Source: a virus. Taken from it: 42,888 bases of DNA. Positions 1 through 42,888 of the stretch are shown here, one piece after another. The stretch lies in IMG/VR virus record IMGVR_UViG_3300006033_000045, positions 1 through 42,888 of that record. The stretch is one strand, 5' to 3'. Positions within the stretch are counted from its first letter, which is position 1, and each line of letters starts with the position of its first letter. A program made the translations under genes and the position numbers. Under the pieces are notes generated by a model. It saw nothing but the letters and a program-made list of their open reading frames with translations, searched no databases and had not been told where the DNA came from.

Positions 1-1
1 G

Positions 2-3000
2 AACCTAGCAAGCGCCACGACCCGCAGCACGACCGCCCAAACGCAAGGCCAGACGGCCGCGCAACGTCTGGCGACCGAACAGCAACGCACCGCCGCACAA
101 ACGGCCAATGCAGCCGCAGCAGCCGACCGGGCCGCACTTGCTGCGCTTCGGCTTCAACAGGCGCAAGACCGGGCGGCGCAGGCCAGCAAGAACGCCGGAA
201 CGTCGATTATGTCGTTTGTTCGCGGCGCGGCTGCATTGGTCGGCGTAGGTCTGTCGGCAACCGCGATTCTTGGCGCAGCCGACGCATATACGGTTCTTCA
301 AAACAAGTTACAAAACGTTTCCGAAACCGCAGCGCAAACCGACGCAATTACGAATCGTTTGTTCGAAACAGCGAACCGCACGCGAACGCCGGTACAGGAA
401 ACCGCCCAAGCTTTTACGCGCTTTGATATGGCGTTGAAAAACCTTGGCAAGTCGCAAGACGATTCGTTGCGACTTACCGAAACAGTTAATAAAATGCTTG
501 TCGTTTCTGGCGCAACTGCCAACGAAGCGGGTTCGGCATTGCTGCAACTTTCGCAAGCGTTCAATAAAGGCAAATTGGACGGCGACGAATTCCGTTCGGT
601 TATGGAACTAATGCCGAATGCAGCCGACGCAATCGCGAAACGTCTTGGCGTAACGCGCGGCGAACTGTTGAAACTTGCGCCCGAAGGAAAGATTACGGCG
701 AAAGTTATGTTCGACGCATTTACGGCGGCTGCGGCTGGCATAGATGCGAAATTCGGAAAGACGGTGCCCACATTGTCGCAGGCAATGACCGTTCTTCGCA
801 ACAATGCGACGCAAACGTTCGGCGAAATGAATAAATCGCTTGGCATTACTGCCGGGCTTTCGAAGGCGCTTATTTTCCTTGCCGAAAATATGAAGACGGT
901 TGCGTTCGTCGTTGCGGTCTTGGGCGCTGCGCTGTTGGTCGCATTTGGCCCGGCTTTGATTGGTGCAATTTCCGCCGCAGCTTCCGCCGTTTGGGCCTTT
1001 ACTGTCGCGATTGCGGCTAACCCTATCGGCTTGCTTGTTGTGGGCATAACCGCAGCCGTTGCAGCAATCGCAATTTTCGGCGACCAAATCGCCGTAACTT
1101 CCGACGGTCTGGTTTCGTTGAAAGACGTTGCTTTGGCCGTATGGTCGTTTATTTCCGACGGTGCGGGCGTTGTTGCCGGTCTGATTAAGGAATATTGGAA
1201 CGCCGCAATCGACTTTGTAAGCGCAAAGACCGACGGTTGGGGCGAAAAGTTCCGCAACATCGGAAGCGCAATCGTTCAATTTGCGAAAACGGTTGTTAAT
1301 ACTTATATCGGTCTTTGGGTCGGCGCTTATAATGCGGTTGTTAATGGCTGGCAGTTATTCCCCGCAGCCATGCGCGATATTTTCGCAATGGCGCTTAATT
1401 CCGTCGTCGGCATTACCGAAAAAATCGTAAATGCCGCGCTTGAAGGAATTAACAAAATTACCGAACTTGCGAACCAAGGCGCGGAAAAACTAGGTATCGG
1501 AAAAATCTTCGAAGGCGGTTTGTCTGTTTCGTTGGACAAATACAAAATGGACGTAACCGGCGCGGCTTCGGATTTGGCCGGAACGGTTAAAACTGCATTT
1601 TCTAGCGCATTCGGAACGGATTTTGTCGGAAACGCCGTCGGCGCAATTGAAGCCCGCGCGCGTCAAATCAGCGGCGCACGACGCGCAGCCGAAGGCGCGG
1701 GTTCTGCCTTGCGCGGCGCTGGCACTGCCCCGACTGAATCGCCAGACGCTAAGGCGTTGAAGGCTGCGCAGAAACGCGCCGACGAAATGGCGAAGGTTAA
1801 TCGCAACCTTGACGAAGAATTGACCGCGCTTCAACGCTTAGGCCCGGCTTACGTCGTTTCTAATCGCTTGCTTGAAATTGAAAATAATTTGCTTGATAAG
1901 AAAATCAAGCTTACAGATTCAGAACGCGAAAGCATTAAGGCGAAGCTTCAAGCAATCCAAGACCAAAAAGCCGCAAACGCACTTGCCGAAATCAACAAAG
2001 AATTAGACCAACAATCGCAGATTTTGGGCAAGCTTGGGCCGCAACAAGAAATCGCCCAACAAATGCAGCAATATCAAAACGATTTGTATTCGCGCGGAAT
2101 CATCCTTAACCAACAGGAAACCGCCGCATTGCAAAAGCGCCTTGAAGTATTGCAGCAAGAAAAAGCAGTTTCGCAAGAACTGAATAAAATTTATTCCGAA
2201 ACGGAAGGCAAGAAGCTTTCGCTTCAACAGCAAACGACCGCACTTAATCAAGCATACGCGCAAGGTTTAATCAACCTTGATAACTATTCGAACCGACTTG
2301 TTAAAATCGGTTTGGATATGACGAACCTTAAACTTCAAGCGCAGGAAGGAACGTTTAACGACGTTATGATTTCCGGCCTTGGTTCGATTGTTTCGCAGTA
2401 TGAAGGCGTAATGTCGGGTTTGTCGGATGCCTTCGGCGGATTCTTTACAAGCTTTACCGACGGTTTCGCGAATAGCGTAGGCCGTGCCATTGTCTATTCG
2501 GAAAACTTGAACGACGCCCTTTCGAACGTTGCGAAAGAAGCCGTCGCCGGTTTGATTTCCGCACTTATCAAACTTGGTATTCAATACGTCGTAAATGCCG
2601 CACTTGGTCAAGCTATCGGGGCTTCGGCTATGGCCGCTTCTACCGCCGCTTCCGTAGCCGCAGCGGCGACGACGGCGACCGCTTGGGCTACGCCCGCCGC
2701 CTTGGTATCCCTTGCCAGCTTCGGCGCTAACAGCGTGCCCGCAATGGCCGGTATTACGGCGACTGCGGCCCTTTCCGAAGGTCTGGCACTGGCAAGCCTT
2801 GCCGGGTTCGAACAAGGCGGATATACGGGCAGTGTGGGCACGAAGGAAATTGCCGGGGTTGTTCATGGTCGCGAATTCGTATTTGACGCCGCTTCGACTG
2901 ATAGAATCGGGGTCGGAAATCTTGAAGCAATCCGCAACGGCGCGTCGTATGTTTCTTCGAACACTTCTACGGCTGGTTCTAGTTCTTCCGGCGCTGCGAT

Positions 3001-3208
3001 TGCCGTTAATATCGAAAATTACGGCACTTCGAAAGACTTTGAAGTTCAACAAATCAGCGAAAGCGAAGTTCGAATTATTGCACGCGACGAAGCCCGCGCG
3101 GTTGTTCAAAAAGAAGCGCCGGGCGTAGTTGCTTCGCAAATTAGAAACCCGAATTCCAGCGTATCGAAGTCGTTAGGCCAAAATACGCAAACGCAAAGAA
3201 GGCGCTAA
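2..3208 (+). CDS. Tape-measure protein, main part (continues from the right end)
   Basis: Bulk of the tail tape-measure protein, open at the left edge. Visible in order: a Gln/Ala-rich helical stretch; a conserved tape-measure-like domain (about residues 130-320 of the joined protein) with a typical region around LMPNAADAIAKRLGVTRGEL; a strongly hydrophobic block at roughly bases 890-1085 that would form two or three membrane segments, as expected for a protein that reaches the host membrane during DNA entry; long Gln/Lys-rich coiled coil at about 1740-2340; a second Ala/Gly-rich hydrophobic part at 2540-2800; and a C-terminal domain containing EIAGVVHGREFVF, a motif seen near the end of many tape-measure proteins. 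The stop is followed after one base by the next tail gene, so the genes are probably translationally coupled. An ATG at 209 exists but is internal. Confidence 0.9.
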   Translation, partial: NLASATTRSTTAQTQGQTAAQRLATEQQRTAAQTANAAAAADRAALAALRLQQAQDRAAQASKNAGTSIMSFVRGAAALVGVGLSATAILGAADAYTVLQNKLQNVSETAAQTDAITNRLFETANRTRTPVQETAQAFTRFDMALKNLGKSQDDSLRLTETVNKMLVVSGATANEAGSALLQLSQAFNKGKLDGDEFRSVMELMPNAADAIAKRLGVTRGELLKLAPEGKITAKVMFDAFTAAAAGIDAKFGKTVPTLSQAMTVLRNNATQTFGEMNKSLGITAGLSKALIFLAENMKTVAFVVAVLGAALLVAFGPALIGAISAAASAVWAFTVAIAANPIGLLVVGITAAVAAIAIFGDQIAVTSDGLVSLKDVALAVWSFISDGAGVVAGLIKEYWNAAIDFVSAKTDGWGEKFRNIGSAIVQFAKTVVNTYIGLWVGAYNAVVNGWQLFPAAMRDIFAMALNSVVGITEKIVNAALEGINKITELANQGAEKLGIGKIFEGGLSVSLDKYKMDVTGAASDLAGTVKTAFSSAFGTDFVGNAVGAIEARARQISGARRAAEGAGSALRGAGTAPTESPDAKALKAAQKRADEMAKVNRNLDEELTALQRLGPAYVVSNRLLEIENNLLDKKIKLTDSERESIKAKLQAIQDQKAANALAEINKELDQQSQILGKLGPQQEIAQQMQQYQNDLYSRGIILNQQETAALQKRLEVLQQEKAVSQELNKIYSETEGKKLSLQQQTTALNQAYAQGLINLDNYSNRLVKIGLDMTNLKLQAQEGTFNDVMISGLGSIVSQYEGVMSGLSDAFGGFFTSFTDGFANSVGRAIVYSENLNDALSNVAKEAVAGLISALIKLGIQYVVNAALGQAIGASAMAASTAASVAAAATTATAWATPAALVSLASFGANSVPAMAGITATAALSEGLALASLAGFEQGGYTGSVGTKEIAGVVHGREFVFDAASTDRIGVGNLEAIRNGASYVSSNTSTAGSSSSGAAIAVNIENYGTSKDFEVQQISESEVRIIARDEARAVVQKEAPGVVASQIRNPNSSVSKSLGQNTQTQRRR
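56..120 (+). repeat. 65-bp direct repeat in tape-measure gene, copy A
   Basis: This stretch is identical over 65 bases to 42769-42833. Both copies encode the same roughly 22-residue peptide (core QRLATEQQRTAAQTAN) in the same frame. If the window ends are joined through the seven-base overlap, the copies are 168 bp (56 codons) apart. The flanking bases differ, so this is an internal coding repeat, not a terminal redundancy. Confidence 0.9.
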
Positions 3209-3209
3209 A

Positions 3210-3701
3210 ATGGCACTTAATAAACTGAAACTAACGCCGGATAATTCGTCGTATTCGGTGACAGACGGAAAAGAAGTCGTCGCGACGCAATTAGACGGCG
3301 GCGCGGCCCGCTATCGTCGCGACATTCTAGGCGCAACGTCTGCCGTTGTCGTTTCTTGGATTTTGGGAACGCAAGATTACAAGTATCTGCGGGCATTTTA
3401 TAAGGCGCTTACTTCCAGCGGCGCAACGCCGTTTCTTATCGACTTGATTTTAGATAAGCCGGAACTTACAGAACACAAAGCGTATTTTGTACCGGGAAGC
3501 GTGCAACTTACCGCGCAAAAAGGTTTAACGTATTGGGTAAGCGCGCAATTAGAAGTCTATCCTATCGAAATGACCGAAGACGATGCAGCTTTTGCCGCAC
3601 TTTATGGCGAACTTGGCGAAAATTGGGAAACGCTGTTTCCGCCAATTGAAGACGAATTTAATACGCTTATTAACATTTCAATTCCGGGCGTTCTTGTATG
3701 A
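3210..3701 (+). CDS. Tail protein downstream of tape measure (distal-tail-like)
   Basis: 163-residue protein encoded one base after the tape-measure stop. It has a mixed alpha/beta composition with no signal peptide or membrane segment. The segment SWILGTQDYKYLRAFYKALT followed by FLIDLILDKPELTEHKAYFV resembles small tail-tip proteins that sit between the tape measure and DUF1833 genes in many siphophages. Its position suggests a distal-tail or tail-tip component that joins the tube to the baseplate. The next gene overlaps its stop by four bases (ATGA), implying coupled translation. The exact family could not be named from sequence alone. Confidence 0.65.
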   Translation: MALNKLKLTPDNSSYSVTDGKEVVATQLDGGAARYRRDILGATSAVVVSWILGTQDYKYLRAFYKALTSSGATPFLIDLILDKPELTEHKAYFVPGSVQLTAQKGLTYWVSAQLEVYPIEMTEDDAAFAALYGELGENWETLFPPIEDEFNTLINISIPGVLV

Positions 3702-4198
3702 CAACTTATGCCGAATTTTTCTTGAATTCAAAAGCAAGCGTCGTTCAACTTGAAACTTTGGAAATTTCGCATCCAAACTTTACGAAGGTTTATCGCGTTG
3801 TTCGAAATGCAGTCGAAGGCGTTACGGTTACGCTTGAAACTGGCGCGTCTGCAAGCTTTGATTATTACCCCTTGGGCATTGAAAACGCCGGGGTTCGCGA
3901 CGACCTAGACCAAGCTTTAAAAATAAATCTTGGCGACCTTGGCGAAGTATTGCCGAAGGAACTAGACGAAGTTTCTTCGAACGACGGGTTCGGAATAAAA
4001 CCGACTGTCGTTTATAGAACTTACCGTTCGGATGATTTAAGCCGACCGCTTTTTGGCCCTGTTTTGTTGGAAGTTTCAAGCTTCGCATTCAATCGCGAAG
4101 GTTCGACTTTTGAAGCCAAGGCGCCTTCGCTGAATGTCAATAAAACCGGCGAAGTTTATAAACTTGACCGATTCCCAATGCTGCGGGGCTTCCTATGA
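3698..4198 (+). CDS. DUF1833-family tail-tip protein
   Basis: 166-residue protein. The N-terminal region with LETLEISHPNFTKVYRVVRN is the hallmark start of the DUF1833 family, found in siphophage tail-tip modules between the tape measure and the NlpC/P60 peptidase. The rest is beta-rich (ASASFDYYPLGIENAG, then YRTYRSDDLSRPLFGPVLLE). It is presumably a structural tail-tip or baseplate-hub component. It overlaps both neighbours by four bases (ATGA junctions), indicating tight translational coupling. No catalytic motif is seen. Confidence 0.75.
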   Translation: MTTYAEFFLNSKASVVQLETLEISHPNFTKVYRVVRNAVEGVTVTLETGASASFDYYPLGIENAGVRDDLDQALKINLGDLGEVLPKELDEVSSNDGFGIKPTVVYRTYRSDDLSRPLFGPVLLEVSSFAFNREGSTFEAKAPSLNVNKTGEVYKLDRFPMLRGFL

Positions 4199-5043
4199 GT
4201 GTTTTTGACGATGCTTTAAAAGCGCGATTTGCAGAATCTACGGAAGCCGTCGCCGTTACTTCGCTTGATACGCTTTTAATTTATGACGTAGAAACCGACA
4301 CTATTTTAAAGCTTCCTGTTTCGGTTCTTACGAATGCAATTAATGCGGCTGCGCCGGTTCAATCCGTAGCTGGTAAAACCGGAACGGTAACGCTGAATAA
4401 ATCCGACGTTGGTTTGTCGAATGTTGATAACACTTCCGACGCAAACAAGCCGGTATCAACAGCGCAGGCAACCGCGATTGCAACGAAAGAACCGACCATA
4501 GCGGCGGGAACAACTGCGCAATATTGGCGCGGCGACAAGTCTTGGCAAACTTTGAATAAAGCCGCCGTCGGATTGTCGAACGTAGAAAACACCGCGCTTT
4601 CGACTTGGGCCGGAAGTACGAACTTAACGACGCTTGGAACGTTGATTAACGCCCTTCGTCTGAACAATTCGTTTGCGATTTGGGATACTGCAACCGGCGC
4701 GGCGGCTGGCAAAGATTTAACTTGGCGAATGAACGTTGGAGGCGGAAACCCTGTTTCGGTTCTTGGTCGTCTTAAACCGTCGTCTTATACGGCATTTCGC
4801 GGCGTAACTCAAAACGTCGTTTATCTTTACGTCGGCGCTTGGAACAACAACGACGACGCGGGAACGCCTGTCGCTACTTTCGGTTCAACCGGCGACGTTG
4901 AATTTAAAGGCCGCGTTTATGCGCCGAATATGTCGCTATTAAGCCTTTTGACTTATGCAGATAACGCCGCCGCAACTGCGGGCGGTTTGGCCGTCGGTAC
5001 GCTTTATAAGACTTCCGCAGGGGATTTAAAAATTGTTGTCTAA
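4195..5043 (+). CDS. Short tail-fibre-like protein within tail-tip operon
   Basis: 282-residue protein with tail-fibre features. After an N-terminal segment (about residues 1-55) it carries two copies of a fibre repeat, KSDVGLSNVDNTSDANKPVS at about residue 69 and KAAVGLSNVENT at about residue 122. These belong to the repeat class common in phage fibres, often preceded by VAGKTGTVTL as here. A beta-rich domain follows, and the C-terminus (YADNAAATAGGLAVGTLYKT then GDLKIVV) resembles a widespread short fibre/spike tip motif. It lies between the DUF1833 and NlpC/P60 genes, an unusual place for a fibre, which suggests a fibre fixed to the tail tip rather than a side fibre. It overlaps the next gene by 11 bases. 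Confidence 0.72.
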   Translation: MSVFDDALKARFAESTEAVAVTSLDTLLIYDVETDTILKLPVSVLTNAINAAAPVQSVAGKTGTVTLNKSDVGLSNVDNTSDANKPVSTAQATAIATKEPTIAAGTTAQYWRGDKSWQTLNKAAVGLSNVENTALSTWAGSTNLTTLGTLINALRLNNSFAIWDTATGAAAGKDLTWRMNVGGGNPVSVLGRLKPSSYTAFRGVTQNVVYLYVGAWNNNDDAGTPVATFGSTGDVEFKGRVYAPNMSLLSLLTYADNAAATAGGLAVGTLYKTSAGDLKIVV

Positions 5044-5395
5044 TAATTCAATCGACGCATTTTTTAATCGCAAATACAATCGCAAGTCGTATAACTGCGC
5101 GCATTTTGTTTGCGAAGTCTGGCAGTCGATAACCGGCGAAAGCATAGCCCACAAGTTAGCGGGCCTTTTGCAGCCGCCCGAAGACCGGCGCGTTAGCTTT
5201 GACCTTCGACGCCAGTTCAAGCGCCTAGACCGCCCGGAATCGCCTTGCCTTGCCCTTATGCAGCGACGCGGAAGCCCGCCCCATGTGGGCATCTTCCTTC
5301 GGGGCCGAATCTTGCATATTCACGAAATGGGCGTAGAATTTCAACCGATAGACGTTGCTTCGCGCGGCTTCGAAAAGACAGGATTTTATAAATGA
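5033..5395 (+). CDS. NlpC/P60-like tail-tip peptidase
   Basis: 120-residue protein with the cysteine-peptidase layout of tail-associated NlpC/P60 enzymes: catalytic Cys in YNCAHFVCEVW (about residue 22), first His in PPHVGIFL (about residue 84), and a further His in ILHIHEMG. Such proteins cleave cell-wall peptide bridges during DNA injection and sit next to the TipJ-like protein. The start is a TTG at 5033 with a good ribosome site (AGGGGA) about ten bases upstream, inside the end of the fibre gene; no suitable ATG exists upstream of the catalytic Cys. Its TGA overlaps the ATG of the next gene (ATGA). Confidence 0.78.
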   Translation: MLSNNSIDAFFNRKYNRKSYNCAHFVCEVWQSITGESIAHKLAGLLQPPEDRRVSFDLRRQFKRLDRPESPCLALMQRRGSPPHVGIFLRGRILHIHEMGVEFQPIDVASRGFEKTGFYK

Positions 5396-8286
5396 AAACC
5401 GTAACGCTTGCACTTAATGCGCTAGACCCTGAAACTTGGACGAATCACGAAGTCGCAGATATTCGCGATTTTTTGATGGAAGAATTCAACGAATGGCCTT
5501 CGACCGCGCGAATCTATAACAAGCAAGTTTCAAGCGCAACCGACGTAACGCCGTCGAATCAAAGCGAAATCGACCGCTTAGGCGAATTGGAAGGTCCGTT
5601 TTTCGTTATCGTGTATCCTGCCGAACCGATTACGATTATTTATGCAATCGTCGCAATTTTGGTTGTTGCTGTTGTCGTCATGGCGCAGAATCAACCGCCG
5701 TTGCCGACGATGCGCAACACGCAAAACCAATCGCCGAACAACGAACTTTCGGAACGTTCGAATAAGCCGCGCCCGAATGCGCGAATTCCTGACATTTTCG
5801 GAACGGTTCGTTCTACGCCTGACCTTATCGCGCTTCCCTACAAAATCTTCGAAAATAACGAAGAAGTCGAATATTCGTATATGTGCATTGGGCGCGGTTA
5901 TTACGACGTTCCCGAACTTGAAGTTCGCGACGATACAACGCGGGCGATTGATATTGCCGGAACTTCGGTCGAAATCTTTTCGCCTTTCACTTCGCCAAAT
6001 TCAGGCCATGCGCCGCAACTGCGAATCGGCAATGCAATTAATACGCCGGTTTTGAATGTTATTCGTTCAAATGCTGTTAATGGTCAAGTTCTACGCGCGC
6101 CGAACGACCAATTCTTGCGCGGTTCAAATAACATTCGTTTTTCCGCACCGAACGAAATTCAATTGAACCCCGCCGCAGGTTTGGATTTTACGGATAAATT
6201 CGCGGCGGGCGATTCTTTGACAGTTTCAGGCGCGGCGGAATACGATAGTTATTTTACAGAAACGCGAACAATTGCCGCTTATAGTGCCGGTTATTTCCGT
6301 TTCGATATTGCGTCTTCGACGCTTCCGGCTATTTATGCCGCTGGCAAAGAATGCGTATTGACCGGGGCGCAGTTTTCGCAATACGACCCCGACGGCTTTT
6401 ATTCGGCGTCTTATGACCTTTCGGGCATTTATGAAATTGCTTCCGTTGCGCTTGAATCCCAAGTAATAACGCCAGAATTTGGTTCGCCTTATACGCAATA
6501 TTATTGCCGCGTCAATCTTGTTTCGCCGGCTTCGGTTAATCCGAAATGGTCGGAAGCTATCGGCCTTTCGACAAGCGCAGGCATTCGACTTCCAGACGGC
6601 GCGGAACTTTACAATCTTTCGGGAACTTACGAAGTATTGGCTGTTTCTGATACTGTCGTTACGTTGTCGAACCCGGCTTCGGTTAATGCCGGTTGGTCTT
6701 CGATAACAACGACGAATTATATTAGCCCGACGCTTTCAACAACTGGCGCAAAATGGGTCGGGCCGTTCGTCTTGGATAAAACCGATTTGTCGCAAGTGTT
6801 CGCGAATTTCGTTGCGTTGCAAGGTCTTTATAAAGACGACGGCAAAAACCAACAGCGATTCGACGTTGTTTGCGAAATTGAATTGACGCCGATTAATGCA
6901 GACGGAAGCCCGCGCGGCGCTGTTGAAACGTTCCAAGCGACTATTGAAGGTTCGGCGACTTATCGCAGCACGCGGGCGGCTACGCTTCAAGCTGACCCCA
7001 CATTTACCGGGCGTTGCAAGGTTCGCGCGCGTCGCGTTACGCCTTCCGATTTGGCTTTCGAAGGTTCCGTAGTTGATGAAATTAAATGGCGCGACGTTTA
7101 TTCCGTTTCGCCAGTTTTCGAAACGCACTTCGGCAACGTTACGACAGTTCAAGCGGTAACTTATGCGACTTCCGGCGCGCTTGCGCTGAAAGAACGAAAA
7201 TTGAATATGCTTGTTACCCGGAAGATTCCGGTTCGTGTCGCCGGTTCAACTTTTACAAGCGAACTTTACCCGACAAACGACGCCGCCGAAATATTTTCGG
7301 CTGTTTGCTTGGATTCGCATATCGGCAACCGACAAACCGCCGAAATTGATTTCGATTCTATTTACAATTCAATTTCGGAAGTTTCAGATTATTTCGGAAG
7401 CCCTGCAAGTTCCGAATTCTGCTATACGTTCGATTCGAATAATCTTTCGTTCGAAGAAACGGCGAAGTCTATTGCCGACGCTGTTTTTTGCACGGCATAC
7501 CGGCGTGGCAATATTGTTAAACTTGCGTTCGAAAAAGAAACGCAAGATTCGACTTTGCTTTTCAATCATCGAAATAAATTGCCGGGTTCTGAAACTCGAA
7601 CGGTTCGTTTCGGTAATCAAGACAACTTCGACGGGGTTTCATTTCAATATACCGACCCGGAAGACGACGCCTTGGTTACTTATTACATTCCCGAAGACAG
7701 GTCGGCAATTAATCCGAAAGAAGTTGAAAGCTTGGGCGTTCGCAACGGTCTTCAAGCTTATTTGCACGCTTGGCGAATCTGGAACAAAATTCGTTATCAA
7801 AACGTGATTACTGAATTTACGGCTACGCAAGAATCCGACTTGCTGGTTAAAAACGACCGAATTTTGGTTGCCAACAATACGCGCCCTGATACGCAAGACG
7901 GCGAAGTTCTTTCGCAAAACGTTTTGCAATTGAAGCTTTCCCAAAATGTCGATTTGACACAATACGAAGAACATACTTTGTTTCTTCAATTGTCCGACGG
8001 AACCTTAGATTCGATTCCGGTTACGGCTGGCGATAAACCGAACAAGGTTATTTTGTCGCGCGCCCCGCGCCTGCCTTTGTCGCTTTCCGATGACCTTTAC
8101 GCCCGAACAACGTTTATACTTGTGGGCAATGAGGATTCGCGCGAAAATGCGTTTCTAGTAAGCGAAAAAGAATCGCAAGGAAACTTTACTTCGGTTGTTC
8201 GTGCAATCAACTATGATTCGCGATATTACACGAATGATAAAGATTTTATCGACGGAATCGTTAACGAAAACGGCGAATTCGTTTAA
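5392..8286 (+). CDS. TipJ-like tail-tip host-specificity protein
   Basis: 964-residue large tail-tip protein of the lambda J/TipJ type, which forms the central hub of the tail tip and contributes to receptor contact. A hydrophobic segment near residues 78-98 (ITIIYAIVAILVVAVVVMAQ) followed by Pro/Asn-rich sequence is a known feature of TipJ-family proteins. The middle and C-terminal parts are beta-rich, with fibronectin- and hub-like regions. It directly follows the tail peptidase with an ATGA overlap, the standard order. There is no lambda-like gpI gene between peptidase and TipJ. Transcription probably continues into the tailspike gene. Confidence 0.85.
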   Translation: MKTVTLALNALDPETWTNHEVADIRDFLMEEFNEWPSTARIYNKQVSSATDVTPSNQSEIDRLGELEGPFFVIVYPAEPITIIYAIVAILVVAVVVMAQNQPPLPTMRNTQNQSPNNELSERSNKPRPNARIPDIFGTVRSTPDLIALPYKIFENNEEVEYSYMCIGRGYYDVPELEVRDDTTRAIDIAGTSVEIFSPFTSPNSGHAPQLRIGNAINTPVLNVIRSNAVNGQVLRAPNDQFLRGSNNIRFSAPNEIQLNPAAGLDFTDKFAAGDSLTVSGAAEYDSYFTETRTIAAYSAGYFRFDIASSTLPAIYAAGKECVLTGAQFSQYDPDGFYSASYDLSGIYEIASVALESQVITPEFGSPYTQYYCRVNLVSPASVNPKWSEAIGLSTSAGIRLPDGAELYNLSGTYEVLAVSDTVVTLSNPASVNAGWSSITTTNYISPTLSTTGAKWVGPFVLDKTDLSQVFANFVALQGLYKDDGKNQQRFDVVCEIELTPINADGSPRGAVETFQATIEGSATYRSTRAATLQADPTFTGRCKVRARRVTPSDLAFEGSVVDEIKWRDVYSVSPVFETHFGNVTTVQAVTYATSGALALKERKLNMLVTRKIPVRVAGSTFTSELYPTNDAAEIFSAVCLDSHIGNRQTAEIDFDSIYNSISEVSDYFGSPASSEFCYTFDSNNLSFEETAKSIADAVFCTAYRRGNIVKLAFEKETQDSTLLFNHRNKLPGSETRTVRFGNQDNFDGVSFQYTDPEDDALVTYYIPEDRSAINPKEVESLGVRNGLQAYLHAWRIWNKIRYQNVITEFTATQESDLLVKNDRILVANNTRPDTQDGEVLSQNVLQLKLSQNVDLTQYEEHTLFLQLSDGTLDSIPVTAGDKPNKVILSRAPRLPLSLSDDLYARTTFILVGNEDSRENAFLVSEKESQGNFTSVVRAINYDSRYYTNDKDFIDGIVNENGEFV

Positions 8287-8314
8287 ATTTGCCCACACTT
8301 TAGGAGTTTCAAAC

Positions 8315-11300
8315 ATGGCCCAACTTCCAATCGACGAAGCGATTAACCGATTCAAAGACAACGAAGTTCGCTTCGACGATTTTGTTAATGATTCGACCGG
8401 ATATAATCGCGATAACGGCGCACCTGTCGAAAGCATCCCGGCTTTTCTGAATCGGATTGAATCCGAAATTTCAGCAACCGGGGCGATTGCAATTACGCAA
8501 GCAAACAAGACCGCCGCCGAAGCTGCAAAGAATATCGCACTTACTGCGCAAGCTGGCGCGGAAACCGCACGCGATGCCGCCATTACGGCCAAAGGCGACG
8601 CCATTACGGCTAGAAATGACGCCGTAGCCGCCGCCGCTGGCGCGTCGCTTAGTATCGTCGGCAAGGCAACAAAGGCCGAACTAGACGCCGCTTTGGCTTT
8701 TGTTGATGGAACAATCGGACTTGTTACCAACGACGCGACCGCAACCAATAACGGTTATTATCGTAAAACTGGCGCTTCGGGCGCGGGTTCTTGGGTTGCA
8801 TCGTCTTATGACCGCGTAGCCCTGTTGGAAGCCGACAACGAATATACGAAGTTTCTACAAACTGCCGTAAAGAAAGAAACGGCGCGGATTTTTACCGGAA
8901 GCCAATTGTTTAACGGCGCGGCATGGTTCAACGGAACAACAACCGTCGGCGCTACTGCAACTTCGGGCGGTTGGAAGATTCCCGCAGGAAGTACCGGGAA
9001 CACAAGTTACAACCGATACGAATTCGGCTTTACCGCCGCTGAATCCGCCGCGCTTGCCGGTCGAACCTGCCGTTTCTTGCTTACGTTCAATACTTCGGCG
9101 AACTTGCTTTCGACGCTTACGAACATTGCAAAAGCTGTTGATATTACGGGCACGGCTGGAACTTTGGCAAACCTTCGCTTTGTTGCGTTGAATTCGACAA
9201 AAGCAATTTTCAGCTTCGATTACACGTTTACCGGCAACGAAACTTTGCTTTCGTCGTATCTGCAAGTCGTTAATACGGTTGCGCTTGGTGCCGACGCTTC
9301 GCTTTATTGCACCGGCCTTTTTTACGCCGCGCTTGATGCGCGCGGCCCGGCTGAAGCCGTCGCCGAAATCGGAACGATTGCAACGCTTACGACCGCTTCG
9401 GCTGAAAACAAGCTTGTTGCACTTGACGAACGTTCTTCGGTTTCGTTGAATGCCCAAACCTTCAACGGTGGCGTTTACAGTGCTTCGGCAATGTCAATGA
9501 GCGTTCCCGCTGGTTCTAGCGGCATGAATTCGTATATTACGTTTTCGCTTCCGCTTGAACGAAACGTTTTGCGTTCCGGTCAAACCGTTACGCTTGAACT
9601 TGTCTTGACGACAAGCGACAACCTTATTGCCGAACTTGGTAGCGCATACGCCGCGAACATTAACGTTTCGGTTGATGGCGTAAATTCTAATGCGCAAGCT
9701 GTACCGGGAACAATGAAAGTTGTTCAAAGTGCTGTAAACGAAGTCACCATTACCGGCGATTACGTTTTGCGCGGCGGTCTTCGCGAAACGGCGGGCCTTT
9801 ACTTCCAAATGGCGCAATCGGCGGTTTCGGCAAGCGGTCGAAGCTTTGCGTACAAAAAGGCTTCGTATCGCCTGAAATCTGAAACTTCGAACGACAGCGT
9901 TGTTATTCGTCGGTTGTCCGATGCGCTGTTTTCGTCGGGCGACCTGAAAGACGTTGCAACGTCGGAAGGTGAAATTTTCGCCGGGGCGACCGTTCGCGAC
10001 GCCGGTTACGGCCTTACCGTGCCTGTCGGGCAAACTGGCGCGAATTCGTACCGTCGGTTCAAAATCGACGTTTCCGCAATTAAAAAGTTTGTGGGCAGCA
10101 TTGTACGGGTTCAAATGTTGGTTTCGACTTCGGCAAACGTCGAAGCTGAAACGCCGCTTACCGGCAATCTTAGCGCCTTCTATTCGAACACCGGGCCGGT
10201 TTACAACGCTGCAAAATCGTCTTCAATTACAAAGCTTTCGTCGAAGCTTTGGTTGTACGAATTTACGTACGTCATTGTCGGAACTGAAACGCACCTTGGG
10301 CCGTACGTTCAGCTTTCGGGCGCAAGTGCGGCGCGTACTTCCGAAGGCTTCGTTACTTACGAAGATTTGCGCTTTGTCTTCGATAAAGCCGGTTACAGTG
10401 CGGGCGTTCCCGGTACGCGCGGTTATTCGCCAGCCGAACAAACGTTGAAGTTCCGCGAAAGCGTTATTCAACAGGCACTTAACGCGCTTTCGCCTGAAGT
10501 TGTTTATACGCAAACCGTTACGGTCAAAGCTGACGGAACCGGCGATTATACGACGCTTGCGGCGGCGATTGCTGCAATCGGCGGCGGTTCGAATGCGTAT
10601 CGTCGGGTTCTTTACAAAGTGTACGAAGGTATTTACACCGATACCAACGTTTACCCGCCGAATTATTCGGATATTGTCGGCGTTGGTGAACGCGACAATA
10701 TTTGGTTCAAGGGTGAATTGCCGGATTCTGTCGCAATTGCGACGATTCCAACGGTTCAAACTTTGTATATGAACCAAACGACGCGGCTTAAAAATCTAAA
10801 AATTACCGCGCGAAACATGCGTTACCCGATTCATTCGGATTCGGGCGCAAGTTCGTATCGCGCGCTTCAGGAAATCGAAGATTGCTATATCGAACACTTG
10901 GGCAACCAAGGGGCGATTGACTGGCAAGCGGCGAACGGCGGCAATCCGGGCGGGGTTTGGGCTTCCGAACATGCTTGGGGTTGCGGTACGCATTCCGGGC
11001 AAAAAATCTTTAGCCGTCGGTCGATTTGGGTAAGCCGTACGTCGCCGTTCTACTTCCACACAAACGCCGACTTTGCCGAACCTTGTTACGTCGAACTTGA
11101 CGGCGGGGCTTCGATTTGTACGACCGATACGGGAAGCGCGCTTGTTGTTCAGCCTTTGGGTTCAGGCCAGCCCGACCGCTTCGTTATCAAGAACGGTTGC
11201 GAAATTCGCGGGCCTTTGACTGTCAACCCCGCGCCTTGGCTTTCGAACAGCATTTACAACCAACGCGGCGACCAAAATTCGGAAGTCGAAATTTACGTTT

Positions 11301-12076
11301 CGGGTTCTTCGCCGGTTGCTTGGACAAGTTCGAACAATTGCAACGTTTTAGAACTTCGAAGCGTTGACGCTGCAAATTCGGCTGTTGTTGTTTCGGGAAC
11401 CGGGGCCGAAGCTTTGTTTGGCAAACAACCGAAATACGTTGCGGGCGGCGTTGGTTATCCGGCGCGCGTTTACAGCAAACACGCAATTACCGGAAGCGTT
11501 AGCGGCGTTTTGTTGGGCGCGCGTTTGGGCAACTGTTCTTCGGTTGATAAAACGTTGAACATTGTTTTCGACGGTTCGGTTAATAAAACGATTACGCTTA
11601 ACCAAGATTATTCGGCAATGTCGAACGCAACGGTCGTCGCTTCGTTGAATACGGCACTTGCCGACGGAACGCGCGCGTTTTACGAAATCGACCCTTACGA
11701 CAACACTTGCCACATTACCCAAGCTGAATACGAAAAGACGGTTCTTAATACCGGCGCTTCGGCTGTTCTGCGCGGAATGGGCGTCGCCTTTGACGGAAGC
11801 CAGTTCAAGGGCCGCATTGCGACCGCCAGCGACGCCGCAAGCCTGTTCGCAGGGGTTGCACTGGAAAACGTCGTAGCGGGCCAGCGCGGGCGCGTTCTGC
11901 GGCGCGGTGCCCACATTCACCAACAGCAAATCGCGTTCGTTTCCGCCCCGTCTGTCGCGTTTGGCGATACCTTCGGGATTTCAGGAACGACCGGGCAGTT
12001 TGTGGAAGGCGCGGCGGTTCCGCTGATTCGTTGCATTGAAATTCGCAACGGCTACGGAATCTTCGAAGTTCTTTAA
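8315..12076 (+). CDS. Tailspike with triple beta module and pectinesterase-like beta-helix
   Basis: 1,253-residue receptor-binding tailspike. The ATG at 8315 is chosen because it follows a strong AGGAGT ribosome site; an upstream in-frame start at 8195 would overlap the TipJ gene by 92 bases. In order: N-terminal virion-anchor part; Ala-rich coiled coil (about residues 70-110); three diverged copies of a roughly 170-residue beta domain (marked by GWKIPAGSTGNTSY near residue 218, MSVPAGSSGMNSY near 394 and GLTVPVGQTGANSY near 564); then from about residue 735 a right-handed beta-helix starting TVTVKADGTGDYTTLAAAIA, the opening signature of pectinesterase-like proteins; and a C-terminal tail. 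The helix probably binds or cleaves surface polysaccharide, the triple modules perhaps being carbohydrate-binding. It is the last gene before the terminator. Confidence 0.85.
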   Translation: MAQLPIDEAINRFKDNEVRFDDFVNDSTGYNRDNGAPVESIPAFLNRIESEISATGAIAITQANKTAAEAAKNIALTAQAGAETARDAAITAKGDAITARNDAVAAAAGASLSIVGKATKAELDAALAFVDGTIGLVTNDATATNNGYYRKTGASGAGSWVASSYDRVALLEADNEYTKFLQTAVKKETARIFTGSQLFNGAAWFNGTTTVGATATSGGWKIPAGSTGNTSYNRYEFGFTAAESAALAGRTCRFLLTFNTSANLLSTLTNIAKAVDITGTAGTLANLRFVALNSTKAIFSFDYTFTGNETLLSSYLQVVNTVALGADASLYCTGLFYAALDARGPAEAVAEIGTIATLTTASAENKLVALDERSSVSLNAQTFNGGVYSASAMSMSVPAGSSGMNSYITFSLPLERNVLRSGQTVTLELVLTTSDNLIAELGSAYAANINVSVDGVNSNAQAVPGTMKVVQSAVNEVTITGDYVLRGGLRETAGLYFQMAQSAVSASGRSFAYKKASYRLKSETSNDSVVIRRLSDALFSSGDLKDVATSEGEIFAGATVRDAGYGLTVPVGQTGANSYRRFKIDVSAIKKFVGSIVRVQMLVSTSANVEAETPLTGNLSAFYSNTGPVYNAAKSSSITKLSSKLWLYEFTYVIVGTETHLGPYVQLSGASAARTSEGFVTYEDLRFVFDKAGYSAGVPGTRGYSPAEQTLKFRESVIQQALNALSPEVVYTQTVTVKADGTGDYTTLAAAIAAIGGGSNAYRRVLYKVYEGIYTDTNVYPPNYSDIVGVGERDNIWFKGELPDSVAIATIPTVQTLYMNQTTRLKNLKITARNMRYPIHSDSGASSYRALQEIEDCYIEHLGNQGAIDWQAANGGNPGGVWASEHAWGCGTHSGQKIFSRRSIWVSRTSPFYFHTNADFAEPCYVELDGGASICTTDTGSALVVQPLGSGQPDRFVIKNGCEIRGPLTVNPAPWLSNSIYNQRGDQNSEVEIYVSGSSPVAWTSSNNCNVLELRSVDAANSAVVVSGTGAEALFGKQPKYVAGGVGYPARVYSKHAITGSVSGVLLGARLGNCSSVDKTLNIVFDGSVNKTITLNQDYSAMSNATVVASLNTALADGTRAFYEIDPYDNTCHITQAEYEKTVLNTGASAVLRGMGVAFDGSQFKGRIATASDAASLFAGVALENVVAGQRGRVLRRGAHIHQQQIAFVSAPSVAFGDTFGISGTTGQFVEGAAVPLIRCIEIRNGYGIFEVL

Positions 12077-12094
12077 CAAGCTTCGGAAAAAGAC

Positions 12095-12117
12095 AACCCC
12101 GCTTCGGCGGGGTTTTT
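12095..12117. terminator. Hairpin terminator between converging operons
   Basis: An eight-base-pair stem AACCCCGC / GCGGGGTT with a TTCG loop is followed by TTT on the plus strand. On the minus strand the hairpin is followed at a short distance by CTTTTT. It sits between the tailspike stop (12076) and the polymerase stop (12119), so it probably ends transcription from both sides. Confidence 0.85.
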
Positions 12118-12118
12118 A

Positions 12119-14188
12119 TTAGAAGAACAATTGCGCGGTTTCGGCTTTCTTATACGCCCCGCAATCGTAAAGCATTTCGACCGCTTCGTTAATATACCAA
12201 TCGTAATTTATATCGTCTGGCAGTTCTTCCGGCAAATCCATTACCGGGCGTGCGCCGTCGGTCTTTCCGACTTTGTTTCCGCTTCCAACGTATGCGATAT
12301 AACCGGCTTCGCCTTTTGGGTAATACCAACGAACGACCTTGCCTAAATATTGGCCGTTCTTTTCGCCGCCGCCTTTAACGTTCTTGACCGATACGAAACG
12401 CCGAATATCGCGGCAAGATTTAATCGTTTTTTCGACTGCGGTTCCATTCTTCAAAAAAGAAATAACCGCGTCGCTGCATACCAACGCTTCGGGATTCTTC
12501 GACAGAATCGAATTAAGGGCCGAACCGCGTTCGCAATAAGCGCCTTTGGTTTTGACGCCCAAGCGTTCGTCTAAGAAGCGCGCTTCGGCGTCGCCGCTTT
12601 CTGTTTTTACTGCGACATACGAATTAACGTCGCGACTATAAACGGCGGCGTATCGCGTTTCTTCGGTCTTGAATGCGGTTCGCTTTTCCCATTCGGCAAT
12701 AATCGCCCTTACTTCGTTATGGCGGTCTTTGTGATACTTTGAAACAATGCCGTCGGTATTGCCGGAAATAACAGAAATGCCCGCTTCTTCCAGCATTTCG
12801 ATAAGCATAAGCAAAACAAGTTGCCCGGTAATCGTTACTTGCAACATAAGTTGCGGCGCGTAAAGCGTTGAATATTTGTTGCCAAGTTTGCCGAAACTTC
12901 CATTAATCGTAATCTTCAAACTGTCGGCAATGGTCTTCCAACGCTTCGCCCCGGCTTTGTCGCCTGCCTTTTTAGCTTTGGCGGCTTCATTCTTGGCATG
13001 AATGCGAGTTTCGACAATAGCGTTATAAACTTGCAAGAACGCTTCGCCAAGGTGCGACGGGAAAAGCCTTTGATTAAGGATAATTCGCGGATAAAACGAT
13101 TCTACGTCGTTATCCGCCAAAATGATTTCGTCGGTCGCTTTATGTGCGGCTTTCTTTTCGGTCGAATGCAAACCGCCCATGCCTAGTTTATAGACGCTGG
13201 AACCGATTTTAACTTTCAGTTTGTCGATTTCTTCCGGCATTATCGGCGACCCTAAACCGTCAAGATAAAACCGCGCGTTCTTGATTACTTCGAACATATC
13301 GCGCAACTGTTGCGAACTGTACGAAATGAAATCCGGGGCGTTGTATTGCAAGACCAAATCGGCGGCTAGTGTGGGCTTGCGCGGGTAATAGCCTAAAACC
13401 TTTTGCAGTTCGCTATTAATCACGGCTTCGGCTACTTGGGCATCCGATTTGCTGCGAAGGTCTATGCCGTATTCTTCCGACATTTCCATTCGCAATTTAA
13501 TTTCGGGCGCAAGTTCGTTAAATAGAAGTTCCGTATTCGCTAAGTCGTTACAACAATACGGGCGCACTATGGCCGCATCTTCCGCCGTCAAAATGTGCGA
13601 TTCTGGAAACGGCAAGTCTTGCATTCGGGCCGCGTGCAAACGCCCGGCGTAAAGCTTCAACGAAGCCGGGTTGGCAGATACGCCGCCATTTACCGGGCAA
13701 ACGTTGAATATGTCGATATGGTTATATTTGCCAATTTGAATTCGATATTTCTTTTCAATATCGAACGGCGTAACTTTTTTCGTTCCGTAGTTCTGCCCGC
13801 TTTTAATAATGAAGTCGGAAGCTTCTTTAAGTTCGTTGCAGCTTAAACCCTTCGCCGCAAGTTCGACCATTGGAATATCGTAAGAATTTGAATTGAAGCC
13901 CACAAGGCAAAAGCGCCAAAGCATCCAACGCAACTTCATTTCGGGAAAGTCGTAATCCGGCGACCGTTCGAACGCGACAAACTTTCCATTCGCCAGACAT
14001 TTAAACGCGACGTAAAAGAAGTTTCGGTAACATTCAACGTCGAAGACGAAGACGCTTCCGGCTGGAACTGCCATTAGTTCTTCGTCTGTCATAAATTCGA
14101 CAGGGCGAAGCATAAGCCGAACCGCCGACGCTATCTTGTCGATTTTCCGATTCGCTTTTGTTTTTATAAAGCCGTTTTCGTCTAACAT
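12119..14188 (-). CDS. Family B DNA polymerase with 3'-5' exonuclease
   Basis: 689-residue replicative DNA polymerase. Exonuclease motifs: Exo I FVFDVECYRN (Asp50, Glu52), Exo II VGFNSNSYDIPM (Asn99, Asp104) and Exo III-like YCCNDLANTE near residue 215. Polymerase motifs: A DNDVESFYPRII near residue 360, B LKITINGSFGKLG near 420, and C SGNTDGIV near 475. Motif C reads NTDG where most family B enzymes have DTDS, so the first metal-ligand Asp is Asn while the second is kept; the rest of the active site looks intact. The ribosome site AAGGAAG lies about ten bases before the ATG and overlaps the end of the clamp-like gene. It is last in the leftward replication operon, which suggests coupling to the clamp. 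Confidence 0.9.
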   Translation of the reverse strand: MLDENGFIKTKANRKIDKIASAVRLMLRPVEFMTDEELMAVPAGSVFVFDVECYRNFFYVAFKCLANGKFVAFERSPDYDFPEMKLRWMLWRFCLVGFNSNSYDIPMVELAAKGLSCNELKEASDFIIKSGQNYGTKKVTPFDIEKKYRIQIGKYNHIDIFNVCPVNGGVSANPASLKLYAGRLHAARMQDLPFPESHILTAEDAAIVRPYCCNDLANTELLFNELAPEIKLRMEMSEEYGIDLRSKSDAQVAEAVINSELQKVLGYYPRKPTLAADLVLQYNAPDFISYSSQQLRDMFEVIKNARFYLDGLGSPIMPEEIDKLKVKIGSSVYKLGMGGLHSTEKKAAHKATDEIILADNDVESFYPRIILNQRLFPSHLGEAFLQVYNAIVETRIHAKNEAAKAKKAGDKAGAKRWKTIADSLKITINGSFGKLGNKYSTLYAPQLMLQVTITGQLVLLMLIEMLEEAGISVISGNTDGIVSKYHKDRHNEVRAIIAEWEKRTAFKTEETRYAAVYSRDVNSYVAVKTESGDAEARFLDERLGVKTKGAYCERGSALNSILSKNPEALVCSDAVISFLKNGTAVEKTIKSCRDIRRFVSVKNVKGGGEKNGQYLGKVVRWYYPKGEAGYIAYVGSGNKVGKTDGARPVMDLPEELPDDINYDWYINEAVEMLYDCGAYKKAETAQLFF

Positions 14189-14203
14189 CTTCGAAGCTTC
14201 CTT

Positions 14204-15346
14204 TTAAAACGGCGGAAAGTTATCGTCTTCTTCCGACGACGCTTCGGCATTATGCGGCGTTGCGCTGTTTCTGTCAATACCTGAAAGAACGCCGCGCACG
14301 TTTTCGCCGAAAAAATATGCCTTGTTCGAATCTTCGTCGAAATGAACGTTTTTAAACAACGGTTCGACCATAAGAAGATATTTCGCATTAAAGCCCATGC
14401 TTTCCGGCAAGCCTTCGATTTTATACGTCGAAGCTTCGGCTTCCTGTTCGTTCGAAGCCAACATGCCGTCTTCAAAATAGACAATGCCGCTTCGACTGAA
14501 TGATTCAATCGAACGAACGGCCTTGTAAAATTCTTCGGGAACGGGCCAAGGGTTCAAGCCTTCGCAATTAAAAATGATTCCGTAATTCGGGTATTGTTCG
14601 CCGAAAAGTTGCGTCTTGATAAATGAATCATCTTCGAACCAGAACGTCGCAGACGCCCCGGAATAGCCGAACCCGGTAAGCGCCTTGCCTGCCTTGGCAA
14701 TGGCGACCGCCGACGCCTTGGGAACCAGCATACCGGGCGGAAGGTCGATGCTGTGCCAGTATTCGACCAGAACATGCCCATTCGTCGCGACGGCGCTTCC
14801 TGACTGCAACAGCACGGCGGCAAGGTGCGCATGTTGCGCCCCGTCTGTCGCCAGCGGCAAGACCGCTTCGAAGGCGGCTTTAATGCGGTCGTCGATTACT
14901 GCGCAACGTTCGTCGGGGCCGGTAATTTCGAAGTCGCCGAATGCAACGCACGGAACAAGCGCCTTAAACGCCCCGGAAACGACTGCAAGCGCGTTCGGCG
15001 ATAGTTGGGTAATTGACAGGTCTTCGCCGACCTTGGAAAGCGCGTCGATTAGTTGGTAAGTATGTGGGCACGCGGTCAAGTCTTCTTCGACTTTCGTTGC
15101 GACCGTAAGAACGCCGTTTGACGCTGCGGCCCAATTGCCGGAAATCATGCCGAATTGCTGTTGAACTGTTCCGGCCTTCTTTTGTGCGACGGCAACGAAC
15201 TTCAACGCCGCAAGCAATGACGCCGCAGGGTTTGCGGTTGCCTTTGGCCGTCTGGCGCGATGTTTCTTCGGCTTTGCAGCTTCCGGCGTTGCGGCTGGCG
15301 CTTCGCCGGTCGGAAGCGGAACGTTATTGTCGATTTGCGTTGTCAT
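14204..15346 (-). CDS. Sliding-clamp-like (beta-clamp fold) protein with SSB-type acidic tip
   Basis: 380-residue protein. The middle segment VATNGHVLVEYWHS...LPPGMLVPKAS matches the signature region of DNA polymerase III beta clamps (normally ATDGHRLA...LP...VPRK), and the spacing of alpha/beta units is clamp-like. It follows a basic, Ala-rich N-terminal extension (about 50 residues, KPKKHRARRPKA). It probably holds the adjacent polymerase on DNA. The C-terminus is acidic and ends EEDDNFPPF, very like the tip of bacterial SSB proteins that recruits partner enzymes. The ATG at 15346 is preferred because AAGGGG lies seven bases upstream; a TTG at 15367 could add seven residues. It overlaps the upstream gene by 23 bases. 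Confidence 0.7.
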   Translation of the reverse strand: MTTQIDNNVPLPTGEAPAATPEAAKPKKHRARRPKATANPAASLLAALKFVAVAQKKAGTVQQQFGMISGNWAAASNGVLTVATKVEEDLTACPHTYQLIDALSKVGEDLSITQLSPNALAVVSGAFKALVPCVAFGDFEITGPDERCAVIDDRIKAAFEAVLPLATDGAQHAHLAAVLLQSGSAVATNGHVLVEYWHSIDLPPGMLVPKASAVAIAKAGKALTGFGYSGASATFWFEDDSFIKTQLFGEQYPNYGIIFNCEGLNPWPVPEEFYKAVRSIESFSRSGIVYFEDGMLASNEQEAEASTYKIEGLPESMGFNAKYLLMVEPLFKNVHFDEDSNKAYFFGENVRGVLSGIDRNSATPHNAEASSEEDDNFPPF

Positions 15347-15566
15347 TGCTTGCCCCTTCGTTGTCAAGTTTGGTAATTGCAGCTTGAAGATAATTCGCCA
15401 TATCTAACGCTTCTTCTAAGGCATGTTGCAGCCATGCGCGAAGCGTAAGCGGGTTATTGTCAGTTGTTACGCCATATTTTGCAAGTCCTACGATTGAACG
15501 TTGCAACAACATTTCGCGGTTCTTTTCTACGTTGGAATCGGGCGATTTCGTAATTTCGTTCGTCAT
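15324..15566 (-). CDS. Small helical phage protein (MazG-like/unknown)
   Basis: 80-residue acidic, mostly helical protein. The core YGVTTDNNPLTLRAWLQHAL followed by EEALDMANYLQAAI is a recurring small phage protein; the helix containing EEALDMANYL recalls MazG-type all-alpha nucleotide hydrolases (ExxxD), but only one half-motif is visible, so enzymatic activity is not established. It lies between the helicase (four bases upstream) and the clamp gene (23-base overlap), so it is co-translated with replication proteins. Confidence 0.6.
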   Translation of the reverse strand: MTNEITKSPDSNVEKNREMLLQRSIVGLAKYGVTTDNNPLTLRAWLQHALEEALDMANYLQAAITKLDNEGASNDNANRQ

Positions 15567-15569
15567 GTT

Positions 15570-17225
15570 TCACCATTCAGCGGATAAGATTTCGGGATAT
15601 TTCTTGTTTGTCCATACCCGAATGCGGGAAGGAACGCGCAATTCGGAAACGCGGCGCAACGCTTCGTAAGTCGTAACGGGCGGGTCTTCGTAATGGCGTT
15701 GTCGCCACCAATCGCGCGCCCGCTTGCCCGCAAGGCCGGGATGTTCAAGGCAAAGCCATTCATTGAACATTTGAAAGCCGCAGAAATACGAAACCTTAAT
15801 CGAAGGCGGCGAAGTAAGAATGCCGCTTGCATCGCGCTTTTCGTGCAAGTTGTAAATAATCTTTTGCACGTTGAAATAATCAACTATTGGCGCATCTGAC
15901 CGCAGAACGTCGCCGCCGAATGAATTTGCAAACAACTTCGTTTCGAAGCTAAATTCGGTTCCGCAGTTTATACAATGACGCGCCGAAGCATGGTTATAAA
16001 CGCCGCAGTTTTCGCAGATACGAACCGGCGCGTCGCCGGGCGCACCTTTGCCGGGCTTGCGCGGTTTTACCGGGTCATTTATCGGCCCCAAGCGTTTAAC
16101 GTTTCCGGCGAAATCAAGGAACAAACAATTTTCTTTGTTCGTAGCTGGCGACGGTCTGGTTCCGCGCCCGCCCTTTTGAACGTGTTTGCCCGGCGACATA
16201 GTAGGCTGAAAGTCGGCGATAAGGTCAATCGCCGGGAAGTCGTAACCCGTCGTATATTTGTTCATGCCCACAAGTGCGCGATATTCGCCAGCTTCGAAAG
16301 CCGCCATACGAATATCGTTTTCTTTTTCGGTTAATTTCGAATGGCTGGCAATGGCCGGAATGCCAAACGAATTTAACATGGCCGCGATATGTTCGGCATT
16401 CTTTACGCCAGCGGCGAAGATAAGCCAATGGTTACGGTCGTATGCAAGTTCGCAAGTTTCCTTCAAACCTTCGTAAATGACTTTTTCGGCTTCGTCTTCG
16501 GCTTGTTTGCCGTTGAAATCGCCGTTTGAAAGATTAAGGTTCGACGTATCAATTTTCGTTGCAGTTGGGCGCGAAATCAACGGCGACAAATAGCCTTCGG
16601 CGATAAGCCGGTTAAAGGCTTCGATTCCTGTTATGTCGTAACAAACATCGGTAAAAATGCCGTCGTCTTCGGTAATCATGCCTTGTTTAAGACGGTAAGG
16701 CGTCGCCGTGAATCCAATAACCTTTAAGTTCGGGTTAATCTTTTTCAGTTCGGCGATAATGTATTGGTATTGGGTATCTTCCGAAGGGCTTAACAAATGC
16801 GCTTCGTCGATAATCAACAAATCGCGCCAGCCAAAATGCCTTAAATGCGGCGGCTTATTGTCGCCAGCTTCAAGCGATTTTTTAATGGCTGGTGCGACCG
16901 ATTGAACGCCGCCGAACACGATTGGCATAATCATTTCGCGGCTATTCAGGCCAGCGGAATAAATGCCCATTGGTGCGACAGGCCAAACCGACAAAAGCTT
17001 TTCGGCGTTTTGCGAAATCAACTTTTTAACGTGCGTAAGCATCATTATTCGTTGATTCGGCCAATATTCGAAAATCTTACGAATGAAGTTCGCAATAACG
17101 ACCGATTTTCCGGTTCCGGTCGGCATAGCGACGACAGGGTTTCCGACCCCGCCGCGCTGGAAATAATCGAATATTGCGTATTCCGCTTCGTCTTGATACC
17201 AGCGGTTCGCATAAATACTAGACAT
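15570..17225 (-). CDS. SF2 DEAH-type helicase with zinc ribbon
   Basis: 551-residue superfamily 2 helicase. Motif I MPTGTGKSVV near residue 35, motif II LIIDEAHLL near 135, motif III GFTATPYR near 175, helicase C-terminal domain with IFAAGVKNAEHIAAML, and motif VI QKGGRGTRP near 360. A four-cysteine zinc ribbon follows (CENCGVYNHASARHCINCGT, near residue 400), then a C-terminal region of about 130 residues. It probably unwinds or remodels DNA in replication or recombination, acting with the adjacent nuclease gene, whose end overlaps its start by eight bases. It is similar in layout to phage UvsW/RecQ-like helicases but not assignable to one. Confidence 0.88.
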   Translation of the reverse strand: MSSIYANRWYQDEAEYAIFDYFQRGGVGNPVVAMPTGTGKSVVIANFIRKIFEYWPNQRIMMLTHVKKLISQNAEKLLSVWPVAPMGIYSAGLNSREMIMPIVFGGVQSVAPAIKKSLEAGDNKPPHLRHFGWRDLLIIDEAHLLSPSEDTQYQYIIAELKKINPNLKVIGFTATPYRLKQGMITEDDGIFTDVCYDITGIEAFNRLIAEGYLSPLISRPTATKIDTSNLNLSNGDFNGKQAEDEAEKVIYEGLKETCELAYDRNHWLIFAAGVKNAEHIAAMLNSFGIPAIASHSKLTEKENDIRMAAFEAGEYRALVGMNKYTTGYDFPAIDLIADFQPTMSPGKHVQKGGRGTRPSPATNKENCLFLDFAGNVKRLGPINDPVKPRKPGKGAPGDAPVRICENCGVYNHASARHCINCGTEFSFETKLFANSFGGDVLRSDAPIVDYFNVQKIIYNLHEKRDASGILTSPPSIKVSYFCGFQMFNEWLCLEHPGLAGKRARDWWRQRHYEDPPVTTYEALRRVSELRVPSRIRVWTNKKYPEILSAEW

Positions 17226-18189
17226 TTTGCGTTATTGCCTTATATGAAGGGCAGGCCGTCGGGATAAATTCTTTCGGAATGTTCCCGTTATGAACTTCGC
17301 AAAACCATTCGGCGTTTTCAACAGGCCGGGCAAAGGCGCAGCTTCGGCAATTGACTTCAACGACCGCGCCTTTATGGCAAACGTCCTTCAAGTGGCAATA
17401 TCCGCATTTGTGAAACGTCGGATTATCCGAAAGACGCACGGGCGGCGTTTGCGACAAAATGATTTGTTCGGCTTTCATAATCATTTGTTCGCCCAAGCCG
17501 TGATTGAGTTTCACGACTTCAACATGCAACGAATCGTCGTTCTTGTTAATATTCAAATAAACGCAATATCGGAAATTGTATTTCTTGCCATACGTTGAAG
17601 TTTGCGCGAAATGTTCCGGCTTTGCAATTGGCATTCCGTCGTCTGCCAGCTTGTTAAAACCCGCGCCGGTTCCGTTGGTCTTGAATTCCAGCAAAACGGG
17701 TTCTTCGATGCCGTAGCGTTCGGGCAAAACTGCGATGCCGTCAAGCGACCCGCCGAAGTGCCCCATAACGTCGGAAATCCTGTATTGTGGGTATTCGCCT
17801 TTTTCGTTCGGCGCTTCGTCGCGATTTTCGAACCAAACTTTAAAGCCGATTCCTTCCAGCCATTCGACGAAACGCGCTTCTTCCCGGTGCCCACGATTAA
17901 ACAAACGTTGTTGCCGCCCTGTCGTCTTTTCATGCAAACACCAGCGGAAGACGTACCAAAGATAACGCTTACATTCGCGACCAATCAACGACGCGCCAAG
18001 GTGCGAACGGTGCCCGCCGTCGTAAGTGCGAACGCAATATTCGTCGATTTCTTCAAGAATGCGCTTTGCAAGGGCTTTTGATATGCCGGGCGAATCCAAA
18101 TTAACGCCTTGTTTTCCGTCGTTTGATTTCTTCGGCTGTTCGGCGCTGTTCGTTTTGTTCGCGTTCGTATTGCTTTCTTTGCTTGACAT
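17218..18189 (-). CDS. PD-(D/E)XK nuclease, Cas4/AddB-like with cysteine cluster
   Basis: 323-residue nuclease. The PD-(D/E)XK core is visible as GGSLDGIA (Asp, near residue 140) and VLLEFKTNG (Glu-x-Lys, near 160), with a downstream Gln/Tyr helix (FAQTSTYGKKY). A Cys in IGRECKRYLWY (near residue 72) plus CGYCHLKDVC (near 265) give the four-cysteine arrangement of 4Fe-4S Cas4/AddB exonucleases. A second Cys/His group follows (CRSCAFARP...FCEVHNG...ACPSY). It probably resects DNA ends for recombination with the Sak4-like ATPase and helicase. The ribosome site AAGGAAAAA precedes the ATG. It overlaps the DUF3268 gene by 89 bases in another frame. Confidence 0.78.
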   Translation of the reverse strand: MSSKESNTNANKTNSAEQPKKSNDGKQGVNLDSPGISKALAKRILEEIDEYCVRTYDGGHRSHLGASLIGRECKRYLWYVFRWCLHEKTTGRQQRLFNRGHREEARFVEWLEGIGFKVWFENRDEAPNEKGEYPQYRISDVMGHFGGSLDGIAVLPERYGIEEPVLLEFKTNGTGAGFNKLADDGMPIAKPEHFAQTSTYGKKYNFRYCVYLNINKNDDSLHVEVVKLNHGLGEQMIMKAEQIILSQTPPVRLSDNPTFHKCGYCHLKDVCHKGAVVEVNCRSCAFARPVENAEWFCEVHNGNIPKEFIPTACPSYKAITQNV

Positions 18190-18622
18190 TCTGTTTTTCC
18201 TTGCGGCGAATCAACGCCTTTTCGTGAGTTTGCAAATAATCGGCGGATAACGTCGCAACGTCTTTTAATTGGTCTTTGCTTAGCCATGAAATATGACATT
18301 GCGCCGGGTCAATTTCAAGCGCCAAAGCTAACCAATCATACGCCTTTGAACGCGACATTAAACCACTTTTCCAAAGTTTGTCGAATTCGTCATGCGCGCG
18401 GCTTCTAAGTTGTCGGGTTTGGCGGTCTGCCATTCGACCCAACGGAACTTCGGTTTTTGGATGACAACCGACCGCCGCGCGACAATCGTTGCAGAAATAG
18501 ATTTTAGGCCATTCACCATAAATGCGCCCGTAAATCTTATCGTTCGTTGTTAGTTCGATGTTTACCGAACAACAATTATCGCAATGCTTAGGCGGCGGCA
18601 ATGCGTCTTTTAAGTTCGACAT
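18101..18622 (-). CDS. DUF3268 zinc-finger-containing protein
   Basis: 173-residue protein. N-terminal zinc finger: CDNCCSVNIELTTND, then YGEWPKIYFCNDCRAAVGCH, then PLGRMADRQTR and AHDEFDKLWKSGLMSR. This succession is the DUF3268 signature, common in phage replication clusters; function is unknown but nucleic-acid binding is likely. The C-terminal 50 residues are highly charged (Arg/Lys/Glu/Gln), probably a helical DNA- or RNA-binding tail. The last 89 bases overlap the nuclease start. It is the first gene after a terminator-like hairpin, so read-through from the DUF669 gene may be limiting. Confidence 0.85.
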   Translation of the reverse strand: MSNLKDALPPPKHCDNCCSVNIELTTNDKIYGRIYGEWPKIYFCNDCRAAVGCHPKTEVPLGRMADRQTRQLRSRAHDEFDKLWKSGLMSRSKAYDWLALALEIDPAQCHISWLSKDQLKDVATLSADYLQTHEKALIRRKEKQNVKQRKQYEREQNEQRRTAEEIKRRKTRR

Positions 18623-18640
18623 ACGATAAATAAACCCCCA

Positions 18641-18667
18641 AAGAAAGCCGGGGCCGAAGCCCCGGCT
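18641..18667 (-). terminator. Hairpin terminator after the DUF669 gene
   Basis: On the minus strand, a nine-base-pair stem AGCCGGGGC / GCCCCGGCT closed by TTCG is followed by TTCTTT. It lies 18 bases past the DUF669 stop. Partial termination here would make the ssDNA-binding-like protein more abundant than the enzymes downstream. Confidence 0.8.
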
Positions 18668-18684
18668 AAGTTACGACCTAGCGA

Positions 18685-19470
18685 TTAACGTTGGCCCCAA
18701 GGTGCGCCGCCTGCCGGTGCCCCGCCGCCCTGTTGCCAGCCGCCCGCCTGTTGGGCCGGTTGCTGCGCGGGCTGTTGGGCCGGTGCGCCCTGACCCCAAG
18801 CCGGGGCGGCATTGCCAGCCGGTGCGCCTTGCGGTTGCTGTTGGGCAGGCTGACCGCCGCCCCATGCTGGCGCGTTGCCCTGCGGCTGCGCTGCGGGCTG
18901 TTGCGCGGGTTGCTGTTGCCCGCCCCATGCGGCCCCGCCTTGGGGTTGCTGCGGCTGTTGGGCGGGCTGTTGCTGACCGAAGCCGCCTTGGGCTGCGGGT
19001 TGCTGTTGCGGCTGCGCAGCCGGTGCGCCTTGCCCTGCCTTGCCGGGTTCGTGGCCGTTAATGTCGAACACCTTTTTAACTTCGGTGTAACCCTTCGCTT
19101 CGGGATTGCTGCCGGGTTCGTGGCCCTTTTGAAAGCCGACTTCGATAATAAACGGGATATTGTGCATTTGCGCCGAATCTTGCACGTTGAACACGCCGAT
19201 AACGTGGCAAATCGCGGAAAGCTGGCGATGTGCAATTTCTGCCGTTTGCGGGTTGGAATGGTACAGATTCAGGCGATAAGCGCCGGTCGTTCCCATTTGC
19301 GGGCCGTCAATAAGCTTCAAATTCAATTGAAGATAACCGCCGTCGTTCGCCTTGTTTGCCTTCACTTCGGAAGATTCGACGATGACCGGATGCCGACCGA
19401 CGGGCAGGCTTCCGCCGCCTTGGGTCGGGTCGAATTGTTGTGCGTTGAACGCTTGCAAAAGTTTTGCCAT
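18685..19470 (-). CDS. DUF669 ssDNA-binding-like protein with long Gln/Pro/Gly/Ala tail
   Basis: 261-residue protein. Residues 1-125 match the DUF669 family: LPVGRHPVIVESSEVK, GGYLQLNLKLIDGP, then AHRQLSAICHVIGV and FIIEVGF. DUF669 proteins are regarded as phage single-strand DNA-binding proteins. From about residue 135 to the end the sequence is low-complexity (Gln, Pro, Gly, Ala with Trp), a disordered tail about as long as the folded part. It ends APWGQR and lacks the acidic Asp-Asp-x-Pro-Phe tip of bacterial SSB. It has its own good promoter (19532-19559) and its own terminator, consistent with high expression. The tail-coding DNA is GC-rich. Confidence 0.85.
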   Translation of the reverse strand: MAKLLQAFNAQQFDPTQGGGSLPVGRHPVIVESSEVKANKANDGGYLQLNLKLIDGPQMGTTGAYRLNLYHSNPQTAEIAHRQLSAICHVIGVFNVQDSAQMHNIPFIIEVGFQKGHEPGSNPEAKGYTEVKKVFDINGHEPGKAGQGAPAAQPQQQPAAQGGFGQQQPAQQPQQPQGGAAWGGQQQPAQQPAAQPQGNAPAWGGGQPAQQQPQGAPAGNAAPAWGQGAPAQQPAQQPAQQAGGWQQGGGAPAGGAPWGQR

Positions 19471-19531
19471 GATTTCATTACCTTTTCGAAAAGTTCCGAC
19501 AGTTTAAGGCCGTCGGATTCGCCTATTCGTA

Positions 19532-19559
19532 ATTATAACGCTTCTTTTAAACTTCACAA
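19532..19559 (-). promoter_or_regulatory. Sigma70-like promoter for the DUF669 gene
   Basis: On the minus strand TTGTGA, 16 bases, then TATAAT, about 60 bases before the DUF669 start. The plus-strand boxes are TCACAA (19554-19559) and ATTATA (19532-19537). A short CCGAC...GTCGG inverted repeat lies in the leader. Confidence 0.6.
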
Positions 19560-19562
19560 GCG

Positions 19563-20243
19563 TTACGACATACATTTTTTAAAGATTGCATCCAAGTTCG
19601 GCGGTTCGATTTCGTTAAGCCGCCCGCTACGGTCGCGCGCCATGATTCCGAACGTCGGCAAACAACGGAAGCCGACGACGGGTTTTGGCTGGCCGGGAAT
19701 GTTGACTTCGCCAAGGTGCAAAATTTCGTCGTAAAGGTGCGGAACCTTAACGTTCAAGTCTTGACCGGGGAAATACGGCTTCTTCGTCGTTACGCCGTTT
19801 TCGTCTGCGCTTGCTTGCTTCGCAATCAAATAAATATGTTTGTTCGGGAAGTAATACAACGCATTTACGATTTCCATAACGCGACGCGACATTTCGCCGT
19901 AAGCTTTGCGCCCGTCTTTGTTACGGTTAAGTTCTTGCGTTAAGATGATTTCGGCAAGCTGCGAAATTGAATCAATGCCTACAGTGTCGAAGTTCTTTGC
20001 TTCCGCCGAAGTGAAAAGCCATTTAAAGAATTCGTCGATACGTTCGGGCGTGTAAGCATCCCAAGCCGGAATATTCACGGCGTCGCGCATGGATAACATG
20101 CCGGGTTCTACGACGCAAAGAACAGGGCGCGGCGCAGTCTTGATAATCGGGGTCTTGCCCATGCCCGGCCCGCCATAAACAAGCGCCTTAACCCCGAAGC
20201 GTTGCGCCAGTTCCGACGCTGGCTTTAATTGCGACATTTGCAT
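19563..20243 (-). CDS. Sak4-like RecA-fold ATPase
   Basis: 226-residue ATPase. Walker A is LVYGGPGMGKTPII near residue 25 and Walker B FDTVGIDSISQL near 90, with a downstream segment HIYLIAKQAS that fits a RecA-core strand. Size and order match Sak4-type single-strand annealing/recombination ATPases, which act with a neighbouring phage SSB; here the DUF669 gene follows. The ATG at 20243 is preferred because AAGGTG lies seven bases upstream and the protein then starts close to the ATPase core; an in-frame start at 20510 would add 89 residues overlapping the preceding gene. A second ATG two codons on is possible. Confidence 0.8.
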   Translation of the reverse strand: MQMSQLKPASELAQRFGVKALVYGGPGMGKTPIIKTAPRPVLCVVEPGMLSMRDAVNIPAWDAYTPERIDEFFKWLFTSAEAKNFDTVGIDSISQLAEIILTQELNRNKDGRKAYGEMSRRVMEIVNALYYFPNKHIYLIAKQASADENGVTTKKPYFPGQDLNVKVPHLYDEILHLGEVNIPGQPKPVVGFRCLPTFGIMARDRSGRLNEIEPPNLDAIFKKCMS

Positions 20244-20298
20244 AAATTCACCTTTTAAGTTATTGGAAAACCGACCGACGCGACCGGCTTTCGAATAA

Positions 20299-20325
20299 CC
20301 CGCTTGCTTAGTGTGGGCAAGCGGG
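20299..20325 (-). terminator. Hairpin between unknown gene and Sak4-like gene
   Basis: A nine-base-pair stem CCCGCTTGC / GCAAGCGGG with a nine-base loop. On the minus strand it is followed by TTATT, a weak U-tract, so it may act as a partial terminator or an mRNA-stabilising hairpin. The loop and stem include the recurring octamer TGTGGGCA. Confidence 0.55.
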
Positions 20326-20331
20326 AATAAA

Positions 20332-20772
20332 TCACTTCGACTTCGGCGCGACCAGTTCAAGGGCGGGCATTGCTTCTTTCGAAGTAACAACTTCGTCGAA
20401 CAGCTTTTTAAACTTTTCGGGAAGTTTCTTGTATTCGGTAATGGAAAGTTCAGGCTTCCATTTAACCAAACGTTCGGCAATAAAGACGCCTTCGGGGCCG
20501 GTCTTTTCAATCTTCGCCAAGACCTTATCGACGGCTTCGCCTTCGTTGTTCAAGTTGCGGGAAATCTTGAAAACGGCTTTCAGCTTGTAACCGTTGCCAA
20601 GTTCGAAGTTTTCGGTTCCTTCGCGCAGGGCTTCGGGGTCAAAGCTGAAAGCTTCGGCCAAAACTTCTTTACGCAACGCGGCTTCGGCGTCTTTTGCGGC
20701 GGCAAGTGCTTTAACGGCTTGTTCCCAAGCAAGAATCTTTGCGTCGCGGCTTGCTGTTTCGTTGAATGACAT
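20332..20772 (-). CDS. Conserved phage protein of unknown function
   Basis: 146-residue acidic protein. The N-terminal half is helical (AWEQAVKALAAAKDAEAALR), then FSFDPEALREGTENFELGNG and KLKAVFKISRNL suggest a small beta sheet, and the C-terminus is Lys/Glu-rich helix. The protein type is familiar from phage replication operons next to Sak4-like and DUF669 genes, but no function can be assigned. The ATG at 20772 follows AAGGA with nine-base spacing; an in-frame ATG at 20805 lacks a good ribosome site. It has a strong promoter just upstream. Confidence 0.75.
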   Translation of the reverse strand: MSFNETASRDAKILAWEQAVKALAAAKDAEAALRKEVLAEAFSFDPEALREGTENFELGNGYKLKAVFKISRNLNNEGEAVDKVLAKIEKTGPEGVFIAERLVKWKPELSITEYKKLPEKFKKLFDEVVTSKEAMPALELVAPKSK

Positions 20773-20823
20773 AATTTGGTTTCCTTCGGTTAAGCCGTCG
20801 CACAATTGCGCCGGTATGGTTCG

Positions 20824-20851
20824 TATTATACGACGGCTTTTTGGGTTGTCA
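20824..20851 (-). promoter_or_regulatory. Strong sigma70-like promoter, leftward
   Basis: On the minus strand TTGACA, 16 bases, then TATAAT: both boxes are perfect consensus. It lies about 50 bases before the 20772 gene and just past the MazG-like stop, so it can drive the recombination/replication operon independently of the 21.5 kb promoter. Confidence 0.8.
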
Positions 20852-20855
20852 AGCG

Positions 20856-21440
20856 TTACGACGAAACTTTTTCGCCTTCTTCAAGAATTCGACGTTCGCC
20901 GAACAAATCGCGATTGTTTGCGTCGTATTCGGTGAAACGGTCGGGGAAGCGATGGCGAAGCTTTGCGATGTTGGTTCGCTGGATGCCGTCGAAGGTAAGC
21001 CCACAAGCGCGGGCCAAAAGGGCGTCATACCAAAAGCCGTCGCCGACTTCTTCGCCAGCGTTCGCAACGTCGAAGGCTTCGCCATTGATTGCGGTTGCTT
21101 GCAAAGCTTCCAACAGTTCGCCCGCTTCGGTTGCTTTGCCGATGATTGCATGAATGATGTTCCGGGCCGCTTCGTTGTCTTCCGGGGAACAACTGTCGGA
21201 AATCCAAATAGGAAGCCCGTTGCAGTTCTGCCACACTTCGCCCGAAACGTTGGTAATGCCAAGGTCGCGACCGTAGAAAAGTGCCTTCTTAATGCGGTCA
21301 AGTGCGTTAAGCGCGTCGATTGCCTGTTGCAGCACTTCGCCAAAGTGCGCCAGCGGTACGCGGTCGCCGTAGAAGTGCGGGGATGCGGTCAAGTGCGCTT
21401 CGGCGATGTAGTCGAAGGGTCGTTCGTTCGTCTGGTTCAT
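20856..21440 (-). CDS. MazG-like nucleoside triphosphate pyrophosphohydrolase
   Basis: 194-residue protein with the MazG-type all-alpha metal site: ATEAGELLEALQA (ExxxE type) near residue 105 and NAGEEVGDGFWYDALL (EExxD) near residue 130, then GLTFDGIQRTNIAKLRHRFP and FTEYDANNRDL, a C-terminal pattern typical of phage MazG-like proteins. Such enzymes hydrolyse NTPs or dNTPs, adjusting nucleotide pools or alarmone levels. The N-terminal 80 residues are an extra domain of unknown role. It is the first gene leftward from the divergent control region, so among the earliest expressed. Confidence 0.78.
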   Translation of the reverse strand: MNQTNERPFDYIAEAHLTASPHFYGDRVPLAHFGEVLQQAIDALNALDRIKKALFYGRDLGITNVSGEVWQNCNGLPIWISDSCSPEDNEAARNIIHAIIGKATEAGELLEALQATAINGEAFDVANAGEEVGDGFWYDALLARACGLTFDGIQRTNIAKLRHRFPDRFTEYDANNRDLFGERRILEEGEKVSS

Positions 21441-21487
21441 AGGTTGCCCCGTTGGTTGCGCCTTGGCCCATTGCCTAGCGTTCCAGC

Positions 21488-21516
21488 ATCATAAGACAAA
21501 AAAAGTTACCGCGCAA
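21488..21516 (-). promoter_or_regulatory. Leftward early promoter
   Basis: On the minus strand TTGCGC, 17 bases, then TATGAT. It points toward the MazG-like gene and its -10 box overlaps the left arm of the inverted repeat at 21493-21530. Confidence 0.5.
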
Positions 21517-21530
21517 CAAAATTTTGTCTT
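21493..21530. promoter_or_regulatory. Candidate operator: long inverted repeat AAGACAAAA...TTTTGTCTT
   Basis: Two perfect nine-base arms (21493-21501 and 21522-21530) separated by 20 bases. One arm overlaps the -10 of the leftward promoter and the other overlaps the -35 of the rightward promoter. Together with the HTH gene immediately downstream, this is the expected layout of an autoregulated genetic switch. Binding by that HTH protein is inferred. Confidence 0.6.
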
Positions 21531-21557
21531 GTCCGAAAGAATTTTTCCCGCTACGAT
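21529..21557 (+). promoter_or_regulatory. Rightward early promoter
   Basis: TTGTCC (21529-21534), 17 bases, TACGAT (21552-21557), about 43 bases before the HTH start. Its -35 box overlaps the right arm of the candidate operator. Confidence 0.6.
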
Positions 21558-21599
21558 AGGCGGTATTGAGCAAACAACCAATGTTAGAAGGTGCCGAAC

Positions 21600-21815
21600 A
21601 TGGCCGAACCGACCAAACTTCGCGACGAAACGCGCGAACTACTGAAAAACCGCCCGGCGACGCTGGAAATCAAGACGATAGCCGCCGACCTTGGCGTTTC
21701 TGTCGGTTGGTTAAACCAGTTTGCGCGGGGTAAAATAGAAAATCCGGGCGTCGTTACTATCTGCGCGCTTAATAACTATCTGTCGAACTTCAATAAGAAA
21801 AAGGCGGCGAAGTAA
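21600..21815 (+). CDS. Cro/CI-like helix-turn-helix regulator
   Basis: 71-residue protein. The segment LEIKTIAADLGVSVGWLNQF followed by ARGKIENPGVVTICALNNYL is a clear helix-turn-helix of the Cro/XRE type, with the recognition helix VSVGWLNQFA. A basic C-terminus (NKKKAAK) follows. The ATG at 21600 is chosen because AAGGTG lies seven bases upstream. It probably binds the adjacent inverted repeat and controls both early promoters. No integrase accompanies it, so it is more likely a lytic timing regulator than a lysogeny repressor. Its stop overlaps the primase start by one base. Confidence 0.8.
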   Translation: MAEPTKLRDETRELLKNRPATLEIKTIAADLGVSVGWLNQFARGKIENPGVVTICALNNYLSNFNKKKAAK

Positions 21816-24133
21816 TGTTAAACAACATACCGCACGAAATGCGGATTTTTAAACAATGGGTTGTTTGGCGTTACGAAGATACAGACGGGCCGAAACCGAC
21901 GAAGGTTCCTTATTCCGCTTTAACCGGAAGGCTTGCCAGCGTAACCGACCCGACAACTTGGGCAAGCTTCGACGAAGTTTCGCACGCTTTTAAAACTTCC
22001 GGCATGTATAGCGGAATCGGCTTTGTATTGACCGAAGCCGACCCGTTCGCGTTTATCGACTTGGACGATACAAAAGGCGACCAAATCGGATTAGACCGCC
22101 AAATTAAAATTTACAACGAATTCGACAGTTACGCCGAAAAAAGCCCAAGCGGCAACGGTCTTCATATTATCGTAAAAGGTTCTTTGCCTTCCGGTCGTCG
22201 TCGTTCGCATATCGAAGTTTATTCTTCGGCGCGTTATATGACTATGACCGGCGACATTTACCGGAACGCCCCGATTAAAGATTGCGGCGAACTGTTGAAC
22301 GTTCTTTGGTCGCAAATGGGTTCGGGTTCTGTTGCCGCCGCTGTTTATGCAGGCGTCGCCGAAGCCAAAGAAACCGACGAAGAAGTTATAGCGCGCGCAA
22401 CCGCCGCAGCCAATGGCGATAAGTTCGCCGACCTTTACGCCGGGCGCTGGCAAGATTATTACCCGTCGCAATCCGAAGCCGACTTCGCTTTGGTCGATAT
22501 TATCGCGTTCTATACGCAAAACCGGGCGCAGATTTCCCGAATGTTTCGCGCGTCTGGTTTGGGGCAACGGGAAAAGGGAAAGCGTGTCGATTACGTTAAT
22601 TACATGCTTAACAAGTGTTTCGACCGCATGTTGCCGCCTGTAGATATTGACGGATTGCGGAACCAACTTAACGAAGCAATCGAAGCTAAGGCGAAGGCCG
22701 AACAATCGCGCGCAATGGCACAAAGCGACGCCGCCCCGCAAGCGCCGCAGCCTGTCGCAATGCCAGCCCCAACGACCAACGTTTATTCAGTTCCGCCCGG
22801 ATTGGTCGGCGAAATTGCCCAATTTATTTACGCCGCCGCGCCGCGCCCTGTTGCCGAAATCGCTTTGGCCGGGGCGCTTGGTTTTCTTGCCGGGATTGTG
22901 GGCAGGGCTTACAACGTATCAGGAACCGGGCTTAATCAATACGTCTTACTTTTGGCCCCGACCGGAACAGGTAAAGAAGCAATTGCAAGCGGCATCGATA
23001 AACTTATGGCGCAAGTTATCCGAACAGTTCCCGCAGCCGTCGATTTTATCGGGCCGGGCGAAATTGCATCGTCGCAAGCAATTATTAAATATATGTCGAA
23101 GGGGCCAACGTCGTTCGTTTCAATGGTCGGCGAATTCGGCATTTATCTTCAACAAATGGCCGCAGCTAATGCCGCGCCGCATCTTATGGGCCTTCGTCGT
23201 TTCCTGTTGGATGCTTACAACAAATCAGGCGAAGGAAAGGTTTTGCGCCCGTCGATTTATTCCGACCGCGAAAAGAACACCGCCGCAGTTATTGCCCCGG
23301 CCTTTACGTTGCTTGGTGAATCGACGCCCGAAAAGTTTTACGAAGGTTTACACGAAGGTTTGATTTCCGAAGGTCTGTTGCCGCGTTTTACAACGATTGA
23401 ATATCATGGCGACCGCCCGCCATTGAATGCAAATCACATTTACGCGCAACCAAGCTTCGAACTTATCGACCGGCTTTCGACAGTCTGCGCGCACGCGCTA
23501 ATGTTGAACAGCCAACATAAGGCCGTGCATGTTCAATTTACGCCGGAAGCGAAAGCCTTGTTCGACCAATTCGACGAACATTGCGATTTGAACATTAATG
23601 GTTCCGACAAAGAAGTTCGCCGCCATTTGTGGAACCGGGCACACATTAAAGCGATGAAACTTGCCGCGCTTGTTGCCGTCGGCTGCAACCCTTACGACCC
23701 TGTAATTACAATCGACGTTGCAACATGGGCAACGAACCTTATTGTCGCCGACGTTCGCAATTTGCTAGAACGCTTTAACGCTGGCGAAATTGGCATAGAC
23801 AACGACGAAACAAAACAGATTGCCGAAGTCGCAAAGACGATTAAACAATTTGTCGTTTCACCTTGGCAAGACGTTTCGAAGTATGCAGGCGAAGGAATGT
23901 CCAACGTTCATTCGGCGCGCATCATTCCTTATTCGTTCATACAAAGAAAGCTTGCGTCTGTTGCTGTATTCAGGAAAGACCGAATCGGCGCAACTGGCGC
24001 AATAAAACGAGCATTGAAGACACTTTGCGAACGTGGCGATTTGCAGGAAGTGAGTAAAGCCACTATGTCGAAAGACTACGGAACAACGGCACTTTGTTAT
24101 ATGATTTCCCACATTAAGGCATTCGGCCTTTAA
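21815..24133 (+). CDS. Primase-polymerase fused to DUF3987 helicase-like ATPase
   Basis: 772-residue replication initiator. Residues 1-170 resemble archaeo-eukaryotic primase/primpol domains of phages and plasmids: KQWVVWRYEDTDGPKPTKVP, IGFVLTEADPFAFIDLDD (metal-binding acidic cluster near residue 88), and SPSGNGLHIIVKG near 118. A linker rich in Ala, Gln and Pro spans about residues 290-325. From about residue 330 a DUF3987 domain begins, with Walker A LLAPTGTGKEAIASG near 380 and a second conserved region VGEFGIYLQQMA near 440. The pairing suggests primer synthesis coupled to helicase-type ATPase activity. No separate DnaB-like helicase is present, so this may be the replicative helicase-primase. 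The last 120 bases contain two of the genome's rare GAG triplets. Confidence 0.85.
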   Translation: MLNNIPHEMRIFKQWVVWRYEDTDGPKPTKVPYSALTGRLASVTDPTTWASFDEVSHAFKTSGMYSGIGFVLTEADPFAFIDLDDTKGDQIGLDRQIKIYNEFDSYAEKSPSGNGLHIIVKGSLPSGRRRSHIEVYSSARYMTMTGDIYRNAPIKDCGELLNVLWSQMGSGSVAAAVYAGVAEAKETDEEVIARATAAANGDKFADLYAGRWQDYYPSQSEADFALVDIIAFYTQNRAQISRMFRASGLGQREKGKRVDYVNYMLNKCFDRMLPPVDIDGLRNQLNEAIEAKAKAEQSRAMAQSDAAPQAPQPVAMPAPTTNVYSVPPGLVGEIAQFIYAAAPRPVAEIALAGALGFLAGIVGRAYNVSGTGLNQYVLLLAPTGTGKEAIASGIDKLMAQVIRTVPAAVDFIGPGEIASSQAIIKYMSKGPTSFVSMVGEFGIYLQQMAAANAAPHLMGLRRFLLDAYNKSGEGKVLRPSIYSDREKNTAAVIAPAFTLLGESTPEKFYEGLHEGLISEGLLPRFTTIEYHGDRPPLNANHIYAQPSFELIDRLSTVCAHALMLNSQHKAVHVQFTPEAKALFDQFDEHCDLNINGSDKEVRRHLWNRAHIKAMKLAALVAVGCNPYDPVITIDVATWATNLIVADVRNLLERFNAGEIGIDNDETKQIAEVAKTIKQFVVSPWQDVSKYAGEGMSNVHSARIIPYSFIQRKLASVAVFRKDRIGATGAIKRALKTLCERGDLQEVSKATMSKDYGTTALCYMISHIKAFGL

Positions 24134-24161
24134 ACTTAACCCAACTGAAAAAGGAAAGAAA

Positions 24162-25181
24162 ATGAAAGTTCTTAGTTTGTTTGACGGAATGTCGTGCGGG
24201 CAAATTGCGTTGCAAAAAGCCGGTATTGCATATTCTGATTACTTTGCATCGGAAATTGAAAAAGCCCCGATGCAAGTCGCAAAAGCAAATTTCCCAAACA
24301 TGCACCACATTGGTGACGTTCGTTTGCTGAATGTGCCTGAAAATTTGCAGATTGATTTGCTTATTGGCGGTTCGCCTTGTCAATCGTTTTCGTTTGCAGG
24401 AAAACGCAACGGCATGACAACAAAATGCGAACTTGAAATTAAAACACTTGGTGAATATTTGAAATTAAAAGAAGAAGGCTTCGAATTTGAAGGGCAGTCT
24501 TATTTGTTTTGGGAATACATGCGATTGGCTTATCAGGCAAAGCCGAAATGGTTTTTACTTGAAAATGTAACGATGGATGCAAAATGGGAAGCTATTATTT
24601 CGGAAGCTTTAAACTGCAAACCAGTTTTTATAAATTCCAATTCTGTTTCAGCACAAAACAGAAAGCGCCTTTATTGGACAAACATTCCTTTCAATATGTC
24701 TTTTGCTGAAAAAGAAAGCGAATTGCAATTGGGTGATATTGTTGAAGAAGAAAACATAGATTTCCAACTAACTTCAACAATTGAATTTAAAAAGCTAAAA
24801 GCTCAATTGGAACAAACTTTTATTGATGGCTTGTTGTTTGAACATATTGAAAAAAATGTTTGGACTGAAAGAGTTTTCAAGAAAGATAGAAACACGTTAG
24901 CTTATCGAAAATTGTTTAGTCAGCTAAAAAGCCTTTACGACAAATCAGGATGTTTGACAACCAGCGGTCAAAATTTCAGCAACAGCGGTTCAACAAACAT
25001 TGTATTTATTACAAAAGAAGGTAAGTTAAACATTCGCCCTTTGAATCCAACAGAATGCGAACGTTTGCAAACAGTGCCAGACAATTACACCAAAGGGGTT
25101 TCCAGAAACAAACGAATTGCAATGCTAGGAAACGGCTGGACTGTCGATGTTATTGCAAACATTTTCAAAGGCATTTCTTAA
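24162..25181 (+). CDS. DNA cytosine-C5 methyltransferase
   Basis: 339-residue m5C methyltransferase with all core motifs: I LSLFDGMSCGQIALQ near residue 5, IV GGSPCQSFSFAG near 70 (catalytic Cys in PCQ), VI FLLENVT near 128, VIII QNRKRLYW near 160, IX RPLNPTECERLQTVP near 292, and X LGNGWTVDVIANIF near the end. The target-recognition region between VIII and IX (about residues 180-285) is of ordinary size. The DNA is far more AT-rich than its neighbours and favours AAA, ATT and TTT codons, which indicates transfer from an AT-rich donor. No restriction enzyme adjoins it, so it is an orphan methylase, probably protecting against host restriction. It is followed by its own terminator. Confidence 0.92.
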   Translation: MKVLSLFDGMSCGQIALQKAGIAYSDYFASEIEKAPMQVAKANFPNMHHIGDVRLLNVPENLQIDLLIGGSPCQSFSFAGKRNGMTTKCELEIKTLGEYLKLKEEGFEFEGQSYLFWEYMRLAYQAKPKWFLLENVTMDAKWEAIISEALNCKPVFINSNSVSAQNRKRLYWTNIPFNMSFAEKESELQLGDIVEEENIDFQLTSTIEFKKLKAQLEQTFIDGLLFEHIEKNVWTERVFKKDRNTLAYRKLFSQLKSLYDKSGCLTTSGQNFSNSGSTNIVFITKEGKLNIRPLNPTECERLQTVPDNYTKGVSRNKRIAMLGNGWTVDVIANIFKGIS

Positions 25182-25199
25182 ATTTCATTTTGACAGTTC

Positions 25200-25220
25200 G
25201 ACCGCTTCGGCGGTCTTTTT
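25200..25220 (+). terminator. Terminator after the methyltransferase gene
   Basis: Six-base-pair stem GACCGC / GCGGTC with a TTCG loop, followed by TTTTTGTTT. It lies 18 bases after the methyltransferase stop. Confidence 0.85.
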
Positions 25221-25516
25221 GTTTGTGCATACGGCAAAAAAAATATAACAGGCGTTGAACGGTCGAAGAACGGCTAAGTCGTTGATTCATAAGGATTTAT
25301 AACAAATTGAACGTTTATAATGGAACAGACCCCTAGACGCCCCAACTTTCATATAGAAAGCCTATCTATCATATAGATAAGATTTACAGTATTATATCTA
25401 TTATATTCTTTATATTTCCTTATTTATCAAGGACTTAGCTGTTCTAGGATGCCTTCTATTCGTATAACAGACTGATTTACATAAATTTATGATAGATAGA
25501 CTTGACGGGCTTTCTT
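25221..25516. other. AT-rich non-coding gap, possible replication origin or import scar
   Basis: About 300 bases with no convincing gene and the lowest GC in the window (25380-25435 is nearly all A/T). It contains several short repeats of TATAGAT/ATCTAT type, including a perfect inverted repeat at 25363-25379, and a TATAAT at 25316-25321. Being AT-rich, non-coding and next to the primase/methyltransferase block, it is a candidate origin; alternatively it came in with the AT-rich methyltransferase gene. No DnaA-box cluster or clear iteron array was seen. Confidence 0.5.
25363..25379. repeat. Perfect inverted repeat TATCTAT-CAT-ATAGATA
   Basis: Seven-base arms with a three-base spacer in the AT-rich gap. 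It has no T-tract so is unlikely to be a terminator; a protein-binding site or DNA-unwinding element is possible. Confidence 0.6.
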
Positions 25517-25525
25517 TGTTATAGT
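25517..25525 (+). promoter_or_regulatory. Extended -10 promoter (TGTTATAGT)
   Basis: TG-T-TATAGT about 34 bases before the 25559 start. A TTGACG lies upstream but at only 12-base spacing, too close for a standard -35, so the extended -10 reading is preferred. Confidence 0.45.
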
Positions 25526-25558
25526 AAGACGCAGCGAACAAACAAAGGAGTTTTAAAA

Positions 25559-25831
25559 ATGGCTTACGAAATTTTCGACGCTTCGCCGCAGGCAAAGGCG
25601 AAGATTGCAAGTTATGAAGATGCAAGCGGCGTAAGTTCTAACGAACATCATCGTATTAAATACCCGTTCGACGAACTTAAAATCGGACAATGCTTCACAA
25701 TTCCGATTGCCGAAGCGAACGAAACTTCGTTGCGTTTGACTGCATCGAATCGCGGCAAAAAGACCGGCAAGAAATTTTGCGTCTTGAAGCATAAGGACTT
25801 CGGTTGCGTCGAAGTCGCGCGCATTGCTTAA
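25559..25831 (+). CDS. DUF7303-like small phage protein (short paralogue)
   Basis: 90-residue protein. The core YPFDELKIGQCFTIPI followed by SLRLTASNRGKKTGKKF closely parallels YPFDQLEIGQSFFVEG and its downstream basic region in the 29102 gene, so the two are paralogues. The core matches a small phage family (DUF7303-type) of unknown function; the beta-then-basic layout suggests nucleic-acid binding. The ATG at 25559 follows a strong AGGAGTTTT ribosome site, one of the few GAG triplets in the genome. It has its own promoter and stands alone after the AT-rich gap, so is probably well expressed. Confidence 0.75.
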   Translation: MAYEIFDASPQAKAKIASYEDASGVSSNEHHRIKYPFDELKIGQCFTIPIAEANETSLRLTASNRGKKTGKKFCVLKHKDFGCVEVARIA

Positions 25832-25853
25832 CCGCCCAATGTGGGCATATAAT
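25824..25853 (+). promoter_or_regulatory. Promoter upstream of the TraR-like gene
   Basis: TTGCTT (25824-25829), 18 bases, TATAAT (25848-25853). The octamer TGTGGGCA (25840-25847) directly abuts the -10 box, and GCCCA-ATG-TGGGC forms a small inverted repeat across the spacer, which could be an operator. Confidence 0.5.
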
Positions 25854-25875
25854 CAACTTGACAAAGGGCGAAACA

Positions 25876-26067
25876 ATGGCAGATATTGCAGACGTAACAG
25901 GCGAACGAATGGAAGTGCAGGAAGCCGCAGACATTGCCGAAATTAGACGCAAAGCCGCAGAAATGCCGAAAGGTATTCCGGGCGAATGCTAACGATGCGG
26001 CGAACCGTCTTGGCGTTTGGTCGGCGGGGCTTGCGCGCCGTGCCGTGATAAGTTCAAATTACCGTAA
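25876..26067 (+). pseudogene. TraR/DksA-like C4 zinc-finger gene interrupted by in-frame TAA
   Basis: Reading from ATG 25876 gives an acidic helix (MADIADVTGERMEVQEAADI...), then PKGIPGEC, a TAA stop at 25990-25992, and in the same frame RCGEPSWRLVGGACAPCRDKF to a second TAA at 26067. Together these match small phage TraR/DksA proteins, which bind RNA polymerase, whose zinc finger runs GEC-x-x-CGE...GACxxCRDK. The stop replaces the first residue between the first two zinc cysteines, so the 38-residue product lacks the finger. One base change could create it from GAA or CAA. It may be a pseudogene, a sequencing error, or a site of stop read-through; the upstream ribosome site (AAGGGCG) and promoter remain. 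Confidence 0.75.
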
Positions 26068-26077
26068 GGGGTTCGAA

Positions 26078-26215
26078 ATGTCGAAATGTTGCAACAACAA
26101 TTGCAGACAGGGCCGCGATTGTCCAAACCGACCAAGCGGCGTTAATTGGCCGTTGCTTGGGCTTGTCGCCTTTTGCTTCGTATTTTGGGGCGCTGTTTTT
26201 TGGGTCTTCGCATGA
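26078..26215 (+). CDS. Small Cys-rich single-pass membrane protein
   Basis: 45-residue protein: a Cys-rich cytoplasmic or external head (MSKCCNNNCRQGRDCPNRP) followed by one hydrophobic helix (LLGLVAFCFVFWGAVFWVF). The head pattern CNxxCxQGRDCP recurs in tiny phage membrane proteins of unknown role. AAGGGG precedes the ATG. Its stop overlaps the VRR-NUC start (ATGA), so the two are co-translated. A role in superinfection or membrane remodelling is only a guess. Confidence 0.7.
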   Translation: MSKCCNNNCRQGRDCPNRPSGVNWPLLGLVAFCFVFWGAVFWVFA

Positions 26216-26649
26216 CGCCCGAAACATTAGCCAAATCAGGAACCGAAGCGGCGCACCAAACCGCGTTATTTGCTTGGGCCGCGTTGCAGCTTAAACGCTG
26301 GCCCGAACTTCGTTGGTTGCACCATATCCCTAACGGCGGAAGCCGGGGCGATGATGCGAAATCGCGCGCTATCCGGGGTTCGCAAATGAAAGCGCAAGGC
26401 GTGCGAACTGGCGTTGCCGACGTATGCTTGCCAGTTCGCCGGGGTGAATGGTCGGGGCTTTATATCGAAATGAAGAAGCCCGCCGAAAAGCCGGTTAAGG
26501 CAACGTCGAAAGGCGGCGTAAGCGACGACCAAGCCGAATTCGGGGCGTTTGTCAAGTCGCAGGGCTTCGGCTGGATTGTCTGCTATAGTTGGGAAGAAGC
26601 CGCCGAAGTTTTAACGCAATATTTAACGTATTTTAAAAAAAGTTCTTGA
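26212..26649 (+). CDS. VRR-NUC domain nuclease
   Basis: 145-residue protein of the VRR-NUC branch of PD-(D/E)XK nucleases: HHIPNGGSRGDDAKSRAIRG near residue 38, KAQGVRTGVADVCLPV (catalytic Asp in GVADVCLP) near 65, GLYIEMKKP (Glu-x-Lys) near 85, and SDDQAEFGAFVKSQGFGWIV near 105. Stand-alone phage VRR-NUC proteins are structure-specific nucleases, probably resolving branched DNA before packaging. The ATG at 26212 is preferred over an upstream in-frame start because it overlaps the previous stop as ATGA and gives the canonical length. Confidence 0.9.
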   Translation: MTPETLAKSGTEAAHQTALFAWAALQLKRWPELRWLHHIPNGGSRGDDAKSRAIRGSQMKAQGVRTGVADVCLPVRRGEWSGLYIEMKKPAEKPVKATSKGGVSDDQAEFGAFVKSQGFGWIVCYSWEEAAEVLTQYLTYFKKSS

Positions 26650-26673
26650 AGCCGAAGTTTTGTCGTGTGTAAT
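26646..26673 (+). promoter_or_regulatory. Promoter before small-gene cluster
   Basis: TTGAAG (26646-26651), 16 bases, TGTAAT (26668-26673), about 40 bases before the 26711 start. Its -35 box overlaps the end of the VRR-NUC gene. Confidence 0.4.
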
Positions 26674-26710
26674 TCAATACATCAACAACGCAACAGCGAA
26701 GGAACGCAAA

Positions 26711-26854
26711 ATGCAAATCGTAACCAAGAAAATCAAACTTTTCGGCAAAGTTGAAACGATGTTTCAAGTTATCGACAAAGACGGCGAAGTTTTGCAAGTA
26801 GCTTGCAGCAAGGAAGAAGCCCAAGAATGGATAAACAACCAATCGAACGCATAA
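26711..26854 (+). CDS. Small hypothetical protein
   Basis: 47-residue protein. Two beta strands (IVTKKIKLFGKVETMFQVID) and a short helix (KEEAQEWINNQS). The ATG at 26711 follows AAGGAA; an earlier in-frame start at 26660 would run through the promoter and has no good ribosome site. It overlaps the next gene by 28 bases. No function recognised. Confidence 0.6.
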   Translation: MQIVTKKIKLFGKVETMFQVIDKDGEVLQVACSKEEAQEWINNQSNA

Positions 26855-27078
26855 ACGAACTTTGCGAAACAGCGCGGCAACGAATGGAAGTTGCCGCGTA
26901 TGCGCCGGGTTCTTCTTACGCTGAAATTCTTTGGCTTTCGCACGAAGAAGCTTTGGAATTCATGGAACTTAAATTGCGCCTGCCTTCGTTCGGTCAATTG
27001 GCCTTCGAAGCCAAAGGCCGAATTATTTGTAAAATCGTCAAGCGTCGAATTTTGCACGCTTCTAAGGTGAAAATATGA
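26827..27078 (+). CDS. Small helical hypothetical protein
   Basis: 83-residue protein, mostly helical and amphipathic (ERINELCETARQRMEVAAYA, SHEEALEFMELKLRL), with a basic C-terminus. The ATG at 26827 follows AAGGAAGAAG. It overlaps both neighbours (28 and 4 bases), indicating a co-translated cluster. No family recognised. Confidence 0.6.
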   Translation: MDKQPIERINELCETARQRMEVAAYAPGSSYAEILWLSHEEALEFMELKLRLPSFGQLAFEAKGRIICKIVKRRILHASKVKI

Positions 27079-27311
27079 ACAAAGAACAAGCCGCCGAACT
27101 TTTGGCCGCAATCAAGCGCAACCGCGAACGTTTAGACGGATGCAAGAAACATTCGTTCGCATATCCCGAAGATCGACCGTTGCAGTTTGGCGAAAAGCTG
27201 ACTTGCACGAACTGCGGCGGCGTAATGGATGCGGTGCAAGCGTTCCGCTATTGCGAAGGTTTTAAAGCTGCGGGCGGCAATCCAAACGAAATTATTAAAG
27301 GTTTTGAATGA
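27075..27311 (+). CDS. Small zinc-ribbon-like protein
   Basis: 78-residue protein. An N-terminal helix (EQAAELLAAIKRNRERL) is followed by a probable zinc site formed by CKKH, then LTCTNCGGVMD and a third Cys in FRYCEGF. The C-terminus AAGGNPNEIIKGFE is typical of small phage zinc-ribbon proteins. AAGGTG precedes the ATG, which overlaps the previous stop (ATGA). It contains one of the very few GATC sites in the window (27171). Likely nucleic-acid or protein binding; exact role unknown. Confidence 0.65.
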   Translation: MNKEQAAELLAAIKRNRERLDGCKKHSFAYPEDRPLQFGEKLTCTNCGGVMDAVQAFRYCEGFKAAGGNPNEIIKGFE

Positions 27312-27323
27312 AAGGGGCTTGAA

Positions 27324-27536
27324 ATGGTCGTTAAATACTCAGACGCAACAAAATTCAATCATGCGAAAATGATTGCACGCGAAGGCGGTTGCTTTATCGT
27401 AGAACGCGGCAACTATGACAAGAAGGAATTTATCTTGTATCGCGAAAACAAGTTCGGCCCGAATCTTCGTATCGGCAAGCGTTCGACAGTCGAAGGCATT
27501 TTGTCGCTAGTGAAGAAAGCAACGGCGACCGCTTGA
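27324..27536 (+). CDS. Small basic hypothetical protein
   Basis: 70-residue basic protein with alternating strands (GGCFIVERGNYDKKEFILYR, PNLRIGKRSTVEGIL), suggesting a small beta-sheet fold that could bind nucleic acid. AAAGGGG precedes the ATG. The promoter for the next gene overlaps its last bases. No family recognised. Confidence 0.6.
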   Translation: MVVKYSDATKFNHAKMIAREGGCFIVERGNYDKKEFILYRENKFGPNLRIGKRSTVEGILSLVKKATATA

Positions 27537-27562
27537 CACTTGACGAAGTTTGGTCGTATAAT
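27533..27562 (+). promoter_or_regulatory. Promoter before the 27591 gene
   Basis: TTGACA (27533-27538), 18 bases, TATAAT (27557-27562): both boxes perfect, about 28 bases before the ATG. Confidence 0.7.
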
Positions 27563-27590
27563 TGAACCAACGTAACGAAAGGGGTTCAAC

Positions 27591-27848
27591 ATGCAAACGA
27601 CGGTCAAGGTTTTGGGCGGCTTGGAAATTACCGTAGAATTTACGGCTTGCGGTGCCGAACCCGACGTAGGGATTATGTCGGACTACTTCGAAGATTGGTC
27701 GATTTGCGAAATCGCAGGCCGACCGCTGCGCAAGAAAGAATCCGCCGAATGGATTTACAAGCGGCTTTCGAAAAGCGATAATGAAGCAATCGAACAAGCT
27801 ATGTTAGACGCAATGGAAGGCGCGCGAAATGACTATTACGAAGACTAA
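27591..27848 (+). CDS. Hypothetical phage protein upstream of the dCMP deaminase
   Basis: 85-residue acidic protein (VKVLGGLEITVEFTACGAEP, then DWSICEIAGRPLRKKESAEW and a C-terminal helix ending NDYYED). AAAGGGG precedes the ATG and a perfect-box promoter lies just upstream. It overlaps the deaminase gene by 20 bases, so the two are expressed together. No function recognised. Confidence 0.65.
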   Translation: MQTTVKVLGGLEITVEFTACGAEPDVGIMSDYFEDWSICEIAGRPLRKKESAEWIYKRLSKSDNEAIEQAMLDAMEGARNDYYED

Positions 27849-28413
27849 CGTTTGTCCGGTCTGCAACGGCGTTTGCGGCGTCGAAGTTGCGCCGAACGAT
27901 TGGTTCGACTGCGAAGCGTGCGACGCAACAGGAATTAAAAAGATGATTGTTTATACGAACCGCGCCAGCCTGTCGAAATGGGATTCGCGCTTTCTTGAAT
28001 TGGCCGAACATATCGCCGCATGGTCGAAAGGCCCGCGAAAGCGTATCGGCGCGGTTATCGTTCGGCCTGATAGGTCGATTGCGTCGCTTGGATACAACGG
28101 CCCGCAGCGCGGCTTTGACGACGAAGCCTTTTTGGCTATGGAACGCGAAGCGCAACATTCGGTCGTAATCCATGCCGAAGACAACGCATTGCAACAGACG
28201 CACGAAGCCGAATCGGTCGCAGGTTATACCCTGTACGTTTCGCCGCTGTTCCCTTGCGCCCGGTGCGCCGACAAGATAGCGAAAGCGGGAATCGCCCGCG
28301 TCGTTGCTTATTGTGGGGATGCTTCAACAGATTGGAACAATTCTATGAAACAAGGAATTGAAATTTTTATCGAAGCTGGCGTAGAATGCTTGTTTATGTT
28401 TGAAGGGGCTTAG
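27829..28413 (+). CDS. dCMP deaminase-family protein with N-terminal zinc ribbon
   Basis: 194-residue protein. The C-terminal 150 residues form a deoxycytidylate/cytidine deaminase fold: KRIGAVIVRPD, zinc ligand and catalytic Glu in VIHAEDNALQ near residue 118, and FPCARCADKI near 143 (two zinc Cys). It would convert dCMP to dUMP to feed dTTP synthesis; no thymidylate synthase is seen in the window. The first 36 residues form a separate CxxC pair (CPVCNGVCG...FDCEACDATG) resembling a DnaJ-type zinc ribbon. A second possible start at 27943 (AGGA upstream) would give the deaminase alone, so the ribbon may be a fusion or an overlapping translation variant. Confidence 0.85.
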   Translation: MTITKTNVCPVCNGVCGVEVAPNDWFDCEACDATGIKKMIVYTNRASLSKWDSRFLELAEHIAAWSKGPRKRIGAVIVRPDRSIASLGYNGPQRGFDDEAFLAMEREAQHSVVIHAEDNALQQTHEAESVAGYTLYVSPLFPCARCADKIAKAGIARVVAYCGDASTDWNNSMKQGIEIFIEAGVECLFMFEGA

Positions 28414-28414
28414 A

Positions 28415-28765
28415 ATGGAACATGCACAAATCGAAAGTTATTGGCTAGTCAAAGACGAAACCGGAAACGTTCTTGCAATCAATACGCAAGACTTCGAAGT
28501 GCCGAAGCTGGTTCTTACCGAACAAAGCGTAGCGCCCGAATGGTTTAACGTCTTGCGCGCTTCCGCCGTCATGTATCAGCAACTAACGTTGCAATATAAG
28601 GCGCTTCAAGCCCTTATCGACCTTGGCGAAATCGTCGGCGTTAATGAAGAATTGTTGAAGCAATTTAACCAAATGCAAAACGGCGTCTTACTGGCGCAAC
28701 AAGTAGCGCGCGAAGGAACCGAAAAAGTCGCCGTAGTTATTGACGCACAAAACAAAACGTCGTAA
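28415..28765 (+). CDS. Hypothetical helical phage protein
   Basis: 116-residue protein. A beta-rich start (SYWLVKDETGNVLAINTQDF) is followed by a long helical part (YQQLTLQYKALQALIDLGEI, KQFNQMQNGVLLAQQVA). GAAGGGG precedes the ATG at 28415, just after the deaminase stop, implying co-transcription. The next gene's promoter is inside its last codons. No family recognised. Confidence 0.6.
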   Translation: MEHAQIESYWLVKDETGNVLAINTQDFEVPKLVLTEQSVAPEWFNVLRASAVMYQQLTLQYKALQALIDLGEIVGVNEELLKQFNQMQNGVLLAQQVAREGTEKVAVVIDAQNKTS

Positions 28766-28768
28766 AAT
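28740..28768 (+). promoter_or_regulatory. Promoter before the secreted-protein gene
   Basis: TTGACG (28740-28745), 17 bases, TAAAAT (28763-28768), 31 bases before the ATG at 28800. Confidence 0.65.
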
Positions 28769-28799
28769 AGTCGCACGTTCAACAAAAGGAGTTCCCCAC

Positions 28800-29012
28800 A
28801 TGAAGCGCAACATAACGCCAATCGTCGCAGTTCTTGCAATAGTCGCAGCCTTGGGGCTTGTCGGCGCTATGGATGCGGAAGACGCCGAAGCGCAAGCGGC
28901 GTTGTATTGCGACAACGTTAAGTCGGGCGTTTGGCCGGACTACGAAGAAGCTTACGTTTCACAATGCGAAGCGACGCACGGCCCGAAAAAAGTTGCAAAA
29001 AACTTTCGTTGA
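28800..29012 (+). CDS. Small secreted or membrane-anchored protein
   Basis: 70-residue protein with an N-terminal signal or membrane segment (MKRNITPIVAVLAIVAALGL) and an acidic junction, then a short exported domain with two Cys (LYCDNVKSGVWPDYEEAY, then SQCEATHG) that could form a disulphide. The YCDxV...WPDY...C pattern recurs in small phage proteins of unknown role. A strong AGGAGT ribosome site and its own promoter predict good expression. Export to the periplasm from an early/accessory position fits a superinfection-exclusion or envelope-modifying role, but this is inference. Confidence 0.7.
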   Translation: MKRNITPIVAVLAIVAALGLVGAMDAEDAEAQAALYCDNVKSGVWPDYEEAYVSQCEATHGPKKVAKNFR

Positions 29013-29016
29013 ACGC

Positions 29017-29044
29017 TTGACAGTCTTAAAAAGTAGCGTAGAAT
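29017..29044 (+). promoter_or_regulatory. Promoter before the long DUF7303-like gene
   Basis: TTGACA (29017-29022), 16 bases, TAGAAT (29039-29044), 58 bases before the ATG at 29102. Confidence 0.65.
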
Positions 29045-29101
29045 TCAAAGCGTCGTAACAAACAACGACGTATCTTTTAACCCTTCGAAGGAGTTTTTAA
29101 A

Positions 29102-29713
29102 ATGGCTACCAAGAAATCCGCAGGCAAGAAAACCTCCGCCGCTGAAACCGCAACCGTTGTTGCAATTACCCTTGCGACAATCGTTGCAGCCGGTGCAAAT
29201 GGCATTTACACTTCGCCCGAAGTGCATTTGCCGCTTGTTGAAGCTGGCATGGTCGAAATCAATCCGGCCATGACCAACGAAAACGGCGAAGTCGCAACCC
29301 GCGCAACACAAAAAGGCATCGAAAGCCTTGACAGTGCCGCAACGGTCGCAGACAATGCAACTTCCGAAACCCAAACCGCCACAACCGGCGAAACTCAAAA
29401 GGTGAAAACCATGTTCAAGATTGAAGCAAACATCCCCGTTCCTGCAATTTCCGGCCGCGGTCGTGCTGGTAATGTTTACCCGTTTGACCAATTGGAAATC
29501 GGCCAAAGCTTCTTTGTTGAAGGGGAAAAAGCAATTTCTCCTTCAACAATTTCGGCTGCAAATTACCGCTATGCAGTGCCTTCTGCCGACGGTGCAACCA
29601 AGACCAACAAGAAGGGCGAAACCGTGCCGGTTATGACACTGGTTCGCAAATTCATTGGTCGTAAGGTTGAAGAAAGCGGCACAAAAGGCGTTCGTGTCTG
29701 GCGCACCGCCTAA
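29102..29713 (+). CDS. DUF7303-like phage protein (long paralogue)
   Basis: 203-residue protein. A Lys/Ala/Thr-rich start leads into a small domain (YTSPEVHLPLVEAGMVEINP then TRATQKGIE) that looks like a winged-helix fragment; after a Thr-rich linker the C-terminal 100 residues carry the DUF7303-type core YPFDQLEIGQSFFVEG and a basic beta region. The core is shared with the 25559 gene. An internal ATG at about 29411 (MFKIEANIP) could produce the C-terminal domain alone, as AAAGGTG lies just upstream. It has a strong AGGAGT ribosome site, its own promoter and its own terminator, so it is probably abundant. Function unknown, possibly DNA binding. Confidence 0.75.
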   Translation: MATKKSAGKKTSAAETATVVAITLATIVAAGANGIYTSPEVHLPLVEAGMVEINPAMTNENGEVATRATQKGIESLDSAATVADNATSETQTATTGETQKVKTMFKIEANIPVPAISGRGRAGNVYPFDQLEIGQSFFVEGEKAISPSTISAANYRYAVPSADGATKTNKKGETVPVMTLVRKFIGRKVEESGTKGVRVWRTA

Positions 29714-29746
29714 CCTGCCCGGTCGCCCTTCGGGGCTTCCGACAAC

Positions 29747-29772
29747 AGCCCGGCCATTGCGCCGGGCTTTTT
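29747..29772 (+). terminator. Terminator ending the accessory block
   Basis: Eight-base-pair stem AGCCCGGC / GCCGGGCT with a six-base loop, followed by TTTTC. It separates the early/accessory genes from the lysis and structural genes. Confidence 0.85.
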
Positions 29773-29773
29773 C

Positions 29774-29803
29774 TTGCCTGTTGTATTTGTTTTCAGCTAT
29801 ACT
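29774..29803 (+). promoter_or_regulatory. Candidate late promoter before lysis genes
   Basis: TTGCCT (29774-29779), 18 bases, TATACT (29798-29803), about 53 bases before the holin-like gene. No phage RNA polymerase or late activator was recognised, so host RNA polymerase is the likely reader. Confidence 0.45.
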
Positions 29804-29856
29804 TCGGCCAATATGCGCCATTCGGTGCGCCGGATTATCGTAATGGAAAATAACAA

Positions 29857-30210
29857 ATGCCTGAAAAAGACCCGAATAACGCGGCGTATTTCGTCGAATG
29901 GATGCGGCAAATTATGCCGTATATTTCAACGTTCTTTCTTTCAACATGGGGCGGCGTCGTGAATCATATTACGAAGCTTCGGAACGGAAAAAAGAAATTC
30001 CAGTTTAAAGAACTGGTTTTCGATTTGGTTGTTTCAACGTTTGCCGGTTTGATTACTTTTTATTTCTGCCGGGCTGCAAATGTTAGCGAAACTATGTCGG
30101 CGGTATTAATCGCAATATCCGGGCATATGGGAACGCGCGCAATAGCCGGATTCGAAACTATTTATCGCCGCGTCGTAAATATTAAGGAATCAGGCAATGA
30201 ACAAAATTAA
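29857..30210 (+). CDS. Holin-like membrane protein (LydA-type)
   Basis: 117-residue protein with three hydrophobic regions: MPYISTFFLSTWGGVVNHI, FDLVVSTFAGLITFYFC, and AVLIAISGHMGTRAIAGFE. The last (SGHMGTRA) is characteristic of LydA-type phage holins, which open the inner membrane to release endolysin. The ribosome site is weak (TGGAAAA). It starts the lysis cassette and overlaps the next membrane protein by 14 bases. Confidence 0.78.
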   Translation: MPEKDPNNAAYFVEWMRQIMPYISTFFLSTWGGVVNHITKLRNGKKKFQFKELVFDLVVSTFAGLITFYFCRAANVSETMSAVLIAISGHMGTRAIAGFETIYRRVVNIKESGNEQN

Positions 30211-30478
30211 AATTCAACTTATCGAAGATTGGCGCAACTTTTGGCGCTTTTGGTCGGTTCGTCTTGGCGTAATTGGTTCGGCGCTTACCGGCTGGCTTGT
30301 CGCATTCCCCGACCAAGCTTTGCAGGTTTGGGCGTTGCTTCCCGCCGATTTGAAGGCGTATCTTCCCGAACAATATATGCCGCTTGTTGGCGTCGCAATC
30401 TTCGTTCTATCGTTGGTTGCCCGCGCTATCAAACAAACGAAGCTTGAACCGAAAGGGGTTGAAGATGACCGAACTTAA
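30197..30478 (+). CDS. Second holin-like/antiholin membrane protein
   Basis: 93-residue protein with two hydrophobic helices (LGVIGSALTGWLVAFP, LVGVAIFVLSLVARAI) and a charged N-terminus. The pattern VRLGVIGSALTGWLVAFPDQ then LPPEQYMP-like sequence recurs in phage lysis cassettes. With the upstream holin it probably forms a holin/antiholin pair; which is which cannot be told from sequence. Its end overlaps the endolysin start by 14 bases. Confidence 0.72.
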   Translation: MNKIKIQLIEDWRNFWRFWSVRLGVIGSALTGWLVAFPDQALQVWALLPADLKAYLPEQYMPLVGVAIFVLSLVARAIKQTKLEPKGVEDDRT

Positions 30479-30944
30479 TTACGTTGCAATCGCCCGTCGC
30501 GATATTGGCTTGCGCGAAATCAAAGGCCCGAAACACGCCGGGCGAATTGTCGAAATGCTGTGCAAGCTTGGCGCATGGTGGCAAGACGACGAAACGCCTT
30601 GGTGCGGCGTAGCTTTGGCCGCATGGATGAAAGAAGCCGGTTTGTCTTATCCAAAGGCGTATTATCGCGCTTTGGCATGGCTAGATTACGGCGTAGCTTG
30701 CGGCGCACAATATGGCGCAATCGCCGTTCTTAGCCGCAAGGGCGGCGGGCATGTTGGAATCGTAACCGGCGCAACGCCGAACGGGTCGCATGTTCGCTTG
30801 TTGGGCGGCAACCAAGGCGACGCCGTTTCCGAAGCTTGGTTTCCTGTCGAACGGGTTTCGGCTTTCCGTATGCCCGAAGGGGTCGCGAAGGCCATTCCCG
30901 CGCCTGTCGCAGCCCTTGGCGACCTTTCAAGGGGCGAAGCATGA
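30465..30944 (+). CDS. Endolysin, NlpC/P60-type (TIGR02594-like)
   Basis: 159-residue cell-wall hydrolase. Catalytic Cys in ETPWCGVALAAWMKEAG near residue 46, His in GGGHVGIVTGATPNG near 98, and GGNQGDAVSE near 120, the order seen in TIGR02594-type phage endolysins. No signal peptide, so release depends on the holin. The ATG at 30465 follows AAAGGGG; an earlier in-frame start (30384) would run inside the holin gene. It is followed by the spanin pair, completing a full Gram-negative lysis module. Confidence 0.85.
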   Translation: MTELNYVAIARRDIGLREIKGPKHAGRIVEMLCKLGAWWQDDETPWCGVALAAWMKEAGLSYPKAYYRALAWLDYGVACGAQYGAIAVLSRKGGGHVGIVTGATPNGSHVRLLGGNQGDAVSEAWFPVERVSAFRMPEGVAKAIPAPVAALGDLSRGEA

Positions 30945-31255
30945 CCGCGCTTATTTTGGCTGGCCTGAAACGCTTTGGCGGCTGGATTCTGGCCGCGCTA
31001 TCCATTGCCGGGGCGCTGTTCGTTGCCCTTCGGTCTTCGCGTAGTGTGGGCAAGGCCGAAGCCAAGGCGGAAGCCGCCGAAGAACAAACGAAACGTAACG
31101 AAGAAATCGCCGTTCGCGAAATCGACGTAGCGCGCGAAGCTGCTAAAACCGAAGTCGAAACCGTGAAAGGGGCAAACGATGTTCAAGCAAATATTAATCG
31201 TCTTGACGCTGGCGACGCTGCTAACAAGTTGCGCGACAAATGGGCGCGGGATTAA
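30941..31255 (+). CDS. Inner-membrane spanin (Rz-like)
   Basis: 104-residue protein: N-terminal membrane anchor (GGWILAALSIAGALFVAL) followed by an extended coiled coil (KAEAKAEAAEEQTKRNEEIA...). This type II inner-membrane topology with a periplasmic coil is the Rz (i-spanin) plan. AAGGGG precedes the ATG, which overlaps the endolysin stop (ATGA). The outer-membrane spanin gene starts inside it in another frame. Confidence 0.85.
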   Translation: MTALILAGLKRFGGWILAALSIAGALFVALRSSRSVGKAEAKAEAAEEQTKRNEEIAVREIDVAREAAKTEVETVKGANDVQANINRLDAGDAANKLRDKWARD

Positions 31256-31409
31256 AGAAACTGTCGAACAAAAGCCGGTCGTAATTGATACCGCTTGCAA
31301 ATGGGTTCAACCGATTTTGATTTCGAAAAAAGACGTATTGACCGACGGAACCGCCCGGCAAATTCTAGCGCATAACGAAACATGGGCGAAGAATTGCGAA
31401 ACGCATTAA
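31179..31409 (+). CDS. Outer-membrane spanin lipoprotein (Rz1-like)
   Basis: 76-residue lipoprotein. A signal peptide (MFKQILIVLTLATLLTSC) ends in the lipobox LLTSC, giving a mature protein beginning with Cys18. The mature part is short and helical with two further Cys. It starts inside the Rz-like gene in a different frame (77-base overlap), as in the classical embedded Rz/Rz1 arrangement. With Rz it fuses inner and outer membranes, the final lysis step, which fixes the host as Gram-negative. AAAGGGG precedes the ATG. Confidence 0.88.
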   Translation: MFKQILIVLTLATLLTSCATNGRGIKETVEQKPVVIDTACKWVQPILISKKDVLTDGTARQILAHNETWAKNCETH

Positions 31410-31413
31410 ACGG

Positions 31414-31442
31414 CTGACAATTGCCGCCGCTTGCGGTATAGT
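31414..31442 (+). promoter_or_regulatory. Promoter before terminase genes
   Basis: CTGACA (31414-31419), 17 bases, TATAGT (31437-31442), 29 bases before the small terminase ATG. It would allow head genes to be transcribed apart from the lysis cassette. Confidence 0.6.
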
Positions 31443-31470
31443 CGGGCAAACATATAAAAGGCTTGCCGCT

Positions 31471-31926
31471 ATGACCGAATCCGAAGAAAAAGCCGCATTC
31501 GCGCAAGCGATGATTTCGGCGAATATGAATCCCCTTGAAGCCGGGCAGTTGGTACACCCGGCCAATTTCAATCGCGCCGCGCAAATCGCTTCAATGTGGC
31601 ATAACGACGCCGAAGTTAAGGCGTTGATTATCGAAATCAAGAAAGCCGAAATCGCCGAAACTGGTATTTCGGAAGATGAAAAATACGTCGAAGAAAAGCT
31701 AAAAGAAATAATCGAAACGTCGCGTTTTGCCGACGATAGAATTAAGGCGCTTGATAAGCTAATGGATTTAAAAGGCTTGTCGAAGAAGCCACAAAGCGGC
31801 CCGGCTGTTCAAGTCGTAATCCCGCGCGCAATCGAAGTTCCAACGCATGGAACTAACGAAGAATGGGAAGCCGCAGCCGCCCAACAACAACGGGAATTGC
31901 TGAATGTTAGCCGAAGCCGACATTAA
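31471..31926 (+). CDS. Terminase small subunit
   Basis: 151-residue protein directly upstream of and overlapping the large terminase. The N-terminal third is helical and could hold the DNA-recognition domain (NPLEAGQLVHPANFNRAAQI), followed by a Glu/Lys-rich helical coil that would mediate ring assembly, and a Pro-containing C-terminus. Position, size and secondary structure fit a TerS that selects phage DNA for packaging. Identification is mainly by context. Confidence 0.75.
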   Translation: MTESEEKAAFAQAMISANMNPLEAGQLVHPANFNRAAQIASMWHNDAEVKALIIEIKKAEIAETGISEDEKYVEEKLKEIIETSRFADDRIKALDKLMDLKGLSKKPQSGPAVQVVIPRAIEVPTHGTNEEWEAAAAQQQRELLNVSRSRH

Positions 31927-33520
31927 AAGCGCGGGCGAAATCGCCGAAGACGCGATTAAATCGGCCCGAATGTCGGCGGCTTTGGCGAAGATGCCAAAGC
32001 CCGAAATCATTTGGCGACCGCTTCCGGGTTCGCAGTCAATTGCGATTGATTCCCGTTGCGACCATACGTTATACGAAGGCGCGCGCGGCCCCGGCAAGAC
32101 CGTTACTCAACTTATGCGATTTCTTCGCCATGTTGGGAAGGGTTACGGCCAATTCTGGCGCGGCGTTATCTTCGATTTGGAATTCGACCATTTGGGCGGG
32201 CTTGTCGCTGAATCGAAAAAATGGTTCGGCAAGTTCGGCGACGGTGCGAAGTTCTACGAATCAACTTCGGCTTATAAGTGGGTCTGGCCCACTGGCGAAG
32301 AACTGTTGTTTCGGCACGTTAAGAAAATTGCCGATTACGAAGGCTTCCACGGCCACGAATACCCGTTTCTAGGCTGGAACGAATTAACCAAACATTCTTC
32401 GTCGGAACTTTACGACAAGTTTATGTCGGTTAATCGTTCGTCGTTCGACCCGGTATTAAACACGCCGAAGAACGACAAAGGCGAATATTTGACGCCGAAC
32501 GGCCTTCCGTTGCCGCCGATTCCGCTTGAAGTATTCAGCACAACGAACCCGAACGGCCCCGGCCATAATTGGGTAAAGCGTCGTTTTATTAACGTAGCGC
32601 CGCGCGGAACCGTTGTTAGAACTTCCGTCGAAATCTACAACCCGCAAACCGAACAAAACGAAACAGTCGTTCGAACGCAAGTCGCTATCTTCGGTTCGTA
32701 TCGCGAAAACAAGTATCTTCCGCCCGGATACGTCGCTGAACTGGAAAGCATCAAAGACCCGAACTTGCGCAAGGCTTGGCTTTATGGCGATTGGGACGTT
32801 ACCGCAGGCGGCGCACTTGACGACCTTTGGCAATCGCATTTGCACGTCGTACCGCGCTTCGTAGTGCCTTCAAGCTGGCGCATAGATAGGGCTTTCGATT
32901 GGGGTTCGTCGCATCCGTTTAGTGTGGGCTGGTTCGCGGAAGCCAACGGCGAAGAAGCGCAAATTATTGTCGGCGACGAAGTTTATTCGTTTTGCCCGCA
33001 ACCCGGTTCGCTTATTCAGATATTCGAATGGTACGGCGCAACCGAAGTCGGAACGAATAAAGGTTTAAAGCTTTCAGCGCCCGACGTAGCGCAAGGCATT
33101 ATCGACCGCGAAGTTTCGATGATGGCGAACGGCTGGATTTCGACGCAACCTTGGCCCGGCCCCGCTGATAATCAAATTCGCGACGTTCGCGAAGCCGACG
33201 TAGATACTATCGAAGCCAAAATGTCGAAGAAGGGCGTTCGCTGGATTGAATCGGACAAATCGCCCGGTTCGCGACGCAACGGCCTTCAATTGGTACGCGA
33301 TAGATTAGAAGCCGCTGTTAAAAACGAAGGGCCGGGGTTATACTTCATGGCAAATTGCGTTGCTTCGATAGAAACTTTGCCCACATTGCCGCGCGACAAA
33401 GAGAAAATCGACGATGTGGATACTTCGGCGGAAGATCATTGTTACGATATGGTGCGTTATCGCGTCTTAAAGGGTTCGAACCGCAGCGCGTCGAAATTCA
33501 AAGTTATCATGCCGTCTTAA
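31904..33520 (+). CDS. Terminase large subunit
   Basis: 538-residue packaging motor. Walker A YEGARGPGKTVTQL near residue 60; Walker B-like EYPFLGWNELTKH near 150; coupling motif VFSTTNPNG near 210; and the RNase H-like nuclease domain beginning RIDRAFDWGSSHPFSVGW (first metal Asp) near 330, with conserved acidic residues near the end (DDVDTSAEDHCYDMVRY). It translocates DNA into the prohead and cuts it. It overlaps the small subunit by 23 bases. The FLGWNEL form of Walker B is typical of a branch of siphophage terminases often associated with headful packaging, but cos or pac mode cannot be decided here. Confidence 0.93.
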   Translation: MLAEADIKSAGEIAEDAIKSARMSAALAKMPKPEIIWRPLPGSQSIAIDSRCDHTLYEGARGPGKTVTQLMRFLRHVGKGYGQFWRGVIFDLEFDHLGGLVAESKKWFGKFGDGAKFYESTSAYKWVWPTGEELLFRHVKKIADYEGFHGHEYPFLGWNELTKHSSSELYDKFMSVNRSSFDPVLNTPKNDKGEYLTPNGLPLPPIPLEVFSTTNPNGPGHNWVKRRFINVAPRGTVVRTSVEIYNPQTEQNETVVRTQVAIFGSYRENKYLPPGYVAELESIKDPNLRKAWLYGDWDVTAGGALDDLWQSHLHVVPRFVVPSSWRIDRAFDWGSSHPFSVGWFAEANGEEAQIIVGDEVYSFCPQPGSLIQIFEWYGATEVGTNKGLKLSAPDVAQGIIDREVSMMANGWISTQPWPGPADNQIRDVREADVDTIEAKMSKKGVRWIESDKSPGSRRNGLQLVRDRLEAAVKNEGPGLYFMANCVASIETLPTLPRDKEKIDDVDTSAEDHCYDMVRYRVLKGSNRSASKFKVIMPS

Positions 33521-33533
33521 AGGAAAAACCAAA

Positions 33534-35036
33534 ATGCCGAACGTTGCTTTTATTCGTCCCGAACTGTCGAAACTTCTTCCTCAATATTATTTGATTCGCG
33601 ATTGCCTTTCCGGCGAACCGACGATTAAAGGCGCGCGAACAGTTTATTTACCGATGCCGAACGCCGAAGACCAATCGAAAGAAAATAAGGCGCGTTACGA
33701 ATCTTATTTGAAACGCGCCGTTTTCTATAACGTAACCCGTCGCACTTTGAACGGCCTTGTCGGTCAAGTGTTTATGCGCGACCCTATTGTTAAACTTCCA
33801 ACGTTGCTTAAAGCCGTCGAAGACAACGCAAGCGGAACCGGCGTAAGTTTGGCGCAACAATCGAAAAAGACCCTTTCGCTTACGCTGGCATATTCGCGCG
33901 CCGGTCTGTTGGTCGATTATCCCGAAGTTCCCGAAGGCGGCGCGTCTATTGCCGACCTTGAAGCCGGGCGCGTTCGCCCGATGATTACGACGTATTCGCC
34001 GCAAGAAATTATCAATTGGCGTTTGACCGAACGCGGGGCCGAAGAAATCTTGTCGCTTGTCGTATTGGCTGAATCTTACACATTCGCCGATGACGGTTTC
34101 GAAATGAAGAACGCCGCCCAATTCCGCGTCTTGAAGTTGGACGAAAACGGCGAATACGTTATGGAAGTTTGGTCGGAACCGCAGCCTTCGGCATGGAACG
34201 GCGAAAAGACGCCGAAGGGCAATTTTCAACGAATGAAAGAAGTTCGGCCAAAAGGTGCCGACGGTTTGCCGTTGCGCGAAATTCCTTTTACGTTCGTCGG
34301 TTCTGAAAACAACGACCCGCAACCGGATAACCCGAATCTTTACGACTTAGCTTCGTTGAACGTTGCGCATTATCGCAATTCGGCGGATTACGAAGAATCT
34401 TGTTTTATCGTCGGACAACCGACGCCGGTTCTTACGGGGCTTACCGAAGAATGGGTTAAAGACGTATTGAAGGGCGTAGTTTCTTTCGGTTCGCGCGGCG
34501 GTATTCCGCTTCCTGTCGGCGGCGACGCTAAGTTGTTGCAGGCTGGCGAAAATACTATGATTAAAGAAGCGATGGAAGCCAAAGAACGGCAAATGGTCGC
34601 ACTTGGCGCAAAGATTGTCGAACAAAAGCAAGTGCAAAGAACAGCAACCGAAGCCGAATTGGAATCTTCGTCGGAAGGTTCAACGCTTGCCAGCACTGCG
34701 AAGAACGTTCAAGCCGCTTATGTTTGGGCGCTTGAATGGTGCGCTTTGTTCGTCGGCGTTCCGACAACCGGAATCGTTTTCGAACTTAATTCCGATTTCG
34801 ACGTTAACAAAATGTCGCCGGAAGAACGCGCCGAAGCGATTAAAGAATGGCAAAGCGGCGCAATTACCTTTGAAGAAATGCGCGCGGTTCTTCGCAAGTC
34901 TGGCACGGCAACCGAAGACGACGCGAAGGCAAAAGAGAAAATCGCGCAAGAAACCGCCGCAGCGATGGCGCTTGCGCAGCCTGACAACGTGCCCGGCGAC
35001 GGTTCAACCCCGCCGAACAATAACAACGGGGCGTAA
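33534..35036 (+). CDS. Portal protein (DUF4055)
   Basis: 500-residue portal. The start VAFIRPELSKLLPQYYLIRD and KRAVFYNVTRRTLNGLVGQV are signatures of the DUF4055 portal family; the C-terminal third contains long helices (MEAKERQMVALGAKIVEQKQ, typical crown/clip region) and an acidic disordered end. It forms the dodecameric ring at one capsid vertex through which DNA is packaged. AAGGAAAAA precedes the ATG, 14 bases after the terminase stop. Confidence 0.88.
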   Translation: MPNVAFIRPELSKLLPQYYLIRDCLSGEPTIKGARTVYLPMPNAEDQSKENKARYESYLKRAVFYNVTRRTLNGLVGQVFMRDPIVKLPTLLKAVEDNASGTGVSLAQQSKKTLSLTLAYSRAGLLVDYPEVPEGGASIADLEAGRVRPMITTYSPQEIINWRLTERGAEEILSLVVLAESYTFADDGFEMKNAAQFRVLKLDENGEYVMEVWSEPQPSAWNGEKTPKGNFQRMKEVRPKGADGLPLREIPFTFVGSENNDPQPDNPNLYDLASLNVAHYRNSADYEESCFIVGQPTPVLTGLTEEWVKDVLKGVVSFGSRGGIPLPVGGDAKLLQAGENTMIKEAMEAKERQMVALGAKIVEQKQVQRTATEAELESSSEGSTLASTAKNVQAAYVWALEWCALFVGVPTTGIVFELNSDFDVNKMSPEERAEAIKEWQSGAITFEEMRAVLRKSGTATEDDAKAKEKIAQETAAAMALAQPDNVPGDGSTPPNNNNGA

Positions 35037-35038
35037 TC

Positions 35039-36121
35039 ATGGCCTTAGCTGACAACCAACGTTTATACGACATAGCGACGCGGCAACAAGTCTATATCGA
35101 AGGCGTTAAAGTTCAATACGCACGCGAATTTAATTTCGTATTGGCCGAACTTCGCGTAGAACTCAACCGTCTTTTAAGCCGCGTTAAATACAAGACTTTG
35201 GACGGCTTGACGAAGGCCGAACTTAATAAGCTTGTCGTTACGCTTCGCGCTTCGCAATCAAAGATTTACAACGCATACACGCAACAGATTATCAAACAGC
35301 TTAAAGGCTTTATGGCCGCTGATTTGGAAATCAACCGTCGCGCTTATGTGCATAGTAAATTAGAAGACGGTGCGCCGATTCCTTCCGACGAAGAAGTCGT
35401 TAAGTATTTGCAGGAAGAAAACAACCAAACGAACGTCTTTCCATTATTCGGCCTTGCTGCAATTACCGGCAATAATGACCGGCTTTGGTCGGCGGTAACG
35501 AATGCGCCAATTCCGGCGAACGGCTTGTATCTGTTGCCATTTGTGAAGACCTTTACAACGTCGGCGCAAGCTGGCGTCGAAAACACTATTCGCAAAGCAT
35601 GGGCGAACGGTTGGACGTTGCAAGAAACAATCGCCGAACTTACCGGCGAAGATAGCAAGCAAGGCACTTCTTCGCAACTGCAACGAATCGGCGTGCAAGC
35701 GAACGCGGTTATCGCGACCGCTGTTCAACATACCGCCGCAATCGTTGGGGCTGGCGTAATATCGGCGCTGTTCGGCTTGTATATGTGGCATTCGGTAATG
35801 GATGGCAAAACGACCGAAATTTGCATAAGTCGAAATCGCAAACGCTATCGGTTCGGACAAGGCCCAATCCCGCCCGCGCATATTCGGTGCCGTTCGCATA
35901 TCGCGCCTATTGTGGGCATAGATGACATAGCCGCCGAAACGTTCTATACTTGGGCGGTTCGCCAGCCTGCCGACGTTCAAGACGATATATTGGGCGAAAA
36001 TCAAGCCGACGAAATGCGCAGCGGAAAACTAAAAGAAAAAGATTTGCCGAAGTTTGAAGCGCGGCAACCCCTGACCCTTGACGAATTCCGCCGCAAGATT
36101 AACGAAATTTTATCCCGCTGA
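35039..36121 (+). CDS. MuF-like minor head protein
   Basis: 360-residue protein. The C-terminal region HSVMDGKTTEICISRNRKRY then IPPAHIRCRSHIAPI is the hallmark of the phage Mu gpF/SPP1 gp7 head-morphogenesis domain, including Cys residues that may bind zinc. The N-terminal 250 residues are mostly helical. Such proteins attach to the portal and may be injected or help assembly. It starts two bases after the portal stop. Confidence 0.88.
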   Translation: MALADNQRLYDIATRQQVYIEGVKVQYAREFNFVLAELRVELNRLLSRVKYKTLDGLTKAELNKLVVTLRASQSKIYNAYTQQIIKQLKGFMAADLEINRRAYVHSKLEDGAPIPSDEEVVKYLQEENNQTNVFPLFGLAAITGNNDRLWSAVTNAPIPANGLYLLPFVKTFTTSAQAGVENTIRKAWANGWTLQETIAELTGEDSKQGTSSQLQRIGVQANAVIATAVQHTAAIVGAGVISALFGLYMWHSVMDGKTTEICISRNRKRYRFGQGPIPPAHIRCRSHIAPIVGIDDIAAETFYTWAVRQPADVQDDILGENQADEMRSGKLKEKDLPKFEARQPLTLDEFRRKINEILSR

Positions 36122-36156
36122 TTCGGTGAATCGGCATAACTTTAGGAGTCCTAAAA

Positions 36157-36858
36157 ATGGCACTGAAAAAGAAACTTACCAAAGAAGAACACGCGAAACT
36201 TTCCGAACATATCAAGTCGGAATATATCGAAGACGGCGACGGCTTCCGCTTGGATATTGACGGCGACGAAGATACGGGCGCTTTGAAGCGTGCCAAAGAC
36301 CGCGAAGCGCAATTGCGCCGCGAAGCCGAAGGTAAGTTGCGCGAAGCTCAAGAACAGTTAGACGCATTGGGCAACGACGACGCCCGAAAGAAGGGCGATA
36401 TTCAAACCCTTGAAAAGTCTTGGCAAAAAAAGCTTGAAGACCAAAAGACCGATTACGAAGGCCGTTTGGGCAAACTTACGTCGCATACAAAAACGCAACT
36501 TGTCGATAATGTGGCGCAGCAAATCGCGTCGAAGATTTCGAACGCCCCGGCGTTGCTTCTTCCCCACATTAAAGCGCGCTTGGCTGCGGATTTTGAAGGC
36601 GACGCACCGATTACCCGGATTCTTGACAAAGACGGCAAGCCTTCCGCAATGAGTGTCGAAGAACTGTCGGCGGAATTTGTTGCAAACAAGGATTTTTCTG
36701 CTATCATTACCGCATCTAAGGCTAGCGGCGGTGCCGGTAAGCCTTCGAACCATAACGGCGGCGGTGCCCCGAACCAATCCGATAAACCCGCCGACCTTGC
36801 TTCGATGAACCCCGCACAACTTGCGGAACATATCAAAGCTTCGAAGGCAACCGATTAA
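36157..36858 (+). CDS. Capsid scaffolding protein
   Basis: 233-residue highly charged protein with a long coiled coil (AKDREAQLRREAEGKLREAQ to EKSWQKKLEDQKTDYEGRLG, about residues 45-110) and a Gly/Asn-rich flexible region before a short C-terminal helix (MNPAQLAEHIKAS) that could bind the capsid protein. Its place just before the major capsid gene and its low-complexity make-up match siphophage scaffolding proteins. No protease motif is seen. AGGAGT precedes the ATG. Confidence 0.82.
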   Translation: MALKKKLTKEEHAKLSEHIKSEYIEDGDGFRLDIDGDEDTGALKRAKDREAQLRREAEGKLREAQEQLDALGNDDARKKGDIQTLEKSWQKKLEDQKTDYEGRLGKLTSHTKTQLVDNVAQQIASKISNAPALLLPHIKARLAADFEGDAPITRILDKDGKPSAMSVEELSAEFVANKDFSAIITASKASGGAGKPSNHNGGGAPNQSDKPADLASMNPAQLAEHIKASKATD

Positions 36859-36870
36859 AGGTGATTCATC

Positions 36871-37854
36871 ATGGCACTTTCCGACCTTGCCGTTTATTCC
36901 GAATATGCGTATTCTTCGATGACCGAAGTTCTACGCCAAAAAATCGACTTGTTCAACGCTGCAACGGGCGGGGCAATCCAGCTTCGCGGCGCTGCGCACC
37001 AAGGCGATTATTCCGACGTTGCGTTTTTCGCCAAAGTTTCGGGCCTTGTTCGTCGCCGTAATTCCTACGGTTCCGGCACTGTCGCCGAAAAGAAAATGGC
37101 CCATTTGGTCGATACAATGGTTAAGGTCGCAGCCGGTACGCCGCCTGTTCGCCTTGACCCCGGCCAATTCAAATGGATTCAGCAAAACCCCGAAGTCGCA
37201 GGCGCGGCGCTTGGGCAACAATTGGCCGTCGATACTATGGCCGATATGCTGAATACCGGCCTTGGTGCGACCTACGCCGCACTTTCCGCACAATCCGCCA
37301 TCGTGCATGACGCTACGGGCTTGACTGCGCCAGAAGATACAATGTCGTTCTTGAACTTGAACAAGGGTCAAGCGAAGTTCGGCGACCAAGCTTCCATGAT
37401 TTCGGCTTGGGTTATGCACTCGAAAGCGATGTTCGACCTTTACGGGAAGAACCTTACCAACGCAGCGCAGCTTTTCACTTACGGTAACGTGAATGTCGTT
37501 CGCGACCCGTTCGGCAAGCTGTTGATTATGACGGATTCGCCTTCGTTGTTCCTTGACGAAGCGGGCGGAACCGGCGTCGATTATTACGCTTCGTTGGGCC
37601 TTACGCCGGGCGGCGTCGTTATCGACCAAAACAACGACTATACGGCCAACGAAGAAGCGAAGAACGGCGACGAAAACATTATTCGCACGTTCCAAGCCGA
37701 ATGGTCGTACAACGTCGGTATTAAGGGCTTCGCTTGGGACAAGACGAACGGCGGTAAATCGCCGAACGACGCGGCTTTGCTGACTTCGACCAATTGGGAC
37801 AAGTACGCAACTTCGCATAAAGACCTTGCCGGGGTTGTTGTTAAAACAAAGTAA
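36871..37854 (+). CDS. Major capsid protein
   Basis: 327-residue protein following the scaffold, of the size expected for a capsid subunit. It begins ALSDLAVYSEYAYSSMTEVL, has an N-terminal region RLDPGQFKWIQQNPEVAGAA, and the C-terminal part is beta-rich with RTFQAEWSYNVGIKGFAWD near residue 275, consistent with the HK97-fold P and A domains. The coding sequence uses a few preferred codons, as expected for a highly expressed gene. It is followed directly by a strong hairpin, separating it from the downstream genes. Confidence 0.85.
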   Translation: MALSDLAVYSEYAYSSMTEVLRQKIDLFNAATGGAIQLRGAAHQGDYSDVAFFAKVSGLVRRRNSYGSGTVAEKKMAHLVDTMVKVAAGTPPVRLDPGQFKWIQQNPEVAGAALGQQLAVDTMADMLNTGLGATYAALSAQSAIVHDATGLTAPEDTMSFLNLNKGQAKFGDQASMISAWVMHSKAMFDLYGKNLTNAAQLFTYGNVNVVRDPFGKLLIMTDSPSLFLDEAGGTGVDYYASLGLTPGGVVIDQNNDYTANEEAKNGDENIIRTFQAEWSYNVGIKGFAWDKTNGGKSPNDAALLTSTNWDKYATSHKDLAGVVVKTK

Positions 37855-37861
37855 CGGAAAC

Positions 37862-37885
37862 GAAAGGGGCTTCGGCCCCTTTCTT
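37862..37885 (+). terminator. Hairpin after the major capsid gene
   Basis: Nine-base-pair stem GAAAGGGGC / GCCCCTTTC with a TTCG loop and a short T-rich tail (TTCC). Probably a partial terminator or mRNA 3'-end stabiliser, letting capsid mRNA exceed downstream mRNA. Confidence 0.7.
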
Positions 37886-37920
37886 CCATGTTCGTTTAAT
37901 TCAATAGGAGTTTGCAAAAA

Positions 37921-38309
37921 TGAAACCCGCTAAAATTCTGTTTTTCGTTAAAGGCGTTTCCCCTACGCCGGAAGATTTCGAAGAAGCTTCGAAGCTGCAA
38001 GCGCAAGTCGTCTTCCGCAATGCGCACGCCGTACCCGCCGAAGGTACGTTGGAAGAATGCGACGGCGTAGCCGGGCACGTTCCAGCCCCTTACGCTGAAA
38101 AGCCGACCGCCGAAGAAGCGATTAAAACCGTTTCCGACAAGCTGGCCGCGCTTGCGAAGAAGGTAGGCGACGCCCCGGCCCCGAAAGCCCCGGCCAAGGC
38201 CGCAGGCACGCCCGCAGTCGCCGCCAAAGCTGCGCAGGCCACCCAAGCCCCGGCAACCGCTGCGAAGCCCGCAGCCGCCACGGCTTGGACGCCCAACGCT
38301 GCGCAGTAA
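37921..38309 (+). CDS. Small structural protein, Ala/Pro-rich
   Basis: 129-residue protein. Residues 1-55 look folded (KILFFVKGVSPTPEDFEEAS, then QVVFRNAHAVPAEGTLEECD), followed by a helical stretch and an Ala/Pro/Lys-rich disordered tail of about 55 residues ending in NAAQ. Located between capsid and connector genes with a strong AGGAGTTTG ribosome site; a capsid-associated or decoration role is likely by position only. Confidence 0.65.
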
Positions 38310-38316
38310 CCCCGAA

Positions 38317-38341
38317 GCCTGCCCGCCTAGTGTGGGCAGGC
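38317..38341 (+). other. Intergenic hairpin without T-tract
   Basis: Eight-base-pair stem GCCTGCCC / GGGCAGGC with a nine-base loop (GCCTAGTGT). No U-tract follows, so it is more likely an mRNA-stability element than a terminator. It contains the octamer TGTGGGCA, like the hairpin at 20299. Confidence 0.55.
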
Positions 38342-38370
38342 GACAACCGTAACGAACGAAGGTTTTAACG

Positions 38371-38892
38371 ATGGCAATTACAATTACAATCGAAGACGGT
38401 TCAAACGTAGCCAACGCAAATTCGTTCGTTACGATTGCCGAAGCCCGTACTTACGCCGCAGAACGCGGCGTAACGTTGTCGGCTACGGATGACGACGTAG
38501 CGATTCAGCTTATCAAATCCAAAGATTATTTGGAATCGTTCGCAATGCGCTATCAAGGCGAAATCGCGAACGAAGGCCAGTCTTTGCAATGGCCGCGAAT
38601 CGACGTTTATTTGTACGGAAGTGAAACGGCTTTTCCGTCGAATGCAATTCCGAAAGAACTTAAAGCGGCGCAGAATGCGACCGTCGTTGCGCTTGCGCAA
38701 GGCGTCGATATTATGCCGAACTATTCCGCAAGCGATTTCGTAATGCGTGAAAAAGTCGGGCCTATCGAAACCGAATACGCCGACCCGACGAAAGTTGGCA
38801 TTGTGCCCACATTAACCGCCGTCGATTCGCTTTTGGCCCCGCTGTTCGGTTCAACTGCAACCGGCTTCGCGCTTCGAACTTTGCGGGTTTAA
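38371..38892 (+). CDS. Head-tail connector, DnaT-like family
   Basis: 173-residue protein. The start IEDGSNVANANSFVTIAEAR followed by TYAAERGV and the later YLESFAMRYQGE, QSLQWPR, AIPKELKAAQ are signatures of the phage 'putative DnaT-like ssDNA-binding' family (DnaT_2). Despite the name these lie in head-tail connector positions and are thought to be adaptor proteins below the portal. A two-base gap to the next gene implies coupled translation. Confidence 0.78.
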   Translation: MAITITIEDGSNVANANSFVTIAEARTYAAERGVTLSATDDDVAIQLIKSKDYLESFAMRYQGEIANEGQSLQWPRIDVYLYGSETAFPSNAIPKELKAAQNATVVALAQGVDIMPNYSASDFVMREKVGPIETEYADPTKVGIVPTLTAVDSLLAPLFGSTATGFALRTLRV

Positions 38893-38893
38893 T

Positions 38894-39277
38894 ATGGCAC
38901 GATTCGACGCACAAATTAAAACGGCGCTTCGGCTTATTGCAAAGAATGGGCAGGCTGCGAAATGGCGCGTCGTTCGCGACGGTGCGCCCGTAGATGCGTC
39001 GCAGCCTTGGAAGCCTTCGCAGCCCGCAACGCCTGTCGAACACGACGTAACGATTTGCTTTCTTCCCATTACTAAAGAAATGCGCGAAACAATCGCGTAT
39101 CTTCGCGGAACCGAAGTAACAACGGGTTCGGTTATGGGATATATGGGCGCGGTTGATTTTGAACCTTCTTCGAAAGACGTTGTTATTCGCGACGGCGTAG
39201 AAATGCGAATCGAAAATATCGACGTTCTTTCACCCAATGGGCAAGCCATACTTTATACGGCGGTATTTAAAGGATGA
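38894..39277 (+). CDS. Head-tail joining protein
   Basis: 127-residue protein. N-terminal helix (QIKTALRLIAKNGQAAKWRV) then mostly beta strands (VTICFLPITKEMRETIAYLR, DVVIRDGVEMRIENIDVLSP). The layout resembles siphophage head-closure/stopper proteins (gpFII/gp16-like). It overlaps the next gene by four bases (ATGA). Assigned by fold pattern and position. Confidence 0.7.
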   Translation: MARFDAQIKTALRLIAKNGQAAKWRVVRDGAPVDASQPWKPSQPATPVEHDVTICFLPITKEMRETIAYLRGTEVTTGSVMGYMGAVDFEPSSKDVVIRDGVEMRIENIDVLSPNGQAILYTAVFKG

Positions 39278-39735
39278 CAACAAGTTACAGTAATGCTATC
39301 GACGAAATTAACGCCGCATTCTGGCAAGACTGGAATTCGGCTAAAACTTCGTCGGTTGTTGGCTATGTGCCCGACATTCGTTGGCAGAACGTCGAAGAAC
39401 CTTCAACGCCCGACGGTTCCAAATTTTGGGGCCGCGTTTCGACGCAAACGGTATTTGAAGAACAATCGACCCTTTCAACGTGCGAAGGTGCGCCCGGCCA
39501 AAAGCGTTACACTTCTTCGGGGCTGGTATTCGTGCAAATCTTTTGCCCGAAATCGAATGCGCAAGCAAACGAATTCGGTAAGAAGCTTGCCGAAGTTGCG
39601 CGAAATTCTTTCCGGGGCAAATCAACGCCCGGTAAGGTTTGGTTTCGCAATGCCCGAATAAACGAATTGCCGCCCGAAGATTTGTTTTATCGGTTTAACG
39701 TCGTTGCCGAATTTGAATACGACGAATTGGGTTAA
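39274..39735 (+). CDS. Tail terminator (DUF4128-like)
   Basis: 153-residue protein. NAIDEINAAFWQDWNSAKT, then VPDIRWQNVEEPSTPDGSKF and QKRYTSSGLVFVQIFCPKSN follow the DUF4128 pattern, a family of tail-terminator/tail-completion proteins that cap the tail tube and join it to the head. It sits between the head-joining and tail-tube genes, the expected slot. Confidence 0.8.
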   Translation: MTTSYSNAIDEINAAFWQDWNSAKTSSVVGYVPDIRWQNVEEPSTPDGSKFWGRVSTQTVFEEQSTLSTCEGAPGQKRYTSSGLVFVQIFCPKSNAQANEFGKKLAEVARNSFRGKSTPGKVWFRNARINELPPEDLFYRFNVVAEFEYDELG

Positions 39736-39747
39736 GGAGAAATAATC

Positions 39748-41286
39748 ATGGTTTGCGCCATTAACAAAATTGACAGTAACTTGACGGGCCTTGCCTTCGC
39801 CGAAGAAGAATGCTTGAAGCAACTTCCGACGACGCCGGTTTGGTATGGTTTGGAACCGAATTCTTATTCGGACTTTGGCGGCGAACTTTCGACCGTTGCC
39901 CGCGCGCCTATCGACCCTTCGCGACAGAATAAGAAAGGCACGATTACCGACCTTAACGCAAGCGGCGGATTTAATATCGACTTTACGAAGTCGAATCTTA
40001 CCCGCATTTTGCAAGGTTTCTTCTTCGCAGACGCCCGCGAACTGCCCGCAACGAAGCCGCTTAACGCCGCAGCCGTCGCGCTTACTTCGGTTACTTCCGG
40101 CACGAAGACTTATGCCGCAGCTTCGGGCCTTGCCGCCTTCGTAGCCGGGCAATTGGTTTTCGCTTCCGGTTTCACGAATGCAGCGAACAACGGCCTTAAA
40201 ACCGTCGCTTCTTCGACCGCTGGAACCGTCGTCGTTGCCGAAACTGTCGTAAGCGAAGCCGCACCGCCCGCCGCTGCAAAGCTGCAAACCGTCGGATTCC
40301 AGTTCGCAAGCGGCGACATTAACTTGGCGGTCGTTTCTGGTGTGCCTTCGTTGGTTGCAACCGCCGCCGACTTTACGACGCTTCCCGGTCTGATTCCCGG
40401 CCTTTGGGTCTTCATTGGCGGCGATGATGCCGGAAACCGCTTCGCTAATAATGTGGGCTATGCGCGCATTAAGTCGATTGCAGCGAAAGCAATTGCGTTC
40501 GACGATACGACCTTTACGCCGGTTGATGAATCCGGCGCGGGTAAGTCGCTTCGTATCTTCGTTGGTACGGCCATTCGCAACGAAAAGACCCCTTCGCTTA
40601 TCAAGCGTCGTTCGTATAACATCGAACGCCAATTGGGCGAAGGGCCGACTTCGACGCAAGCCGAATACTTGGAAGGCGCAGTAGCCAACGAATTTACGTT
40701 GAACATTCCGCAAGCCGACAAGTTGAACGCCGACCTTACGTTTATCGCTTGCGATAATACGCACCGCAGCGGCGAAGCTGGCGACGAAATCAAGGCAGGA
40801 ACGCGCGTTTCGGCTTTGGGCGAAGATGCTTACAACACTTCGTCGGATATTTACCGAATCAAAATGTCGGTAATTGACCCGGCTTCGTCCAATCCTTCGG
40901 CGCTGTTCGGCTACGTTTCCGAAGCGAACGTTTCGATTAACAACAACGTTTCGCCGACTAAGGCAATCGGCACGCTTGGCGCTTTCGACACTAGCGCCGG
41001 AAACTTCGAAGTCGGCGGTTCAATTACCGCTTACTTTACGACGATTTCGGCGGTTCGTGCGGTTCGTCAAAATGCCGACGTTGGTTTGTCTGTTATCGGT
41101 GCCAGCAAGAACGCCGGTTTTGTCTTCGATATTCCGTTGCTTGGTCTTGGCGGCGGTCGATTGAATGTCGAAAAAGACGCGCCGATTACTGTTCCGCTTG
41201 AACCCGCAGGCGCGGAAAACGCGAACGGTTATACGATGTTCTACGAAGCGTTTTCTTATCTGCCTAGTGTGGCAATGCCCGATTAA
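39748..41286 (+). CDS. Major tail tube protein
   Basis: 512-residue protein. Beta-rich throughout, with an N-terminal segment of a type seen in large phage tail-tube proteins (EEECLKQLPTTPVWYGLEPN, then NASGGFNIDFTKSNL) and a C-terminal domain with EVGGSITAYFTTISAVRAVR and DIPLLGLGGGRLNVEKDAP. Its size suggests a tube domain plus an added Ig-like or surface domain in the middle (about residues 110-190, rich in Ala/Thr/Val). AAGGAGA precedes the ATG. It is followed by a strong terminator before the chaperone genes. Confidence 0.82.
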   Translation: MVCAINKIDSNLTGLAFAEEECLKQLPTTPVWYGLEPNSYSDFGGELSTVARAPIDPSRQNKKGTITDLNASGGFNIDFTKSNLTRILQGFFFADARELPATKPLNAAAVALTSVTSGTKTYAAASGLAAFVAGQLVFASGFTNAANNGLKTVASSTAGTVVVAETVVSEAAPPAAAKLQTVGFQFASGDINLAVVSGVPSLVATAADFTTLPGLIPGLWVFIGGDDAGNRFANNVGYARIKSIAAKAIAFDDTTFTPVDESGAGKSLRIFVGTAIRNEKTPSLIKRRSYNIERQLGEGPTSTQAEYLEGAVANEFTLNIPQADKLNADLTFIACDNTHRSGEAGDEIKAGTRVSALGEDAYNTSSDIYRIKMSVIDPASSNPSALFGYVSEANVSINNNVSPTKAIGTLGAFDTSAGNFEVGGSITAYFTTISAVRAVRQNADVGLSVIGASKNAGFVFDIPLLGLGGGRLNVEKDAPITVPLEPAGAENANGYTMFYEAFSYLPSVAMPD

Positions 41287-41299
41287 TTCGGGTATCATT

Positions 41300-41327
41300 A
41301 AAGGGCCGGGCATTCCGGCCCTTTTTT
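41300..41327 (+). terminator. Terminator after tail tube gene
   Basis: Ten-base-pair stem AAAGGGCCGG / CCGGCCCTTT with a five-base loop and a run of six T at 41322-41327. It is the strongest hairpin in the late region and probably keeps tail-tube mRNA above tail-chaperone and tape-measure mRNA. Confidence 0.88.
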
Positions 41328-41354
41328 CTAACCAACTTCGAAGGAGTTTTGAAA

Positions 41355-41780
41355 ATGTCGCTTTATAAACAGTTTGCCACGAATACCGAAAAGGAAATCG
41401 AAGGCATTGAAGTTCAAATGACCGAAGCCGAAAACGACGACGGTTCGATTCCGACTTTCGTTGTTTCGCGCATGGGCAAGTCGAACAAACGTTATTCGAA
41501 AGCCCTTGAAGCCGCTACGCGCCCTTATCGTCGCCAAATTGAACTTGGCACGATGAACAACGACAAGGCCGAAGAAATCTTTTTGGGCGTCTTCGTCGAT
41601 ACCGTTTTGAAGGGCTGGAAGAACGTTCGCGACGAATCCGGCGCGGATATGCCTTTTACGAAGCAAACCGCAACGAAGCTTTTTAAAGACCTGCCGGAAG
41701 TTTATGAACGCTTGCAGGAAGAAGCCAAATTGTCGGCGAATTTCCGCGAAGTTTCTTTGGAAGAAGAAGCAAAAAACTAA
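41355..41780 (+). CDS. Tail assembly chaperone, short form (gpG-like)
   Basis: 141-residue protein located between tail tube and tape measure, the position of lambda gpG. It has a mixed fold with RPYRRQIELGTMNNDKAEEI, and ends in an acidic, Glu-rich stretch (SLEEEAKN). The ATG at 41355 is chosen over a TTG at 41349 because of AGGAGTTTT at suitable spacing. It ends right at a slippery sequence, so part of its translation should continue as a longer gpGT-like product. Confidence 0.82.
   Translation: MSLYKQFATNTEKEIEGIEVQMTEAENDDGSIPTFVVSRMGKSNKRYSKALEAATRPYRRQIELGTMNNDKAEEIFLGVFVDTVLKGWKNVRDESGADMPFTKQTATKLFKDLPEVYERLQEEAKLSANFREVSLEEEAKN
41771..41777 (+). promoter_or_regulatory. Programmed -1 ribosomal frameshift site A-AAA-AAC
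   Basis: Perfect X-XXY-YYZ heptamer in frame (GCA AAA AAC TAA), with the zero-frame stop immediately after. A -1 slip continues as LTEVLAYLLELGPIEQ, in frame with the next reading frame. This is the standard lambda G/GT arrangement. No strong downstream stem was evident by eye. Confidence 0.85.
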
Positions 41781-42124
41781 CCGAAGTTTTGGCGTATCTG
41801 TTGGAACTTGGCCCAATCGAACAGAACATAGCGAAGCAGGCAATGCGGGCGGGGCAACCAATACCCGACCGCATAGCCAACGCGCCAGAACTTGAAATGG
41901 GCTTGCAATTGTATTTGCAAGCCTTTTTTGATTTGGATTCGGAACGGTCGCACGCTATGGTCCCGACGCCGATTCCTTGGACAAGTATTGCAGCGTATGC
42001 AAGGGCTTTCGAATTTGACGAAGAACAAACCGAAGATTTGTTTTTTCATGTTCGAAGAATGGATGCGGAACACCTTAAACGGATTTCCGCGAAGATAGAC
42101 AGTAAAACAAAGGCGAAGAAGTAA
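41777..42124 (+). CDS. Tail assembly chaperone, -1 frameshift extension (gpT-like part)
   Basis: Frame entered by -1 slippage at 41771-41777; the fused product would be about 256 residues, the first 141 shared with the short form. The extension is helical and acidic/aromatic (PELEMGLQLYLQAFFDLDSE, WTSIAAYARAFEFDEEQTED) with a basic end (KTKAKK). In lambda the equivalent gpGT binds the tape measure and recruits tail-tube protein. Only a TTG at 41789 could start it independently, and it lacks a ribosome site, supporting frameshift expression. Its stop overlaps the next ATG by one base. Confidence 0.82.
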   Translation, partial: LTEVLAYLLELGPIEQNIAKQAMRAGQPIPDRIANAPELEMGLQLYLQAFFDLDSERSHAMVPTPIPWTSIAAYARAFEFDEEQTEDLFFHVRRMDAEHLKRISAKIDSKTKAKK

Positions 42125-42555
42125 TGGCAAGTTTGCTAGATTTGGCGGCAAGTTTAGAACGAAAGGCAAAGTCTATCGACGAAGCCGCGTCTAAACTCGC
42201 CGTCGAAACTGCGCAAACAATCGTCGGCGACTTGGCATTTAAAACGCCGGTTGATACTTCGCAAGCTTTGTCGAACTGGATTGTAACGCTTGATTCGCCT
42301 TCGACCGGGAAGATTAAACCGCATTTTCCCGGCGAAGGCGGTTCTACTCAAAAATCTAGCGCAGCGGAAACGATTAACCAAGCGCGCGCCGTATTGGCTG
42401 CAAAGAAGCCCGGCCAAAAGATTTATATAACGAACAACCTTCCTTATATTCGTCGTTTGAATGACGGATATTCGAAACAAGCCCCGGCGGGTTTTGTCGA
42501 ACGTGCGGTTTTAATTGGCCGCAAGATGCGCAAGAACTTTAAGATAAAAGGTTAA
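42124..42555 (+). CDS. HK97 gp10-like tail/neck protein
   Basis: 143-residue basic protein. The run VETAQTIVGDLAFKTPVDTS followed by ALSNWIVTL and later NNLPYIRRLNDGYSKQAPAG is the pattern of the HK97-gp10-like family (tail completion or neck proteins). Such genes normally lie with the head-tail connectors; here it lies between the chaperones and the tape measure, which is a less common place. It ends three bases before the tape-measure ATG. Confidence 0.75.
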   Translation: MASLLDLAASLERKAKSIDEAASKLAVETAQTIVGDLAFKTPVDTSQALSNWIVTLDSPSTGKIKPHFPGEGGSTQKSSAAETINQARAVLAAKKPGQKIYITNNLPYIRRLNDGYSKQAPAGFVERAVLIGRKMRKNFKIKG

Positions 42556-42558
42556 GAA

Positions 42559-42888
42559 ATGGCAGACGAAAATATTAGCATTGAAATTGCCGACAAGGTT
42601 TCGCCTTCCATTTCGAACAAGCTTGTAAAGATTGCCGAAAATGCCCGCGCAGCCGACGCCGCAGTTAAGAACCTGCAAACGCAACTTGCGTCGTTGAATT
42701 CTAGCGCGCTTTCGAACATTCAAGCCGCAACGCAAGGCGCAACGCAAGCCATTCAACAAAACGCACTTGCCGCGCAACGTCTGGCGACCGAACAGCAACG
42801 CACCGCCGCACAAACGGCCAATGCAGCCGCAGCGCAGACGCGCGCCAGCACGGCCCAAACCCAAGGCGCAACCGCTGCGCAGAACCTA
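42559..42888 (+). CDS. Tape-measure protein, N-terminal part (runs off the right end)
   Basis: First 110 codons of the tail tape-measure protein, which sets tail length and is threaded through the tail tube. The ATG lies just after the HK97-gp10-like gene. This part opens with a short ordered segment (MADENISIEIADKV) and becomes an Ala/Gln/Thr-rich region predicted to be helical or coiled-coil. The frame is open to the last base and continues in frame at base 2 if the shared seven-base end GAACCTA is collapsed. The joined protein would be about 1,176 residues, implying a siphovirus tail of ordinary length. It contains one copy of a 65-bp repeat. Identification rests on the position after the tail chaperones and on the continuation at 2-3208. 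Confidence 0.88.
   Translation, partial: MADENISIEIADKVSPSISNKLVKIAENARAADAAVKNLQTQLASLNSSALSNIQAATQGATQAIQQNALAAQRLATEQQRTAAQTANAAAAQTRASTAQTQGATAAQNL
42769..42833 (+). repeat. 65-bp direct repeat in tape-measure gene, copy B
   Basis: Second copy of the 65-base repeat at 56-120, in the same reading frame of the tape-measure gene. The contig break falls between the two copies, which is where a short-read assembler would be expected to stumble. The true number of repeat units is therefore uncertain. Confidence 0.9.

Follow-up and report, generated by a model that had tools for sequence, protein, structure and literature searches.

In the phages related to the virus analysed here, a C-terminal tip of the type found in bacterial SSB shows a near-exclusive distribution over three proteins, namely the sliding clamp, a small protein with four conserved cysteines (PHROG 23504, hereafter the Cys4 protein) and a RadD-like helicase. 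Judging from the aligned C-termini, the clamp of this virus bears a diverged version of the tip that is conserved in its clade. The open-access literature searched yielded no description of a sliding clamp with a tip of this type; the subscription literature lies mostly outside this search, and priority is not established.

The window clamp and its C-terminus

The window, that is, the whole stretch of DNA analysed, is a 42,888-base IMG/VR virus record in which the replication genes are arranged as in Septimatrevirus and its relatives. The relevant features are as follows:

12119..14188, minus strand: B-family DNA polymerase (PHROG 1252) with the end AETAQLFF, which resembles a C-terminal clamp-binding motif
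14204..15346, minus strand: predicted phage beta-type sliding clamp, 380 aa (PHROG 947, AlphaFold, Foldseek)
14207..14263, minus strand: disordered C-terminal tail of the clamp, residues 362-380 (pLDDT <50), variable in sequence and length among relatives
14207..14233, minus strand: SSB-type tip EEDDNFPPF, residues 372-380, which by its sequence and its relatives appears to be a diverged form of the DDIPF of the clade
15570..17225, minus strand: RadD-like helicase (RadD match, E 1.2e-46)
17218..18189, minus strand: Cas4-domain exonuclease (PHROG 1990), with a C-terminal Cys module faintly like the Cys4 tip protein of relatives
18685..19470, minus strand: DUF669 SSB (PHROG 6015) with an OB fold and a tail that ends in GGAPWGQR, with no acidic tip (PHROG, structural model, C-terminus)

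In addition, a match to the PHROG 116 DNA methyltransferase is located at 24162-25181, downstream of the primase.

The clamp open reading frame (ATG at 15346, TAA at 14204-14206) encodes a protein with the C-terminal sequence SSEEDDNFPPF and matches PHROG 947 (DNA polymerase processivity factor) at 1.4e-70. A Pfam search of this ORF gave no convincing match; a profile built from 19 clamp relatives reached bacterial DnaN at 2.3e-5. The AlphaFold model (mean pLDDT 84.4, pTM 0.78), in which residues 1-36 and 362-380 are disordered, matches bacterial DnaN in Foldseek with an E-value of 8.4e-19, probability of 1.00 and TM score of 0.70 over 367 alignment columns that span all three domains. The product is thus predicted to adopt the fold of a phage beta-type sliding clamp, as the first-pass annotation had proposed, and would putatively form a ring around DNA. 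The possibility that this gene itself encodes an SSB is ruled out by the clamp fold, the OB fold being found instead in the DUF669 neighbour. The window protein shares with bacterial DnaN the full-length three-domain fold and an adjacent polymerase with a clamp-binding-like end but differs in its low identity (approximately 15-19%) and in its disordered tail, which ends in an SSB-type tip. The polymerases of the window (C-terminus at 12119-12140) and of many relatives end in QLxFF, SLFF or ISFF, all clamp-binding-like. The nearest named relative of the clamp is that of Pseudomonas phage LPPA15 (88.7%), followed by the Septimatrevirus clamps (62-67%). Among bacterial genomes, a search for clamp homologues yielded 73 pattern matches and 0 confirmed relatives, so that prophage context is uninformative.

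Of the 583 stop-to-stop window ORFs with a length of 40 aa or more, the clamp alone combines an acidic run with P-F at the very C-terminus, and a scan of the other window proteins revealed no tip. Nearly every clamp of the same clade has a tail of 10 to 64 residues beyond the core that ends in D/E-I-P-F, which bears out the expectation that the tip would be conserved in homologs. Among the 21 tip-bearing representatives at 90% identity, Ile and Pro never vary, and the sole substitution of Phe is a Tyr; the codons (ATA/ATT/ATC, CCG/CCA/CCT and TTT/TTC) are free at the third position, and the tip stays constant behind linkers of 10 to 64 residues with widely variable sequences. This combination of a variable, disordered linker with a conserved tip is the layout of SSB-Ct, and several of the clamp tips (DMDDDIPF) are close to the SSB-Ct of Escherichia coli itself, WMDFDDDIPF (PMC10238739). 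Most relatives of the window clamp end in the canonical (D/E)(D/E)IPF, including its sisters L013 and L014; the window clamp and that of L002, a 97% identical contig from another sample, have DDNFPPF where the clade has DDIPF. The end EEDDNFPPF, read correctly in the first-pass annotation, retains the acidic residues and P-F of an SSB-type tip and lacks I/L at position -3, the clade itself having D/E-I-P-F. Compared with bacterial SSB-Ct, the clade consensus has the same acids and I-P-F at the exact C-terminus after a variable linker but is located on a clamp rather than on a coater of ssDNA, and in the window it takes the form NFPPF. The clamps of the Septimatrevirus phages Kakheti25 and PaMx42 and of Kilunavirus KL1, which bear no annotation in their records beyond replicative clamp or processivity factor, resemble that of the window in PHROG assignment (947), gene order and the presence of the tip, but their tips are the canonical DDIPF. 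Clamps without a tip stop 1 to 5 residues past the core, with the exception of L084, the tail of which ends in DDISV in place of DDIPF and was taken to be a decayed or misread tip.

The DUF669 protein of the window matches PHROG 6015 at 2e-87, and its OB-fold model has the ssDNA-binding protein PrgE as the best match (E 1e-5). In agreement with the first-pass annotation, it lacks the tip and ends in a Gln/Pro/Gly/Ala tail (...GGAPWGQR); an acidic-aromatic C-terminal tip was found in 0 of 45 relatives. In 41 of these 45, the protein ends near a Trp, typically in APWGQR or PAWGQ, a conserved motif that may be a docking end in its own right.

Alternative carriers of the tip

A scan of C-termini showed that most related genomes with a tip-less clamp contain a small ORF ending in DIPF, usually located between the helicase and the clamp. 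These ORFs comprise a single family, in which four Cys and a Pro-Pro are invariant and the I-P-F end is nearly so; the family corresponds to PHROG 23504 (approximately 75 aa, function not annotated), with matches that extend to the last profile position. The four conserved Cys suggest a putative zinc module. The gene commonly adjoins the RadD-like helicase gene, often just before the clamp. Cys4 proteins and tipped helicases are encoded, among other sites, at the following positions:

L036:6346-6564, L038:6393-6620, L073:6471-6704 and others: Cys4 tip proteins (PHROG 23504), SSB-type tip at the C-terminus
L044:2-613, L089:998-2827, L090:568-2343: tipped helicases of the Queuovirinae (MiCath, HD01 and NP1)

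Whole-genome searches detected the Cys4 family in genomes with tip-less clamps; it is absent from tip-on-clamp genomes, save for L072, which has both. Marginal matches in Kakheti25 and PSV3 (E ~0.002) run through a stop codon and fall short of the tip. In the window, neither the family alignment nor the PHROG model gave a match to PHROG 23504, the family that ends in the tip seen on the clamps of the clade. The ORF set was initially chosen by the tip, and tip-less members might have been missed at that stage; later family searches found none. The Cys4 tip gene of Pseudomonas phage Baskent_P4_1 (L100:2468-2668) was overlooked by its annotation. The C-terminal module of the Cas4-domain exonuclease was considered as an origin of the Cys4 carrier, but the similarity (7.4e-6 for one member, otherwise weak; hhalign probability 42%) makes it a lead only.

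At the DNA level, a word encoding D-I-P-F-stop had 19 matches in 34 related genomes, at most one per genome, at the places where either the clamp gene or the small Cys4 gene terminates; the same word read backwards gave 0 matches in these genomes. Among 44 representatives, 20 have the tip on the clamp only, 15 on the Cys4 protein only, 1 on both and 8 on neither (Fisher p = 2.8e-5). The last eight include two with a tip on the helicase, one with a decayed tip, three partial contigs and two near-complete tip-less genomes. No ORF of Acinetobacter phage D0 or of record G014 (near-complete) has a recognisable tip, so the tip is dispensable in these two. Within the Queuovirinae, the tip alternates between the Cys4 protein and the helicase: the helicases of MiCath and NP1 end in DDDIPF, that of HD01 in EDDLPF and that of CAjan in a looser DYVPF, all four in genomes that lack the Cys4 protein; PaP007, BP15 and RHEph05 have the Cys4 protein, as do BA3 and Baskent_P4_1, in which the helicase is tip-less. 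In Vibrio phages, an overlap in the annotation hinted at a fusion of the Cys4 carrier to the helicase; the genes merely overlap. An independent-pairs test of the carrier swap, with 4-5 events, was not significant, and given the small number of events, the exclusivity of the carriers is to be taken as a pattern and not as proof.

A maximum-likelihood tree was built from 58 clamp cores, with the tail excluded and PSV3 (L042), the replication genes of which are broken in its record, left out. In this tree, all tip-on-clamp genomes except L072 form one clade (support 99/99), which also includes four clamps without a tail (L018, L019, L020 and L023) and the clamp that ends in DDISV. Langgrundblatt1 (L036), a Cys4-protein phage, adjoins this clade, and the other Cys4-protein phages lie outside it; the relatives outside the clade of the window clamp have a clamp without tail and tip. 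Because the tip-on-clamp phages nest within a grade of Cys4-protein phages, the clamp seems to have replaced the Cys4 protein as the carrier, and the simplest reading of the tree is that an ancestor with the Cys4 protein gained the clamp tip and lost the small gene. The first-pass annotation had suggested that the clamp received its tip from the phage SSB; this origin is not upheld, given that none of the 45 DUF669 SSBs is tipped and that the tip-on-clamp phages are nested among those with the Cys4 protein.

Possible functions of the tip

We consider the chances about even that the tip of the clamp tail is an SSB-type docking tip that draws in host SSB-binding proteins, the partners being predicted. 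Under this model, the phage SSB would coat ssDNA without recruiting host SSB-binding proteins, and a single host-type SSB tip would be displayed instead by another protein of the phage replication cluster; flexible tips on the clamp ring would keep the SSB-binding proteins of the host at the primer-template junction. The annotated lack of a clamp loader gene holds up: the Pfam model of the clamp-loader ATPase, DNA_pol3_delta2, matched 13 of 14 control genomes and none of 10 phages, the window among them, and generic AAA models gave nothing above the cut-off in the ten phages. With no loader detected on the phage side, the host clamp-loader subunit chi would be the most useful target; PriA, RecO, ExoI, RecQ and others are possible as well. 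In E. coli, chi connects the SSB tail with the clamp loader; when chi is missing, the clamp closes about five-fold more slowly on DNA coated with SSB (PMC13213242). A tip-less SSB coat would cost the phage this link, which a clamp-borne tip would re-establish where it is needed; the NFPPF of the window would then be a weaker or retuned tip. Counted against docking are the two near-complete genomes in which no tip is recognisable, the off-consensus tip of the window and the small number of independent events on which the swap rests, and among the SSB-binding proteins, nothing points to chi specifically.

It is also conceivable, albeit rather unlikely, that the tip binds a phage protein (the RadD-like helicase, the primase, the Cas4 exonuclease or Sak4) and couples it to the clamp. 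The helicase is the obvious candidate in that it adjoins the clamp and resembles RadD, the E. coli form of which uses three Arg residues to bind SSB-Ct (PMC10238739). However, a RadD-type pocket for SSB-Ct is not borne out in the phage helicases: a basic residue is present throughout at one of the three Arg positions only, and the other two are mostly non-basic. A basic residue beside the position of RadD Arg21 is present in most helicases of tip-on-clamp genomes and absent from tip-less genomes; it thus tracks the clamp tip, but this correlation is confounded by ancestry. Furthermore, the helicase is itself tipped in part of the Queuovirinae, and the tip keeps to the consensus of host SSB, from which a contact among phage proteins alone could drift freely.

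An improbable variant of host binding is that the tip serves as a decoy that ties up SSB-binding proteins of the host, such as nucleases, helicases and SSB-watching defense sensors, away from the phage DNA. Interchangeable carriers fit this explanation, and a tip-less phage SSB would itself not draw such proteins; however, the genes of all three carriers lie in the replication cluster and two of the proteins work at DNA, places in which a decoy need not be. Finally, acidic C-terminal tails are common among DNA-binding proteins, and the tail could be a non-specific acidic end that tunes, for example, solubility or DNA contacts and has no docking role. The NFPPF of the window and the loss of the tail in a few relatives are compatible with such an end, but the near invariance of the terminal Ile-Pro-Phe despite linkers that vary in sequence and length, and the recurrence of the tip as the last residues of two unrelated proteins, make it very unlikely.

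To return to docking, a more general version, which is possible but which we hold only tentatively, casts the docking tip of SSB as a transferable module: the SSB of the phage would only coat, and one host-mimicking tip on an exchangeable replication-associated protein (the Cys4 adaptor, the clamp or the helicase) would draw SSB-binding host machines, among them the clamp loader, to the phage fork. The SSB tip is the main recruiting address of the bacterial cell at single-stranded DNA, and these phages appear to have uncoupled this summoning tag from DNA coating. The alternation among clamp, small protein and helicase provides natural swap experiments on the function of the tip, and for PHROG 23504, it yields a first functional hypothesis. 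The finding also bears on how the clamp reaches DNA in phages that encode a clamp and a polymerase but no recognisable loader; if the docking model is true, the clamp itself calls in the loader that it needs.
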